Below are positions 1 to 64,000 of a DNA stretch of 64,000 bases, piece after piece. The stretch's first letter is position 1, and every line of letters starts with the position of its first letter. The notes under the pieces are model-generated. The model was not told the origin of the DNA. It searched no databases and saw nothing but the letters and a program-made list of their open reading frames with translations. This DNA comes from Lentzea aerocolonigenes. GTDB lineage: Bacteria; Actinomycetota; Actinomycetes; Mycobacteriales; Pseudonocardiaceae. The stretch covers positions 1 to 64,000 of the forward strand of contig NZ_BBOJ01000022.1 in the NCBI RefSeq assembly GCF_000974445.1, read 5' to 3'. The translations under genes and the position numbers were made by a program.

Positions 1-41
1 GGAAACTCAGCCTTGAGGGCGGCGATGATCTGGGTTTTCAC
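1..41 (-). CDS. IS3-family transposase OrfB (DDE catalytic part), partial
   Basis: Only the first 13 codons are present, reading VKTQIIAALKAEF, which is the usual opening of IS3 OrfB integrase-like transposases. The GTG start (41-39) overlaps the TGA stop of orfA (40-38) as GTGA, in the -1 frame relative to orfA. Expression could therefore be by translational coupling or by the frameshift fusion typical of the family. The catalytic DDE residues are off the window. Confidence 0.7.
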   Translation of the reverse strand, partial: MKTQIIAALKAEF

Positions 42-523
42 CCTCGCCCCTGCTCCCTCAAGGCCCGCAATTTTTTCAGGTAGGCGACTTCCGCGGACAG
101 CAGCAGGTTCTCCGCCCGCAACCGTTCCAGCTCACTGTCGGCAGGCGCGGACGCACCACCGGCAGGACGGCCCTTCCGCTTGGGCCGCAACGCTTCCTCG
201 CCCTCACTGCGATACGCCCGAACCCAGGTATCGACCAGCTTGGGCGAGGACAGACCGTGCTCGCGCGCCAGCTCGAGCGCCGTCGCCTCACCACTGACAT
301 ACCGGCGCACGACCTCGAGCTTGAACTCGAACGTGAACGACGGCTTGCCCGGCTTCCTCATCAGCGCTCCCGCGCTCCGCAGCATCCAACGATCACGCAA
401 GCGTCGCACCGCCGTCGGCGACACACCCAACCGGGTCGCCACAGCCTTCGCGCCATACCCGTTCTCGAACAACACGACAGCGGATGCCCGCTCCCGCTCA
501 GACAACGAACTACCTGGATGCAC
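38..523 (-). CDS. IS3-family transposase OrfA (DNA-binding subunit)
   Basis: A 161-residue IS3-type OrfA. It has two helix-turn-helix segments: around residues 15-40 (GAKAVATRLGVSPTAVRRL) and around 60-90 (TALELAREHGLS). A basic stretch (RPKRKGRP) follows, then a C-terminal heptad-like leucine zipper (ELERLRAENLLLSAEVAYLKK) for multimerisation. OrfA recognises the terminal repeats and joins OrfB to form the transposase. The GTG at 523 is chosen because GGGGAGTGG lies just before it. The frame remains open to a TTG at 565, only 18 bases inside the IS end, which would be a tight leader. It overlaps orfB by 4 bases. Confidence 0.8.
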   Translation of the reverse strand: MHPGSSLSERERASAVVLFENGYGAKAVATRLGVSPTAVRRLRDRWMLRSAGALMRKPGKPSFTFEFKLEVVRRYVSGEATALELAREHGLSSPKLVDTWVRAYRSEGEEALRPKRKGRPAGGASAPADSELERLRAENLLLSAEVAYLKKLRALREQGRG

Positions 524-583
524 CCCACCACTCCCCGGAGAGCCGGAACTGGATTCCCAGTCCAACTTCCGGGGAGCGGTTCA

Positions 584-766
584 CGATCGGGGCGCCCCTT
601 TTCGCACATCCAGGGGTCGGCCGGAGGGCACACCACGGTCGCCGCTGCCAGGACGAGGCTGGCGGGTATGGGCTACGACCTGCGCGAGCCCAGTCCCGTC
701 CCGATCACGGAGAGCACGGCGGGCCCGTTCCCGTACGAACCGGACCCGCCGAACCACCTCCTCTGA
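584..766 (+). pseudogene. Possible 3' remnant of a gene cut by the IS element
   Basis: Directly outside the IS end, one plus-strand frame stays open to a TGA at 764-766. From ATG 669 its codons almost all end in G or C, reading MGYDLREPSPVPITESTAGP and ending PNHLL. This codon use is like a real gene, but there is no start signal and the 5' part would lie across the IS. It may be the C-terminal end of an interrupted gene, or chance. I do not recognise the protein. Confidence 0.3.
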
Positions 767-769
767 GCC

Positions 770-3709
<2,940 letters not shown>

Positions 3710-3716
3710 GGCGACG

Positions 3717-3722
3717 AGTCTA
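3717..3722 (-). promoter_or_regulatory. Leaderless -10 box of glyS
   Basis: TAGACT on the minus strand ends 7 nt before the GTG start of glyS. No ribosome-binding site is visible between them, so transcription probably begins at or next to the start codon. Confidence 0.55.
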
Positions 3723-3743
3723 CGAAACAGACAAAACCGCTGG

Positions 3744-3757
3744 TCAAGGGGCCTTGA
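3744..3757. promoter_or_regulatory. Inverted repeat between glyS and the LCP gene
   Basis: TCAAGG-GG-CCTTGA is a perfect 6-bp inverted repeat with a 2-bp centre, lying upstream of the glyS -10 box and about 95 bp before the LCP start. It could be an operator shared by the divergent genes. No binding protein can be named. Confidence 0.3.
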
Positions 3758-3852
3758 TCAGGTGGTGTGCGCCACTGTGCCACCCTGTGCACAACCGAGT
3801 GGAGTCTCCGCACGTCTACTTGGTGTACCCGAATGTGCCGAGAGGAGTGGGT

Positions 3853-5751
3853 GTGGACAACCGGCCGCCGCGGCCAGGAGACCCGAACGGTTCTCCCAGG
3901 CGACCCTCAGCCACCCCGCGTCCCCAGGCGGGTCAGCCCCGACGTCCGCAGGTCCCGCCACGCGGGTCGGAGCCGCCGCGCCGCGAGCCGCGGCAGCAGC
4001 CCGGCCGGGCGGAACCGCCGAAGCGGGAGCGCTCCGAACCGCCGCGTCGTGAGCCGCAGCGCCGCGAACCGCCGAAGCGCGAGTCCGCGAGCAGGAGCGA
4101 GTCCGCGAGCAGGAGCGAGTCCCCGCGCCGGGAGCCCCAGCGCCCCGCTCGCGCCACGTCGTCCGGCCCGCGGCCCCGTCCGGCGGCCGACCGCCCGACG
4201 GTCCGCACGACACCGGCCAAGGCGAAGCAGACCCCGGCCGCCCGGCCACGTCCCAGGCCCGCGGCGGCCCGCCGGCCGAGCGCGGCCAAGCGCGGCGCGT
4301 CCACCGGCGCCAAGATCTTCGTCAGCATGTTGTCCGCGGTGATCCTGCTGGTCACCGGCATCGCGTGGCAGAACCTGAAGTCGCTGACCGACGGCCTCAC
4401 CAAGCAGGACCTGAACCTCGCCGACGCCGGGGAGAAGCCCGCCGACGGCGCGATCGACATCCTGCTGGTCGGCATGGACAGCCGCACCGACTCCAAGGGC
4501 AACCCGCTGCCGCAGAACATCCTCAACGAGCTGCAGGCGGGCGGCAGCGACGACGGCGGTTTCAACACCGACACGCTGATCCTGCTGCACATCCCGAACG
4601 ACAGCGGCAAGGCCTACGCCGTGTCGTTCCCCCGCGACTCCTACGTGAAGATCGCGGGCGGGTTCGGGCGGCACAAGATCAACTCTGCCTACGGTTACGC
4701 CAAGGGTCAAGCCGCCGAGAAGCTCCAGGGCAGCGGCAAGAGCGCCCCGGACATCGAGATGGAGTCGCGCAAGGCCGGCGCGAACAACCTCATCGAGACC
4801 ATCCAGAACCTGACCAGCGTCAAGATCGACCACTACGCCGAGGTCAACCTGGTCGGTTTCTACGAGATCACCAAGGCCATCGGCGGCATCGACGTCTGCC
4901 TCAACAAGAACGTCCGCGACAGCTTCTCGGGCGCGAACTTCAAGGCGGGCCCGCAGACCATCGAGGGCAAGAGCGCGCTGGCGTTCGTCCGGCAGCGCCA
5001 CGGCCTGCCCATGGGCGACCTGGACCGAGTCGTGCGCCAGCAGGTCTTCATGGCGGGCCTCGCGAAGAAGATGCTGTCGGCGGGCGTGCTCACCGACAGC
5101 AAGAAGCGCAACGACATGATCAAGGCCGTGAGCGGCGCGATCGTGCTCGACGACGGCTGGGACATCACCAAGTTCGCCCTGCAGATGAAGGACATGACGG
5201 GCGGCAACATGACGTTCCAGACGATCCCGACCGGCAACCCCGACCTGCAGACGCCCGAGGACGGCTCCGCGGTCGAGGTCGACGAGTCCGAGGTGCACGC
5301 GTTCGTGAAGAACCTCGGCAAGGCCCCGGCGACCTCCACGCCGGTGGACCCGAAGTTCAACAACGCCTCGGTGACCGTGGACGTCCGCAACGCCTCCGGC
5401 CAGGCGGGCCTCGCGGCCCAGGTGCAGCAGTCGCTCGTCGCGAAGGGCTTCAAGGCGGGCCAGACCGGCAACGCCGAGGCGATGACGAAGTCGGTCGTCC
5501 GCTACGGCAAGGGCGGCGAGGCCGGTGCGAACGCGGTCCAGAACGCGCTCGGCGGCATGAAGATCGAGGAGGACGTGAACATCCCGGCCGGCACGGCCCG
5601 CGTCTTCCTCGGCTCGGACTACTCCGGTCCCGGCGCGCAGGGCTTCTCCAGCTCCGGAGCGCTCAACTTGGACGGTGCGCGGCAGCAGCCCGCCCCCGAC
5701 CCGAACGCCCCCACGCCCATCACCGCAGACGGCGTACGCTGCGTAAACTGA
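3853..5751 (+). CDS. LytR-CpsA-Psr (LCP) family cell-wall glycopolymer ligase
   Basis: LCP proteins transfer undecaprenyl-linked glycopolymers such as arabinogalactan or teichoic-type polymers to peptidoglycan. The 632-residue protein has a cytoplasmic N-terminal tail of about 150 residues rich in Pro, Arg and Glu, including tandem SESASR repeats near residue 80-95. One membrane segment follows near 154-175, then an extracellular LCP domain from about 200 (ILLVGMDSR, FNTDTLILLHI, VSFPRDSYVKI, FVRQRHGLPMGDLDRVVRQQ) with the Asp and Arg residues that bind pyrophosphate lipid. A LytR_C domain lies near 504-590. GTG 3853 is chosen because GAGAGGAG is 6 nt upstream; GTG 3847 is in frame too. Which polymer it transfers cannot be read from the sequence. 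Confidence 0.9.
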   Translation: MDNRPPRPGDPNGSPRRPSATPRPQAGQPRRPQVPPRGSEPPRREPRQQPGRAEPPKRERSEPPRREPQRREPPKRESASRSESASRSESPRREPQRPARATSSGPRPRPAADRPTVRTTPAKAKQTPAARPRPRPAAARRPSAAKRGASTGAKIFVSMLSAVILLVTGIAWQNLKSLTDGLTKQDLNLADAGEKPADGAIDILLVGMDSRTDSKGNPLPQNILNELQAGGSDDGGFNTDTLILLHIPNDSGKAYAVSFPRDSYVKIAGGFGRHKINSAYGYAKGQAAEKLQGSGKSAPDIEMESRKAGANNLIETIQNLTSVKIDHYAEVNLVGFYEITKAIGGIDVCLNKNVRDSFSGANFKAGPQTIEGKSALAFVRQRHGLPMGDLDRVVRQQVFMAGLAKKMLSAGVLTDSKKRNDMIKAVSGAIVLDDGWDITKFALQMKDMTGGNMTFQTIPTGNPDLQTPEDGSAVEVDESEVHAFVKNLGKAPATSTPVDPKFNNASVTVDVRNASGQAGLAAQVQQSLVAKGFKAGQTGNAEAMTKSVVRYGKGGEAGANAVQNALGGMKIEEDVNIPAGTARVFLGSDYSGPGAQGFSSSGALNLDGARQQPAPDPNAPTPITADGVRCVN

Positions 5752-5865
5752 TACCCAGAGTAGAGCGATGTACCCCGTTCGGGGGATTCTGCCAGTAAGT
5801 TGCGTAAGCGCCGAAGCACTGGCGCCTTCCATCACCGTGAGACCCGCTCACGGGGTGGAGGACCA

Positions 5866-6351
5866 GTGCACACTGCGAACGGCCAAATCGACACAGCGGC
5901 GTACCAGCGCGTGCTCGGTGATGAGATCCGCAGCCTTCGCAAGCAGCGCGGCTGGACCCGCAAGGAGCTCAACAAGCGCCTGCAGACCGAGATCTCGCTG
6001 CAGACGCTGGCGACCTACGAGCTAGGCACCCGGCAGTGCTCCGTCGTGCGCCTGGTGGAGATCTGCCACGCGCTCGACGTCCCGGCGCACGAGGTGCTCG
6101 CGCGCGTCCACGAACGCTTCTTCGGCGACACCCCGGCCGGCCACCTGACGCTGAACCTCGCCGCCGTCGCCGCCACCGACAACCCGCGTCTGGTGCCGCT
6201 GCGCCGGTGGGCCGCGGGACGCCTGCACGTGCTGCCGCCGGGCGCCTCGCCCGAGGTGCACCTCGACCTGCCCGCCCTGGAGAACATGGCACAGCTGTGC
6301 CAGCTGCCGACCGTCGAACTGATCCGAATCCTGCGCGGCATGACCCGCTGA
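5866..6351 (+). CDS. XRE-type helix-turn-helix regulator
   Basis: A 161-residue cytoplasmic DNA-binding protein. An XRE helix-turn-helix spans about residues 14-70 (LGDEIRSLRKQRGW, ISLQTLATYELGTR, VVRLVEICHALDVPAHEVL). A C-terminal region ends in PTVELIRILRGMTR, which may be for dimerisation or sensing. GTG 5866 is chosen because GGTGGAGGA lies 4 nt before it; the frame is open further upstream without a better site. The gene stands between the LCP gene and serS on the same strand. Its targets are unknown; single-domain proteins of this shape are common in actinobacteria. Confidence 0.8.
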   Translation: MHTANGQIDTAAYQRVLGDEIRSLRKQRGWTRKELNKRLQTEISLQTLATYELGTRQCSVVRLVEICHALDVPAHEVLARVHERFFGDTPAGHLTLNLAAVAATDNPRLVPLRRWAAGRLHVLPPGASPEVHLDLPALENMAQLCQLPTVELIRILRGMTR

Positions 6352-6400
6352 CCCCCACCGCCCTTTTACGGCCCCGGACAAATACATTTCCCGCACGCGA

Positions 6401-6406
6401 TACACT
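6401..6406 (+). promoter_or_regulatory. Candidate -10 box of serS
   Basis: TACACT lies in a locally AT-richer stretch (6380-6450) about 49 nt before the serS start. The -35 region is not clear. Confidence 0.3.
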
Positions 6407-6454
6407 CGCCGCACTGGGAATGCGTTTATCTCATTGTCCGGATTGGAGCCGACC

Positions 6455-7744
6455 GTGCACGACCACCACGTCCTCTTGGCCGACGCCGAGAGCGCGACGC
6501 GCCGCCTCGCCCGGCGCGGGTTCGCGTTCGACCCGGAGCCGCTGAGGGACCTGTCCTCCCGGCGGGTCGCGGCGATCAAGACCGGGGACGACCTTCGTGC
6601 ACAGTCCAAGCAGGTCGCGGCGGAGGTGCAGCGCCAGGCCAAGGCCGGTGGTGACATCGAGGGCCTCAAGGCCCTGGCGCGCGACCTGAAAGAGAAGATC
6701 AAGGAATCGGAAACCGAGGTCGCGCAGCTGCAGGCGGAACTGCGCGAAGTTCTGCTCGGCATTCCCAACTTTCCTCTCGACGAAATTCCGGACGGTTTCT
6801 CCGAGGAAGAGGCGCGCGAACTCCGCACGTGGGGCGAGGTGCCGAAATTCGACTTCGAACCGAAGGACCACGTCGACCTCGCCGAGGCGATGGGGATCTT
6901 CGACTTCGGCCGCGCCACCAAGCTCGCCGGACCGCGGTTCGCCGTGGGCCGCAGCGCGGGTGCGCGTTTGGAACGCGGGCTGGTGAACTTCCTGCTCGAC
7001 CTGCACACCCAGCAGCACGGGTACGAGGAGTTCTCCGTACCGCACCTGGTCAACGCCCCGACGATGACGGGCACGGGCCAGCTGCCGAAGTTCGAGGAGG
7101 ACCTCTTCAAGACCTCCGTCGGCGACCGGGCGCTCTACCTCATCCCGACCGCCGAGGTGCCGCTCACGAACTTCTACGCGAACGAGATCCTCGACCGCCG
7201 GCAGCTGCCGCTCGCGTTCACCACGCACACGCCGTGCTACCGGTCGGAGGCGGGCTCGTACGGCCGCGACACCCGCGGCATCCTGCGACTGCACCAGTTC
7301 GCCAAGGTCGAGATGGTCCGGCTGTGCGAGGCCGGCCAGGCCCTGGCCGAGCTGGAGAAGATGGTCGGCCACGCCGAGGCGTGCCTGCAGAAGCTCGGCC
7401 TCGCCTACCGGGTGGTCGTGCTCGCCGCCGGTGACACCGGGTTCTCCTCGGAGATCACCTACGACCTCGAGGTGTGGCTGCCGAGCCAGGACCGCTACCG
7501 CGAGATCTCGTCCTGCTCGAGCTGCAACACGTTCCAGGCCAGGCGCGCGAACATCCGCACGACCGACGCGGACGGCAACCGCCAGTTCGTCGCCACGCTG
7601 AACGGCTCGGGCCTGCCGATCGGCCGCACGGTCGCGGCGATCCTGGAGCAGGGCCAGCAGGAGGACGGCTCCGTGGTGATGCCCGAGGCGCTCGTGCCGT
7701 ACCTGGGCTTCTCGCGGATCCAGCCGGACGGCAAGACCGTCTGA
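6455..7744 (+). CDS. serS: Seryl-tRNA synthetase of a non-actinobacterial subtype
   Basis: This 429-residue class II synthetase charges tRNA-Ser. It has an N-terminal coiled-coil arm (about 30-105), then motif 2 near residue 258 (PCYRSEAGSYGRDTRG) and motif 3 near 392 (GRTVAAILEQGQQEDGS). The serine pocket motif IPTAEVPLTN lies near 229. Actinobacterial housekeeping SerRS usually starts MIDLR and has VGTSEVPLAGYH in the pocket; this one instead resembles Gram-negative or firmicute enzymes. Extra SerRS copies of this kind are known from antibiotic pathways (VlmL in valanimycin, AlbS in albomycin), but no such cluster is visible here. GTG 6455 is chosen because GGAG is 6 nt upstream. Codon use at 6690-6860 is somewhat richer in A and T at third positions than its neighbours. 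Confidence 0.9.
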   Translation: MHDHHVLLADAESATRRLARRGFAFDPEPLRDLSSRRVAAIKTGDDLRAQSKQVAAEVQRQAKAGGDIEGLKALARDLKEKIKESETEVAQLQAELREVLLGIPNFPLDEIPDGFSEEEARELRTWGEVPKFDFEPKDHVDLAEAMGIFDFGRATKLAGPRFAVGRSAGARLERGLVNFLLDLHTQQHGYEEFSVPHLVNAPTMTGTGQLPKFEEDLFKTSVGDRALYLIPTAEVPLTNFYANEILDRRQLPLAFTTHTPCYRSEAGSYGRDTRGILRLHQFAKVEMVRLCEAGQALAELEKMVGHAEACLQKLGLAYRVVVLAAGDTGFSSEITYDLEVWLPSQDRYREISSCSSCNTFQARRANIRTTDADGNRQFVATLNGSGLPIGRTVAAILEQGQQEDGSVVMPEALVPYLGFSRIQPDGKTV

Positions 7745-7934
7745 GACTCGTGTGCGGGGCCCAGGTCGTCAGGGCACCGGCCCCGCACATCGGTTCGAGC
7801 TGTCGTTCGGGCTGCTCCTCGCGTCCGCGCACACCAGGAAGTCCGATGTGGACAGTGATTCCGCGGCCGCGACGACGACGGGCGTGGTGGCCCACCAGGA
7901 AGGGCGGTGGTGTCACGCCGGTAGCATCGCCGGG

Positions 7935-9182
7935 GTGAACGATTCCCCCGCCCGCCTCCCTCTGCGCACCGCAGCCGCCGTGAAGCTGGGCAACCTGAGC
8001 TCCACGCTGTCCCAGAAGATGGGTCTCGGCGCCGGCGGCATGATCGGTGGCCGGGTGGCGCTGAAGCTCGACCCGCAGGCGCTCAACCGTCTCACGCAGG
8101 GCCGCAAGGTCGCCGTCGTGACAGGCACCAACGGCAAGACCACCAGCACGATGATGCTGGCCAGGGCCGTCGCCGCGCTGGGTGAGGTCGCCACGAACCA
8201 CAGCGGCGCGAACATGCCCGACGGCCACGTCACGGCGCTGTCGAAGCAGCCGGACGCCCCGTTCGCCGTGCTGGAGTGCGACGAGGGCTACTTCCCCGCC
8301 GTCGCCGGCGCGAGCCACCCGGCCGTCGCGGTGATCCTGAACCTCAGCCGCGACCAGCTCGACCGCGTCGGTGAGGTCCGCACCATCGAACGTTCGTTGC
8401 GGGACGCCATCTCCGCGCTCCAGAACTGCACGATCGTCGCCAACTGCGACGACGTGATGGTCACCAGCGCGGCTTGGAACGCCTCCAAGGTCATCTGGGT
8501 CGCCACCGGCACCGGCTGGCACCACGACTCCGCGAGCTGCCCCCGGTGCGGCAACCCGATCCGCTGGCAGGGCGAGCACTGGCACTGCACTGGCTGCGAC
8601 CTCGCACGCCCGCACCCGAACTGGATCACCGCCGACGAAGCGATGATCACGCCGGAGCACCAGAAGCTCGAGCTGCGCCTCACGCTGCCGGGCAAGTTCA
8701 ACCAGGCCAACGCCGTCATGGCGTCCGCGGCCGCGCACGCCATGGGTGTGCCCACGGAGGAGGCGGTCGCACGGCTGCGTGGCGTCTCCAACGTGAGCGG
8801 CCGCTACCGCACGATCCAGCGCAACGGTCGCAGCGCGCGCCTGTTGCTCTCGAAGAACCCCGCGGGCTGGAGCGAGACCCTCACGGTCGTCAAGGAGGCC
8901 AACCACCCGGCCGTCCTGGTGATCAACGCCCAGGAGGCCGACGGCCGCGACCTGAGCTGGCTGTGGGACGTCCCGTTCGAACGACTGCAGGGCCGCACGG
9001 TCATCGCGTCCGGCGAGCGCGCGACCGACCTCGCGGTCCGCCTGACCTACGCCGAAGTCGAGCACACGATCGTGCCCGACCCGCTGAAGGCCATCGACCA
9101 GATGCCGCCGGGGGCGGTCGAGGTCATCGCCAACTACACCGCGTTCCGCGACTTGAATGCCAGGGCTGCCGCTGATGAGTGA
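7935..9182 (+). CDS. murT: Lipid II isoglutaminyl synthase, MurT subunit
   Basis: MurT and GatD together amidate the alpha-carboxyl of the second-position D-glutamate in lipid II. The 415-residue protein has a Mur-ligase ATP-binding loop (VTGTNGKTTST, near residue 61) and acidic substrate residues (LECDEGYF). A four-cysteine zinc ribbon (CPRCG...CTGC, about 202-222) inserted in the central domain is a known MurT mark that separates it from MurC-F. A C-terminal DUF1727 region follows. GTG 7935 lies 7 nt after TAGCAT (7922-7927), so it is probably leaderless; the longer in-frame extension is rejected. It overlaps gatD by 8 bases, which fits a stable complex made from one mRNA. Confidence 0.95.
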   Translation: MNDSPARLPLRTAAAVKLGNLSSTLSQKMGLGAGGMIGGRVALKLDPQALNRLTQGRKVAVVTGTNGKTTSTMMLARAVAALGEVATNHSGANMPDGHVTALSKQPDAPFAVLECDEGYFPAVAGASHPAVAVILNLSRDQLDRVGEVRTIERSLRDAISALQNCTIVANCDDVMVTSAAWNASKVIWVATGTGWHHDSASCPRCGNPIRWQGEHWHCTGCDLARPHPNWITADEAMITPEHQKLELRLTLPGKFNQANAVMASAAAHAMGVPTEEAVARLRGVSNVSGRYRTIQRNGRSARLLLSKNPAGWSETLTVVKEANHPAVLVINAQEADGRDLSWLWDVPFERLQGRTVIASGERATDLAVRLTYAEVEHTIVPDPLKAIDQMPPGAVEVIANYTAFRDLNARAAADE

Positions 9183-9882
9183 GTCGACAATCCAGATCGC
9201 GCTCGTGCTGCCGGATCTCCTCGGCACATATGGGGACTTCGGCAACGCCGTGGTGCTCGAGAAGCGCATGGCGTGGCGCGGGATCAAGGCCGAGATCGTG
9301 CCGATCAACTACGGCGAGCCGGTGCCGGACTCGTGCGACATCTACGTCGTCGGCGGCGGTGAGGACACCGCGCAGACGCTGGCGGTGAAGCACCTGCGCG
9401 AGCACCCCGGTCTCCAGCGCGCCGTCACGAAGAACGCCGTGGTGCTGGGCGTCTGCGCCGGCATCCAGATCTTCGGCGAGAGCTTCACCCGTGCCGACAA
9501 CATCACCCACCCCGGCATGGGCCTGATCGACTCGACCTCGCACGCGGGCGGCAGCCGCGCGATCGGCGAGGTGCTCGCGGAGCCCGCGAACGGGCTTTTC
9601 GAAGGCGTGCTGACCGGGTTCGAGAACCACCAGGGCCGCACCGTGCTCGGGCCGTCCGCCCAGCCGCTCGCGCACGTCAAGGTCGGCACCGGCAACGACG
9701 GCAGCGTCGAGGGCGCCGTCCAGGGCCGGATCGTCTGCACGTACCTGCACGGCCCGGTGCTGCCGCGCAACCCGCAGCTCGCGGACATGCTGATCGAATG
9801 GGCGACGGGCACGAAGGTCGCGCCGCTCGACCTGCCCGCCGTGACCGCTATGCGAGCTGAGCGGGTGAAGGCAGCTTCATAA
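9175..9882 (+). CDS. gatD: Lipid II isoglutaminyl synthase, GatD glutaminase subunit
   Basis: GatD releases ammonia from glutamine for MurT. The 235-residue class I amidotransferase has its nucleophile at Cys94 (LGVCAGIQIFGE) and the catalytic His at 192 (YLHGPVLPRNP), positions close to those in characterised GatD. It resembles CobB/CobQ amidotransferases and is often misannotated as cobyric acid synthase; its length and the overlap with murT settle the assignment. ATG 9175 lies inside the end of murT. The 3' end overlaps the convergent TetR gene by 35 bases. Confidence 0.95.
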   Translation: MSESTIQIALVLPDLLGTYGDFGNAVVLEKRMAWRGIKAEIVPINYGEPVPDSCDIYVVGGGEDTAQTLAVKHLREHPGLQRAVTKNAVVLGVCAGIQIFGESFTRADNITHPGMGLIDSTSHAGGSRAIGEVLAEPANGLFEGVLTGFENHQGRTVLGPSAQPLAHVKVGTGNDGSVEGAVQGRIVCTYLHGPVLPRNPQLADMLIEWATGTKVAPLDLPAVTAMRAERVKAAS

Positions 9883-10471
9883 GGCGTTCGGCGACACCCG
9901 GCCAGATCACGGCCATCACGTAGTCGGTCGCGAGCGCGGGTCCCACCGAGGGCCTGCGCTCGCACCACACGGCGAGTCGTTCACACGCCCCGACCACGAT
10001 CTCGGCGAACGCCTCCGCCTCCAGCGGGTCGATCGCGGGCGCGAACGACACCAGCACGGACCCGATCATGTCCGTCTGCTGCTGCCTGATCCCCTCGACC
10101 TCCTCCTGCGCCGACGGCACCGCGATCGCCGCCTCCTGCCGCAGCAGCGCCCAGGACCTCTGGTGGTCGACGATGAACTCGAAGAACGCCCGCAGCCCGA
10201 GCCGCAGGAACTCCTCGGGGCTGCCCGCACCCGCGATCGCCGCCGCGGTCTTGTCCCGCAGCTCGGTGCGCGCCCGGTGGATGCAGCCGATGAGCAGGCC
10301 TTCTTTCGAGCCGAAGTACTCGTAGAGCATCGGCTTCGAGACGCCGACGCGTTCGGCGATCTCGTCCATCGAGGTGGCCAGATACCCCTGTTCGGCGAAG
10401 ATCTCCTCGGCGACGGTGAGCATCTGCGCCATGCGCTGGGCCTTGGGCATGCGGCGCCGCGGAGCAGTCAC
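9848..10471 (-). CDS. TetR-family regulator, divergent from a monooxygenase
   Basis: A 207-residue repressor-type protein. The TetR helix-turn-helix is near residues 15-62 (AEEIFAEQGYLATSMDEIAERVGVSKPMLYEYFGSK, given here as the region 22-57). The C-terminal ligand domain is variable. The GTG start at 10471 has GGGAGG 6 nt upstream. The gene diverges from the flavin monooxygenase at 10702, and two inverted repeats sit near the latter's promoter. The likely role is ligand-relieved repression of the monooxygenase and perhaps itself. The ligand is unknown. Confidence 0.88.
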   Translation of the reverse strand: MTAPRRRMPKAQRMAQMLTVAEEIFAEQGYLATSMDEIAERVGVSKPMLYEYFGSKEGLLIGCIHRARTELRDKTAAAIAGAGSPEEFLRLGLRAFFEFIVDHQRSWALLRQEAAIAVPSAQEEVEGIRQQQTDMIGSVLVSFAPAIDPLEAEAFAEIVVGACERLAVWCERRPSVGPALATDYVMAVIWPGVAERLMKLPSPAQLA

Positions 10472-10648
10472 GAACGCCTCCCGCCGATGGTCGTCATGTC
10501 TTCCCTGGTGATTTCACTGTCGTGCGAACGGCCCGCACGTGCCGGGCCCGCATTCGTTTGGTGTGGAACAGGACTCTGGACGACCGGCACCCTTCCGGCA
10601 AGACCCGCTCGGCCCACCGAGGCACGAATGGAGTCTACCGCTCGTAAC

Positions 10649-10676
10649 TTACTTCGAGTAACCTACTGTGAAGTAG
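10649..10676 (+). promoter_or_regulatory. Two adjacent TetR-type operator palindromes
   Basis: TTACT-TCG-AGTAA (10649-10661) and CTACT-GTGA-AGTAG (10663-10676) are two perfect 5-bp inverted repeats one base apart. They lie 26-53 bp before the monooxygenase ATG, where the promoter should be. Two neighbouring sites suit binding of two TetR dimers. The assignment to the divergent TetR is by position. Confidence 0.55.
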
Positions 10677-10701
10677 CCACCGTGAGCGGAGGGACGTCCC
10701 C

Positions 10702-12168
10702 ATGCACCGTGAGACGAAAGTGCTCGTCATCGGCACCGGCTTCTCCGGCCTGGGCATGGCCATCGAACTCAAGCGGCGCGGTGAGCACGACTTCGTGGTG
10801 CTGGAGAAGGCGAGCGACCTCGGCGGCACCTGGCGGGACAACTCCTACCCCGGCTGCGCGTGTGACGTGCCGTCGCACATGTACTCGTTCTCGTTCGAGC
10901 TGAACCCCAGGTGGTCGCGGATGTTCGCCGAGCAGGGCGAGATCTGGGACTACCTGCAGGGTGTCGCCGACAAGTACCGGCTGCGGCCGCACATCCGCTT
11001 CAACACCAAGGTCTCCGGCGCGCAGTGGGACTCCGACACCAAGCGGTGGGAGGTCACGACCGAGCAGGGCGACACCTACACCGCCCAGGCCCTCGTCGCC
11101 GGTGTCGGCGCGCTGCACATCCCGAACGTCCCGGAGCTGCCCGGCATCGAGAACTTCAGCGGCAAGTCGTTCCACTCCGCGCAGTGGGACCACGACTACG
11201 ACCTGACCGGCAAGCGCGTCGCCGTGGTCGGCACGGGCGCGTCCGCGATCCAGTTCGTGCCGAAGATCGCGGGGAAGGTCGGCTCCATGAAGATCTTCCA
11301 GCGCACCCCGCCGTGGATCATGCCCAAGGCGGACAGGGAGATCACCCACCGGGAGCAGAAGCTGTTCCGCGCCTTGCCCTTCACGCAACGGCTCTACCGC
11401 GACTTCGTCTACTGGGTGCGCGAGTCGTCGGCGCTGGGGTTCGCGATCAACCCGAAGATCATGCGGTTCGCGCAGGGCATCGCCTTGAAGCACATGAAGA
11501 AGCAGGTGCCGGACCCCGAGCTGCGCCGCAAGCTCAAGCCTGACTACACCATGGGCTGCAAGCGCGTGCTGATCTCCAACGACTACTACCCCGCGCTCGG
11601 GCACCCGAACGTCGACCTGGTGACGGACAAGATCTCCGAGGTCCGCGAGAACTCCGTCGTGGACGCCGCCGGGGTCGAGCACGAGGTCGACGTCATCATC
11701 TACGGCACCGGGTTCCACGTCGTCGACTCGTTCGACTACCTGGACATCCAGGGCAAGGGCGGTGCCGACCTCGCGAAGCAGTGGCGCGAGAAGGGGATCG
11801 AGACCTACTACGGCATCACGGTCTCGGGCTTCCCCAACCTGTTCTTCCTGCTGGGCCCCAACACCGGACTCGGGCACAACTCGGTCGTGTTCATGATCGA
11901 GTCGCAGATCCGGTACATCTCGCAGTGCCTCCAGCTCCTCGACAAACACCGCGCAGCGGAGCTGGACGTGCGGCTGGAGGCCCAGCAGGAGTTCAACGTC
12001 GAGATCCAGCAGAAGCTCGCCAAGGGCGTGTGGACCCAGGGCGGCTGCAAGAGCTGGTACCTCGACGCGCAGGGCGTGAACCGCACCGTGTGGCCGGGCT
12101 TCACCTGGCGGTACTGGATGCGGACCAAGCGCGTGCGCGCCGAGGACTACGTGCTCACTGCCAAATGA
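10702..12168 (+). CDS. Flavin-containing Baeyer-Villiger-type monooxygenase
   Basis: A 488-residue FAD/NADPH enzyme. The FAD-binding GxGxxG (VIGTGFSGLG) is at residues 9-18, and the GGTWRDNSYPGCACDVPSH stretch is near 42-60. A second dinucleotide fold lies near 173 (VAVVGTGASAIQ). The FxGxxxHxxxW fingerprint is seen as FSGKSFHSAQW just before it. Such enzymes insert oxygen next to ketones or oxidise heteroatoms. The substrate is not evident. The ATG lies 7 nt after GGAGGGA. Control by the divergent TetR is likely. With the neighbouring alcohol dehydrogenase and carboxylesterase it could form a ketone-ester-alcohol route, but the three genes are not in one operon. Confidence 0.88.
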   Translation: MHRETKVLVIGTGFSGLGMAIELKRRGEHDFVVLEKASDLGGTWRDNSYPGCACDVPSHMYSFSFELNPRWSRMFAEQGEIWDYLQGVADKYRLRPHIRFNTKVSGAQWDSDTKRWEVTTEQGDTYTAQALVAGVGALHIPNVPELPGIENFSGKSFHSAQWDHDYDLTGKRVAVVGTGASAIQFVPKIAGKVGSMKIFQRTPPWIMPKADREITHREQKLFRALPFTQRLYRDFVYWVRESSALGFAINPKIMRFAQGIALKHMKKQVPDPELRRKLKPDYTMGCKRVLISNDYYPALGHPNVDLVTDKISEVRENSVVDAAGVEHEVDVIIYGTGFHVVDSFDYLDIQGKGGADLAKQWREKGIETYYGITVSGFPNLFFLLGPNTGLGHNSVVFMIESQIRYISQCLQLLDKHRAAELDVRLEAQQEFNVEIQQKLAKGVWTQGGCKSWYLDAQGVNRTVWPGFTWRYWMRTKRVRAEDYVLTAK

Positions 12169-12169
12169 T

Positions 12170-13204
12170 CTAGGGCTGCACGATGACCTTCAGGGCGGTC
12201 CGCTCGTCCATCGCCTGGTAGCCCAGCGCGACGTCGTCGAGCGAGACCGTCCGGTCGAACACGGGACCGGGGTCGATCCGCCCGGCGAGCACGTCGGCCA
12301 GCAGCTCGGGCAGGTACGCCCGCGCGGGCGCGACGCCGCCGCCGATGGCGATGTTGCGGCCGAACAGCTTGCCCAGCGGCAGCCCCGGCATCTCGTGCGG
12401 CACGCCGACGTAGCCGATCCTGCCGCCGTCGCGCACGATGCCCATCGCGGTCTCCCACGACTGCTCGGTGCCGACGCACTCCAGCACGGCGGACGCGCCG
12501 AGGCCGCCGGTCATCTCCTTGATGCGCTCGACCGCGGCCTCACCGCGTTCGGCGACCTGGTCGGTGGCGCCGAAGAGCTTCGCGATCTTGGCCCGGTCCT
12601 CGTGACGTCCCATCGCGATGATCCGCTCGGCACCCAGCCGCTTGGCCGCGAGCACGCCGCACAGGCCGACCGCGCCGTCGCCGACGACCGCGACCGTGCT
12701 GCCGGGGCCGACGCCCGCGCCCAGGGCCGCGTGGTGGCCGGTGCCCATGACGTCGGACAGGCTCAGGAACGCGGGCAGCAGCGAGGCAGGTGCGTCCGCG
12801 GGCACCCGGACGAGCGTGCCGTCGGCCTGCGGCACCCGGACGGCCTCGCCCTGGCCACCGTCGCTGCCCTTGGTGCCCCAGAAACCACCGCTGCGGCACG
12901 AGGTCTGCAGCCCGGCCGTGCAGTACGCGCAGGTGCCGTCGCTCCACACGAACGGCGCGATGACCCGGTCGCCGACCTGGACGCTCTTCACGTCCCCGCC
13001 GACCTCCTCGACGACGCCGAGGAACTCGTGCCCGATCCGCTGCCCGCCCTCGCGCTTGGCGACACCGCGGTAAGCCCACAGGTCGCTGCCGCAGATGCAC
13101 GCGAGCTCGACCCGGACGACGACGTCGGAGGCCTCCTTCAGGGCGGCGTCCGGCACCTCCTCGACGCGGATGTCACGGGTGCCGTAGATCGTCGTAGCCC
13201 GCAC
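12170..13204 (-). CDS. Zinc-dependent alcohol dehydrogenase (MDR family)
   Basis: A 344-residue medium-chain dehydrogenase. The catalytic zinc site is seen as ACICGSD near residue 38 and GHEFLGVVEEVG near 60. The structural zinc loop (DGTCAYCTAGLQTSC, about 93-108) has three cysteines, with Asp where the first is usual. The NAD(P) fold VAVVGDGAVGL is near 170. It interconverts alcohols and aldehydes or ketones; the substrate is unknown. GTG 13204 is preceded by GAGGAG at 7 nt. The frame stays open far upstream, but that part overlaps the convergent-orientation esterase gene and is not real. It ends one base after the monooxygenase stop on the other strand. Confidence 0.9.
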   Translation of the reverse strand: MRATTIYGTRDIRVEEVPDAALKEASDVVVRVELACICGSDLWAYRGVAKREGGQRIGHEFLGVVEEVGGDVKSVQVGDRVIAPFVWSDGTCAYCTAGLQTSCRSGGFWGTKGSDGGQGEAVRVPQADGTLVRVPADAPASLLPAFLSLSDVMGTGHHAALGAGVGPGSTVAVVGDGAVGLCGVLAAKRLGAERIIAMGRHEDRAKIAKLFGATDQVAERGEAAVERIKEMTGGLGASAVLECVGTEQSWETAMGIVRDGGRIGYVGVPHEMPGLPLGKLFGRNIAIGGGVAPARAYLPELLADVLAGRIDPGPVFDRTVSLDDVALGYQAMDERTALKVIVQP

Positions 13205-13312
13205 CGGGCGCCTCCTCTGCCTCGTTGCCCAACCGTTACATGGTGCTCCTGAGCGGGCGTTCTCGCCGAATCGAGACGATGTGGAATTGGTTACGCGCCT
13301 ACGATCGCACTC

Positions 13313-14440
13313 GTGCTGATCACCACGCGCGGTATCCGCTATGCGAAGGCGTCCCGGTTCACCGAGCCCGTGCCGTGCGCCTGGGACGGCGTGGTCGGCA
13401 CCACCGAACGCGGTCCCGCCTGCCCGCAGCCGCCGTCCTCGCTGGCGCACGTGGTCGGCAACTCGGTCGCGGGTCTGTCCTTCGACGAGAACTGCCAGGT
13501 GCTGTCCGTGACGGCCCCCGCCGGCGCCTCCGGGTTGCCGGTCATGGTCTGGTTCCACGGCGGCGCCTACGTGACGGGCAGCGGCGAGTCCAGGAAGTAC
13601 GACGCCGGGCTGCTGGCCTCCGAAGGCGTGGTCGTGGTCAGCGTCAGCTACCGCCTCGGTGTCTTCGGCTACCTGCGGGGCAACCTGGGCCTGCTCGACC
13701 AGCTCACGGCGCTGAGGTGGGTGCGCGACAACGTCGAGGCGTTCGGTGGCGACCCGGCGAACGTGACCGCGTTCGGGCAGTCGGCGGGCGCGGACTCCGT
13801 GTACGCGCTGATGCTCGCCGACACCGAGGGCCTCTTCCACCGCGCGATCATGCAGAGCCCGCCGCTGGGCGCCCGCAGCCCCGAGCGGCCGGAGATGACG
13901 GCGGCCCTGCGCGAGTTCGTGTCGGTCGACGAGTCCACTCCGGTGGACGACGTGCTGGCCGCGCAGAAGGACGCGCTGTCGATGGCCGCCGCGCGCTTCA
14001 GCCCGTCCGGCGGCATGCCGTTCGCCCCCGACCTCGGCGAGGTCGACCTCACCGCGGCGGCTTCCCGGGTCGAGCTGCTCGTCGGGCACACGGCGGACGA
14101 CGGCAGCCCGTACGTCGCCGGCCAGCCGGAACTCTGGGACGTGGTCACCGAGCTCGTGTTCGCCGGTCCGGCCCGTCAGCTCGCCGCGGACTGGACGACG
14201 GCGGGAGGCCAGGCGGCGACGTTCAACTTCAGGTGGCGGCCGGACGGCGCGCCGCTGGGGGCCTGCCACTGCATGGAGCTGCCGTTCCTCTTCGACCCCG
14301 GCGAGTGGGTGGGCGCGGGCATGCTGGTCGGGCAGGAGCCGGACCCGACGCTCGCGAAGACCATGCGGAACCTGTGGGCGGGCTTCGCGCGAAACGGGAT
14401 GGACGCGCTGCCGTCGCGCTCGCTTGAATTCGGCGAGTGA
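13313..14440 (+). CDS. Type B carboxylesterase, short form
   Basis: An alpha/beta hydrolase of the type B carboxylesterase family, 375 residues against about 500 in typical members. The oxyanion-hole motif FHGGAY is at 81-86. The nucleophile elbow FGQSAGA has Ser157. A likely catalytic His is in CHCMELPFLFD near residue 325. The missing length seems to be cap or lid segments in the second half. GTG 13313 follows TACGAT by 8 nt, suggesting a leaderless mRNA. No signal peptide is seen, so it is probably cytoplasmic. It overlaps the following methyltransferase by 4 bases. Confidence 0.85.
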   Translation: MLITTRGIRYAKASRFTEPVPCAWDGVVGTTERGPACPQPPSSLAHVVGNSVAGLSFDENCQVLSVTAPAGASGLPVMVWFHGGAYVTGSGESRKYDAGLLASEGVVVVSVSYRLGVFGYLRGNLGLLDQLTALRWVRDNVEAFGGDPANVTAFGQSAGADSVYALMLADTEGLFHRAIMQSPPLGARSPERPEMTAALREFVSVDESTPVDDVLAAQKDALSMAAARFSPSGGMPFAPDLGEVDLTAAASRVELLVGHTADDGSPYVAGQPELWDVVTELVFAGPARQLAADWTTAGGQAATFNFRWRPDGAPLGACHCMELPFLFDPGEWVGAGMLVGQEPDPTLAKTMRNLWAGFARNGMDALPSRSLEFGE

Positions 14441-15198
14441 CCGACCGCGAGCGTCTGCGCACCACGTTCGGAGAGGACGCGGCCCGCTACCACCGGGCCC
14501 GTCCCACCTATCCCGCCGAGCTGTTCTCCCAGCTCAGCGGCCCGAGAATCCTGGAGATCGGCCCGGGCACCGGCCAGGCCACGCTGCCGCTGACTCAGCT
14601 CGGCGACGTGACGGCGGTGGAGCTCAGCCCGGAACTGGCCGCCCTCGCCCGTTCGCACGCACCCGCGGCGCACGTGGTCGTCGCGGACTTCGACGAGTGG
14701 CCACTGCCCGCCGAACCGTTCGACCTCGTGGTGTCCGCGACGGCGTTCCACTGGCTCGACCCGGCGACCCGGATGGCCCGGTGCGCCGCGGCACTGCGGC
14801 CCGGTGGCGCGCTGGCCGTGATCTCCACCCACCACGTCGCCGGCGGCACCGAACAGTTCTTCGTGGACGTTCAGGAGATCTACGAGCGCTGGGACCCGGC
14901 CACTCCGCCGAACCTCAGACAGTCGCGGGCCGACGAGATCCCGCGCGAGTTCGACGAGAGCGACCTCTTCGGCGAACCGGAGTTCCACCGGTACGTGTGG
15001 GAGCAGACCTACGACACCGAGGCGTACGCGGACCTGCTCCTCACGTACTCGAACCACATCGCGCTGCCGGCCCGCGACCAGCTGATCGCGGACATCCGGC
15101 GGCTCGTCGACACGCGGTACGGCGGCCGGGTCACCAAGGCGTACATGACCCAGCTCGCCGTGGCTCGCGTCAGGACTTCCGGGTCCTCCGCGCCATGA
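14437..15198 (+). CDS. Class I SAM-dependent methyltransferase
   Basis: A 253-residue methyltransferase. The SAM-binding motif I ILEIGPGTGQAT is near residues 34-45. The acidic residue after beta 2 is in TAVELSPELA, and motif post-I DFDEWPLP is near 88. FDLVVSATAFHWLD resembles UbiE/trans-aconitate-type methyltransferases of small molecules. GTG 14437 overlaps the esterase stop as GTGA, so the two are translationally coupled. The 3' end overlaps the opposite-strand surface protein gene by 29 bases. The substrate is unknown. Confidence 0.88.
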   Translation: MTDRERLRTTFGEDAARYHRARPTYPAELFSQLSGPRILEIGPGTGQATLPLTQLGDVTAVELSPELAALARSHAPAAHVVVADFDEWPLPAEPFDLVVSATAFHWLDPATRMARCAAALRPGGALAVISTHHVAGGTEQFFVDVQEIYERWDPATPPNLRQSRADEIPREFDESDLFGEPEFHRYVWEQTYDTEAYADLLLTYSNHIALPARDQLIADIRRLVDTRYGGRVTKAYMTQLAVARVRTSGSSAP

Positions 15199-15826
15199 GG
15201 ACGGTCGCGCCGCCCGCACCGAGCAGGGCGAGACCGCCGAGGCCGAGCGGCAGCACGTCGAAGCCGGTGAACGCCAGTTCGTCGGCTTCAGCGGCGGTCG
15301 CGACCTGAGGCGCACCGCCACCGGGGGGCGGTGGAGCCTCGGTCTTCGTCGACGGAGGGTTCTTCGGCGGGGTGCTGGGCGTGGTCGGCGGCGTCGTCTC
15401 ACCGGGCTTGCACCCGGTGTGTGCCGGGTTCGAGCGGCCGATGCCGTGGTTGGCATCGCACTCGTAGCCCTTGTTCGCGTCCGAGCCGCCCGGCATCTGG
15501 CCCTGCGGGTTCTTGTTGTCCGCCTTGCCCACGCAGCCCGCGCACGGCTTGCCGACTGCCTCACCGCCGCCGTTGCCGTTCAGCGACGGCGAACCGTCGC
15601 GCGTCGAGTCGTACGGGCCGCTGACGTTCGCCCCGTTGCCACTGAAGTCCGCGTTGGACGGTGGCTGCGGCACCGAAGTGTCCTGAGTGGACTGTGCCGG
15701 TGGGACCTGAGGGTTGTTCGTCATCCCGTTCCCCTTGCCGTTGCCGGGATCGGCGAGCCCCAGTCCGGGGGCCAGCACCAACGCGGCGGCTGCGGCGAGG
15801 GCAGGGAGAAGCCGGGTTGCTTTCAT
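15170..15826 (-). CDS. Secreted surface protein with LAFTG sorting signal
   Basis: A 218-residue exported protein. A signal peptide covers about residues 1-25 (LAAAAALVLAPGLGLA). The mature part is rich in Gly, Asn, Pro and Ser with GNGKGNG and GNGGG stretches. Cysteine pairs occur at CAGC and again at CDANHG...GCKPG. A Pro/Thr-rich stalk follows, then LAFTG, a hydrophobic segment (LPLGLGGLALLGAGGATVLM) and a basic tail ARRTRKS. This is the layout of sortase substrates; LAxTG is typical of class E sortases. No sortase is in this window. The function of the exposed part is unknown. Confidence 0.85.
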   Translation of the reverse strand: MKATRLLPALAAAAALVLAPGLGLADPGNGKGNGMTNNPQVPPAQSTQDTSVPQPPSNADFSGNGANVSGPYDSTRDGSPSLNGNGGGEAVGKPCAGCVGKADNKNPQGQMPGGSDANKGYECDANHGIGRSNPAHTGCKPGETTPPTTPSTPPKNPPSTKTEAPPPPGGGAPQVATAAEADELAFTGFDVLPLGLGGLALLGAGGATVLMARRTRKS

Positions 15827-15838
15827 AGTTTGAATATA

Positions 15839-15883
15839 GGACGGCCTGTGAGCTGCGTTACACCGCTCACCCGCAGGCCGTCC
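15839..15883 (-). terminator. Hairpin after the GH95-GH27 operon
   Basis: GGACGGCCTG (15839-15848) pairs with CAGGCCGTCC (15874-15883), with a second inner TGAGC/GCTCA pair. It lies 12 bases past the GH27 stop. There is no T run, which is usual for high-GC terminators. It also sits in the leader of the next minus-strand gene, so a regulatory role is possible. Confidence 0.55.
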
Positions 15884-15894
15884 CGGGAAACACG

Positions 15895-17535
15895 CTACGA
15901 ACAGGTGATCCGCGGCGACGCCCAGTCACCATGGTCGGAATTGATGCCGTCACCGGCGTCCGTGATGACCAACCGCAAGTTCTCGGCTCCGTTCAGTGAC
16001 GCGGTGAGCTTCTTCGCGGCATCGGTTCCGGTCAGCCGTCCGGAATCCGCGGCCAACGTCGCGTCCGCGAACACCTGGAAAACCACCGATCCCTTGCCCG
16101 CGGCTACTTCGTCGTCGACACCGACGTCCACAGTGAACGCCGTGCACTTCCTGCCGAGGTAGAACTCGATGGTCGAGGCCGCATGCGCGCCGAAGCCTTT
16201 CTGGTGCGTGGTGCCGTTGATCGTCAGAGTCTTGCCGTCACCGGCCGTCTGGCTGCCGACGGACCTGTCGATCTCGACGGGTCCCCAGCCGTTCGTGGAC
16301 GACGTTGCCTCGAACGCGGACAGGTCGGTCGTGCCGGCGGGCGGGGTCGGCCGCGGGCCACCGTCTCCCTTGGACACGCGGTAGATCACGGTCGCGAGCG
16401 ACGGGACGGACGCCGAGATCGTGCCGGTCGTGGTGCGCGTGGACTTGGTCCACAGGTCCTTCAGCGTGGCCGGTCCGGACATGCCGATCTCGGACAGCGT
16501 CGTCGAGATCGTCTGCGTAGAACCGGACTTGTTGAACAGCGCGACGGCCTTGTCACCGTTCGCCAGCGGCTTCACGATCACGTCGACGCCGGTCTTGCCG
16601 GTGGTCCTGATGCGTTTGCCCTGCTTGCCGAGCTTGTCCTGGTCGATCGCGATGACGTCTTTGTTCTCCAGGATCGTGAACGTGTCCTGGCTGACCTTGC
16701 GCAGGTCGGAGCCGATCAGCAGCGGCGCGGCCATGATCGCCCACAGCGAGAAGTGGCTGCGGTACTGCGTCGCGGACATCTTGCCGTTGCCGACCTCGAG
16801 CATGTCGGGGTCGTTCCAGTGACCGGGGCCCGCATAGGCGTCCAGCACGACGTTCTTCTCGTAGATGTCCATCGTGCGCGGCCAGGTGTCGTTGATGTCA
16901 CCCGTGGTGCGCCAGAGGTGCCCGGTGTCGGAAGCCCACTCCCACGGCTTGTTCTGACCCCACTCGCACAACGAGAAGACGATCGGGCGGCCGGTCTTCT
17001 TCAACGCGTCGCGCATCTTGCGGTAGCGCTGCTTGGCGTCGACGCCCTGGTTGTTGCAGTTGTCGTACTTCAGGTAGTCGACGCCCCACGACGCGAACTG
17101 CTGGGCGTCGGACTCCTCGTGGTCCAGGCCGCCGGGAAAACCGTTGTCCTTGTTGCAGGTCTTGGTGCCGGCGCTGGTGTAGATGCCGAACTTCAGGCCC
17201 TTGGAGTGCACGTAGTCCGCGACGGCCTTGATGCCGTTGGGGAATCTGGTCTTGTTCGGGACGAGCTTGCCGTTGGCGTCACGGGACTTCTCCGCCCAGC
17301 AGTCGTCGATGTTGACGTACTCGTAGCCCGCGTCCTTGAGGCCGCGGTTCACGAAGATGTCGGCGATGCCCTTGACCATCGCCTCGTTGAACTCGGCACG
17401 GCAAGCGGTGGTGTTCCAGTTGTTGAAACCCATCGGTGGAGTGAGCGCCAGACCGTCCGGTAACGCCTGTGCGGCAGGCACGACCAGGACAGCGCTGACC
17501 ACTGTGGACAGCACGGCCAGAGCGAGGGTGCGCAT
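15895..17535 (-). CDS. Secreted alpha-galactosidase, GH27 with NPCBM domain
   Basis: A 546-residue exported enzyme removing terminal alpha-D-galactose. A signal peptide covers about 1-24. The GH27 barrel starts at TPPMGFNNWN (32-41). The nucleophile is Asp158 in YLKYDNCNN and the acid/base Asp213 in TTGDIND. A C-terminal antiparallel domain (about 310-395) and an NPCBM carbohydrate-binding domain (about 405-546, GFGAHAASTIEF, DDEVAAGKGSVVFQVFADA) follow. ATG 17535 is preceded by GGAAAGGA. It lies 20 bases after the GH95 stop on the same strand, so the two are co-transcribed. GH27 also includes beta-L-arabinopyranosidases, which cannot be excluded. Confidence 0.92.
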   Translation of the reverse strand: MRTLALAVLSTVVSAVLVVPAAQALPDGLALTPPMGFNNWNTTACRAEFNEAMVKGIADIFVNRGLKDAGYEYVNIDDCWAEKSRDANGKLVPNKTRFPNGIKAVADYVHSKGLKFGIYTSAGTKTCNKDNGFPGGLDHEESDAQQFASWGVDYLKYDNCNNQGVDAKQRYRKMRDALKKTGRPIVFSLCEWGQNKPWEWASDTGHLWRTTGDINDTWPRTMDIYEKNVVLDAYAGPGHWNDPDMLEVGNGKMSATQYRSHFSLWAIMAAPLLIGSDLRKVSQDTFTILENKDVIAIDQDKLGKQGKRIRTTGKTGVDVIVKPLANGDKAVALFNKSGSTQTISTTLSEIGMSGPATLKDLWTKSTRTTTGTISASVPSLATVIYRVSKGDGGPRPTPPAGTTDLSAFEATSSTNGWGPVEIDRSVGSQTAGDGKTLTINGTTHQKGFGAHAASTIEFYLGRKCTAFTVDVGVDDEVAAGKGSVVFQVFADATLAADSGRLTGTDAAKKLTASLNGAENLRLVITDAGDGINSDHGDWASPRITCS

Positions 17536-17555
17536 GGGGCTTTCCTTTCCGAGCA

Positions 17556-19826
17556 TCACGCGGGAAGACCCCAGGGCTTGCCCGGGGTCGTGATCGTCAC
17601 CGGCCGGACGGCCAGATCGGGGCGGCGGCCCCTGGGGTGCACCAGGACTTCCTGCCCGCGGCGCAACGGGATCTCCAGCGTCCCGTCGCCGCGGTCGTGG
17701 TACCGGACCGGGCTCACCACGGTCACCGGACCGGTGATGCCGTGCCGCAGCACCAGCGGCTCCCCCGCGCGGCTGCGGACGAGCACGAACTCGGTCTTGC
17801 CCTTCGTGCGCCTCGCCGTGACGGAGAAGCCGCCTTCACAGGAGTGGTCGGCGATCATCACGTCGGGCCACGCGGAGGGCACGGCGGGGAACACGCGCAC
17901 GACGCCGCCCCAGCTCTGGCACACGAAGTCGTGGATCGTCTGCGCACCGGACAACGGGGTCTCCACGACCGGTCCGGCCTCGGTGTACATGGTGTTCTCC
18001 AGCACCGGGTAGCGCTTGGTCGTGTCGAACATCTTCACGAAGTAGCCGTAGGCCTCGTCGCCGCGGAACATCCGCGCGGCGATCGAGCCGGACCCCGAGT
18101 AGCTGTAGCCGCGGTGCGCGGGCTCCAGCGACATCCAGTGGTGCAACGACTTCTCGATCAACGCGCGGTTCTCCTCCTGCTCCCAGTTCACCGTCATCAG
18201 CGGGAACGTCGCGAGCAGGTGCGAGAAGTGCCGGTGCGAGTTCACGAACGGCACGCCGGCGCCGATCATGAACCCGTTCTCGTCGACCGGGTACGGGGTG
18301 AGGTCCCTGAGCACCTCACGCCACTTCGGTTCGAGCGGGTCGTCGATCTTGAGCAGTTTCGCCGCGTCGACCAGCGTCTGGCAGCCCCACCGGATGAGCT
18401 GCAGGTCGTAGTTGCAGTCGGGGGCGTCGCCGTACTCGGGCGAGGTGGTGACGTCGAGGTGGAGCTTGCCGTCGTTGCCCTTCTTGAGGAAGTGCAGGTA
18501 GTAGTTGATCGAGCGGCGCAGCAGCGGGAACACGACGTCCGACAGGATCTTGGGATCCATGCTGTGCCGGTACGACAGCCAGACGTTGTGCAGGGCCCAC
18601 GTGAGGTTGCCGAGCTCCTTCACGCCCGTGCCGCCGCTGCCCGGCTCGTACAGCGTGCCGATGTTGGACGTGGTGCGGTCGGTGCTGCGGCCGACACCCG
18701 CTGAGTCGTGGCGGTACTGCTCCTTGACGTTGCGGACGAGCTGGTCCTGGTTGTCCTTCAGCGTGCTGGTGATCGAGTCGAGCTCCAGGTGGTTCGAGCC
18801 GTGGATCAGCCAGTACTCCAGCTGCACGTTGAGGTTCCACCAGGCCGCGGCCCACGGCGTCTTCTCGAGCCACGGGCCTGTCGTCGCCATGACCGGCCTG
18901 CCGGCGCGGGAGCCGGACGCGACCTTGTAGAGCTGGATCCAGTAGAACGACTGGAGCCGCTGGTCGCCGAACGACAGGAAGCTCTTCCGGTAGAAGTCGT
19001 TCCACCACTTCCGGTGCGACCTGGTCAGCTGCGCGCTCGCGGCCTCGCGCACGGCTTTGAGGACGATCTTGTCCGCCGCGGCCTCGGGGTAGGTGTGCGC
19101 GACCGAGAGCAGCAGGCGCTGGGTGCGACCGGCCGCGGTGAGCCGGAAAGCGGTTGCCGTCTGGCCGCCCGCGTTCAGGGCCTGCGTCACCAGCGTCTCC
19201 CGGCCGTCGGCTTTCGTCACGGGATCCGGGTTGAGCACGTAGCCGTCCGGCAGCGGGTTGAAGTCCGCGCGCGGCGGGATCGCCTTGGACGGCACGAACT
19301 CCAGCACGGGCTTCTCCGTACCCGACGCGGTGACCTGCAACGACAGCACCGAGCGGGTGGAGTGGACGTAGGCGGCGAACGAGATGACGCCCAGAGTCGT
19401 GGTCACGGTTCCACGCAGCTCCGCGTTCCACAGGTCGAGCCGCCAGTCGAGGGCCGTGACGGTGCCGGCGGCGGTCAGCTTGAGGTTGCCGACAGGAAGT
19501 CTGCACACGCCGTACTGGCTGCCACCGGTCGTGCGGTGATCTTGGACGTCGGCGTGCTGCACGGTGAACCGGACGGTGCCGCCCTCGGCGTACACGACGC
19601 TGCCGAGCCGTCCGTCACCGAGGAACGGAGCCTGCCCGTACTGGGTCGGAGGCCGCTGCCAAACGAGATCCTGCGCCCCGAGGAAATCTTTCCACTCGTC
19701 TTCCTGCATGCCGTCGCACGCGAAGACATCCGATGGCCCGGCCACTTTCCCGGTCGCCACACCCGTCTGGGCGAGCAGCACCGCCGCCGTGGTCCCGCCG
19801 ATGAAACCCCGTCTGCCAAAGGCCAT
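17556..19826 (-). CDS. Secreted GH95-family alpha-L-fucosidase or alpha-L-galactosidase
   Basis: A 756-residue exported glycosidase. The N-terminus (GRRGFIGGTTAAVLLAQTG) looks like a Tat signal peptide. A GH95 N-terminal beta domain starts near residue 55 (PFLGDGRLGSVVY). The (alpha/alpha)6 catalytic domain contains WWNLNVQLEYW, which keeps the two Asn of the fucosidase site, TSPEYG with the expected general-acid Glu, and SHRHFSHLLATFP. Inverting fucosidases of this family cut 1,2-linked fucose; some members take L-galactose. ATG 19826 has GGGGAG upstream. It is the first gene of an operon with the GH27 enzyme and diverges from a TetR gene. Family placement is from motifs only. Confidence 0.82.
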   Translation of the reverse strand: MAFGRRGFIGGTTAAVLLAQTGVATGKVAGPSDVFACDGMQEDEWKDFLGAQDLVWQRPPTQYGQAPFLGDGRLGSVVYAEGGTVRFTVQHADVQDHRTTGGSQYGVCRLPVGNLKLTAAGTVTALDWRLDLWNAELRGTVTTTLGVISFAAYVHSTRSVLSLQVTASGTEKPVLEFVPSKAIPPRADFNPLPDGYVLNPDPVTKADGRETLVTQALNAGGQTATAFRLTAAGRTQRLLLSVAHTYPEAAADKIVLKAVREAASAQLTRSHRKWWNDFYRKSFLSFGDQRLQSFYWIQLYKVASGSRAGRPVMATTGPWLEKTPWAAAWWNLNVQLEYWLIHGSNHLELDSITSTLKDNQDQLVRNVKEQYRHDSAGVGRSTDRTTSNIGTLYEPGSGGTGVKELGNLTWALHNVWLSYRHSMDPKILSDVVFPLLRRSINYYLHFLKKGNDGKLHLDVTTSPEYGDAPDCNYDLQLIRWGCQTLVDAAKLLKIDDPLEPKWREVLRDLTPYPVDENGFMIGAGVPFVNSHRHFSHLLATFPLMTVNWEQEENRALIEKSLHHWMSLEPAHRGYSYSGSGSIAARMFRGDEAYGYFVKMFDTTKRYPVLENTMYTEAGPVVETPLSGAQTIHDFVCQSWGGVVRVFPAVPSAWPDVMIADHSCEGGFSVTARRTKGKTEFVLVRSRAGEPLVLRHGITGPVTVVSPVRYHDRGDGTLEIPLRRGQEVLVHPRGRRPDLAVRPVTITTPGKPWGLPA

Positions 19827-19885
19827 TTCTCGCTCCCCGTCCGCGCACGACGACAACTGACGTCCTGCTGCGCGGCGGTGCAGCT

Positions 19886-19923
19886 TGGTCCAGACAACTG
19901 GGAAAGGTAGGAGTTCTGGACCA
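19886..19923 (-). promoter_or_regulatory. Pair of GntR/DasR-like half palindromes upstream of GH95
   Basis: TGGTCCAGA (19886-19894) and TCTGGACCA (19915-19923) form a 9-bp inverted repeat 60-97 bp before the GH95 start. Each arm resembles the DasR consensus TGGTCTAGACCA; the left one with its flank, TGGTCCAGACAA, matches 10 of 12. It could bind a GntR-family sugar regulator, or the divergent TetR. Confidence 0.4.
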
Positions 19924-20065
19924 CATCGCGCAAGACCCAACCAACCGCAACACGAAGCAACAACCGGGTGCTGCTCACCCTGCGATGTGGGTAAGACGCC
20001 TAGGATGTCCCGCCAAAGGGGCGGGGAGACGACGCACGAGCCGTGCCCTTGTACGAGGAGGTGGC

Positions 20066-20680
20066 ATGGCCGTGTCGACAACGGCGTTCAACGAGGGCAG
20101 GGTCCCCCAGCGGGGCCGTCCTCGCGACGCCAGCAGGGACGACGCATTACGTCAGGCAGCGCTCGAGGTGATGGCCGAGGTCGGGTACCGGGCCCTCACC
20201 ATGGACGCCGTGGCGGCCCGCGCGAGAGCGGGCAAAGCCACGATCTACCGGCGCTGGGAGTCGAAGCTCGATCTGGTGATCGACACGTGCACCCAGCTCG
20301 CCACGCAGAACCTCGCGGCACCGGACACCGGCTCACTCGCCGGCGACCTCCGCGAGTTCCTCTCGTCGTTCGCCGCGTTCCTCTCGGGACCGATCGGCAA
20401 GGCGGCTCAGGCACTGGTGGGCGAGCTGCCGCACGAGCCGGAGCTGGCGGCGGCGTTCCGCGAGACGTTCCTGATCTCGCAACGCGACGTGCTGCGCGGC
20501 ATCCTCGACCGCGCCGCCGAACGAGGCGAGCTGCGCGCCGACGCCCCGCGCGGCATGGCCGTCGAGATCGCGGGCGCGGCGCTGATCTACCGCCTGATGC
20601 TCACCGGCGACCCGCTCGACGAGCCGTTCGTGGAGAAGGTCGTCGAGCAGGTCCTGTTGCCGTTGGTGCAGGTGTCCTAG
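20066..20680 (+). CDS. TetR-family regulator beside GH95
   Basis: A 204-residue regulator with a basic N-terminus and a TetR helix-turn-helix near residues 25-70 (ALEVMAEVGYRALTMDAVAA, KATIYRRWESK). The C-terminal part resembles the TetR_C_11/AcrR-like ligand domain. ATG 20066 is preceded by GAGGAG at 5 nt; the longer frame is not needed. It diverges from the GH95-GH27 operon across 239 bp and may control it. Confidence 0.88.
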   Translation: MAVSTTAFNEGRVPQRGRPRDASRDDALRQAALEVMAEVGYRALTMDAVAARARAGKATIYRRWESKLDLVIDTCTQLATQNLAAPDTGSLAGDLREFLSSFAAFLSGPIGKAAQALVGELPHEPELAAAFRETFLISQRDVLRGILDRAAERGELRADAPRGMAVEIAGAALIYRLMLTGDPLDEPFVEKVVEQVLLPLVQVS

Positions 20681-20800
20681 CTGTACCTGGCCAACAGCCT
20701 TCGCCGCGTCTTCCGGCGCAAGGCAAGGCGTCTCGCGGCACCGGCCCCACGCCCACCAGGGCGAGAACCTGGGGCCGGCACCACGATGCCGGTTGCTGTC

Positions 20801-21022
20801 CTAGCGGAACAACTTGCGGACCAGCGCGAAGCCGACCACAGCGCCGACCGCGATCAGCGTGTACTTCACCTTGGGCTGGCTCAGCACGTCGAGCACGGAC
20901 GACTTGCCCTGCTCGACGAGCTTCTGCGGGTTCGCGCGCTCGCTGAGCTCGTCCAGGGTGGCGGCCAGCGCGGTGCGAGCCTGTTCGATCTCGCGCTGGA
21001 TGGTGTCGGGATCGCGAGCCAC
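20801..21022 (-). CDS. Small DUF3618 membrane protein
   Basis: A 73-residue protein. An N-terminal amphipathic helix RDPDTIQREIEQARTALAAT is the DUF3618 mark. A single membrane segment lies near residues 52-66 (LIAVGAVVGFALV), with a short basic tail RKLFR. GTG 21022 follows AGGAGG at 4 nt. The function of the family is not established; members often sit by phage-holin-like or stress genes. Here it lies alone next to a tRNA gene. Confidence 0.8.
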   Translation of the reverse strand: MARDPDTIQREIEQARTALAATLDELSERANPQKLVEQGKSSVLDVLSQPKVKYTLIAVGAVVGFALVRKLFR

Positions 21023-21142
21023 ATGTCCTCCTAGCAGCGGTTCTGCCCGCAACCGTAGTGGACGGCCCGGTGTTCGGCTTTGAGCGACCCACGTGCGCCC
21101 CGAGAGAGCGAGTACATGAGGGGCCGATAGGCTTCCACGCGA

Positions 21143-21216
21143 GGGGTCGTAGCCCAATTGGCAGAGGCACTGGGTTTAGGTCCCAGCCAGTGGGGGTTCG
21201 AGTCCCCCCGACCTCA
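21143..21216 (+). tRNA. tRNA with UAG anticodon and short variable arm (nominal tRNA-Leu)
   Basis: A complete 74-nt cloverleaf without encoded CCA. The acceptor stem is GGGGTCG/CGACCTC with one G-U pair and discriminator A. The D arm is GCC/GGC with the GG pair in its loop. The anticodon stem is CTGGG/CCCAG with loop TTTAGGT, giving anticodon UAG followed by G37. The variable region has only 5 nt (CCAGT). The T arm is GGGGG TTCGAGT CCCCC. By anticodon it reads CUA leucine codons, and A73 and G37 fit leucine. Bacterial tRNA-Leu normally has a long variable arm, so the charging enzyme is uncertain. It is not an amber suppressor, which would need CUA. Confidence 0.85.
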
Positions 21217-21274
21217 CTCGGTGGCGGTGAGCTCTGCTCGCGGAGGGCGCTCACCTGGCCATCTCGTGGTGTTT

Positions 21275-21295
21275 TGTGGGGGCGAAGCCCCCACA
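21275..21295 (-). terminator. GC-rich hairpin between the tRNA and the repeat array
   Basis: TGTGGGGGC (21275-21283) pairs with GCCCCCACA (21287-21295). Read on the minus strand the loop is close to a TTCG tetraloop, a stable terminator form, so it may end transcripts of the AfsR-like gene after the repeat array. It could also end the tRNA transcript. Confidence 0.45.
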
Positions 21296-21340
21296 CCCCA
21301 CCCGGCGGGCGGTGCCCCCGGACCCCCGCGCCGGGTGTGC

Positions 21341-21570
21341 GTTCAGCGGTCCGCCTCGGGATCGGACGCACGTTCAGCAGTCCGCGCCACGACCGGGCCG
21401 CGCGTTCAGCAGTCCGCTGCGTGACCCGGCCGCGCGTTCAGCAGTCCGCAGCGTGACCCGGCCGCGCGTTCAGCAGTCCGCTGCGTGACCCGGCTGCGCC
21501 TTCAGCGATCCACGCCATGACCCGGCCACGCGTTCAGCGATCCGCGGCGGGAGCCGGGGCGCGCGTTCAG
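21341..21570. repeat. Tandem array of eight units of about 32 bp
   Basis: GTTCAG-type units begin at 21341, 21372, 21404, 21436, 21468, 21500, 21532 and 21565, giving periods of 31, 32, 32, 32, 32, 32 and 33. The core is CGCGTTCAGCAGTCCGC, followed by a less conserved part ending near GACCCGGCCG. The central four units are nearly identical. The period is not a multiple of three and there are no spacers, so it is neither coding repeat nor CRISPR. It fills the space between the tRNA hairpin and the 3' end of the AfsR-like gene and just overlaps that gene's stop. Confidence 0.85.
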
Positions 21571-22592
21571 CCGCTTCCCTGTTCGGCGAGCCGTTCGCGG
21601 CCGTAGAGCCGCACGGACTCCAGCTGCTCGAAGCTCCCGCCGGACGTCGTCAGCAGCGACTTGGTCACCAGCGCCGACAGCACGGCCAGCACCCGGTCCG
21701 GCGGCAGGTCGCAGGCCGCCACCGCGAGGTCGAGCCCGAAGCTCGGGAACGCCGAGAGGCACCGGAAGACGTGCTGCTCGTCGGCGCTGAGGCGGTCGTA
21801 GCTCCAGCCGATGGCGGCGCGCAGGCTCCGGTGGCGTTCGGCGGCGGTGCGGTTGCCGCGGTTGAGCAGTTCCAGGCGGTCGTCCAGGCGGGCGAGCAGC
21901 TCCGCGACCGGCAGCACCGTCACGAGTCTGGCGGCGAGCTCGATCGCCAGCGGCAGCCGGTCCAGGCGCAGGCACAGCGCGGCCAACGTGTCCTCCTCGT
22001 CCAGGCGCAGGCCGAGCTGGTTGGCGCGGGCGCGGTCGGCGAACAGGTTCACGGCGTGTTTCAAAGGCAACGGCTGGACCGTGAACAGCACCTCGCCCGG
22101 CACCCGCAGCGGCTCCCGGCTCGTCGCTATCACCCGCACGCCGGGGCAGCCGAGCAGCAACGGCTCCAGCAGCGCCGCACAGTCCGCGGCGACGTGCTCG
22201 CAGTTGTCCAGCACCAGCACCGCCGTCCGGCCCGTCAGCGCGCGCACCAGGGCGCTCAACGCGGGGATCACGCCGAGCGCCGTCGCGCACGCCTGAACGA
22301 CATCCGATTCCGGCGAGAGCTCGACCCACACCGCCCCCGTCGCGAACTCCTTGGCCAGCCTGCTCTTCCCCACGCCGGCGGGCCCGACGAGGGTGAGCAC
22401 GCGGGCGTCGCGGAGATTGCCGAGACGTTCCAAGTCGTCGTCACGGCCGATGAAACTGTCCAGTGCCGTAACGGGTTCACTCGCGCGTTGCCGGTAAGCG
22501 CGCTGACGGCAGGCGTTCGAGCAGTACCGCACGTGTCTGCGTCTGGAGGTCGCGACGCCGCAGGTCGCACACGTCCCCACCTGGTCGGCCAT
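21567..22592 (-). CDS. AfsR/LuxR-like STAND ATPase, short, with N-terminal zinc finger
   Basis: A 341-residue protein. The N-terminus has CATC...CSNAC-type cysteines (residues about 7-30, then RQRAYRQRA), a small zinc-binding motif seen before some actinobacterial ATPases. A P-loop (LVGPAGVGKSRLA) is near 63-75 and Walker B VLVLDNCEH near 125. RVIATSREPLRVPGE, then winged-helix sequence (AAIGWSYDRLSADEQHVFRCLSAF), follow. It ends soon after (ERLAEQGSG), without the TPR or LuxR region found in full-length relatives, just where the tandem repeat begins. It may be a 3'-truncated regulator. ATG 22592 lies 7 nt after TACGAT on its strand, which suggests a leaderless mRNA. Confidence 0.75.
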   Translation of the reverse strand: MADQVGTCATCGVATSRRRHVRYCSNACRQRAYRQRASEPVTALDSFIGRDDDLERLGNLRDARVLTLVGPAGVGKSRLAKEFATGAVWVELSPESDVVQACATALGVIPALSALVRALTGRTAVLVLDNCEHVAADCAALLEPLLLGCPGVRVIATSREPLRVPGEVLFTVQPLPLKHAVNLFADRARANQLGLRLDEEDTLAALCLRLDRLPLAIELAARLVTVLPVAELLARLDDRLELLNRGNRTAAERHRSLRAAIGWSYDRLSADEQHVFRCLSAFPSFGLDLAVAACDLPPDRVLAVLSALVTKSLLTTSGGSFEQLESVRLYGRERLAEQGSG

Positions 22593-22719
22593 CGCACGGA
22601 TCGTAGTCAAACGATTACACCTGTAGAAAGCCCTTTCCGATCACCTGTGGACCAAAGGCGCTTGAGCGCGTATACATCGGATGTGTCGCCGCCGCGACCG
22701 AGGTCTTGGAGGATTGGAC

Positions 22720-25329
22720 ATGCGGTTGTCCACCGTGCGGTGGCGCGCGGCCGGGTTGCTCGCCATCGCACTGACGGCAGGCGTCACAATTCCTGTAGCA
22801 GCACAAGAAACTAGCGCAACACCCAAGGCCGTGGTGACGGTCTCGAACGGCGTTCCGACACTGTCGGTGACGCGGGGCGGCACCACGGTGCTGGAGCCGA
22901 GCCCGTTGGGCGTGGTGACGGAAAGAGCGGATCTTTCCACAGGTCTGCGCCTGACCGGGCGGACCGAGCGGCGTGTGGTCGAGCACTACACCGCGTCGTC
23001 GGGCAAGCAGCGGCAGCGGACGGTGGCCCACAAGGAGGAGCGCTACTCGTTCGCCGGTGCGGCCCGTCTGGACGTGGTCGTGCGCACGGCGGCGGATGGT
23101 GTCGCGTACCGGTACGAGCTGCCTGCGGGCTTGGGCAACGTGCTGCGAGAGACGTCGGCGTTCGTGGTTCCGTCCGCTGCGACGGCGTGGATCGCGAAGT
23201 ACCGGCGCGACTACGAGAACCCGTTCGTGCAGATGAACGCTCTCACCGCGGAAACGGCCGAGTACCTGCATCCGGCGCTGTTCGAGACTTCCAGCGGCGT
23301 GTACGCGCTGCTCACCGAGTCCGCTGTGGACGGTCGGCACTCGGGTGCGCGGCTCGTGCACACCGCCGGCTCACCGGCGTACGCGATCAAGTACTGGGAC
23401 GAGCAGGTGACCGTGGACGGCCCGTGGCAGTCGCCGTGGCGCACGGCCGTCGTCGGCTCGTTGGCGGACGTCTCCACGTCGACCCTCGTGGACGACCTGG
23501 CGCCTCGGTCGAAGGTGCGCGACACGTCGTGGATCAAGCCCGGCAAGGTGTTCTGGAGCTGGCTCGCCGGTGGCCGCGAGGCAGGTCAGAGCCTCGCGAC
23601 GCAGAAGCGGTACGTGGACTACGCGGCGCAGCACGGCTGGCCGTACGCGCTGGTGGACGCCGGTTGGTACTTCGACCCGAACTGGGACTACGACCCGACG
23701 TGGGAGCAGACGTCGTGGATTCCCGAGCTGGTGTCGTACGCGCGCGCTCGCGGCGTGAAGATCCATCTCTGGATCCACTACGACGAACTCGACACTCCCG
23801 CGGAGAGCGCCACGCGGCTCGCATTGTTCGAGAAGTGGGGCATCGCGGGCGTGAAGATCGACTTCATGGACTCCGACGGCCAGGACCGCTACCGCTGGTA
23901 CGACCGCATCCTCGCGGAGACCGCCGCGCACAAGTTGTTGGTGAACTTCCACGGCTCGACGATCCCGCACGGCATTCACCGCACATGGCCACACGTCATG
24001 ACGATGGAAGCCGTACACGGCGGTGAGAAGTCCTCTGGCCTGACAGGAGCTCATCTGACCGCATTGCCGTTCACGCGCGGTGTCGTCGGAGGCATGGACT
24101 ACACGCCGTTGGCCTGGCACCGCCCGTCACGCACCACCTCCGACGCGCACGAGCTCGCGCTGACCGTGATCTACGAGTCGGGTCTCGCGAACCTCGCCGG
24201 ACGACCCGAGGACTACGCCGCACGCCCCGTCGCCGAACGCTTCATCGACCAGGTGCCGACCGCGTGGGACGAGACGCGTCTGCTGTCAGGTCGTCCGGCC
24301 GACCACTCGGTGTTCGCCCGGCGCTCTGGCGACCGGTGGTTCGTCGGCGGCGGGTACTCCGGTGCCGCGCGCACCGTGTCCGTACCGTTCGACCTGCCCG
24401 CGGGCCGGTGGCGGGTGGAGATCACCAGGGACGGCCCCGCCGGCCTCGTGCGCGAGGTGCGCAACGTCCGGGCCGGAGACGCGCTGACGCTGGACGTGGC
24501 GGCCAACGGCGGTTTCGCGGCCATCGCCTGCCGTGGCTCGTCGTGCGAACGACCGGTGCGTGCGGTGCCGTCGACGTCGGTGACGGCTTCCGCGCGTGGG
24601 TTCTCGGTGACGGGGTTGTTCCAGACGCGGGAGGACGTGCGAAACGTGACGCTGGCGCCGCGCGTCCCTGCGGGCTGGTCGGTGTCCGGCGCTCCGGTCA
24701 CGTCGCGTTCGGTGCGCCCCGGACAGGCGTTGTCGGGCACGTGGACCGTCGTCCCACCTGCCGCGCCCACGTCCTACGGCTACTTCGACATCCCGGTCGT
24801 CGCGACGTTCAACGGTGGTGTGGAGTCGGAGCAGACCGCACGGGTGCACCTGGTCCGGCCGCTGTCCGACTCGTGGTCGTACCTGAGCGACCGGCCGTGG
24901 GTGTCCGCTGTCGGCGGTGACGGCCCGGTCGAGAAGGACATCTCCAACGGCGGCACCGCGGCGCTCGACGGCCGTGGCATCGCTCTGCGCCGCGTGACCT
25001 ACGGCAAGGGTCTCGGCACACACGCCTCGTCCGAGATCACCTACGCACTGGACGCCCGCTGCACGGGTTTCGCCGCGTCGGTGGGCGTCGACGACGAGGC
25101 GGGCCTGGACGTGGCACGGCAACGCGTGGGCGGCACGGTGTCGTTCCAGGTGCTCGGCGACGGCGTGGTGCTGACGGATTCCGGCGTGCTCGGCGTGCGC
25201 TCACCCGCGCGTGAGCTGGCCGTGGACGTGACCGGCGTGAGGACTCTCACCCTGCGCGTCTCAGATGGCGGCGACGGTACGACGAACGACCACGCTTCCT
25301 GGGCCGACGCGAGGATTCGCTGCTCCTGA
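22720..25329 (+). CDS. Secreted GH97-family alpha-glycosidase with NEW3 and NPCBM domains
   Basis: An 869-residue exported enzyme. A signal peptide covers about 1-28. The GH97 N-terminal super-beta-sandwich is about 35-260. The catalytic barrel is about 270-530 (FWSWLAGG, YVDYAAQHGWPYALVDAGW, VKIDFMDSDGQ). The Asp at about 381 in KIDFMD is where retaining alpha-galactosidases of GH97 have their nucleophile, so retaining alpha-galactosidase is likelier than inverting glucosidase. A GH97 C-terminal domain, a NEW3-like Ig domain (about 625-710) and a C-terminal NPCBM domain (about 725-869, GLGTHASSEITYALD) follow. ATG 22720 follows GGAGG. TATACAT lies about 45 bp before the start, and a TGGACCA half-site like those at GH95 lies at 22648-22654. 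Confidence 0.88.
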   Translation: MRLSTVRWRAAGLLAIALTAGVTIPVAAQETSATPKAVVTVSNGVPTLSVTRGGTTVLEPSPLGVVTERADLSTGLRLTGRTERRVVEHYTASSGKQRQRTVAHKEERYSFAGAARLDVVVRTAADGVAYRYELPAGLGNVLRETSAFVVPSAATAWIAKYRRDYENPFVQMNALTAETAEYLHPALFETSSGVYALLTESAVDGRHSGARLVHTAGSPAYAIKYWDEQVTVDGPWQSPWRTAVVGSLADVSTSTLVDDLAPRSKVRDTSWIKPGKVFWSWLAGGREAGQSLATQKRYVDYAAQHGWPYALVDAGWYFDPNWDYDPTWEQTSWIPELVSYARARGVKIHLWIHYDELDTPAESATRLALFEKWGIAGVKIDFMDSDGQDRYRWYDRILAETAAHKLLVNFHGSTIPHGIHRTWPHVMTMEAVHGGEKSSGLTGAHLTALPFTRGVVGGMDYTPLAWHRPSRTTSDAHELALTVIYESGLANLAGRPEDYAARPVAERFIDQVPTAWDETRLLSGRPADHSVFARRSGDRWFVGGGYSGAARTVSVPFDLPAGRWRVEITRDGPAGLVREVRNVRAGDALTLDVAANGGFAAIACRGSSCERPVRAVPSTSVTASARGFSVTGLFQTREDVRNVTLAPRVPAGWSVSGAPVTSRSVRPGQALSGTWTVVPPAAPTSYGYFDIPVVATFNGGVESEQTARVHLVRPLSDSWSYLSDRPWVSAVGGDGPVEKDISNGGTAALDGRGIALRRVTYGKGLGTHASSEITYALDARCTGFAASVGVDDEAGLDVARQRVGGTVSFQVLGDGVVLTDSGVLGVRSPARELAVDVTGVRTLTLRVSDGGDGTTNDHASWADARIRCS

Positions 25330-25345
25330 CGGTTTTCCGCGGTAG

Positions 25346-25371
25346 CCGGGGTGGGGCTTTCCCCACCCCGG
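25346..25371 (+). terminator. Strong hairpin after GH97
   Basis: CCGGGGTGGGG, loop CTTT, CCCCACCCCGG: an 11-bp perfect stem 17 bases past the GH97 stop. There is no long T run. Confidence 0.75.
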
Positions 25372-25424
25372 TTCTGCGGCTCACACCACTGTCCTCTCAG
25401 CTCGTCGTCCGTAACTTGGACTCC

Positions 25425-26057
25425 ATGAACCTGGTCGACTGGGTCACCGACCTGATGCACGTGGCCGGCGCACCCGGAGCGGCGCTGGCGATCGCGCTGG
25501 AGAACCTCTTCCCACCGCTGCCGAGCGAGTTCTTCCTGCCCCTGGCCGGTTTCACCGCGGCCCAGGGCAGGATGTCGCTGCTGGACGCCATCCTCTGGAC
25601 CACCTCGGGCTCCGTCGCGGGCGCACTGGTCCTGTACTGGATCGGCGCCGTGCTGGGCCGGGACCGAGTCCGCCGCGTCACCGCCCGCATGCCACTGGTC
25701 CGCCTGTCCGATGTGGACAAGACCGAGGCCTGGTTCCTGCGCAACGGCTACCGCGCGGTCTTCTTCGGCCGCATGATCCCGGTGTTCCGCAGCCTGATCT
25801 CGATCCCGGCCGGAATCGAGCGCATGCGAATGGCGCCGTTCCTCGCCTACACGGCAGCCGGCAGCCTGCTGTGGAACACGGCACTGATCCTGGCCGGCTA
25901 CCTGCTGGGCGACAACTGGCACCTGGTCGAGCAGTACGTCGGCATCATGTCGAAGGTCGTGCTGGGACTGGCGGCCGTGGCGGTGGTGTTCTTCGTGGTG
26001 TCACGCCTGGTGCGGGCGAGAAAGGCCGAACCGGAGGCTGCCCGGACGCGCTCCTGA
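25425..26057 (+). CDS. DedA-family membrane protein
   Basis: A 210-residue integral membrane protein of the DedA/SNARE-associated family, linked to lipid carrier flipping and membrane homeostasis. The family signature appears as ENLFPPLPSEFFLPLAGF (about residues 27-44) and FFGRMIPVFRSLISIPAGIERM (about 115-136). Four to five hydrophobic segments are visible, the last at about 176-198, with a basic tail. ATG 25425 lies 7 nt after TAACTT (25412-25417), so it is probably leaderless. It stands alone between the GH97 terminator and the convergent UvrA-like gene. Confidence 0.9.
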   Translation: MNLVDWVTDLMHVAGAPGAALAIALENLFPPLPSEFFLPLAGFTAAQGRMSLLDAILWTTSGSVAGALVLYWIGAVLGRDRVRRVTARMPLVRLSDVDKTEAWFLRNGYRAVFFGRMIPVFRSLISIPAGIERMRMAPFLAYTAAGSLLWNTALILAGYLLGDNWHLVEQYVGIMSKVVLGLAAVAVVFFVVSRLVRARKAEPEAARTRS

Positions 26058-26076
26058 GCAGCACCGGCCCCGGCGT

Positions 26077-28359
26077 TCATCCCTTCACGTACGTCCGCAG
26101 GTGCTGAGCCGTCACCGTCTCACCGGACGCGATGAGGTCCTGCGGCGTCCCCGTGAACACGACCTTGCCACCGTCGTGCCCAGCCCCGGGCCCCATGTCG
26201 ACGATCCAGTCGGCGTGCGCCATCACGGCCTGGTGGTGCTCGATCACCACGACGGTGTTCCCGTTGTCCACCAACCGATCCAGCAACCCGAGCAACTGGT
26301 CCACATCAGCCAGGTGCAGCCCGGTCGTGGGTTCGTCGAGCACGTACACCGACCCCTTGTCGGTCATGTTGATCGCGAGCTTCAACCGCTGCCGCTCACC
26401 ACCGGACAACGTGTTCAGCGGCTGCCCGAGCCCGAGGTACCCCAGCCCCACGTCCACGAGCCGGTCCAGGATCACCTTCGTCGGCCCGTCGGCGAAGAAC
26501 GAGGCCGCAGCGGCGATCGGCATCTCCAGCACTTCGGCGATGTTCTTGCCGTTGAGCTTGTACCCCAGCACCTTCTGCGTGTACCGCTTGCCGCCGCACT
26601 CCTCGCACACGGTGGCGACGCCCGCCATCATCGCGAGGTCGGTGTAGATCAGGCCGATGCCCTTGCAGTTCGGGCACGCGCCGTCGGAGTTGGCGCTGAA
26701 CAGCGAGTCCTTGACGTTGTTGGCCTTGGCGAACGCCTTGCGGATGTGGTCGAGCATGCCCGTGTAGGTGGCGGGGTTCGAGCGCTTCGAGCCGCGGATG
26801 GGCGACTGGTCGACCTTGACCACGTCGGCACGCGAACCGAGCGAGCCGTGGATCAGCGACGACTTGCCGGAGCCCGCCACACCCGTCACGACGGTGAGCA
26901 CGCCGAGGGGGATGTCCACGGAGACGTTCTTGAGGTTGTGCAGCTTCGCGCCCTTGACCGAGATCTTGCCCTTGAACCCGCGCACCTGGTCGCGCAGGCC
27001 CACCTTGTGGTCGAGGTGCGTGCCCGTCAACGTGCCGGACTTGCGCAGGCCCGCCAGGTCGCCGGTGTAGCAGAGCTCGCCGCCGTGCACGCCGGCGCCG
27101 GGGCCGAGGTCGACGACGTGGTCCGCGATCGCGATGGCCTCGGGCTTGTGCTCTACGACGAGGACGGTGTTCCCCTTGTCCCGCAGGCGGAGCAGCAGGT
27201 CGTTCATCCGCTCGATGTCGTGCGGGTGCAGTCCGGTGGTGGGCTCGTCGAAGACGTACGTCACGTCGGTGAGCGCGGAGCCGAGGTGCCGCACCATCTT
27301 CACGCGCTGCGCCTCACCACCGGACAGCGTGCCGGACTCGCGGTCCAGCGACAGGTACCCCAGGCCGATCTCGACCAGGGAGTCCAAGGTGTTCAGCAGG
27401 TTCGCCAGGAGGGGCGCCACCTCGGAGTCGTCGACCTTGCGCAGGAACGTGGCCAGGTCGCTGATCTGCATCGAGGACAGCTCCGCGATGTTCTTGCCCT
27501 TGATCTTGCAGCCGAGCGCGGCCTGGTTGAGCCTGGTGCCGTTGCAGGCGTTGCAGGTCGTGAACGTCATGGCGCGGTCCATCCACGCCCGCACGTGCGG
27601 CTGGACCGTGTCGCGTTCCTTGCCCGCGTAGATCCGGTCGAACTTGACCAGCAGGCCCTCGTAGTTGAAGTTGAACTTGTCCCGCTTGAGCTTCTGCGCC
27701 GGAGCGTGGAGGAAGAGCTCCCACTCCTTCTTCGTGAAGTTCTTGAGCTTCTTGTCCATGTCGAAGAACTCCGACATGTTGTAGGTCTGCCAGTACTGCG
27801 AGCGCGGGTGGAAGTTCGGGATCGTGATGGCGCCCTCGTTGAGGGACTTCTCGACGTCGTACATCTCGTTCAGGTCCAGGCCGCGGGCACTGCCGATGCC
27901 CTCGCACTCCGGGCACATGCCGTCGGTCGAGTTGAAGCTGAACGCGGTGGACGTGCCGATGTGCGGCTTGCCGAGCCGGCTGAACACGATGCGCAGCATG
28001 GTGTGCGCGTCGGTGGCGGTGCCGACCGTCGAACGCGAGTTCGCGCCCATGCGTTCCTGGTCGACGATGATCGCGGCGCTGAGGTTGCGCAGCTCGTCGA
28101 CGTCCGGGCGGCCCAGGTTCGGCATCATGGCCTGCAGGAACGCCGTGTAGGTCTCGTTGATGAGCCGCTGCGACTCGGCGGCGATCGTGCCGAACACGAG
28201 CGACGACTTCCCCGACCCGGACACACCAGTGAAGACGGTGAGGCGGCGCTTGGGGATGTCCAGCGAGACGTTGCGCAGGTTGTTCTCCCGCGCCCCGCGC
28301 ACCTCGATCACGTCGTGGCTGTCGGCGGCGATTGGTTCCTGTCCACGCTTGCGGCTCAT
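26077..28359 (-). CDS. UvrA-like ABC ATPase (UvrA2/DrrC type)
   Basis: A 760-residue protein with two ABC cassettes of UvrA type. The first P-loop is [10 protein letters not shown] (near 45), with signature LSGGEAQRV (near 352). The second P-loop is [10 protein letters not shown] (near 492), with LSGGERQRL (near 672). Zinc-finger cysteines are present in both halves ([32 protein letters not shown]). At about 760 residues it is shorter than UvrA (about 950) and seems to lack most of the UvrB-binding region, as in UvrA2 and DrrC, which protect against DNA-intercalating drugs. ATG 28359 is 30 bases after the flavoprotein gene on the same strand, so they are probably co-transcribed. Confidence 0.88.
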
Positions 28360-28389
28360 CGCACGACGGTCCCGCGCGCCGGTCGATCG

Positions 28390-29436
28390 TCACTCGAGCC
28401 GGGCTGGGGTCTCCAGGTGACGCACCAGTTCGCGGACGGCGCTGCGGCCGGCCCGGTTGGCGCCGATCGTGCTCGCGGAGGGGCCGTACCCGACGAGGTG
28501 GATGCGCGGGTCGGCGACCACGCGCGTGCCGTCGACCTTGATGCCGCCGCCCGCCGAACGCAGGTGCAGGGGCGCGAGGTGGTCGAGGTCGTGCCGGAAT
28601 CCCGTGGCCCACAGGATGATGTCGGCGTCGAAGTGCTCGCCGGACGCCCACGCGACACCGTCCGGCGTGATGCGCTCGAACACCGGCTTGCGGTCGAGCA
28701 CCCCGGACGCGATCGCGGCGCGTGTCTGGTCGTTGAGCGCCAGCCCGGTCACGCTCACGACGCTGCGCGGGATCAGCCCCTTGCGGACGCGTTCGTCGAC
28801 CATGCCGACGACCTGGCGGCCGTAGTCCTCGGTGAACGGGCCTTCGCGCCACACCGGTTCGTGGCGCGTGACCCACCGGGTCTCGAGCGCGACAGGGGCG
28901 AGCTCCATCAGCAGCTGCGTGGCCGACGCGCCGCCACCCACGACGACGACGCGCTTGCCCGCGAACTCCTCGGGGCCCTGGTAGTCGGCGGTGTGCAACT
29001 GACGTCCCCGGAACGTCTCCTGGCCGGGGTAGTACGGCCAGAACGGGCGGCGCCACGTGCCGGTCGCGTTGATCAGGCCGCGCGTGGCCCAGACGCCGTC
29101 GGAGGTCTCGACCTTGAGCAGCGAACCGTCGTTCACGACCTGCGTGACGTTCACCGGGCGCACCACCGGCAGGTCGAAGAGCTGTTCGTAGCGGGCGAAG
29201 TACGACGGGATCGCCTCGTTGGCGCGTTCCTCCGGCCGCGGCTGCTCGAACGGCATGCCGGGCAGCTCGTGGATGCCGTGCACCGTGCGCATCCGCAGGC
29301 TGGGCCACCGGTGCAGCCACGCGCCGCCCGGAGCGTCGTTCGCGTCCAGCACGACGTGCTCCACTTCGCGCTTGCGCAGGAAGTAGGAGGCGGACAGGCC
29401 CGCCTGCCCCGCGCCGATCACCACCACGTCCGTCAC
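28390..29436 (-). CDS. Flavin-dependent monooxygenase/oxidoreductase (FMO-like)
   Basis: A 348-residue flavoprotein. The FAD fold [18 protein letters not shown] is at residues 4-21 and [13 protein letters not shown] near 39. The second dinucleotide fold [17 protein letters not shown] lies near 165. [14 protein letters not shown] near 285 matches the ATG motif of FMO-like enzymes. It resembles CzcO/YpdA-type putative monooxygenases. GTG 29436 is chosen because the FAD fold starts 3 residues later; the ribosome site is poor. It precedes the UvrA-like gene in the same direction and diverges from the LLM-family gene. Confidence 0.82.
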
Positions 29437-29558
29437 ACCAGTGTCAACCGCAGGAGGGCGGACGGTCTTCTCAGGGTGTGACCAACAGATCAAGGACGCC
29501 GCGGAACGAGTTACCCGCATCACGGAAGAAGTCACGAAGTATCGGTGTTGATCGATGT

Positions 29559-30587
29559 ATGAGCCGTCTGACTGAGATCCCGCTGTCCGTTCTCGACCTC
29601 GCCCCGATCACGTCGGAATCGGATGCGACGACCGCGCTGCGGAACTCCCGGGAGCTCGCTCAGCAGGCCGAACGACTCGGCTACCACCGCTACTGGTTCG
29701 CCGAGCACCACAACATGCCGGGCATCGCGTCGTCCGCGCCCGCCGTGCTGATCGGGCACATCGCGGACGCCACGTCCACCATCCGCGTCGGCTCGGGCGG
29801 CGTGATGCTGCCCAACCACGCGCCGCTCGTGGTCGCCGAGCAGTTCGGCGTGCTCGAAGCCCTGCACCCCGGCCGGATCGACCTCGGCATCGGCCGCGCG
29901 CCCGGCACCGACCAGAAGACCGCCAGGGCGTTGCGGCGCACCGAAGCCGGTCTCTCCGCGGAGAACTTCCCGCAGGAGCTCACCGAGCTGATCAAGTACT
30001 TCGAGGGCACCGCGGAGCTCAACGCCGTGCCCGCCGCCGGCAACAAGCCGCCGATCTGGCTGCTCGGCTCGTCCGGCTACAGCGCGCAGGCCGCGGGGCT
30101 GCTGGGCCTGCCGTTCGCGTTCGCCCACCACTTCAGCGCGCAGAACACGCTGCCGGGGCTGGAGCTGTACCGGAAGCACTTCCGCCCGTCCGAGGTTTTG
30201 TCAGAGCCGTACGCCATGGTGTGCGCCTCGGTGATCGTCGCCGACACCGACGAGCACGCCCGGTGGATCGCGGGGCCGGGAGCGCTCTCATTCGTGCGGT
30301 TGCGCCAGGGCCGGCCCGGTCCGCTGGCCACACCGCAGGAGGCCGCGGACTACCCGTACACCGAGATCGACGAGCTGGTGGTCGAAGACCGCATGGCCAC
30401 CCAGATCATCGGGTCCCCCTCAACGGTCCGCGCGGGACTCGACGCGTTGATGGAGTCGACGGCCGCCGACGAGCTCATGGTGACGACCATCGTGCACGGG
30501 CACGAGGACCGTCTCCGTTCGTTCGAACTGCTCAGCGATGTAGCCGAACGGACGCCTTCGTTGGGCCGTTCAGCCGCACATACGTGA
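29559..30587 (+). CDS. LLM-class luciferase-like flavin oxidoreductase
   Basis: A 342-residue bacterial-luciferase-fold protein using FMNH2 or F420. Signatures are [20 protein letters not shown] (about 39-58), [22 protein letters not shown] and [10 protein letters not shown]. It is close to the YhbW-type, MsnO8-like group whose substrates are mostly unknown. ATG 29559 is the first Met before the conserved SVLDLAP start. The gene diverges from the FMO-like gene across about 120 bp. Confidence 0.88.
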
Positions 30588-30924
30588 GTCGGCTAGGCGT
30601 GAGCTTCACGTTTCGTACGACTGCCACTGCTCTGAACGGGTGATAAACGGCTCCCCTTGTAGCGCCAGACACACAGTGGGCGATGATCGGTGTGAGCGCG
30701 CACGCCCCCCGACGCGCTCCCTAGCATCACCAAGCGGTCTCGGCCGCAGGACGGCGTGGGGCAGGCGCACTCTGTGGCGCCGCCCACGTCGCCCATCACG
30801 AGTCGGCCACGGCCCGGCACCAGGTCCGCTTCAGAGGCCACTTTCGTTCGCCCCACCCCCTTCGGCACCGTCACAGTTGACGAGAGTCGTTCACACCCAC
30901 CGCCGGGGTGGGAAAGGGGAGTTC
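30588..30924. other. 337-bp intergenic region, no gene seen
   Basis: This stretch lies between the LLM gene and the lipoprotein. Open frames on both strands lack starts with signals and have shadow-like composition. TTGACG at 30877-30882 could be a -35 box for the lipoprotein, but no clear -10 follows. Confidence 0.5.
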
Positions 30925-31452
30925 GTGAAGTTCGCCAAATCGGCCGCGGGCCTGTGCCTGCTGCTGGCCGTGGCGGGATGTGCGGGCCCCGGTGTCGCCA
31001 TCACCCCCGACGAGAACCTGACAGTGGAACAACGGGCTGAGACGCCCAGCGCGTCCGGTGCCGCCGCGTTCGGCACGCAGCGCGTGTGGTCCTCGGGTCT
31101 GTCCGTTGTGGTGTCCGCTCCCCGCTCCCTCGCGCCGTCAGCGACGGCGATTCCCCCGGCCAAGCGCACCGCGGTGTTCACGATCACCGTCTACAACGGC
31201 TCCAAGACCTCCTACCGCCCCTCCCAGCTCTCCGTGCGCGCCACGGCGGACGGCAACCCGGCCGCAGAGCTCGTGGACTCGGTGCAGGGCCTCAACGGTC
31301 TCGCCGCGGCCGTGGCGGAACTGCCGCCGGGCCGCGACACCCAGATCCAGCTGGCGTTCGCGGTGTCCGAGCTGCCGGTGCACATCGAGCTGACCATCCA
31401 GCCGGGTGGCCAGGGCCAGGACGCGGCGACGGTGTTCGAGGGCCAGGCATAG
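30925..31452 (+). CDS. Putative lipoprotein with Ig-like domain
   Basis: A 175-residue exported lipoprotein. The signal ends in the lipobox LAVAGC near residue 20, followed by AGPGVAITPDENL. The rest (VFTITVYNGSKTSYRPSQLSV, ELPPGRDTQIQLAFAVSE) has the alternating strands of a DUF4352-like immunoglobulin fold. Such proteins sit on the outer face of the membrane; the role is unknown. GTG 30925 is preceded by GGGAAAGGGGAG. The stop overlaps the -10 box of the peroxiredoxin gene. Confidence 0.8.
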   Translation: MKFAKSAAGLCLLLAVAGCAGPGVAITPDENLTVEQRAETPSASGAAAFGTQRVWSSGLSVVVSAPRSLAPSATAIPPAKRTAVFTITVYNGSKTSYRPSQLSVRATADGNPAAELVDSVQGLNGLAAAVAELPPGRDTQIQLAFAVSELPVHIELTIQPGGQGQDAATVFEGQA

Positions 31453-31455
31453 GCT
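31450..31455 (+). promoter_or_regulatory. Leaderless -10 box of the peroxiredoxin gene
   Basis: TAGGCT includes the TAG stop of the lipoprotein and ends 7 nt before ATG 31463. Confidence 0.5.
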
Positions 31456-31462
31456 TTCGGGC

Positions 31463-31930
31463 ATGACCAGTCGTCTCGAGCCCGGAGACACCGCGCCCGC
31501 GTTCACGCTGCCCGACAGCGAGGGCAAGCCGGTGTCCCTGTCCGACTACCTCGGCAAGTCCGTGGTCGTGTACTTCTACCCGGCGGCGAGCACGCCGGGC
31601 TGCACCAAGCAGGCGTGCGACTTCCGCGACAGCCTCGCCCAGCTGAACGACCTCGGCTACTCCGTCGTCGGCATCTCGCCGGACAAGCAGGAGAAGCTCG
31701 CCAAGTTCCGCGACGCCGAGGGCCTGACCTTCCCGCTGCTCGGCGACCCGGACAAGAAGGTCCTCGTCGAGTGGGGCGCGTTCGGCGAGAAGCAGAACTA
31801 CGGTCGCACCGTCCAGGGCGTGATCCGCTCGACGTTCCTCGTCGGCCCCGACGGCAAGATCGTCAAGGCCATGTACAACGTCCGCGCCACCGGCCACGTC
31901 GCCAAGCTGCTGCGCGAACTCCCCGCGTGA
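31463..31930 (+). CDS. bcp: Thiol peroxidase, Bcp-type peroxiredoxin
   Basis: A 155-residue cytoplasmic peroxiredoxin reducing hydroperoxides. The peroxidatic Cys47 and resolving Cys52 are in STPGCTKQACDFRD, the five-residue spacing of the alpha-type Bcp subfamily. GDTAPAFTLPDSEG opens the fold and RSTFLVGPDGKI lies near 120. ATG 31463 follows TAGGCT by 7 nt. It is followed by a strong hairpin. Confidence 0.95.
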   Translation: MTSRLEPGDTAPAFTLPDSEGKPVSLSDYLGKSVVVYFYPAASTPGCTKQACDFRDSLAQLNDLGYSVVGISPDKQEKLAKFRDAEGLTFPLLGDPDKKVLVEWGAFGEKQNYGRTVQGVIRSTFLVGPDGKIVKAMYNVRATGHVAKLLRELPA

Positions 31931-31936
31931 ATGCGA

Positions 31937-31967
31937 GGTCGCCGTCGCTTTCGTGGCGACGGCGACC
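31937..31967 (+). terminator. Hairpin after bcp
   Basis: GGTCGCCGTCGC, 7-nt loop TTTCGTG, GCGACGGCGACC: a 12-bp perfect stem 6 bases past the bcp stop. No T run follows. Confidence 0.75.
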
Positions 31968-32204
31968 CGTTCTTCGGGTATGGTCGGGGTGAGGGCGTGC
32001 AACAAATGCCGCCCCTGTTCCGGTGAGGGTGATACACCGTGTGTCGCTTGACGGCACCTCGCGGCCCCGACATCCCGTCTGATTTCGTTCTGCGTGTCCA
32101 CTTCCCCACGCGTGGCGGTTGACCTGGGCGTTTGAGCCCACAGTCCATCGTTGTTCCGAACACGCACGCCTGGCGCTGCGTGCATTTCGTGCTGGGAAAA
32201 TTCA

Positions 32205-32546
32205 ATGTTGAAGTGGATGTTGCTCGCCGCCGCCGTCGGCGCGGAGGTTTTCGCGACCCTTTGTTTGAAGTACTCCGACGGCTTCACGAAACCCCTGCCC
32301 GTGGCCGGACTCGGCGCGGGCTTCCTCACCGCGCTCTACCTGGAGTCGCTCGTGATCCGGATGGGCGTGCCCGTCGCCATCACGTACGCGATCTGGGCGG
32401 GCGCGGGCATCGCGCTGGTGGCGATCACCAGCCGCGTGCTGTTCTCCGACCCGCTCAACCTCGCGATGCTGGGCGGCATGGCGCTGATCGCGGCAGGCGT
32501 GTGCGTTGTGTCCGTTGCGTCCCACGCGCAGGCGGCAGCCGTCTAA
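32205..32546 (+). CDS. Small multidrug resistance (SMR) family transporter
   Basis: A 113-residue protein with four membrane segments. The essential Glu14 is in LAAAVGAEVFATLCLK. GVPVAITYAIWAGAGIALV near residues 54-72 is the conserved SMR segment. SMR proteins export guanidinium or quaternary cations by proton antiport as dimers. ATG 32205 has only a weak ribosome site (GGGAAAA). The 238 bp between the bcp terminator and this gene hold no recognisable guanidine riboswitch. The gene stop carries the likely -10 box of the NACHT gene. Confidence 0.92.
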   Translation: MLKWMLLAAAVGAEVFATLCLKYSDGFTKPLPVAGLGAGFLTALYLESLVIRMGVPVAITYAIWAGAGIALVAITSRVLFSDPLNLAMLGGMALIAAGVCVVSVASHAQAAAV

Positions 32547-32549
32547 CCT
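32544..32549 (+). promoter_or_regulatory. Leaderless -10 box of the NACHT gene, inside the SMR stop
   Basis: TAACCT begins with the TAA stop of the SMR gene and ends 7 nt before GTG 32557. This fits transcription starting at the NACHT start codon. The -35 is unclear. Confidence 0.45.
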
Positions 32550-32556
32550 CGTTTGG

Positions 32557-35421
32557 GTGGGCTTACAAGTCGTCGCTGTCTCGAAGCTCGGCCAGTCGGT
32601 GGCGCTGCGCGCCGCCACGGAATGGCTCGCCACGCCGGACACCCGCTCCCTGTCGCTGACCGACCTGGCGGCGCTGGAACTCTCGAAGCCCACCCAACGA
32701 GCCAAGCTCGACACCCTGGTCCAGCACATCGGCCACCAGGTCACCGAACAGCTGGAAGCCGTCCTCGAACGGTTCGCCGACGACGACGTCACCGCCTCGC
32801 TGGCCGCGGTGGAGGAGGCGTTGTCGTGCGTCGACCTGTCCGATGGGGCCCTGCTCGCCGACGACACCGACCCGGAGGTCCTGGCCCAGCGCATCCGCCG
32901 CTCGGTGCCGCGTCAGGATTTCGGGCGCTGTTACGAGATCGCGCTCGACCAGTCGTGCCGCTATCTCGTGCAGATCATCAGGCACCTGCCGTCGTTCCAG
33001 CCGCGCGCGCTTGCCGAGGTGCTGTCCCGGGCCACGGCCCAGACGGCGTTGCTGGAGGACGTGCTGGCCCGTCTGCCCCGGACTTCGTTGTACGCGCCTG
33101 CCGGGACGGACAACGACGACGAGTTCCGCGACGAGTACCTGCGCTACATCGCGGCGAATCTGGATCGCCTGGAACTGCTCGGGTTGTCCATGAAGGACAA
33201 GCCCAGGCTGGCGTTGAGCGTCGCGTACCTGAGCCTCACCGTGTCAGGTCAGGAGCGGCAGGGACGCGAGTGGTTCAGCGAGAGCGACCAGGCACGGTCC
33301 GGTGTGCGCGTCGAGTCCGCGCTGAGCGGTCGCACTCTCGTGCGCGGCGAAGCGGGTTCCGGCAAGACGACGCTGCTCGACTGGCTCGCGGTGACCGCTG
33401 CCCGCAGCGGGTTCTCCGACGACCTGGACACGTGGAACGGCCTCATCCCGTTCCCCGTCAGGCTGCGTGCCTACGCCGACTCCCCGCTGCCACGCCCGGA
33501 GGAGTTCCTGACGGGGCCGCTCGCCGGGCTGATGCCTGCCGGTTGGGTTCACCGGGTGCTGCGCGAGGGCCGGGGCCTGGTGCTGGTCGACGGCGTCGAC
33601 GAGGTGCCGCCGCAGAAGCGCCGCAACGTCCGCGAGTGGTTGCGCGGACTGGTGCACGCCTTCCCCGACGCCCAGTTCGTTGTCACCGCCCGTCCCGCTG
33701 CGGCTGACGAGAAGTGGTTGGAGGAGCTGGCGTTCTCCTCGGTCCTGCTCGAACAGATGAGCTCCGCCGACGTGAAGGCGTTCGTCCAGCGCTGGCACGA
33801 AGCAGCCGGTGCGCCTGAGGAAGCTCGGCGCAGGCTCGTCACCCAGCTCGACAGCCGCGAACATCTGCGTTCCCTGGCTTCCTCACCCCTGCTCTGCGCG
33901 ATGTTGTGCGCACTGAACCTCGGGAGGGTCTCGGAACTGCCGCAGAACCGCATGGAGCTGTACGCGGCGGCCCTCACCATGTTGCTGGACCTCCGTGACG
34001 CCGAACGCGGCATCGCGCGGGTCCTCACCACCTCGGACAAGACGGTTCTGTTGCGGGACTTGGCCTGGCGGCTGACGCTCGGCGGCCGCAGCCAGCTGCC
34101 GACGCAGAAGGTCCGCGAGCACGTGGCGCGAAAGGTCCGTGCGATGCCCAACGTCGACGAGGAGCCGGACGTCATCGTCACGCACCTGCTGGAACGCAGC
34201 GGCGTCATCCGCGAACCCGTGCTGGGGCGGGTGGACTTCGTGCACCGGACGTTCCAGGAGTACCTCGCCGGTGAGGAGGCGATGGAGGACGACCACGTCG
34301 ACACGTTGGTGTCCCACGCGCACCTCGACTCCTGGGCCGAGACGATCGTGCTCGCGTGCGGTCACGGGCGACGGGCCGACGTGAGCGACCTGCTGACCAA
34401 GGTGCTCGACCGCGCTGATCGAGAACCACGATGCAGCCGGCGGCTGCGCCTGCTCGCCGCCGCCTGCCTGGAGACCGTCAAGGACGTCGACGCGGGGGTG
34501 CACGAGCGGGTCGACTCGATGATCAAGGACACGCTGGTTCCGCCGCGCAGCACCAAGGAAACGGCCTCGCTGGCGACCATCGGCCATCGCGTGCTGCGCT
34601 ACCTGCCCGCCGACTTGAGCGAACTGTCCGAGGCCGCCGCAGCCGCGACGGTCCGCAGCGCGGCCTTGATCGGGTCACCCGAGGCGATGGTCCGCTTGGC
34701 AGGCTATGCCCGCGACGGCCGGCTCAGCGTGCAGAAGGAGCTGGTCGACGCGTGGCTGAACTTCGACCCGCAGCGCTACGCGGAGGAGGTCCTGGTCGAC
34801 GCACCGCTCGACCGCGGCTACGCCAGGATTGCGTCCGCTCGTCTGATTCCTCACCTGTCGCACCTCCGCCAGCTCGTCGGCACGGACGCCTGGCTGCCAC
34901 GCCACGAAATACAGCCAGACCTGGGCTTCGTCGGCATGCTGAAAGGACTTCGCCACCTCGATGTGCAGACAAGAGGGGAGGTGGATCTCAGCCTGCTCGC
35001 GGCAACCGCACCACGCATGATCCACGTGACGGGCGCGCAACGATTCACGAACCTGGACAAGCTGCCGCCAATCGAGACCGCACTCGCCCTGTACCAAAGG
35101 GAACCGTGGGCCGACCTGGAATTCGTGCGCGGACGAAGACTGAAACACCTCTATCTGAGCGAGGTGGCTTCCGACTGCGACCTGAGCCCGATCGCACAAG
35201 TGCTCGGACTACGTACCCTCACCTGCAGCCGCTGGCCGAACCTCGGTGCCCTTCCTCCGCTGCCGCACCTGGACTCCGTGTTCTTCGGCACGAGCCGTGA
35301 CGTCCCGATCGATCTTCGGCCGCTCAGCGGGCGACACCTTCGGCTCAGGCTGCACCAGCTCAACACGCACATCGGGGTCGACGAGCTCGGCCCCGACGTG
35401 CGGATTGAGTGGATCGGTTAG
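32557..35421 (+). CDS. NACHT-domain NTPase, bacterial NLR-like protein
   Basis: A 954-residue STAND-type protein, the best defence-gene candidate here. Residues 1 to about 245 are a helical region like the NNH domains placed before NACHT in bacterial NLRs. The NACHT domain has its P-loop VRGEAGSGKTTLLDWLA at about 262-278, sensor/Walker B LVLVDGVDEVPPQKRR at about 342-357 and FVVTARP near 380. The winged-helix mark FVHRTFQEYLAGEEA lies near 565. A helical linker follows, and the last 170 residues hold leucine-rich-like strands (LKGLRHLDV, LKHLYLSEV, LRTLTC, LPHLDSVFF), a plausible target sensor. Known bNACHT proteins protect against phages; the effector action of this one is not evident. GTG 32557 is chosen from TAACCT spacing. 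It ends overlapping rdgB by 4 bases on the opposite strand. Confidence 0.85.
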   Translation: MGLQVVAVSKLGQSVALRAATEWLATPDTRSLSLTDLAALELSKPTQRAKLDTLVQHIGHQVTEQLEAVLERFADDDVTASLAAVEEALSCVDLSDGALLADDTDPEVLAQRIRRSVPRQDFGRCYEIALDQSCRYLVQIIRHLPSFQPRALAEVLSRATAQTALLEDVLARLPRTSLYAPAGTDNDDEFRDEYLRYIAANLDRLELLGLSMKDKPRLALSVAYLSLTVSGQERQGREWFSESDQARSGVRVESALSGRTLVRGEAGSGKTTLLDWLAVTAARSGFSDDLDTWNGLIPFPVRLRAYADSPLPRPEEFLTGPLAGLMPAGWVHRVLREGRGLVLVDGVDEVPPQKRRNVREWLRGLVHAFPDAQFVVTARPAAADEKWLEELAFSSVLLEQMSSADVKAFVQRWHEAAGAPEEARRRLVTQLDSREHLRSLASSPLLCAMLCALNLGRVSELPQNRMELYAAALTMLLDLRDAERGIARVLTTSDKTVLLRDLAWRLTLGGRSQLPTQKVREHVARKVRAMPNVDEEPDVIVTHLLERSGVIREPVLGRVDFVHRTFQEYLAGEEAMEDDHVDTLVSHAHLDSWAETIVLACGHGRRADVSDLLTKVLDRADREPRCSRRLRLLAAACLETVKDVDAGVHERVDSMIKDTLVPPRSTKETASLATIGHRVLRYLPADLSELSEAAAAATVRSAALIGSPEAMVRLAGYARDGRLSVQKELVDAWLNFDPQRYAEEVLVDAPLDRGYARIASARLIPHLSHLRQLVGTDAWLPRHEIQPDLGFVGMLKGLRHLDVQTRGEVDLSLLAATAPRMIHVTGAQRFTNLDKLPPIETALALYQREPWADLEFVRGRRLKHLYLSEVASDCDLSPIAQVLGLRTLTCSRWPNLGALPPLPHLDSVFFGTSRDVPIDLRPLSGRHLRLRLHQLNTHIGVDELGPDVRIEWIG

Positions 35422-36017
35422 ACCAGCTTGCGCAGGTGCGGCACAAGCAGCTTCAGGGCGCGGCCCCGGTGCGACTCCGCGTCCTTCTCCTCCGCCGTCA
35501 TCTCCGCAGAGGTGATCTCGTACCCCTCAGGCACGAAGATCGGGTCGTACCCGAACCCGTTGGTCCCCCGCCGCGCCCGCAGCAACGTCCCGCGCCACTC
35601 CCCGCGAACGACGACCTCCTCGCCACCGGGCACGACCATGGCCACGACCGACACGAACGCCGCACCACGACGCTCGTCCGGCACGTCGCCGAGCTGGCCG
35701 AGCAGCAGGTCCAGGTTGGCGTCGTCGTCGCCGTGACGACCCGACCACCGGGCGGACAGCACGCCGGGCATGCCGTTCAGCTCGTCCACCGCGAGCCCGG
35801 AGTCGTCCGCGACGGACACCAGGCCCGTGGCCGCGGCGGCGTCACGGGCCTTGGCCAGCGCGTTGCCCTCGAAGTCCGGCGCGGTCTCCGGCGCCTCGGG
35901 AAACGAAGGCACGTCCGACAACGACAGCACCTCGATGCCCGACAGGCCCTCCGAGGCCACGATGCGCTGCAGCTCGCGCAGCTTCTTCGCGTTGCGCGAG
36001 GCCAGGAGCAGCTTCAC
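35418..36017 (-). CDS. rdgB: Non-canonical purine NTP pyrophosphatase (RdgB/HAM1)
   Basis: A 199-residue enzyme that hydrolyses ITP, dITP and XTP to keep them out of nucleic acids. Motifs are [14 protein letters not shown] at the start, FEGNALAKA near 50, [23 protein letters not shown] near 69-91 and [11 protein letters not shown] near 150. GTG 36017 overlaps the rph stop as GTGA, so the two are coupled, as in other actinobacteria. Confidence 0.96.
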
Positions 36018-36778
36018 CGCTTGCTCGCCTTGGGCTCGGGCAGCACGCCGGGGTACGGCTCGGCCAGCGCGGCGGCCTGGATGCGGTTCAGCTCGGCGCA
36101 GCCCAGCAGTGCCACGTCCAGCATGCGGTCCAAAGTGGACCGGGCGAACGTCGCGCCCTCGCCGGTGCCCTGGACCTCGATCAACGTGCCCGCGTCGGTG
36201 GCGACGACGTTCATGTCGACCTCGGCCCGCGAGTCCTCCTCGTAGGGCAGGTCGAGGCGCACCCGGCCGTCCACGACGCCGACCGAGACCGCGGACACGG
36301 CGCACGACAGCGGGTTCGGGTCGGCCAGGCGACCGGCCGCGCCCAGGTACGTCACCGCGTCGGCCAGCGCCACGTACGCGCCGGTGATGGCCGCGGTGCG
36401 GGTGCCGCCGTCGGCCTGGATGACGTCGCAGTCGATGACGATGGTGTTCTCGCCGAGCGCCGCCAGGTCGATGCAGGCCCGCAGCGACCGGCCGATCAGG
36501 CGCGAGATCTCGTGCGTGCGGCCACCGATGCGGCCCTTAACGGACTCGCGGTCGCTGCGGCTGTGCGTCGCGGACGGCAGCATCGCGTACTCGGCGGTCA
36601 CCCAGCCGAGGCCGGAGCCCGAACGCCAGCGGGGGACGCCTTCGGTGACACTCGCCGCGCACAGCACGCGGGTGTTCCCGAACTCGACCAGGACCGAGCC
36701 CGCGGGCCAGGTCTGATATCCACGCGTGATCCGGACGTCACGCAACACGTCGTCGTTCCTACCGTCGCTTCGCACCAC
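36014..36778 (-). CDS. rph: Ribonuclease PH
   Basis: A 254-residue phosphorolytic exoribonuclease trimming tRNA 3' ends. It starts [19 protein letters not shown]; the phosphate-site motif [15 protein letters not shown] is near residue 125. [18 protein letters not shown] lies near 82. GTG 36778 lies 7 nt after TAGGGT on its strand (36791-36786), pointing to a leaderless start; GTG 36775 is the next codon. It is the first gene of rph-rdgB. Confidence 0.96.
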
Positions 36779-36785
36779 GCGGCCT

Positions 36786-36791
36786 ACCCTA
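36786..36791 (-). promoter_or_regulatory. Leaderless -10 box of rph
   Basis: TAGGGT on the minus strand ends 7 nt before GTG 36778. The complementary plus-strand TACCCT (36785-36790) points towards the DUF2231 gene, so the same bases may serve both directions. Confidence 0.5.
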
Positions 36792-36827
36792 ATGAACCCT
36801 GCGGAGCGCGATGGCGTAGGGAGATAC

Positions 36828-37322
36828 ATGCTGACGATCGACGGTATTCCGCTTCACCCGTTGTTCGTGCACGCCGTGGTCGTGCTGTTGCCCCTCGCGG
36901 CGCTGAGCTCGGTCGCGATCGCGCTGGTACCGAGCTGGCGGCGCAGGTACGCGTGGCCCGTCCTCGGCGTCACGCTGGCCGGCGTCGCCGCCGTTCCGGT
37001 GGCCAAGGAGGCCGGCGAGGACCTCCAGGCGTCGCTGGCGCAGAGGATCGGGCCCAACCCCGCCATCGAGGCGCACGCCGCGCTCGGCGACATGTTGCTG
37101 CCCCTCGCGCTCGGCTTCGGCGTCGCGGTGATCGCGTTGCTCGTCGCCGGCAGGCTCGCCGACCGCGAACGCGCGGCCGAGGCGCCCACCACGAAGACGT
37201 GGCGGGTGATCTCAGTCGTGGTGAGCGTGCTGGTCGTGCTGCTCGCGATCGGCACCACCGTGCAGACGGTGCGCGCCGGTCACAGCGGGTCTTCGGCGGT
37301 CTGGAGCGGCATCGGCAGCTGA
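36828..37322 (+). CDS. DUF2231 membrane protein
   Basis: A 164-residue protein with four membrane segments. The start [21 protein letters not shown] has the conserved His pair of DUF2231, possibly metal or haem ligands. A second conserved His is in [11 protein letters not shown] near residue 85. The function is unknown. ATG 36828 is preceded by GGGAG; an in-frame ATG at 36792 would add 12 residues. The 3' end overlaps the OsmC gene on the other strand by 43 bases. Confidence 0.85.
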
Positions 37323-37696
37323 AGGGGCGCCGTCGCCGACTGCTTCAGCGTCCGCGTGACCGTGCAGAACTGCTCCACGGCGCGACGGACGACGGTTTCG
37401 AGCGCCTCCGGATCGTCCACCGAGGACAGGTCGTAAGAGAGCGTCACCGGGATGGAGATCACCTCGTTGCCGCTCTCGGACTGCACCGCGTCCGCGACGG
37501 CCGACAGCTGCTCGCCGCCGGTGCGGCGCAGGATCAGGGTCTCCGACGTCACCACCGCGCAGCCCGCCGCGGCCGCCACCAGCAGTTCGACCGGGCTGAA
37601 CGAACCCTCCTGGCCCTTGCGGCCGATCCGCACCGTGGCGCCGCGTTCGTTGGAGGCGACGAACTCGTGGTCGCCCACCCGCTCGATCTCGATCAT
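37280..37696 (-). CDS. OsmC/Ohr-family protein
   Basis: A 138-residue protein of the OsmC fold, thiol peroxidases acting on organic hydroperoxides. SPVELLVAAAAGC holds the first redox Cys46; the second is in VEQFCTVTRTL near 110. ATG 37696 overlaps the stop of the MBL gene as ATGA, so it is the last gene of the rhomboid-murI-MBL-osmC operon. It is not in the equivalent M. tuberculosis segment as I remember it. Confidence 0.88.
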   Translation of the reverse strand: MIEIERVGDHEFVASNERGATVRIGRKGQEGSFSPVELLVAAAAGCAVVTSETLILRRTGGEQLSAVADAVQSESGNEVISIPVTLSYDLSSVDDPEALETVVRRAVEQFCTVTRTLKQSATAPLQLPMPLQTAEDPL

Positions 37697-38460
37697 GACT
37701 GCTCCCCCACCTCGTACCGGCCGCCCTGCACGACCAGCTCACACGGCCCGTCGAACGCCGATCGGGCTTCCTCCAGCACGTCCTCACGCGACGTCCACGG
37801 CGGCACGTGCGTGATCAGCAGCCGTCCCGCCCCCGCCCGCGCGGCGAGCTCACCCGCCTCGCGCCCGGACAGGTGCAGGTCCGGCTGGCGGTCCGGGGCG
37901 TGCGTCCAGCTCGCCTCGCTCAGCAGCACGTCGACGCCCGCCGCCAACGAGTCCAGCGCGGCGCACGGCCCGCTGTCCCCGGTGTAGGCCAGGGTCACGT
38001 CACCGCACGAGATCCGGAACCCGTAAGCCTCGCAAGGGTGTGCCACCACGGCTGAGTCCACAGTGAACGGTCCGATCTCGACCGGCGCCCCCAGGCCGTG
38101 GAACGAGAAGACGTCGCTGAAGTCCAACGACGCCCGTTCGGCCTCGTTCGGCGCGTAGGCGGCGACGAACCGCGAGGGCGCCTCCGCGGGCGCGTACACC
38201 GGCAACGCCCCCGTGGGCGGCGACGGGTGGTACTTCCGCGCCACGTACAGCGAGGACACGTCGACGCAGTGGTCGGGATGCAGGTGCGACAGCACCAGAG
38301 CGTCCATTGAGAACAGCGGGCGCTCCTCCTGGAACCGCGACAGCACCCCGTTGCCGAACTCCAGCGCCAGCGTGAAGCCGTCGGCCTCCAGCAGGTAGCC
38401 GGACGCGGCCGCGCCCGGTCCAGGAATGCTGCCGGAGCAGCCGAGCACGGTCAGCAGCAC
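37693..38460 (-). CDS. MBL-fold phosphodiesterase, Rv1339-like
   Basis: A 255-residue metallo-beta-lactamase-fold hydrolase. The metal motif SHLHPDHCVDVSSL is at about residues 58-71, further ligands are His in AHPCEAYGF and Asp in AYTGDSGPC, and the last is in LLITHVPPW. Its place between murI and rph is that of Rv1339, reported as an atypical cAMP phosphodiesterase; RNase Z-like activity is the alternative. GTG 38460 comes one base after the murI stop. Confidence 0.88.
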   Translation of the reverse strand: MLLTVLGCSGSIPGPGAAASGYLLEADGFTLALEFGNGVLSRFQEERPLFSMDALVLSHLHPDHCVDVSSLYVARKYHPSPPTGALPVYAPAEAPSRFVAAYAPNEAERASLDFSDVFSFHGLGAPVEIGPFTVDSAVVAHPCEAYGFRISCGDVTLAYTGDSGPCAALDSLAAGVDVLLSEASWTHAPDRQPDLHLSGREAGELAARAGAGRLLITHVPPWTSREDVLEEARSAFDGPCELVVQGGRYEVGEQS

Positions 38461-38461
38461 G

Positions 38462-39226
38462 TCATCCCCATTGTTCGAAGGTAGGGAGGAACCGGGCCGC
38501 GAGCTTCGCGAACCGCTCGGGCGGACCAGTGCACGTCACCCGGTGGACGGGTGGTTCGGAGGCGAACTCGTCGCGCTCGGTGAGCAGCCGCACGACGTCC
38601 TTCACCGTTTCCTCCGCACTCGACACCAGTGTCACGGCCTCGCCCATGACGATCTGGATCACGCCCGTCAGCAACGGGTAGTGCGTGCAGCCCAGGACCA
38701 CCGTGTCGACCTGGGCGCGCTGCAACGGTTCCAGGTAGGCCTGCGCCAGCCCGAGCACCTGCCGGCCGGACGTGATGCCGCGCTCGACGAAGTCCACGAA
38801 CCGGGGGCACGCCGCCGCCGTCACGGTCACGTCGCGCGCGGCCTGGAACGCGTCCTGGTAGGCGTGGGAGTTGATCGTGCCGACGGTGGCGATCACGCCG
38901 ATCTTGTTGTTGCGGGTCGTCATCACCGCTCGCCGCACGGCAGGCAGGATCACCTCGACCACCGGCACGTCGTAGCGCTCACGGGCGTCGCGGAAGCACG
39001 CGGCGGACGCGGTGTTGCACGCGATCACGAGCATCTTCGCGCCCTCGTCGACCAGCCGGTCGCAGATCTCCAGCGCGTGCTTGCGCGCCTGCGCGATCGG
39101 AAGCGGCCCGTAGGGACCATGAGCCGTGTCGCCGATGTAGTGGATCGACTCGCCGGGCAGCTGGTCCATGATCGCTCGGGCGACCGTCAGGCCGCCGACG
39201 CCCGAGTCCATGATCCCGATCGTCAC
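38462..39226 (-). CDS. murI: Glutamate racemase
   Basis: A 254-residue enzyme making D-glutamate for peptidoglycan. Catalytic Cys70 is in [10 protein letters not shown] and the second catalytic Cys in [10 protein letters not shown] near 179; Asp7 and Ser8 are in [14 protein letters not shown] 39226 overlaps the rhomboid stop as GTGA. Rhomboid-murI-MBL order matches Rv1337-Rv1339. It supplies the residue that MurT-GatD (7935-9882) later amidates. Confidence 0.96.
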
Positions 39227-39834
39227 GCCGAGAATGTAGCTGGTGTTGTGCTGCGCCGGTTGTCACGAGACACACCCCACGCCGCCAGCACGCCACCGAT
39301 TGCGCCGAACAGGTGGCCTTCCCACGACACACCCGGCTGACCGGGCAGCACGCCCCAGAGCGCGGCGCCGTACAACGCGAACACGCCGACCGCGATCACC
39401 ATCTGCAGCCACGACCGCGCGAAGAGCCCGCGCACGAGCAGGAACGCCAGGAACCCGAACACCAGCCCGGACGCACCGATGTGGCTGCCGGGACTGCCGA
39501 ACACCCACACGCCCAACGCACTCGTCAGCCAGATGACCGCGGTGACCTGGAAGAACTGCTTCAACCCACCAGAGGTGGCGAGAAAACCCAGCAGCAGCAA
39601 CGGAACCGCGTTGCCGGTGAGGTGGCTCCAGTCGCCGTGGATCAACGGCATCCACAGCAGGTTGTCCCACTCGCTGAAGTCGCGCGGCCGCACGCCGTCG
39701 CCTTCCAGGGAACCGCCGGTCGCGACGTCGAACGCCTCGACCACGTAGAGGAAGCCGACGAACCCGGCGACGACGAGGAACGACAGCACGGGGTGCGGCG
39801 GGATGACTCGTTTCGCCAGGGCGGTGCGGTCCAC
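39223..39834 (-). CDS. Rhomboid-family intramembrane serine protease
   Basis: A 203-residue membrane protein with about six membrane segments. The catalytic dyad is Ser122 in [10 protein letters not shown] and His174 in [10 protein letters not shown]. The HxxxN motif is His71/Asn75 in WSHLTGN. It cleaves membrane-spanning substrates; targets are unknown. GTG 39834 lies 6 nt after TACCCT (39846-39841), so it is probably leaderless. Its promoter region has been entered by the MITE-like element. Confidence 0.93.
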
Positions 39835-39840
39835 CAGACC

Positions 39841-39846
39841 AGGGTA
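39841..39846 (-). promoter_or_regulatory. Leaderless -10 box of the rhomboid-murI operon
   Basis: TACCCT on the minus strand ends 6 nt before GTG 39834. The -35 position falls inside the adjoining palindromic element. Confidence 0.5.
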
Positions 39847-39852
39847 CGTGGC

Positions 39853-40016
39853 AGGCCGTGTCCTGTGAGTTCGTTCGATGGCAGCCACGTCCGAGAGGCT
39901 TTCTGACGGTGCCGCCGCGATGCCCTCATACCGGGCGTATTCGGGGATCGCGGCGGTGCCGTCAGAAAGCCCCTCGGGCGCGGTTGCCGTCCGACGAGGC
40001 TCACAGGACACGGCCT
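39853..40016. mobile_element. MITE-like palindromic element, 164 bp
   Basis: The ends AGGCCGTGTCCTGTGAG (39853-39869) and its complement (40000-40016) form a perfect 17-bp terminal inverted repeat. Inside, GGCTTTCTGACGG... (from 39897) pairs with ...CCGTCAGAAAGCC (to about 39970) over about 25 bp with few mismatches, so the whole element can fold into one long hairpin. It has no transposase. GGCCGTGTCC-type ends resemble those of IS5-like elements, so it may be moved in trans. It lies between the rhomboid and SMP-30 genes, and both ends lie next to -10 boxes. No clear target duplication is seen. Confidence 0.75.
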
Positions 40017-40021
40017 AAGGT
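40016..40021 (+). promoter_or_regulatory. Leaderless -10 box of the SMP-30 gene at the element end
   Basis: TAAGGT starts on the last base of the element and ends 6 nt before GTG 40028. The -35 position must lie within the element. Confidence 0.45.
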
Positions 40022-40027
40022 GATCGG

Positions 40028-40888
40028 GTGTCGATCGAAGTAGCGGTGCGCGCGTCCGCCCAGCTCGGCGAGGGCCCGACGTGGGACCACGGCAGCTCCA
40101 CGTTGCTGTGGGTGGACATCCTGGCCTCGGAGGTGCACCGCTACGCCCCCGCGCGGGACGACGACGCCGTGCTCGTGCTCCCCCAGCACGTCGGTGCCGC
40201 GAAACCACGCGCGCAGGGCGGCATCGTCTGCAACCTGCGCGACGGCATCGCGCTGATCGACCGCGACGGCACCAAGAGCTGGCTCGTCTACTGGGCTCGC
40301 GAGGGTGTGCGCGGCAACGACGCGGGCGTCGATCCGTCCGGGCGGCTGTGGGCCGGCACGATGCGCTACGACCAGGCCGCCGACGAGGGCTGGCTCGCCA
40401 GGATCACCGGCGAGGGCGCCGCGAAGGTCATGGTCGACAAGGTGAACACGAGCAACGGCGTCGGCTGGAGCCCCGACGGGAAACTCATGTACTACGTCGA
40501 CACCCCGACCCGGCGGATCGACGTCTTCGACTTCGACAACGCCGCCGGCACCGTCTCCAACCGCCGCCCGCTCACGCACGTCGGCCACACCGAAGGCTGG
40601 CCGGACGGGCTGTGCGTCGACGCCGACGGGTGCGTGTGGGTCGCGTTGTGGGGCGGGCACGCGGTGCGGCGCTACACACCGCGGGGCGAGCTGGACCGCG
40701 AGATCGCGGTGCCCGTGGACAACCCCACCGCCTGCTGCTTCGGCGGGGCCGACTTCACCGACCTCTACGTCACGTCCGCCCGAGTCGGGTTGCCGGACCA
40801 GGCGTTGATCGACCGTCAGCTGAACGGGTCGGTGCTGGTGCTGCCGGGCATCGGCCAGGGCGTTCCGGGCGTCGCGTTCAACGGTTAG
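40028..40888 (+). CDS. SMP-30/gluconolactonase-family hydrolase
   Basis: A 286-residue six-bladed beta-propeller enzyme. The metal ligand Glu is in LGEGPTWD (residues 13-20), Asn in KVNTSNGVGWSPDG near 140 and Asp in GWPDGLCVDADGCVWVAL near 197. PSGRLWAGTM lies near 102. Such enzymes hydrolyse sugar lactones in cytoplasmic sugar catabolism. GTG 40028 follows TAAGGT. It interrupts the otherwise conserved cysM-rhomboid neighbourhood, together with the MITE-like element. Confidence 0.9.
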   Translation: MSIEVAVRASAQLGEGPTWDHGSSTLLWVDILASEVHRYAPARDDDAVLVLPQHVGAAKPRAQGGIVCNLRDGIALIDRDGTKSWLVYWAREGVRGNDAGVDPSGRLWAGTMRYDQAADEGWLARITGEGAAKVMVDKVNTSNGVGWSPDGKLMYYVDTPTRRIDVFDFDNAAGTVSNRRPLTHVGHTEGWPDGLCVDADGCVWVALWGGHAVRRYTPRGELDREIAVPVDNPTACCFGGADFTDLYVTSARVGLPDQALIDRQLNGSVLVLPGIGQGVPGVAFNG

Positions 40889-41037
40889 CCGCTCGACGTC
40901 ACGCGCATCACCATGTGGTTTATACGGATGCGCGCCGACCGGCCGGTGAACTACAAAAGAGCAGTACACCGGCCCGCACTAGCATCTCTGGGGGGATGCG
41001 ATGAAGGACGACCACGCCTGGAAGGGCGCCTGACCGA

Positions 41038-42268
<1,231 letters not shown>

Positions 42269-42295
42269 GATGGTTCTACCTCCGGGGAATGTGGC

Positions 42296-42706
42296 TCAGG
42301 ACTCGATGATCTTGACCGGTTCCTCGGTCACGACACCGTCGACGATGCGGTACGACCGCACCTCGTGCTCGATCGGGTCACGCGTGGAGACCAGGACGTA
42401 GTGCGCCTCAGGCTCGCCGGCGAACGAGATGTCGGTGCGGGACGGGTACGCCTCGGTCGCGGTGTGCGAGTGGTAGACGACCACCGGCACCTCGTCGTTC
42501 GCGTCCATCTCGCGCCACACCTTGAGCTGCTCGGCGGCGTCGAACCGGTAGAACGTCGGCGACCGCTCCGCGTTCTCCATCTCGATGAAGCGCTCAGGCC
42601 GATCGGACCCGTACGGCCCTGCGATCACCCCGCACGCCTCGTCGGGATGATCGCGGCGCGCGTGGGCCACCATCGCGTCCACCAGGTCACGGCGAATCAC
42701 CAGCAC
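42296..42706 (-). CDS. mec: CysO-cysteine peptidase, JAMM metalloprotease
   Basis: A 136-residue zinc protease that releases cysteine from CysO-Cys. The JAMM motif is complete: Glu23 in HPDEACG, His79 and His81 in VVYHSHTAT, Ser89 and Asp92 in YPSRTD. GTG 42706 lies 7 nt after TAGGAT (42719-42714), so it is probably leaderless. It starts the mec-cysO-cysM operon, and an inverted repeat covers the -35 region. Confidence 0.95.
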   Translation of the reverse strand: MLVIRRDLVDAMVAHARRDHPDEACGVIAGPYGSDRPERFIEMENAERSPTFYRFDAAEQLKVWREMDANDEVPVVVYHSHTATEAYPSRTDISFAGEPEAHYVLVSTRDPIEHEVRSYRIVDGVVTEEPVKIIES

Positions 42707-42713
42707 GCGTTCA

Positions 42714-42719
42714 ATCCTA
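42714..42719 (-). promoter_or_regulatory. Leaderless -10 box of mec
   Basis: TAGGAT on the minus strand ends 7 nt before GTG 42706. Confidence 0.5.
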
Positions 42720-42736
42720 CGGGCTGGCGGGAGTTG

Positions 42737-42751
42737 TCTCGGTATGCGAGA
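42737..42751 (-). promoter_or_regulatory. Operator-like palindrome at the mec -35 region
   Basis: TCTCG-GTATG-CGAGA is a perfect 5-bp inverted repeat lying about 31-45 bp before the mec start, 18 bp from the -10 box. The place suits a regulator of cysteine synthesis. No regulator gene is next to it. Confidence 0.4.
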
Positions 42752-42781
42752 TATTGCACTACACAGGGGGTCTGACCTGCG

Positions 42782-43033
42782 TCATCGGCACCGCAGCGCC
42801 TTCACGAGGCACCACGTCGCCGCCGCGAGCGCACCGAGCCGGAGCACGCCGCCACGCCGTTCCTGCTCGGACAGCGTGGCCCACTCGGCGAGCTCGACCG
42901 CCGTGGCGGCCGTGGTGGCGCCGATGGCCACGCGCAGCAACGCGGTGTTGCGGCCGTGCAGCGGATGACGACGGACGGGTGGCGGCACGAGCTCGGACAC
43001 GACACCGGCGGCCTGGTCGATCACATCGCTCAT
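42782..43033 (-). CDS. Small membrane-associated protein, unknown function
   Basis: An 83-residue protein starting MSDVIDQAAGVVSELVPPP. A hydrophobic helix spans about residues 28-46 (NTALLRVAIGATTAATAVEL), and a second weak one (GVLRLGALAAATWCLVKAL) is near the basic end. I do not recognise a family. ATG 43033 is 19 bases after the P1 peptidase stop on the same strand, so it may be co-transcribed. Confidence 0.65.
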   Translation of the reverse strand: MSDVIDQAAGVVSELVPPPVRRHPLHGRNTALLRVAIGATTAATAVELAEWATLSEQERRGGVLRLGALAAATWCLVKALRCR

Positions 43034-43052
43034 GCCGGGTGGGGTACCCGGC

Positions 43053-43964
43053 TCAGAGGTCGCGGAACGCCTTGACCTCACCGAGCGTCGTCGCCTCGCG
43101 CGCACCGGACACCACGGCGTCCGCGAACACCTCCGCGGCCGCCGCGCAGAGGGCGTCGAGGGCGAACGGGCGCGGCTCCGCGAGCGGCACGGCACCCGTG
43201 GCCAGCGCGAACACCGTGTCGCCGTCGAACATCGAATGCGCCGGTCGCACGGCTCGCGCCAGGCCGTCCTGCGCCGCCATCGCGAGCCGCTGACACTCCG
43301 CTTTGGACAGATCCGCGTCCACCGCGACGACGCCGATCGTCGTGTTGAGGCCCTGCGGTTTGTGCTCGGGCAGCTCGACCGGCGTGGTGCCGAGCGACGG
43401 CAACCACGGCAGACCCGTTGCCCTGTCGACGACTTCACCGGCCGCGTTCACCACCGCCAGCGCGCCGACGTGGTGCTCGCCGACCTTCGTGGCCGCTGTG
43501 CCGACGCCGCCCTTCAACGACCCCACGCGCGCACCGGCACCCGCGCCGACGCAGCCGAGAGCGAACTCCGCGGAGGCGTTCGAGCAGGCCTCGTAGCCGA
43601 ACGACGCGTCCGGGCGGTTGCCCCACTCCGACATCGGCAGGTCGAAGATCACCGCGCCCGGCACGATCGGCACGACGTGGTGCGGCTGCGCGCCCACCTG
43701 GAAGCCGATCGACCGTTCCGAGAGCCACCGCATGACGCCGTCCGCCGCCGCGAGCCCGTACGCCGAGCCGCCGGACAGGCAGATCGCGTGCACCTGCTGC
43801 ACCAGGTTCGCCGGGTCCAGCAGGTCGGTCTCACGTGTTCCCGGCGCGCCACCGCGTCCGTCGACGGCGCCGACCGCACCGGAGGGCACCAGCACGACGG
43901 TGGTGCCGGTGGCCCAGCCCGGTTCGACGCGGTGGTGGTGGCCGACGAGAACGCCGGGAATCAC
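43053..43964 (-). CDS. P1-family (DmpA-like) peptidase
   Basis: A 303-residue self-processing N-terminal-nucleophile hydrolase of the DmpA/S58 group. GVLVGHHHRVEPGWATGTTVVL opens the fold, LSGGSAYGLAAADGVMRWL is near 63-81, and NTTIGVVAVDADLSKAECQRLA near 205-226 is where the chain is normally cut. The place matches Rv1333. GTG 43964 overlaps the DUF2017 stop. The substrate is unknown; beta-aminopeptidase is the best guess. Confidence 0.88.
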   Translation of the reverse strand: MIPGVLVGHHHRVEPGWATGTTVVLVPSGAVGAVDGRGGAPGTRETDLLDPANLVQQVHAICLSGGSAYGLAAADGVMRWLSERSIGFQVGAQPHHVVPIVPGAVIFDLPMSEWGNRPDASFGYEACSNASAEFALGCVGAGAGARVGSLKGGVGTAATKVGEHHVGALAVVNAAGEVVDRATGLPWLPSLGTTPVELPEHKPQGLNTTIGVVAVDADLSKAECQRLAMAAQDGLARAVRPAHSMFDGDTVFALATGAVPLAEPRPFALDALCAAAAEVFADAVVSGAREATTLGEVKAFRDL

Positions 43965-44518
43965 GGCATCATCGCCTCGACCAGGGTGTCCTGCACCCAG
44001 GTCAGCCAGTGGTAGACGCCGAGGTGCGGCGATCTCGGGTCTTCCGGCGGCAGCTCCTCCGGCATGTCCTCGGTGACGTCGAGCGCGGTCCCCAGCGCCA
44101 GGCGCACGTCGTTCAGCGACGCGAGCCAGGCCTCCGCCTCACCGATCGACAACCGGATCTCGCCGCCGTCGGGCGAGCACGTCTGGAGCACGACCTCGGC
44201 CGCGCCCGTCTTGTGGTCCAGCAGCTCCGGCTCGTGCAGCGACCGCAACGCCGCCGCGGAGTTGACCTCGTCGGGGTCCGGCGCGTCGTCGTCCAGGCGG
44301 TGGAAGTCGGGCAGCAGCCGGCCGAGGATCGGGTCGTCGGGTGCCTCCGACGAGCCCGTTCTGATGCCGGTGAGCTCCGCGAGCTCGTCCTGCGGCGCTT
44401 CTTCCGCGCGGGCCAGCAGCATGTCCTGGATCTGGCTGACCAGACCGCGCACGACCGCGGCCTCCTGCCGGTCCAGCCGCCCGATGACGACGTCGCCGTC
44501 GCGGATCCACCGCTTCAC
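43961..44518 (-). CDS. DUF2017 protein
   Basis: A 185-residue acidic soluble protein that stands next to clpS in many actinobacteria (Rv1332 position). [20 protein letters not shown] is near residues 15-35 and [23 protein letters not shown] ends it. The role is unknown, but fixed linkage to clpS suggests a link to Clp proteolysis. GTG 44518 overlaps the clpS stop as GTGA. Confidence 0.85.
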
Positions 44519-44814
44519 GAGGCCCGCTGCATGGTCGCCCAGAGGCCTGCCGCGTGGAGCTTCGCCACGTCGGCCTCCACCTTGTCCTTGGTGCCCGAGG
44601 TCACGATCGCCTTGCCCTTGTGGTGCACGTCGAGCATCAGCTTGGTCGCCTTGTCCCTGCTGAAGCCGAACAACTTCTGGAACACGTACGTCACGTAAGA
44701 CATGAGGTTCACCGGGTCGTTCCAGACCACGGTCTGCCACGGTCGGTCCTCGGCGGCGATCTCCGCGCCGACGGCCTCCGGCTGCGTCCGTTCCTGTTCG
44801 ACGGGCGTGGTCAT
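44515..44814 (-). CDS. clpS: ClpS adaptor for N-degron substrates
   Basis: A 99-residue adaptor bringing proteins with bulky N-terminal residues to ClpC/ClpP. The binding pocket sequence [24 protein letters not shown] (about 29-52) includes the Asn-Asp pair and Met. [10 protein letters not shown] near 62 is conserved. ATG 44814 heads the clpS-DUF2017-peptidase run and diverges from pncB. Confidence 0.95.
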
Positions 44815-44879
44815 ACCGCCAATGGTGTCATGTTCGCCGCAGTGGCGGAGACCGCATGCGGCTAAACCGGATGCGACCT

Positions 44880-44885
44880 TAGGGT
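44880..44885 (+). promoter_or_regulatory. Leaderless -10 box of pncB
   Basis: TAGGGT ends 8 nt before ATG 44894, with no ribosome-binding site between. Confidence 0.5.
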
Positions 44886-44893
44886 TGGCGACC

Positions 44894-46177
44894 ATGAACT
44901 CGACGGCGTTGCTGACCGACCACTACGAGCTGACCATGCTCGCGGCCGCGCTGCGTGACGGGACCGGTGACCGTCCGTGCGTGTTCGAGGTCTTCGCCCG
45001 CAGGCTGCCCGACGGTCGTCGCTACGGCGTCGTCGCGGGGGTGAACAGGCTGCTCGATGCGATCGGGGACTTCCGCTTCGGCGAGGAGGAGCTCGACCAG
45101 CTGCGCCGCAACGCGGTGGTCGACGATTCGACTTTGGAATGGCTCGCGAACTACCGGTTCTCCGGTGAGATCGACGGCTATCCCGAGGGCGAGCTCTACT
45201 TCCCCGGCTCACCCGTGCTGACGGTCAGGGCGTCCTTCGCCGAGGGCGTCGTGCTTGAGACGCTCGCGCTCTCGATCCTCAACCACGACAGCGCGATCGC
45301 GTCCGCCGCCGCCCGCATGGTCACCGCCGCGAACGGCCGCCGCATGATCGAGATGGGTTCGCGCCGCACGCACGAGGAAGCCGCCGTGGCGTGCGCCCGC
45401 GCGGCCTACCTGGCGGGCTTCACCGCGACGTCCAACCTCGAAGCCGCGCGCCGCCACGGCATTCCGACGGCCGGCACGTGCGCGCACGCGTTCACGTTGC
45501 TGCACGACTCCGAAGAAGCGGCGTTCCGCAGCCAGGTCGAAGCGCTGGGCGTCGGCACGACGTTGCTGGTCGACACCTACGACATCACCGAGGGCATCAA
45601 GACCGCCGTCGCGGTGGCGGGGCCCGACCTCGGCGCGATCCGGATCGACTCCGGCGACCTCGGCGTCATGGCCAGGCAGGCACGCGACCAGCTCGACTCC
45701 CTGGGCGCTCGCAACACCCGGATCGTCGTGTCCAGCGACCTCGACGAGTACGCGATCGCCGCACTGCGCGCCGAACCCGTGGACGCGTACGGCGTCGGCA
45801 CGTCCGTCGTGACCGGTTCCGGCGCGCCGACCGCGGGCATGGTCTACAAGCTGGTCGAGGTCGACGGCAGGCACGTCGAGAAGCGCAGCTCGTCCAAGCA
45901 GTCGCGCGGCGGCTGGAAGAAGGCGTTGCGGCGCCACAAGGACACCGGCACGGCGCTGGAGGAGGTCGTGTTCCAGGCCTCGTCCCAGCCGGAGCTCGGC
46001 CGCTACGACAAGCTCGTCCAGATCCCGCTGATGCGCGCTGGACAGCTCACCGACGAGGTCCCCACGCTGGAGCAGAGCCGCGAACGTCTGCGCGCGGCTC
46101 TGGTGAGCGTGCCGTGGGAAGGCCTCAAGCTCTCGCGCGGCGAGCCCGCGATCCCGACGGTCTACCTGGAAGGCTGA
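44894..46177 (+). CDS. pncB: Nicotinate phosphoribosyltransferase
   Basis: A 427-residue enzyme making nicotinate mononucleotide from nicotinate and PRPP in NAD salvage. [14 protein letters not shown] opens the fold, [15 protein letters not shown] is near 150, [13 protein letters not shown] near 225 and [12 protein letters not shown] near 250 mark the PRPP site. The place beside dinG and clpS matches Rv1330c. It lies one base before pncA, so nicotinamide is deamidated and reused by one operon. Confidence 0.95.
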
Positions 46178-46178
46178 C

Positions 46179-46718
46179 ATGACCAAGGCACTGATCGTCG
46201 TCGACGTGCAGAACGACTTCTGCGAAGGCGGCTCTCTGGCCGTGGCCGGTGGTGCGGCCGTGGCGGCGGCCATCTCGCAGCACATCGCGTCGTCGTCATA
46301 CGACCACGTCGTCGCGACGCGCGACTACCACGTGGATCCCGGCTCGCACTTCTCCGAGACGCCGGACTTCATCGACACGTGGCCGGTGCACTGCGTGGCC
46401 GGCACGCCCGGTGCGTCGTTCCACCCGGAGCTCGACGTGTCCGCCGTCGAGCAGGTGTTCTCGAAGGGCAGGTTCGCCGCCGCGTACTCGGGGTTCGAGG
46501 CGGAGAACGACCTCGCGGGGTGGCTGACGGACAAGGGCGTGACCGATGTGGACGTCGTCGGCATCGCGACGGACCACTGCGTGCGCGCGACCGCCCTGGA
46601 CGCGCAACGGAACGGCTTCCGCACGACGGTGCTCGTCGGGCTGACGGCCGCGGTCGCCCCGACGACCCGCGACGCCGCTGTGGACGAGCTGCGCGCCGCG
46701 GGTGTCGGGATCGCCTGA
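46179..46718 (+). CDS. pncA: Nicotinamidase
   Basis: A 179-residue isochorismatase-fold enzyme converting nicotinamide to nicotinate. The triad is Asp9 (IVVDVQNDF), Lys96 (FSKGRFAAAYSG) and Cys134 (GIATDHCVRATA). Metal ligands are Asp49, His51 and His57 (DYHVDPGSHF). It also activates pyrazinamide in mycobacteria. ATG 46179 lies one base after the pncB stop. Its 3' end faces the convergent secreted-protein gene. Confidence 0.95.
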   Translation: MTKALIVVDVQNDFCEGGSLAVAGGAAVAAAISQHIASSSYDHVVATRDYHVDPGSHFSETPDFIDTWPVHCVAGTPGASFHPELDVSAVEQVFSKGRFAAAYSGFEAENDLAGWLTDKGVTDVDVVGIATDHCVRATALDAQRNGFRTTVLVGLTAAVAPTTRDAAVDELRAAGVGIA

Positions 46719-46721
46719 GAC

Positions 46722-47378
46722 CTAAGGCGTTGGTGAGCAGGCCACCGTTCCGACGGTGACGCTGCCCGTGTAGCCGGACGACGGCTCGAACGTGATCTTC
46801 AGCAGGGTCATGCTGATGCTGCCGTCGTTCGGCACCGGGAACACGGTGTCGGTGAACTTCGCCTTGGCGAGCACGGTTCCGTTGCTCGCCTTGACCTCGT
46901 GCACGTAGCCGGACGGGATCTGCTGCGGCAGCCCGGTCCAGCCGGACATGCCCTTGAGCTCCCAGCCCGCCTGCGTGCCCTTCTCGTCGGCGCTGCAGGT
47001 GATCGTCCACTCGGCGATCTTGAGCCGCGGCCCCTTCGCCGCGACGAGAGCCGACAGCTCGAACGCCTTGCCGGTGGCCACCGACTTGGTCCTGGTGAGG
47101 AGCTCGTCCGGGTTCACGACCTCGGTCGTGCACGTGGACGACGTCTCGCCGATCTTGAGCCCGTTCCTGTTCACGGCGGGGCTGGCTCCGGTGACGGTGC
47201 CAGCCTGGTCCGGGTTGACGTTGCACACGGCGAGAGGTTCCACCTTGTACGTCTGGTCCGCCTTGGCGAAGTCGGCCGAACCGGAAGACGCCGTGCCGGG
47301 TGGGTTGCCGGCGAGTGCGGGTGCCGCCGTCGCCAACGTCAACGCGACCACCGCCCCCGCGACCACACTCTTTCGCAC
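46722..47378 (-). CDS. Secreted protein of unknown function
   Basis: A 218-residue exported protein. A signal peptide covers about 1-24 (VVAGAVVALTLATAAPALAG). Cysteines occur in LAVCNVNP, SSTCTTE, WTITCSADEKG and TVACSPTP, allowing two disulfides. The strand-rich sequence looks like a beta-sandwich. GTG 47378 follows AGGGGA. It is downstream of wecB on the same strand after a 132-bp gap, and its leader shares a GGTAATT motif with the choice-of-anchor gene, so it may belong to that surface system. There is no membrane anchor. Confidence 0.75.
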   Translation of the reverse strand: MRKSVVAGAVVALTLATAAPALAGNPPGTASSGSADFAKADQTYKVEPLAVCNVNPDQAGTVTGASPAVNRNGLKIGETSSTCTTEVVNPDELLTRTKSVATGKAFELSALVAAKGPRLKIAEWTITCSADEKGTQAGWELKGMSGWTGLPQQIPSGYVHEVKASNGTVLAKAKFTDTVFPVPNDGSISMTLLKITFEPSSGYTGSVTVGTVACSPTP

Positions 47379-47510
47379 TGTTTCCCCTATGGCTCGAATT
47401 ACCACCGCCCGATAATGGTTGTGCCGGGTGGCGCGGATGACAGTTCGGCACCCCACGTCACCCGTTCGTGAAATAGCGATTACACGACCGAGTGACAGGC
47501 GAACTGTTCG

Positions 47511-48683
47511 TCAGTGAACACCCGCCAGCGTGGCGAACGGCTCCCGGCGCGGTAACGCGGTCGGCAGGCCCGCCAACCTCTCCAGGGCGGAGCACACCCG
47601 CACCGCGGCACGCCCGTCGCCGAACGGGTTGCGCCCCAGCGGGAGCCGCAACCGGGAGCCGAGCACCCACCCCGCCTCGGCGAGGATGCGGGTGGTGTCG
47701 GTGCCGACGAGCCAGGCGCACCCGGCGTCGACGGCGAGCATGCGTTCGGTCGTCTCCCGCAGCACCAGCACCGGCACGCCGAACGTGGGCGCCTCCTCCT
47801 GGATGCCACCGGAGTCCGTCAGAACCAGGGCGGCGCGCCGCAGCACGCGCACCAGGTCCGGGTAACCGAGCGGGTTGGTGATGACCACGCGTTCGTGGCC
47901 ACCCAGCAGGGACACGACCTGTTCGCGCACACCGGGGTTCGGGTGCGCGGGGATGAGCACGTGCACGTCGGGGTGGCGGTCGGCGATGGCGCGCACGGCG
48001 TTCAGCACGCGCATGAGCGGGCGGCCCCACGACTCGCGGCGGTGCACGGTGACGAGCACGAGCCTGCCACCGGTGGCGTCGAGGGTGCGTTCCAGGGCGA
48101 CGACGTCGGCGCTGGACGCGGGCAGGTCGGCGGACGCGACGCGCTGCACGGCGTCCACGACGGTGTTGCCGGTGACGACGATGTGGCTGTCCGGCAAGGA
48201 CTCCGTGTTCAGCGCGTTGGCGGCGTCGTCGGTCGGCGCGAGGTGCAGCGAGGTGATGCGGGAGATCATCTGCCGGTTCCCCTCCTCGGGGAACGGGCCG
48301 TACAGGTCACCGGTCCGCAGACCGGCTTCGAGGTGCGCCACGGGGATTCCGCGCCAGAACGAGGCGAGCGCCGCGGCCAGAGCCGTGGTGGTGTCGCCCT
48401 GCACGAGGGTGACCGCGGGGTCGCGGTCGGCCAGCACGGCGTCGAACTCGGGCAGCAACCGGGAGACCAGCTCGGACTGCGTGCCGGTGTGGCGGGGGAC
48501 GTCCAGCCGCACGTCGGGGACCAGGTCGAACGCGTCCAGCGCCTGTTCGACCAGGTCGGAGTGCTGTCCGCCGTGGACGATCGTCGGGCGAAGACCGGGG
48601 TGGCCCCTCAGCGCGATGGCGACCGGGGCGATCTTCACGGCTTCCGGCCGCGTGCCGGCCACCAGCAGAACTTCTTTGCTCAC
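47511..48683 (-). CDS. wecB: UDP-N-acetylglucosamine 2-epimerase (non-hydrolysing)
   Basis: A 390-residue enzyme converting UDP-GlcNAc to UDP-ManNAc for surface polysaccharides. VAGTRPEAVKIAPV opens the fold, VQGDTTTALAAALA is near 92, HLEAGLRTGD near 115, NTVVDAV near 172 and LTDSGGIQEEAPTFGVPVLVLRETTER near 280-306. GTG 48683 has GAGGA upstream. It lies with the small sorting-signal gene and the choice-of-anchor gene on one strand and opposite an exosortase and glycosyltransferase, which suggests a sugar donor role in that system. Confidence 0.93.
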   Translation of the reverse strand: MSKEVLLVAGTRPEAVKIAPVAIALRGHPGLRPTIVHGGQHSDLVEQALDAFDLVPDVRLDVPRHTGTQSELVSRLLPEFDAVLADRDPAVTLVQGDTTTALAAALASFWRGIPVAHLEAGLRTGDLYGPFPEEGNRQMISRITSLHLAPTDDAANALNTESLPDSHIVVTGNTVVDAVQRVASADLPASSADVVALERTLDATGGRLVLVTVHRRESWGRPLMRVLNAVRAIADRHPDVHVLIPAHPNPGVREQVVSLLGGHERVVITNPLGYPDLVRVLRRAALVLTDSGGIQEEAPTFGVPVLVLRETTERMLAVDAGCAWLVGTDTTRILAEAGWVLGSRLRLPLGRNPFGDGRAAVRVCSALERLAGLPTALPRREPFATLAGVH

Positions 48684-48750
48684 CGTTGTCCTCTTCTCGG
48701 GGAGACCGGGTGGTCCGCCTGGGAGCGGGGGCAACCCCAGGCGGACCGTG

Positions 48751-48942
48751 TCAGCCGGCTCGGTTCGGCCTGGCCTTCGCGGTGGCGGGGACGCGCTTGC
48801 GGCGCGTGCTGTGCATCAGGAACGCACCAGCGAGCAGGAGAACGACTCCCGCGACGATCCACCACGTCACGTTCGCGCCGGTGACCGCGAGGGCTCCGAC
48901 ACCAGTGCCGACACCGATGCCGGTACCGGGGACCTTGTACAT
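48751..48942 (-). CDS. 63-residue protein made of a LAVTG sorting signal
   Basis: A small protein starting MYKVPGTGIGVGTGVGALAVTG. It has no signal peptide and no domain. LAVTG is followed by a hydrophobic helix (WWIVAGVVLLLAGAFLM) and the basic tail HSTRRKR, the three parts of a sortase sorting signal. ATG 48942 has GAGGAG at 6 nt, so translation is well supported. It lies 12 bases after the choice-of-anchor gene and 67 before wecB. It could be a stand-alone anchor, a regulator or accessory of the exosortase, or a decayed C-terminus. I know of no described function. Confidence 0.75.
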   Translation of the reverse strand: MYKVPGTGIGVGTGVGALAVTGANVTWWIVAGVVLLLAGAFLMHSTRRKRVPATAKARPNRAG

Positions 48943-48953
48943 CTGCCGCTCCT

Positions 48954-49718
48954 CTAGGCCGCGTTGAGCGACGCGCGGCGGCGCAGCGCCACGAAGGCGA
49001 CCGGAGCGGCGACGACACCGAGCAGGCCGAGGCCGATCCACAGGCCCGCACCCGACGCCATCGGGATGGGCAGGCCGGCGGGGCCGCACGTGGCGGACGA
49101 GATGATCACGTCGCCGGTGCCGATGGAGCCGACCTTGCCCTGCAGCAGCTTGATGTGGATCGCGTTGACCGTCAGGCTGCCGTCGTCGTTCTTGTACTGC
49201 TCGTTGAAGACGACCTCGGCGATCTTGATCCCGGCGAGCTGCACGTCGAGCACCGTGTTGGGCGCCGGGTCGGCGTTGACCTGGCCGAGCTTGCCGAGGT
49301 TGACGCCCGCGAGCTTGGACTTGCCGGACAGACCCTTCTGGGTCGCCGTGCACTCCGCCTCCACCAGTTCGGCGGAGATCTTCCCGGTGACCTTGGAGAG
49401 CAGGTCGACCCTGACGTCCGCGGTGCTCGCCCGCGAGTACACGCCGCCGGACTTGTCGTCCCGCGACGCGGAGGCGTTGATGACACCGGTCTTCATGACT
49501 CCGGTGAGATCGACGCCGGCGAACGTGTTCTGCGTCGGCCCGTTCGCGTTGGCGGCGGCGAACGGTTCCGCGTTGACAGCGGGGTTGCCGAGCAGCGTCA
49601 CGTTGAGCCTCGCACCGTAGGCCGAGGCGTCCCCCGGAGCGGCCGAAGCAGGTGCGGCACCGACCAGGAGTGCGGCAATCGCGATGACTCCAGCCAGTCC
49701 CGTCATTCGGACACGCAT
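48954..49718 (-). CDS. Choice-of-anchor P-like surface protein
   Basis: A 254-residue exported protein. A signal peptide covers about 1-27 (VIAIAALLVGAAPASAAPG). The body (SAYGARLNVTLLGNPAVNAEP, GVINASASRDDKSGGVYSRASTADV) resembles the choice-of-anchor P family. The C-terminus has a short PIPMASG motif, one membrane helix (GLWIGLGLLGVVAAPVAFVAL) and RRRASLNAA, as expected of an exosortase or sortase substrate. Two cysteines (AECTATQ, ATCGPAG) may form a disulfide. ATG 49718 follows GGAAGGAG. It diverges from the exosortase gene and is its most likely substrate. Confidence 0.78.
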   Translation of the reverse strand: MRVRMTGLAGVIAIAALLVGAAPASAAPGDASAYGARLNVTLLGNPAVNAEPFAAANANGPTQNTFAGVDLTGVMKTGVINASASRDDKSGGVYSRASTADVRVDLLSKVTGKISAELVEAECTATQKGLSGKSKLAGVNLGKLGQVNADPAPNTVLDVQLAGIKIAEVVFNEQYKNDDGSLTVNAIHIKLLQGKVGSIGTGDVIISSATCGPAGLPIPMASGAGLWIGLGLLGVVAAPVAFVALRRRASLNAA

Positions 49719-50013
49719 GAAACTCCTTCCCTTGGTTCCTCCGGCCCCAGGGCGCGCCGATACCAAGGTGGTTTCACGCTTTCCGGGGGCAATTACCGGC
49801 ATCGGCTTTCTTTCGAGGGAACTGAGGGTTACTCCCCGTATCGAGCGACACGACCACTCGACTCGCCCAATCGGCGCCACTCATCGTGGAACTTCTGATC
49901 AATTTCCGGTCACGGCGTCACTCGATCCGGGGATGAGGGCTGACGTTGCGTCGACCGATGGAACGTCAGGTAGCCCGTCTGGGCGCTCCCTCATCGGTGG
50001 AAAGGATCCTCGG
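49719..50013. promoter_or_regulatory. Divergent control region of the exosortase locus
   Basis: A 295-bp region between the surface-protein gene and the exosortase gene. It is locally richer in A and T (49780-49830 and 49890-49910). AATTACC at 49791-49797 recurs upstream of the secreted protein gene at 47397-47403. GGAAAGGATC near 49999-50008 is the exosortase ribosome site. No gene is seen. Confidence 0.45.
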
Positions 50014-50532
50014 GTGACGCTTGCCGTGCGCCGCACCGCATTCCCGAGCCGGGTGACGGTGGTCGTCCTGCTCGCTCTCGCCGCCGGACTCGTGTTCGCG
50101 CACCGCCTGTACCGCACGGCGGAGATCTCGCTGTCCGGAGCGGTCCTGAGCGTCATCAGCTCCTACGGCGTGGCCGTGGTTCCCGAGCGCCAGACCGTCT
50201 ACTTCGGACTGGGCTCGGACACTCCGCTGGGCCTGCGCATGACACCGGAGTGCACCTCGGCGTTCCTGGTGCTGCCGTTGATCGTGGTCGGCGCGGTGAT
50301 GATCGCGTTGCGCCCGCGCATCCAGTCGCGCGTGCTGGTCGCGCTGGCGTTCGCGGCGTCGGCGGTCGTGATCGTGAACCAGTTCCGCGTGCTCACGCTG
50401 GTCGGACTGGTGCGGTGGCTGGGTGTCGACACCGGTTACTACTGGGGTCACACGCTGCTCGGGTCGATGGTGAGCGTGTTCGGTGGCGCGGCGGCGTTGG
50501 TCGCGTTCGTCTGGCTGGCCACGCGGAAGTGA
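50014..50532 (+). CDS. Small exosortase (XrtP-like)
   Basis: A 172-residue membrane protein with about four to five membrane helices. The exosortase catalytic residues are all present: Cys80 in TPECTSAFLVLPL, Arg125 in NQFRVLTLVG and His146 in YYWGHTLLGS. Exosortases and archaeosortases cleave C-terminal sorting signals and attach the protein to a lipid or glycan. This one is shorter than Gram-negative exosortases (about 290) and fits the minimal actinobacterial kind; naming it XrtP is an inference. GTG 50014 follows GGAAAGGATC. It overlaps the glycosyltransferase gene by 4 bases. Confidence 0.82.
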   Translation: MTLAVRRTAFPSRVTVVVLLALAAGLVFAHRLYRTAEISLSGAVLSVISSYGVAVVPERQTVYFGLGSDTPLGLRMTPECTSAFLVLPLIVVGAVMIALRPRIQSRVLVALAFAASAVVIVNQFRVLTLVGLVRWLGVDTGYYWGHTLLGSMVSVFGGAAALVAFVWLATRK

Positions 50533-51899
50533 GCCTCGACCTCGTTCTCGGGTTCACGCAGGCGCTCGCTCTGACGATGAGCGTCGCCTTCGTGACGTAC
50601 GTGTTCGTGATCGTGGTGCCGTACCTGCGGCGCAAGCCCGCGCCCGTCGGCGTGCCGGAGACGTTGGAGTGGCACTTCTTCGTGCCGTGCCGCGACGAGG
50701 AAGCCGTCATCGGCGCCACGATCCGCTATCTGCGCGAGACGTTCCCCATCGCGCACGTGTGGGTCATCGACGACGACTCCGACGACGGCACTGCGGGCGT
50801 CGTACGGACGTTGAAGCGCAACGGCGATGTCCGAGACACGCACATCCACCTCGTGCAGCGCCAACGGCCGTATGCCCGTACCGGCAAGGGCAACGCACTG
50901 AACGACGCCTACCGCACGTTGAAGCTGTGGATGGGCCGACGCGCGGACACGGACCGTGCGATCATCGTGGTGGTGGACGCCGACGGCCGGCCCGCGCCCA
51001 ACTGTCTTGAAGTCTGTGCGGCGTCTCATCTCTTCGGCAACCCGCGCATCGGCGCCGTGCAGGTCGACGTCCGGATGATCAACGCGGGTCAGCGTCAGCC
51101 CGGCGTCTCGTTGTGGCGGCGGACTTTCGGCGCCGCCCTGGTGCGGATGCAGGACCTGGAGTTCCGCACGGCCATCGCGGCGATCCAGCTGTCGCGCGGC
51201 GCGACCGGCACGATCTCCATGGGCGGCAACGGGCAGTTCACCCGCCTGTCCGCCTTGGACTCGATCGCCGGGCCGACGGGCAGCCCGTGGCGCGGTTCGC
51301 TGCTGGAGGACTTCGAGCTCGGCGTGCACCTGCTGACGGCGGGCTGGCACACCGGGTTCTCGTTGGACACGCACGTGAACCAGGAGGCGCTGTACTCGTT
51401 GCGGCGCTTCTTGGCGCAACGAACCCGTTGGGGCCAGGGAACCATGCAGTGCATGCGTTATCTGAGGCGCATCTGGGACTCCGAGCACCTGACGACTCTC
51501 GGTGCCGCCGAGATGATGTACTACCTCGCGCAACCGTGGATGCAGTTGCTCGGCACGGTGATCTACCCGATCCCCATGGCGCTCATGGCTTACCGGTTCG
51601 TGGTGTCGCCATCCGAAGTCGTGGCGTGGTTCTTCGACGGCGCGTGGATCCTCTTCACCGTGTACGGCGCGTTCGGTCTGTTGCCCTTCGTTTTGTGGGG
51701 ACCGGTGTATCGCGCGCGTTGTGTGCCCGTCGGCTTCTGGAAGTCCATCGGGTACGGACTCGGTTACGCGCTGTACATCTACACCTTCTACATCACGTCG
51801 TGGCGCGCGCTGATCCGCTTGGTGCGCGGCAACAACGGCTGGACCAAGACGAGGCGCAACGAGGAGCGGGCCGCGGGCAAGGTCGCGCTCGATGTGTAA
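50529..51899 (+). CDS. Membrane-bound GT2 glycosyltransferase next to exosortase
   Basis: A 456-residue processive-type family 2 glycosyltransferase. One membrane helix near residues 12-31 precedes the catalytic domain, and about four follow from 315. UDP-sugar and metal residues are Asp81-83 (VIDDDSDDGT) and Asp150/152 (VVDADGRPAP). The acceptor motif is Glu260-Asp261 (LLEDFELGVHL) and QRTRW is at 297-301. It probably makes or extrudes a lipid-linked or free glycan that the exosortase attaches to its substrate. GTG 50529 overlaps the exosortase stop as GTGA, which ties the two functions. Confidence 0.88.
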   Translation: MSLDLVLGFTQALALTMSVAFVTYVFVIVVPYLRRKPAPVGVPETLEWHFFVPCRDEEAVIGATIRYLRETFPIAHVWVIDDDSDDGTAGVVRTLKRNGDVRDTHIHLVQRQRPYARTGKGNALNDAYRTLKLWMGRRADTDRAIIVVVDADGRPAPNCLEVCAASHLFGNPRIGAVQVDVRMINAGQRQPGVSLWRRTFGAALVRMQDLEFRTAIAAIQLSRGATGTISMGGNGQFTRLSALDSIAGPTGSPWRGSLLEDFELGVHLLTAGWHTGFSLDTHVNQEALYSLRRFLAQRTRWGQGTMQCMRYLRRIWDSEHLTTLGAAEMMYYLAQPWMQLLGTVIYPIPMALMAYRFVVSPSEVVAWFFDGAWILFTVYGAFGLLPFVLWGPVYRARCVPVGFWKSIGYGLGYALYIYTFYITSWRALIRLVRGNNGWTKTRRNEERAAGKVALDV

Positions 51900-51906
51900 C
51901 CGGTCA

Positions 51907-51927
51907 CTTTGTATAGATCAGACAAAG
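51907..51927. promoter_or_regulatory. CTTTGT/ACAAAG inverted repeat upstream of bioY
   Basis: CTTTGT (51907-51912) and ACAAAG (51922-51927) are separated by 9 bp, starting 7 bases after the glycosyltransferase stop and ending 59 before bioY. It may be an operator for biotin control. A short GGTTAACC palindrome lies at 51946-51953. Neither matches the actinobacterial BioQ box. Confidence 0.35.
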
Positions 51928-51986
51928 ACGTTCTCGAGTTTCCCTGGTTAACCTCAGGTCCTCTCGATTTCCGCCTGGGAGGGACC

Positions 51987-52559
51987 GTGACACTCGCACT
52001 CGCGCCTCGTCGCACCGTGCTCGCCGACTTCGTGCCGGGCGCACTGGTCCGCGACCTGACCCTGGTCGTCGCCGGCGCGGCGCTCACCGGCCTGGCCGCG
52101 CAGGTGGCCGTGCCGATCCCCGGCAGCCCGGTTCCGCTGACGGGCCAGACGTTCGCGGCGTTGCTCGTCGGCGCCGCCCTGGGCTGGCAGCGCGGCGCCA
52201 CGTCGATGCTGCTGTACCTGATCGCGGGAGTCGCGGGCGTGCCGTGGTTCCAGGGCGGCTCGTCCGGCGTCCCGGTCTCGCTCGGTTACGTGGTGGGTTT
52301 CGTGTTCGCGGGCGCCCTGGTGGGCTTCCTGGCGGGCCGCGGCGGCGACCGCACCCCGGCGCGCACGATCGGCACGATGGCGCTGGGCAACCTGGCCATC
52401 TACGCGGTCGGCGTGCCGTGGCTGATGGCGATGACCGGCATGGGCTTCGCGAAGGCGTTGAGCGTCGGCGTGCTGCCGTTCCTGGTCGGTGACGCGCTGA
52501 AGATCGCCCTGGCGGCGGGCGTGCTGCCGGGAGCCTGGGCACTCGTCCGCCGCCGGTAG
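51987..52559 (+). CDS. bioY: BioY biotin transporter substrate-binding subunit
   Basis: A 190-residue membrane protein with about six segments, the S component of an ECF-type biotin transporter. VAVPIPGSPVPLTGQTFAALLVGAALG (about 40-66) is the BioY signature. GVAGVPWFQGGSSG near 82 is conserved. No EcfA/EcfT genes are next to it, so it either works alone or shares an energising module. GTG 51987 follows GGGAGGGA at 2-3 nt. Confidence 0.93.
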   Translation: MTLALAPRRTVLADFVPGALVRDLTLVVAGAALTGLAAQVAVPIPGSPVPLTGQTFAALLVGAALGWQRGATSMLLYLIAGVAGVPWFQGGSSGVPVSLGYVVGFVFAGALVGFLAGRGGDRTPARTIGTMALGNLAIYAVGVPWLMAMTGMGFAKALSVGVLPFLVGDALKIALAAGVLPGAWALVRRR

Positions 52560-52614
52560 CTCGACCGGATCCTCACCGGCGTAACGACGTGAGGCCCGCG
52601 GCCGAGAAATCCGC

Positions 52615-53400
52615 GTGACGACGCACACCCCGGAAGAGCTGGGCTGCCTGGCCGGCGGGCCCGCCCGCGCCGCCGAGGTCGCCCTGGCCCGGCTGCTGCA
52701 CGCGGGCCTGGTCCGGGTGTCCCGCGACGGCGTGGTGACCGCCGTCCAGCACCACCCGGGCCGCGTTTCTCCGCTGGAAGCCCAGATCCTGAGCGGAGTC
52801 CGCACCGGACGCCATCTCAACGACGTCCTGCACTCCGCGGCGACCTCGCCCGAGGCGGCCGGGCTGCGCGCCCACCTCGCCGACCGCGGCCTGCTGCGGC
52901 GCCGGCGTTCCTGGCGGCCCCGGCTGTACCCGTGGCTGCGCCTGCTCGGGGTCGGCCTCCTGGTGGCCGGTGTCGGCCGCCTCGCCGCTCCGGAGCTCGT
53001 GGCGAAGCACGTGCCGCAGGTGACCGGGTTTCCGCTCTGGTGCCTCTTCGCCGCCGCGGTGTTGTTGTTCGTGTGGGCCACCGTGCTGAGCGCGCGCGAC
53101 CCCGGCCGGCTGCGCACCAGAGCGGGGCGCCGGGCGGTTCGCCGGGCGGCAGGCCACGTCTCCGCGCACGACCCGGTGGGCGCGGTCGCGGTGAGAGGCC
53201 TGCGGGGCAGGATCGGCCGCCTCGCGATCGCGGGCATGGTCGGTCTGACACCGGTGGCCGTCGGCATGGTGCCCCACCGGGACACGTCGTCGAGCAGCAG
53301 TTGCGGCGGCGGGTGTTCGTCGAGCTCGTGCGGCGGTGACAGCGGCGGTGACTCAGGTGGCGGCGGCTGCGGTGGTGGGTGTGGTGGCGGCGGCGACTGA
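52615..53400 (+). CDS. TIGR04222-like membrane protein with Gly/Cys-rich tail
   Basis: A 261-residue protein. The N-terminal soluble half (about 1-95) has EELGCLAGGPARAAEVALARLL, typical of the TIGR04222 group. Two membrane segments lie near 106-122 and 135-158. The end is a low-complexity run of Ser, Gly and Cys (SSSSSCGGGCSSSSCGGDSGG then GGGCGGGCGGGG), with six cysteines, which may bind metal or be modified. The function is unknown. GTG 52615 has no clear ribosome site. It lies 55 bases after bioY. Confidence 0.72.
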   Translation: MTTHTPEELGCLAGGPARAAEVALARLLHAGLVRVSRDGVVTAVQHHPGRVSPLEAQILSGVRTGRHLNDVLHSAATSPEAAGLRAHLADRGLLRRRRSWRPRLYPWLRLLGVGLLVAGVGRLAAPELVAKHVPQVTGFPLWCLFAAAVLLFVWATVLSARDPGRLRTRAGRRAVRRAAGHVSAHDPVGAVAVRGLRGRIGRLAIAGMVGLTPVAVGMVPHRDTSSSSSCGGGCSSSSCGGDSGGDSGGGGCGGGCGGGGD

Positions 53401-53458
53401 ATCCGCCCCACGACGGCTCGGTCCGTGACGTCTGACCGAGACTGTCGGACCTGCCGGG

Positions 53459-53464
53459 TACGGT
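53459..53464 (+). promoter_or_regulatory. Leaderless -10 box of dinG
   Basis: TACGGT ends 7 nt before GTG 53472. Confidence 0.5.
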
Positions 53465-53471
53465 CTGTCCC

Positions 53472-55475
53472 GTGCCTGAAGTTCCCCCCACCCTGAGCCT
53501 GCTCGAGACCGCCGTCCACGCCGTCGGCGGTGCGGAGCGCCCTGGCCAGGTGGAGATGGCGGAAGCCGTCGACCACTCGATCCGCACGGGCGAGCACCTC
53601 GCGGTCCAGGCCGGCACGGGCACGGGCAAGTCACTCGCGTACCTGGTGCCGTCGATCAGGCACGCGGTGGCCGAGGACGAGACGGTGGTCGTCTCCACGG
53701 CCACGATCGCGTTGCAGCGCCAGCTGGTCGACCGCGACCTGCCGCGGCTGGCGAAGGCGTTGAAGAAAGATCTCGGCCGCGAGCCCACGTTCGCGATCCT
53801 CAAGGGGCGGCGCAACTACCTGTGCATGCACCGCGTGCACAACGGCGCGCCGGAGGAGCCAGAAGAGGCCGGGTTGTTCGACCCGTTCGCGGTGTCGCGG
53901 CTCGGGCGCGAGGTGAAGCGGCTGCACGAGTGGTCGTCGGACACCGAGACCGGCGACCGGGACGAGCTGGTGCCCGGCGTCAGCGAGCAGGCGTGGCGGC
54001 AGGTGTCGGTGACGGCGCGCGAGTGCCTCGGCGTGTCGAAGTGCCCGATCGGCGCCGACTGCTTCGCCGAGCGGGCGCGGGCGGAAGCGGGCAAGGCGGA
54101 CGTGGTCGTCACGAACCACGCGATGCTCGCCATCGACGCGTTGGAGGGCTACCAGGTCCTTCCCGACCACGACGTGGTGGTGATCGACGAGGCGCACGAC
54201 CTCGTCGACCGCATCACGTCGGTGGCGACGGAGGAGCTCAGCGGGGCTTCGGTGGCCATGGCGGCGCGCCGGTGCGGCAGGCTCATCGACCAGGACGTCG
54301 CGGACCGGCTGGCCGAGGCCAGCGACGGGCTGGCGATGATCCTCGAGGACATGCCCGCGGGCCGGCTCGACACGCTGCCCAGGGCGCTGGCCGGGGCACT
54401 GGCCGCCACCCGCGACGCCGCGCACAACTGCGTGTCGGCCATGGGGGCGGAGCGCAAGGAGGACCCGGACGGGGCGACGGCGCGCAAGCTCGCGCTGGCG
54501 TTGCTGGAGGAGGTCCACGACTGCGCGGTGCGGGTGCTGGAGGCGTTCGACGAGGAACGTGACGTCGTGTGGGTGTCGGGCGACTTCAACCAGAAGACGC
54601 CGACGCTGCGGGTCGCCCCGCTCGGTGTGGGCGGCCTGCTGCGCGAACGGCTGTTCGCCAAGCGCACCACCGTTCTCACGTCCGCCACGCTGACGCTGGG
54701 CGGAGCCTTCGACACGATGGCGCGCCAGTGGGGCCTGCCGCCGTCGGAGAAGGTCCGCAAGATCGAGGGCGCGGCCACGGACAAGGACATCGACGGTCCC
54801 AAGTGGAGCGGGCTCGACGTGGGCTCGCCGTTCCAGCACGCGTCGAGCGGGATCCTCTACGTGGCAAGGCATCTGCCGCAGCCGGGCCGCGACGGCCTGC
54901 CGCCGGAGTACCTGGACGAGATCGAGGGCCTGGTGAACGCGGCGGGCGGCCGCGCGCTCGGGCTCTTCTCCTCGACGCGCGCGGCGAAGGCAGCCACTGA
55001 CGCGCTGAGGGACAAGCTCGACCACCCGATCCTGTGCCAGGGCGACGACTCGACGGGCCTGCTGGTCAAGAAGTTCGCCGAGGACGAGCGCACGTGCCTG
55101 TTCGGCACCCTGTCGTTGTGGCAGGGCGTGGACGTGCCGGGCCCGTCGCTCCAGCTCGTGATCATGGACCGGATCCCGTTCCCCAGGCCGGACGACCCGC
55201 TCGCCTCGGCCCGCCAGAAAGCGGTGAACTCCCGTGGCGGCAACGGCTTCCTGACCGTCGCCGCCACCCACGCCGCCCTGCTGCTGGCCCAGGGCGCCGG
55301 CCGCCTGCTGCGGTCGATGTCGGACAAGGGCGTGGTGGCCATCCTCGACCCGAGGCTGGCCACGGCCCGCTACGGCGGCTTCCTGCGCGCCTCACTCCCC
55401 CCGTTCTGGACGACCTACGACCCCGAGGTGGTGCGCGCGGCCCTCAAGCGCCTGGACGCGGCCCAGACGCCTTGA
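53472..55475 (+). CDS. dinG: DinG-like iron-sulfur DNA helicase
   Basis: A 667-residue superfamily 2 helicase of the XPD/DinG type, 5'-3', acting on R-loops, D-loops and G-quadruplexes. The P-loop AGTGTGKS ends at Lys53/Ser54. The four iron-sulfur cysteines are Cys118, 185, 191 and 197. DEAH is at 239-242. Later motifs are SATLTLGG near 402 and RLLRSMSDKG near 612. It lacks the N-terminal exonuclease domain of some firmicute DinG proteins. It is in the Rv1329c position relative to pncB and clpS but here they are about 7 kb apart, separated by the exosortase locus. Its 3' end overlaps the VOC gene by 32 bases. Confidence 0.94.
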   Translation: MPEVPPTLSLLETAVHAVGGAERPGQVEMAEAVDHSIRTGEHLAVQAGTGTGKSLAYLVPSIRHAVAEDETVVVSTATIALQRQLVDRDLPRLAKALKKDLGREPTFAILKGRRNYLCMHRVHNGAPEEPEEAGLFDPFAVSRLGREVKRLHEWSSDTETGDRDELVPGVSEQAWRQVSVTARECLGVSKCPIGADCFAERARAEAGKADVVVTNHAMLAIDALEGYQVLPDHDVVVIDEAHDLVDRITSVATEELSGASVAMAARRCGRLIDQDVADRLAEASDGLAMILEDMPAGRLDTLPRALAGALAATRDAAHNCVSAMGAERKEDPDGATARKLALALLEEVHDCAVRVLEAFDEERDVVWVSGDFNQKTPTLRVAPLGVGGLLRERLFAKRTTVLTSATLTLGGAFDTMARQWGLPPSEKVRKIEGAATDKDIDGPKWSGLDVGSPFQHASSGILYVARHLPQPGRDGLPPEYLDEIEGLVNAAGGRALGLFSSTRAAKAATDALRDKLDHPILCQGDDSTGLLVKKFAEDERTCLFGTLSLWQGVDVPGPSLQLVIMDRIPFPRPDDPLASARQKAVNSRGGNGFLTVAATHAALLLAQGAGRLLRSMSDKGVVAILDPRLATARYGGFLRASLPPFWTTYDPEVVRAALKRLDAAQTP

Positions 55476-56040
55476 TCCGCTCGACCAGTTCGTCCCGGAA
55501 CGCCTGAGCCTCCTGGAGTTCCGGCTCGGAGCCGTCCGCCCGTTTCAAGGCGCCTTCGAGAATCTTCAACGCCTGGCGCTCGTCACCGCGCGCGTCGGCC
55601 TGCCGCGCCGCGTTCTCCATGGCCTTCGCGAGTTTGGTCTGCGCCTCGGGTTCCGGGGCGGCCTTGTTGATCCGGATCCAGTTGCCACCGGGATCAACCA
55701 CGCTGAACCCGGTGTACCTGTCGTTGCGCAGCCGCGGCCGGGTCATCCGCGGAATGCCGGAGATGAGCACTTTCCCGTGCACCGCCCGCATGCCCTCGGC
55801 AAAGGCCTCGTACAGCGGCCCGGTGTCCTGCACGATGACCAGGCAGGTGCCGTACGACTGCTCGGGATCGAAGTCGTCCATCCCGAAGAAGTGCAGCTGG
55901 AGGTCCTCCCGCCGCACGGCGACGTACGGGTTCGGCCGCGTCTGCCGATAGGTGACCGAGAAGCCGAGCATCTCGTAGAACGACGCGATCTCGTCGATGT
56001 CGGGACAGGGAAGGAGCGGAAAGGTGAGTTCGTTAGCCAC
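55444..56040 (-). CDS. VOC/glyoxalase-fold protein with C-terminal helical extension (paralogue 1)
   Basis: A 198-residue protein. Residues 1 to about 125 form one glyoxalase/bleomycin-resistance-like module (LTFPLLPCPDIDEIASFYEMLGFSVTYRQ, LQLHFFGMDDFDP, FSVVDPGGNWIRI). A helical tail of about 65 residues follows, with DERQALKILEGALKRA. It is a paralogue of the protein at 58059-58634. Possible metal ligands (His in LHFFG, Glu absent) suggest binding rather than catalysis. GTG 56040 is chosen because TAGCTT ends 6 nt upstream; GTG 56043 is adjacent. Confidence 0.82.
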   Translation of the reverse strand: MANELTFPLLPCPDIDEIASFYEMLGFSVTYRQTRPNPYVAVRREDLQLHFFGMDDFDPEQSYGTCLVIVQDTGPLYEAFAEGMRAVHGKVLISGIPRMTRPRLRNDRYTGFSVVDPGGNWIRINKAAPEPEAQTKLAKAMENAARQADARGDERQALKILEGALKRADGSEPELQEAQAFRDELVERIKASGPRPGA

Positions 56041-56088
56041 CACCGGAAGCTAAGCCCGCCACTGCCGAAACGACACCGAGCTATTTGC

Positions 56089-56388
56089 TCAAGCGAACAG
56101 CAGGACAACCCCGCCCAGCAACAACAACGCCGACACCGCGGCGATCGCCAACACACGACCACGCGGCGTCTGCGCGTGCTTCAACGCGATCCCCAACGGT
56201 CCGATCCCAGCCACAGCAACCCCTTTCGACGGCATGGCGACAACAGCGCGCACGGCCCCGACCGCGACCCCCAACGGCGACATGCCGAGTTCGCGCGCGC
56301 CAACAACATCCGCTTCCCACTGCTCACGCCACCGGTCGTCACCGATCACCGCCGCGGCAAACCGCACCAACAACAACGCGACTCTCAT
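56089..56388 (-). CDS. Small membrane protein coupled to a PadR regulator
   Basis: A 99-residue protein. ALLLVRFAAAVIGDDRWREQWEAD opens it, a middle hydrophobic stretch follows, and one clear membrane helix ends the chain (VLAIAAVSALLLLGGVVLLFA). ATG 56388 overlaps the PadR stop as ATGA, so the two are co-expressed. Small membrane partners of PadR are common in actinobacteria, some likened to anti-sigma or ABC accessory proteins; the function is unknown. Confidence 0.75.
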   Translation of the reverse strand: MRVALLLVRFAAAVIGDDRWREQWEADVVGARELGMSPLGVAVGAVRAVVAMPSKGVAVAGIGPLGIALKHAQTPRGRVLAIAAVSALLLLGGVVLLFA

Positions 56389-56690
56389 TGCGCCGTCCTC
56401 GGCACCAGTCGCGGCGCCGGAGCAGCCCGGGCCACGACCTTGCGCGCCTCCGCGGCACCCTCGGCCGTCAGCCGGTACATCCGCCTGCGGGGTCCGCGCC
56501 GTTCGGCGTCGTCCTCCCAGGCCGAGGTGACCCAGCCGGCGCGTTCGAGGCGGTCCAGCAACGGGTAGACGCTGCCCGACGGCCTGCCGGTCAACTTGAT
56601 GATCTCCAGGCCCCACCGCGGTTCTTCAGCGCCCAGCAGCACTTCGAGCACGTCGACCGTGGCCTTGCCGATGCGTTGCAGTGGCTCCAC
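56385..56690 (-). CDS. PadR-family regulator
   Basis: A 101-residue winged-helix protein with only the N-terminal PadR domain (short subfamily 2). LEVLLGAEEPRWGLEIIKLTGRPSGSVYPLLDRLERAGWVTS (given as region 15-56) is the DNA-binding core, then the wing RRGPRRRMYRLTAEG. GTG 56690 lies 7 nt after TAGTAT (56703-56698) on its strand, so it is probably leaderless. A palindrome just upstream overlaps that -10 box, fitting autorepression. Confidence 0.88.
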   Translation of the reverse strand: MEPLQRIGKATVDVLEVLLGAEEPRWGLEIIKLTGRPSGSVYPLLDRLERAGWVTSAWEDDAERRGPRRRMYRLTAEGAAEARKVVARAAPAPRLVPRTAQ

Positions 56691-56700
56691 GCCACCAATA

Positions 56701-56712
56701 CTACCTATGTAG
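56701..56712 (-). promoter_or_regulatory. PadR operator-like palindrome
   Basis: CTAC-CTAT-GTAG is an inverted repeat overlapping the -10 box (56698-56703) of the PadR gene. Its site suits autorepression. It also touches the 3' end of the HxlR gene. Confidence 0.45.
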
Positions 56713-56713
56713 A

Positions 56714-57070
56714 TTAAGCCCTGGCAACGTCGACCTTCTCGGCCCCGATCCGCCGCATGCGTTCGGTGCCCCACGCTCCCAACGCGGCGAGCGAGGCGTT
56801 GAGCGAGACCCCGTGCTCCGTCAGGGAGTACTCGACCTTCGGCGGCACCTCGGCGAACACCTCGCGGTGCACCAGGCCGTCCTCCTCCATCTCCCGCAGG
56901 TGCTGGCTCAGCATCTTCTCGGTGACACCCGGCAGACCGCGCCGCAGCTCGGCGAACCGGCGGGTGCCGTGGTGCTGCAACTCCCAGAGGATCAACGACT
57001 TCCACTTGCCGGAGACCACGTCCATCGCGGCATCGATGCCGCAGATGTAGGGACCACGCCGTGCTGCCAC
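56714..57070 (-). CDS. HxlR-family regulator
   Basis: A 118-residue winged-helix protein. CGIDAAMDVVSGKWKSLILW (about 11-30) has the single Cys often used for redox or aldehyde sensing. FAELRRGLPGVTEKMLSQHLREMEEDGLV is the recognition region and PPKVEYSLTEHG the wing. GTG 57070 is preceded by GGGGG. It diverges from the imine-reductase-like gene, which it probably controls. Confidence 0.88.
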   Translation of the reverse strand: MAARRGPYICGIDAAMDVVSGKWKSLILWELQHHGTRRFAELRRGLPGVTEKMLSQHLREMEEDGLVHREVFAEVPPKVEYSLTEHGVSLNASLAALGAWGTERMRRIGAEKVDVARA

Positions 57071-57186
57071 TCGAACCCCCAACGCTTACTTTTCAGTGAG
57101 TACCCCACTATTTAGTCAGTTCTTCTCAACGCCGGCGGTGCCGGAGAGGATTCCACCGAACCACGATCACAGGGGGAATCCGAAAA

Positions 57187-58062
57187 ATGACTGCACACAA
57201 CAACGTTCACGTGAGTGTTCTCGGACTGGGAGCGATGGGCAGCGCCCTCGCTGCCGCGCTGATCGAGGCGGGTCACCCGACGACGGTCTGGAACCGGTCA
57301 CCGGGCAAGGCCGACGGCCTCGTCGCACAGGGCGCCGCAGCCGCGGCCACGGCCCGCGACGCGGTCCTGAACGGCCAGGTGGTGATCGCCTGCCTGCTCG
57401 ACCACGCGTCGGTGCACGAGGTGCTCGACCCGCTCACCGACGAGCTCGCCGGACGAGTCCTGATCAACGTCACCACGACGACACCGGCCCAGGCACGGCA
57501 GTCGGCCGCGTGGGCGGATCGCGCCGGGACCGCGTACCTGGACGGCGGCATCATGGCCGTACCGCACATGATCGGCCGGCCGGAGTCGTCGATCCTCTAC
57601 AGCGGATCCGCCGAGGTGTTCCACGAGTACAAGCCGTTGCTCGACCTGTGGGGAACCAGCACCTACTTCGGTGAGGACGCCGGACTGGCCTCGCTGTACG
57701 ACCTCGCCCTGCTCTCCGGCATGTACGTCATGTTCGCGGGGTTCCTGCACGGCGCCGCCATGGTCGCGCCGGCGGGCATCACGGCGACCGAGTTCGCCGC
57801 GGCGGCAGCACCCTGGCTGACCGCCATGACCGGCGGCTTCCACGGGTTCGCCCAGGTCGTCGACGGCGGCGACTACACCGTGCCAGGGCAGCAGAGCCTC
57901 GAGTTCTCCGACCTCACCGACATCGTGACCGCCAGTGCCGACCAGGGCGTCAGCACCGAGGTGATCGACGTGGTCCAGCGGCTCATCCAGCGGCAGATCG
58001 ACGCGGGCCGTGGAAAAGAGGGGTTCGCCAGGATCTTCGAGAGCATCAGGCACCCGGCCTAG
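57187..58062 (+). CDS. NAD(P)-binding oxidoreductase, imine reductase-like
   Basis: A 291-residue protein of the beta-hydroxyacid dehydrogenase superfamily. The NADPH site is VLGLGAMGSALAAALIEAGH (8-27), with NRSPGKA after the second strand marking NADPH preference. The usual catalytic Lys of hydroxyacid dehydrogenases is absent; ASLYDLALLSGMY near 165-177 has the Asp seen at the catalytic place in imine reductases. The natural substrate is unknown. ATG 57187 follows AGGGGGA. It diverges from the HxlR gene; the 116-bp gap holds AT-rich repeats (CAGTGAGTACCCCACT near 57091) as candidate operator. Confidence 0.82.
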   Translation: MTAHNNVHVSVLGLGAMGSALAAALIEAGHPTTVWNRSPGKADGLVAQGAAAAATARDAVLNGQVVIACLLDHASVHEVLDPLTDELAGRVLINVTTTTPAQARQSAAWADRAGTAYLDGGIMAVPHMIGRPESSILYSGSAEVFHEYKPLLDLWGTSTYFGEDAGLASLYDLALLSGMYVMFAGFLHGAAMVAPAGITATEFAAAAAPWLTAMTGGFHGFAQVVDGGDYTVPGQQSLEFSDLTDIVTASADQGVSTEVIDVVQRLIQRQIDAGRGKEGFARIFESIRHPA

Positions 58063-58634
58063 GAACGCAGTCCCAGCCGTTCAAGCAGTTCGTCCCGGAA
58101 CTCCAGCGCTGTGGCCCGTTCCTCCTCCGAGGCGTGGACTTCCCGCACCAACGCCCGTTCGAGGATCTTCAACGCCTGCCGCTCCGCCGCGTGCGACCCC
58201 GCCAGCATCTCCGCGTTGTGCAACGCCCGCGTCAGACCGTTGGACGAGCGCGGCTCCTGCTCCCGCACCGCCGACATCACCCGGATCCAGTTGCCACCGG
58301 GATCGACGACCAGGAACCCGTCGCGGCGCGGCCTGGTCATCCGCGGCAGGCCCGACACCAGCACCTGTCCGTAGACCGCGCGCATGCCGTGCGCGAACGC
58401 CTCGTACAGCTCGCGCGGGTCCTCCACCTGGATCAGGCACGAGCTGTACGACCGTTCGGGCTCGTAGCCCGGGATGCCGAAGAAGTGGAGGTTGATCTCC
58501 TCGCGCCGCACCGAGAGGTACGCGTTCGGCCGGTACTGGCGATACGTGATGGTGAAGCCGAGCATCACGTAGAACTCGGCGACCTCGTCGATGGAGGCGC
58601 ACGGCAACAGCGGGATCGTCACCTCGTTGGCCAC
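58059..58634 (-). CDS. VOC/glyoxalase-fold protein with C-terminal helical extension (paralogue 2)
   Basis: A 191-residue paralogue of the protein at 55444-56040, sharing VTIPLLPCASIDEVAEFYVMLGF, TYRQ, LHFFG, RMTRPR and VVDPGGNWIRV. The tail has AERQALKILERAL, also shared. The pairing of a VOC module with this tail is therefore conserved, not accidental. GTG 58634 lies 6 nt after TAGCGT (58646-58641), so it is probably leaderless. The stop overlaps the imine-reductase-like gene by 4 bases. Confidence 0.82.
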   Translation of the reverse strand: MANEVTIPLLPCASIDEVAEFYVMLGFTITYRQYRPNAYLSVRREEINLHFFGIPGYEPERSYSSCLIQVEDPRELYEAFAHGMRAVYGQVLVSGLPRMTRPRRDGFLVVDPGGNWIRVMSAVREQEPRSSNGLTRALHNAEMLAGSHAAERQALKILERALVREVHASEEERATALEFRDELLERLGLRS

Positions 58635-58656
58635 CCCGCCACGCTAGTGCTACAGA

Positions 58657-60054
58657 TCAGCCGTCGACCAGCAATCCACGTAACGGTCCTTGCAACCTTC
58701 CGGCGCGCCGGGACACGCCGGGCAGCTCCGTCACCCGTGACGATCCCGTCAGGGCCGGGCGCCACTGCTCGTCCACCACGACGTGCGCCGGGCCGGAGAC
58801 CTCGTCGACCGACAGCCCGAGGTGTTCGGACCACAGCTTCAGCCTGGTCCGCCGCACGACGTCCGGGTCGTCGGTCACGACGTTGAGCTCCGTGTCGTTG
58901 AACAACGAGTGCTCGTTCAGGTTGGCCGACCCGACCGAGAGCCAGTTGTCGTCCACAATGGACAGCTTGGCGTGCACGTACACCGGGCCGGGGTCGTCGC
59001 CGTGCGACACCAGGGTCGCCGCGATCAGACGTCTGTTGCCGTCGTCGGCGTCCAGGAGCCGGCCGAGCTGGCCGCGGGTGGTGTCGGCGCCGTTGCTGGG
59101 CTTCTTCGGCAGCACCAGCACCATCCGGAAGTCCGGTGACGGTGGGCGCCGCAGCTTCTCCAGCAGCACCTCGGTGATCTCGGGCGACCACAGGAACTGG
59201 TTCTCCAGGTACACCAGCGACTCCGCCGACCGCAGCGCCCGCAGGTACGAGTCGAGCAGGCTGAAGTCGCCGTGCGGCGCGAAGTCGTAGGTCTTCTCCG
59301 GGATCGTCCGCACGACCTGCACGGACGACGACCCGGCCTCCGGCGGCACCTCCGGGGCGGGCAGCGTCTCCCCCGCGATCTCCAGCCACCGCGCGGCGAA
59401 GTGGGCGGCCACCTCCGCCACGGCGGGGCCCTCGATGCGGGCGATGTGGTCGTGCCAGCCCAGGTCGCGCGGCGGGTGCTTCGGCGAGTCGTGCCGGTCG
59501 CCCTCCACCGCGGTCATGTCGAGGCCGCCGACGAACGCCACGTCGTCGACGATCACGATCTTCTCGTGGTGGCAGTGCAACGTTCGTTCGCGGGCATCGA
59601 GTTCGCACCGGACCGCGCCGCACTCCAGAAAGGCCTTCTGCGCCGCCGCCGCCCGCTTGCGCGTCGGCTCGAAGAACGGGATCGGCGGGCCAGCCCACAG
59701 CAGCACGCGCACCGGGACCCGTTCCGCGGCGGACGACAGCAGCTCGCGCAGCTGCGGCGCGCCCGGTTCACGGGTCAGCTTGAAGTCCGGCGACGCGTGC
59801 CAGTTCGCGATGTGGACGTACTTCTGCGCCTTCTCGATCGCCTCGGCGATGACGGGGAACGCCGAGGCGCCGTCGATCAGAACCTCGATCGAGTTGCCGT
59901 GCTGCACGGGTCGGCGCGGGGTGAACCACCCCGCGCCGTCACCGTCGAGCACCTCTCCCCACCCCAGGCGGCGCAGTCTTCGCCCGTGGTGAGAGCACAA
60001 CAGGTTCTCCAGCCCGTCGCCGAGCCGTGCGTCGAGAACGTCGAGGAAGCCCAC
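58657..60054 (-). CDS. Phospholipase D-like (cardiolipin synthase-type) protein
   Basis: A 465-residue protein with two HKD motifs, His163-Lys165-Asp170 (HHEKIVIVDD) and His361-Lys363-Asp368 (HAKLSIVDD), each followed by conserved GSANLNEHS or FVGGLDM sequence. This is the two-domain layout of PLD and cardiolipin synthases. No membrane helices are seen, so it could act on the membrane surface or be secreted by another path; phospholipid transphosphatidylation or hydrolysis is likely. The GTG start at 60054 is the first suitable codon. Confidence 0.88.
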   Translation of the reverse strand: MGFLDVLDARLGDGLENLLCSHHGRRLRRLGWGEVLDGDGAGWFTPRRPVQHGNSIEVLIDGASAFPVIAEAIEKAQKYVHIANWHASPDFKLTREPGAPQLRELLSSAAERVPVRVLLWAGPPIPFFEPTRKRAAAAQKAFLECGAVRCELDARERTLHCHHEKIVIVDDVAFVGGLDMTAVEGDRHDSPKHPPRDLGWHDHIARIEGPAVAEVAAHFAARWLEIAGETLPAPEVPPEAGSSSVQVVRTIPEKTYDFAPHGDFSLLDSYLRALRSAESLVYLENQFLWSPEITEVLLEKLRRPPSPDFRMVLVLPKKPSNGADTTRGQLGRLLDADDGNRRLIAATLVSHGDDPGPVYVHAKLSIVDDNWLSVGSANLNEHSLFNDTELNVVTDDPDVVRRTRLKLWSEHLGLSVDEVSGPAHVVVDEQWRPALTGSSRVTELPGVSRRAGRLQGPLRGLLVDG

Positions 60055-60085
60055 GAGGAGTGGATTTACCCGAATTGCCCGCGTT

Positions 60086-63850
<3,765 letters not shown>

Positions 63851-63985
63851 GGTGCCTCCAGGCCTTGGTGGGACCAGTTCGTTCGGGAAACTCCCCGGGA
63901 TATTAGACGGAGCCGATCAGCTCCATTCGGGTGGGCCATGGCCGGTGGCCAGCGGCGTAGCGCACGTCACACGTATCCTGCCGCC

Positions 63986-64000
63986 GTGCTCCGATTGGTC
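63986..64000 (+). CDS. Start of an unknown divergent gene, partial
   Basis: GTG at 63986 lies 6 nt after TATCCT (63974-63979), the leaderless pattern of this genome. Only MLRLV is visible. In M. tuberculosis the gene divergent from ctaD is fecB, an iron-siderophore binding lipoprotein, so that is one guess. Confidence 0.35.

Follow-up and report, generated by a model that had tools for sequence, protein, structure and literature searches.

In the PEP-CTERM/EpsH system, a Cys/Arg/His exosortase is encoded next to polysaccharide genes, according to the excerpts of PMC1569441 and PMC12188702 that describe it. For the Gram-negative EPS locus, the relevant excerpt of PMC1569441 states that the polysaccharide is unaffected by EpsH disruption. 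In Gram-positive bacteria, exosortase G (XrtG) is described in part of PMC12854382 as an exosortase accompanied by one CTERM protein and associated glycosyltransferases. Closest of all is the exosortase P (XrtP) system of NCBIfam, which comprises models for the exosortase (NF012139), a glycosyltransferase (NF053846, glyco_with_XrtP) and the choice-of-anchor P surface protein, CoaP (NF053845 and NF040603).

The locus described here lies in a 64,000-nucleotide stretch of Lentzea aerocolonigenes DNA (“the window”), of which about 43 to 56 kb was read closely. It is of a named kind, an exosortase P surface-protein and glycan module; it passes all four NCBIfam cut-offs and shows no difference from that system. 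A first-pass annotation had regarded the gene set as uncharacterized. On the contrary, curated NCBIfam models exist for the exosortase, the glycosyltransferase (GT2), CoaP and a small LAxTG protein, and one of these models is named for its XrtP link. There was no experiment on XrtP, its GT2, CoaP or the LAxTG protein among the literature matches listed, which does not prove that none exists. The locus shares with the XrtG system the combination of an exosortase, one CTERM protein and glycosyltransferases. It differs in that no XrtG model appears in the match lists for P0001 and P0002, and in that wecB and the LAxTG gene go unnamed in the portion of PMC12854382 that describes XrtG. Differences from PEP-CTERM/EpsH are more extensive: XrtP is short (172 aa, compared with at least eight predicted helices), there is one substrate, with PxPxASG rather than PEP, the envelope is Gram-positive, and XrtP falls below the EpsH-type cut-offs (PF09721, 17.9 vs 25.7; TIGR02602, 13 vs 105.55). 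Our analysis extends the NCBIfam system in two respects: wecB and the LAxTG gene prove to be constant members of it, and an inactive XrtP occurs in relatives without CoaP; the model curators may already know part of this. The compact five-gene set, which is common in soil actinobacteria, probably serves to synthesize a surface sugar polymer and to trim one partner surface protein.

Composition of the locus

The xrtP gene (50014..50532, forward strand) encodes a 172-aa exosortase P (NF012139, 266.8 bits; cut-off 200). The window translation confirms Cys80, Arg125 and His146, the residues singled out in the first-pass annotation (codons 50251-50253, 50386-50388 and 50449-50451, forward strand). 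All three are invariant in 14/14 sequences of alignment A1 and are retained in 129/129 complete modules, and the protein carries the exosortase/archaeosortase signature TIGR04178 (30.1 bits; cut-off 23). The predicted XrtP model has a pLDDT of 83. Neither this model nor that of CoaP matched a PDB structure at E<=0.001, and PDB sequence searches with A1, P0003 and P0002 returned nothing useful. That XrtP would cleave a CTERM substrate and transfer it is a prediction with evolutionary support.

As the first-pass annotation had also noted, xrtP overlaps the GT2 gene, the overlap being 4 bases with the GT2 start at 50529. This gene (50529..51899, forward strand) encodes a 456-aa XrtP-associated membrane glycosyltransferase (NF053846, 716 bits; cut-off 520). 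Processive GT2 synthases have the motif set D, DxD, ED and QxxRW. The window's GT2 has D, DxD, ED and QRTRW, as in such synthases, and all four motifs are present in 137/139 homologues scoring >480 bits. These motifs, together with the pairing with wecB, suggest that GT2 is a processive-type membrane synthase that would make and extrude a polymer.

Divergent from xrtP is coaP (48954..49718, reverse strand), which encodes a 254-aa choice-of-anchor P surface protein (NF040603, 98.3 bits, cut-off 27; NF053845, 61.6 bits, cut-off 35). The 295 bases between the two genes (49719..50013) are the presumed site of both promoters. Across 78 loci this region spans 200-404 bases; a raw count of the 8-mers that such regions share supports no claim of a motif. 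CoaP consists of a signal peptide (recognized by eye), an all-beta head, a PxPxASG motif, a C-terminal helix and a basic tail; the C-terminal helix and Arg cluster claimed earlier thus stand (H224-253 in the predicted model, and RRR). Residues C211, G212, P217, P219, A221, S222, G223, G225 and W227 are invariant in 37 sequences. The sorting tail (CoaP_CTERM; 48972..49073, reverse strand) is the sole match detected in the window's genome. Another genome, G204, has two CoaP tail matches and two diverged XrtP proteins (191 and 177 bits, below the cut-off).

Between coaP and wecB lies a gene that the first-pass annotation overlooked (48751..48942, reverse strand). Its 63-aa product has a short Gly-rich N-tail, LAVTG, a single membrane helix and a basic tail, and is over the cut-off for NF058583 (LAXTG_small_WW, 87.6 bits; cut-off 65), NF058582 and TIGR01167. 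An ATG or GTG stands immediately 5' of a conserved Tyr in 133/136 LAxTG homologues. The window's genome has four sortase-type genes, one of them class E and over the cut-off (253.7 bits; cut-off 160), and a preference of class E sortases for LAXTG is described in part of PMC5148588. The LAVTG protein resembles class E sortase LAXTG proteins in its motif, helix, basic tail and accompanying class E sortase. Unlike them, it has no N-terminal signal peptide, and the motif is reached after only about 20 residues.

The first-pass annotation had placed wecB behind the surface-protein gene, and this is correct: the gene at 47511..48683 (reverse strand) encodes a non-hydrolysing UDP-GlcNAc 2-epimerase (UDP-ManNAc) well over its cut-off (TIGR00236, 376.9 bits; cut-off 210.15); the genome has one further wecB match. 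Next comes a secreted, head-only CoaP paralogue without a sorting tail (46722..47456, reverse strand; hhalign of A2 against A4, probability 99.3). Such a paralogue was found at the pncA-dinG site in 7/7 family genomes picked for XrtP absence; it is a resident of that site, outside the module core.

Recurrence of the module

Linkage of exosortase, GT2, wecB and a choice-of-anchor gene recurs in 77/77 named loci and in 129 loci from 390 family genomes. With the LAxTG gene, the five genes stand in a single order in all 77 named loci. The standard order also holds for 127 of the 129 five-gene family loci; in the other two, wecB has relocated beyond GT2 and is still adjacent. Since the window's XrtP, GT2, CoaP (two models) and wecB exceed their NCBIfam cut-offs by wide margins, and since the order is repeated in every named locus, the co-occurrence of these families is far beyond chance. 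The wecB gene is present in 129/129 complete modules; a module counted as complete only if it had wecB, and every one of the 127 loci with an XrtP above the cut-off qualified. An irregular arrangement seen at first look in 7/77 loci was rejected because profile searches found 77/77 to be regular. Linkage in other genomes had been set beforehand as a refutation test, which the module passed. Fragment matches were seen in G291 (L176), G020, G320 and G516.

Loci with part of the module

What is new is a difference between two groups of loci: the XrtP triad is present in all complete modules, whereas the Cys is missing from full-length XrtP-type frames in loci without CoaP (4/4 loci read: L135, L139, L157 and L159). 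GT2, the LAxTG protein and wecB are retained in three of these four. The gap in CoaP-less loci yielded no convincing trace of CoaP (best tblastn E 0.085), nor was a CoaP tail found in three genomes of CoaP-less, Cys-less loci, with 150 first-look candidates scored per genome. Loss of the Cys only alongside loss of CoaP points to CoaP as the cysteine's likely target, and retention of a disabled XrtP beside GT2 points to a putative second, non-catalytic role for XrtP. L135 and L159 score only 66 and 63 bits for XrtP, which is still their best-scoring subfamily. They were assigned to XrtP by their GT2, LAxTG and wecB neighbors and by the GT2 tree, in which they have a long stem (0.56). The tree placement of their branch within the XrtP clade is weakly supported (88/69). 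An AU test rejects a single clade of module carriers (p 1.1e-7), a rejection that may depend mostly on L157.

Other loci have lost XrtP itself. In G287 and G300, CoaP still has an intact tail and is accompanied by wecB and the LAxTG gene, and GT2 is fragmented or gone; in G125, CoaP is present with no XrtP above the cut-off. Such CoaP tails without XrtP, which count against the mechanism proposed below, reflect either recent losses or another use of the tail. Because wecB remains where most other module genes are gone (L134, L139-L141), it may serve other purposes too.

Proposed mechanism and alternatives

The locus is likely to couple an exosortase P module, in which one enzyme (XrtP) processes one substrate (CoaP), to a small synthase for an envelope glycan. 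Judging from its family, WecB would supply UDP-ManNAc, which GT2 would take, alone or with UDP-GlcNAc, for the polymer. CoaP would be exported via Sec and halted in the membrane by its C-terminal helix. Cys80, Arg125 and His146 of XrtP would then cut CoaP near PxPxASG, a predicted cleavage whose dependence on the Cys is supported by evolution, and CoaP would be transferred, most probably with the glycan or its carrier lipid as the acceptor. The LAxTG mini-protein would lie with its N-terminus outside, and the class E sortase would probably join its Gly-rich N-peptide to the wall; it would belong with the glycan half, because it is retained in loci without CoaP. XrtP probably has an additional, non-catalytic role in a GT2 complex. 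A more specific reading, which we offer tentatively, is that XrtP is bifunctional: the Cys-Arg-His site would serve CoaP only, the membrane body would be needed by GT2, and the LAxTG protein would be a third, non-CoaP partner of many short actinobacterial exosortases.

The first-pass annotation saw the locus as an acquired island. That the module is a recent island acquired between pncA and dinG is highly improbable. Both pncA and dinG are absent from the stretch read at 37/37 named Amycolatopsis loci (some stretches end at contig ends) and around a second module copy in one Actinokineospora, so the module can move. However, it is carried by 23 of the 24 genomes listed for the window's genus group, and the remaining one, G471, still has wecB and GT2 fragments in that position and has therefore lost it. 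There are scars in module-less G326 as well; pncA or dinG is within the stretch read in 39/77 loci with nine genus names (L111 is differently arranged); the window groups with carriers from related genera in the GT2 tree; and G+C is 0.61-0.74 across 46.7-51.9 kb, compared with 0.64-0.77 in the flanks. It is also rather unlikely that the locus holds two independent neighbors, an exosortase that releases or anchors CoaP and a GT2 and wecB glycan that never meets CoaP, linked by co-regulation alone. L136 and L143, whose GT2 branches are long (1.56 and 1.69), do have GT2 and wecB but no XrtP, which is therefore not strictly needed; L130 and L131 keep CoaP while lacking an intact GT2; and, in the excerpt of PMC1569441, methanolan is unchanged upon EpsH loss. 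Such independence fits poorly with the strict five-gene order of the named and family loci, with a GT2 close to the exosortase in 23/23 non-XrtP exosortase loci read, and with a Cys-less XrtP kept beside an intact GT2 in three loci. An adaptor role for the LAxTG mini-protein, with XrtP linking it to CoaP and sortase E subsequently fixing the pair to peptidoglycan, would suit a gene that adjoins coaP in 129/129 complete modules and a third residue that is Lys in 103/135 homologues. That candidate CoaP-accepting residue is, however, Arg in 29/135, and the LAxTG protein is retained in three loci without CoaP and the XrtP Cys; the idea, now very doubtful, was dropped for these reasons.

A second role for XrtP would fall away if the disabled copies were decaying genes or had a relocated nucleophile, a possibility that we take seriously while holding it short of an even chance. 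Indeed, L139 (in G299) has lost GT2 along with the XrtP Cys, and its XrtP is under weak constraint (pN/pS 0.67-0.79), which looks like decay. XrtP and GT2 are broken in three relatives (L140, L141 and L167). The XrtP fragment of L140, which is CoaP-less, retains Cys, Arg and His, a point against the proposed mechanism. A relocated nucleophile could be the Cys that L135 and L159 have in the last helix, at the position of the invariant Gly157 of active XrtP. Decay is harder to reconcile with the open frames of L135 and L159 in two genera (dN 0.33, dS 1.00, dN/dS about 0.33; active XrtP pairs have dN/dS values from 0.23/0.57 to 0.46/0.74), and on these rates the disabled pair is under purifying selection. 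L157 has lost both Cys and Arg on a separate branch, and in L135, L157 and L159 the neighboring GT2 has preserved motifs and end branches of 0.14-0.36; both observations also argue against decay.

Implications

The module bears on why exosortases adjoin polysaccharide genes and on what their substrates get attached to. It is very small, with a single exosortase, substrate, synthase, sugar enzyme and mini-protein, and its two halves have already been separated by natural losses. A prediction follows from the relatives that lack CoaP and have a disabled XrtP: the glycan should be disturbed when XrtP is removed, even an XrtP with no cutting ability. If the bifunctional reading is true, lineages that drop CoaP can retain XrtP as a pseudo-exosortase, and exosortases would adjoin polysaccharide genes as structural parts of the synthase, not just because their substrates bind its product.

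Parts of the locus

Translation confirms the observed parts of the module: a 172-residue membrane exosortase with Cys80, Arg125 and His146, whose gene overlaps that of a 456-residue GT2 by four bases, and, divergently on the minus strand, wecB and the gene for a 254-residue surface protein with a signal peptide, C-terminal helix and basic tail. The first-pass annotation had overlooked a 63-residue protein on the minus strand beside coaP and wecB. Which kind of locus is this? NCBIfam models identify exosortase P (XrtP; 266.8 bits versus a cut-off of 200), the XrtP-associated glycosyltransferase (GT2; 716 versus 520), choice-of-anchor P (CoaP; 98.3 versus 27), CoaP_CTERM in the CoaP tail (61.6 versus 35), LAXTG_small_WW in the 63-residue protein (87.6 versus 65) and wecB (377 versus 210). 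Because these models name its genes, the locus is a member of a recognized, curated kind, and the window copy is a further instance of it. The earlier observations stand; their interpretation is supported in part.

The structural model of XrtP has a mean pLDDT of 83 and that of CoaP 78, with an all-beta head and a helical tail (residues 224–253). At E ≤ 0.001, no PDB entry matches either model, so structure leaves function undecided. The neighboring protein at 46722–47456 (minus strand) matches no Pfam family; by profile comparison, it is a secreted CoaP paralogue consisting of the head only, ending where the sorting tail would start. Also in the window are a TIGR04222 domain membrane protein with a Ser/Gly/Cys-rich tail (52615–53400, plus strand; 89 bits versus 43) and an AosR-like oxidative stress regulator (43961–44740, minus strand), whose 225 bits fall under its cut-off of 260.

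Recurrence of the module

The proposed linkage of exosortase, GT2, wecB and CoaP recurs in other genomes. An XrtP alignment run against a collection of 84,980 species matched 84 stretches, and 77 loci were confirmed, labeled Pseudonocardiaceae (76) or Nocardia (1). All 77 have the order wecB−, LAxTG−, CoaP−, XrtP+, GT2+, as judged with profiles built from those loci. Of 390 genomes in the window's family, 125 exceed the XrtP cut-off and together hold 127 loci. Score limits fixed in advance (XrtP 150, CoaP 120, GT2 600, LAxTG 30 and wecB 300 bits) give 129 complete modules from the stretches read, a count that takes in the window copy and the two diverged modules of G204. The order is standard in 127; in L173 and L174, wecB is on the other side of GT2, still adjacent. 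In a 150-genome sample, each of the 26 genomes that exceed the XrtP cut-off yielded the CoaP tail, 25 of them above the tail's own cut-off; the remaining one, G097, has a masked run at that position. Two genomes carry two complete modules each: G204 (L137 and L138) and Actinokineospora iranica (L075 and L094), where one occupies the pncA-dinG site and the other lies elsewhere.

Is the module an acquired island, as the first-pass annotation suggested? Two module-less genomes, G326 and G471 (the latter in the window's genus group), keep wecB and/or GT2 fragments at the pncA-dinG site, which marks loss rather than recent gain. These are among seven module-less family genomes chosen for the test, all of which have a CoaP-like head-only gene there; thus, the head-only twin at 46722–47456 is independent of the module. 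Four order-level genomes outside the family have neither the head-only gene nor wecB/GT2 fragments.

Loss or breakage of XrtP usually goes along with an absent or fragmented GT2 (L130, L131, L134, L140, L141, L167 and scars L296 and L297); L136 and L143 are exceptions, retaining GT2 beside wecB without XrtP. The broken XrtP of L140 includes a fragment that still carries Cys, Arg and His. L130 and L131 retain CoaP with an intact tail despite XrtP loss, which is evidence against a simple model. In L134 (G217), only wecB and an LAxTG homologue without the usual start are left, and the gap is filled by a large ORF that by eye resembles a translation GTPase.

The mini-protein and other exosortases

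The mini-protein lacks a signal peptide, since ATG or GTG immediately precedes the conserved Tyr in 133 of 136 homologues. Residue x of LAxTG is A (84), V (29), M (10), Y (5), L (3), T (2) or S (2). The pattern of start, Tyr, LAxTG, helix and basic tail has 77 matches within the 77 named modules, taking any position as inside for four truncated loci, and none elsewhere in their 1.39 Mb. It also matches near 8/8 non-XrtP exosortases of the family and 5/15 of the order; the other ten order loci have weak profile matches only (three) or none (seven).

GT2 is near the exosortase in all 23 non-XrtP loci read. Five short non-XrtP exosortases that were scanned fall below the XrtP, XrtR and XrtS cut-offs, so such proteins may form unnamed subfamilies. 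The short non-XrtP exosortases of L142, L158, L160, L162–L165 and L277–L291 all have GT2 nearby, many with a MY...LAxTG mini-protein. In L277, L278 and L279, from other families of the order, CoaP-like head domains (52–102 bits) adjoin them.

Proposed mechanism

The gene content, motifs and linkage of the module are observed directly. What might they do together? WecB would supply UDP-ManNAc to a processive GT2, and XrtP would cleave CoaP near PxPxASG, where P217, P219, A221, S222 and G223 are invariant in 37 sequences, and would transfer the protein to a lipid or the glycan. A lipid acceptor has a precedent in an archaeon, where cleavage and lipid anchoring are described as depending on ArtA (PMC7157517). 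Sortase E may attach the mini-protein's N-peptide to the wall; LAXTG signals are described as used by class E sortases (PMC5148588). Among the four sortase-family genes of the window's genome, one is class E and exceeds its cut-off; the other three are nearest class F, and a single one of them passes a cut-off.

XrtP without the catalytic cysteine

Cys, Arg and His of XrtP are present in 129/129 complete modules, and also in 23/23 non-XrtP loci. Four loci have a full-length XrtP-type frame without CoaP, with V/H/H (L157), N/R/A (L159), H/R/A (L135) and G/R/H (L139) at these positions. The CoaP tail was not found in their genomes, G373 (L157 and L159), G246 (L135) and G299 (L139), among 150 first-look candidates scored per genome. 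Cys loss in XrtP is thus coupled to CoaP loss.

At 184 bits, the L157 frame is unmistakably XrtP. L135 and L159 reach just 66 and 63 bits, with XrtP still their best subfamily, and are assigned to XrtP because of their GT2, LAxTG and wecB neighbors and the GT2 tree. Scored with the profile built for the module itself, their GT2 proteins reach 803 and 807 bits; they form a single long-stemmed branch (100/100), placed within the module clade with weak support (88/69). The GT2 of L157 is a separate branch within the Amycolatopsis group, and L139 has no GT2. This suggests three separate events.

GT2, the LAxTG gene and wecB are retained in L135, L157 and L159. The inactive L135–L159 pair has dN 0.33 and dS 1.00 (176 aligned residues), and active pairs span dN/dS values of 0.23/0.57 to 0.46/0.74; the L139 frame appears less constrained (pN/pS 0.67–0.79). 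GT2 end branches adjoining inactive XrtP are 0.14–0.36; those of two GT2 genes left without any XrtP measure 1.56 and 1.69. On grounds of this conservation, XrtP may have a second, non-catalytic role beside GT2. An older result from another exosortase family, in which methanolan is described as not stopped by EpsH loss (PMC1569441), speaks against such a role as a general rule. These inactive relatives of XrtP, all of which lie outside the window, are the most interesting result of the analysis.
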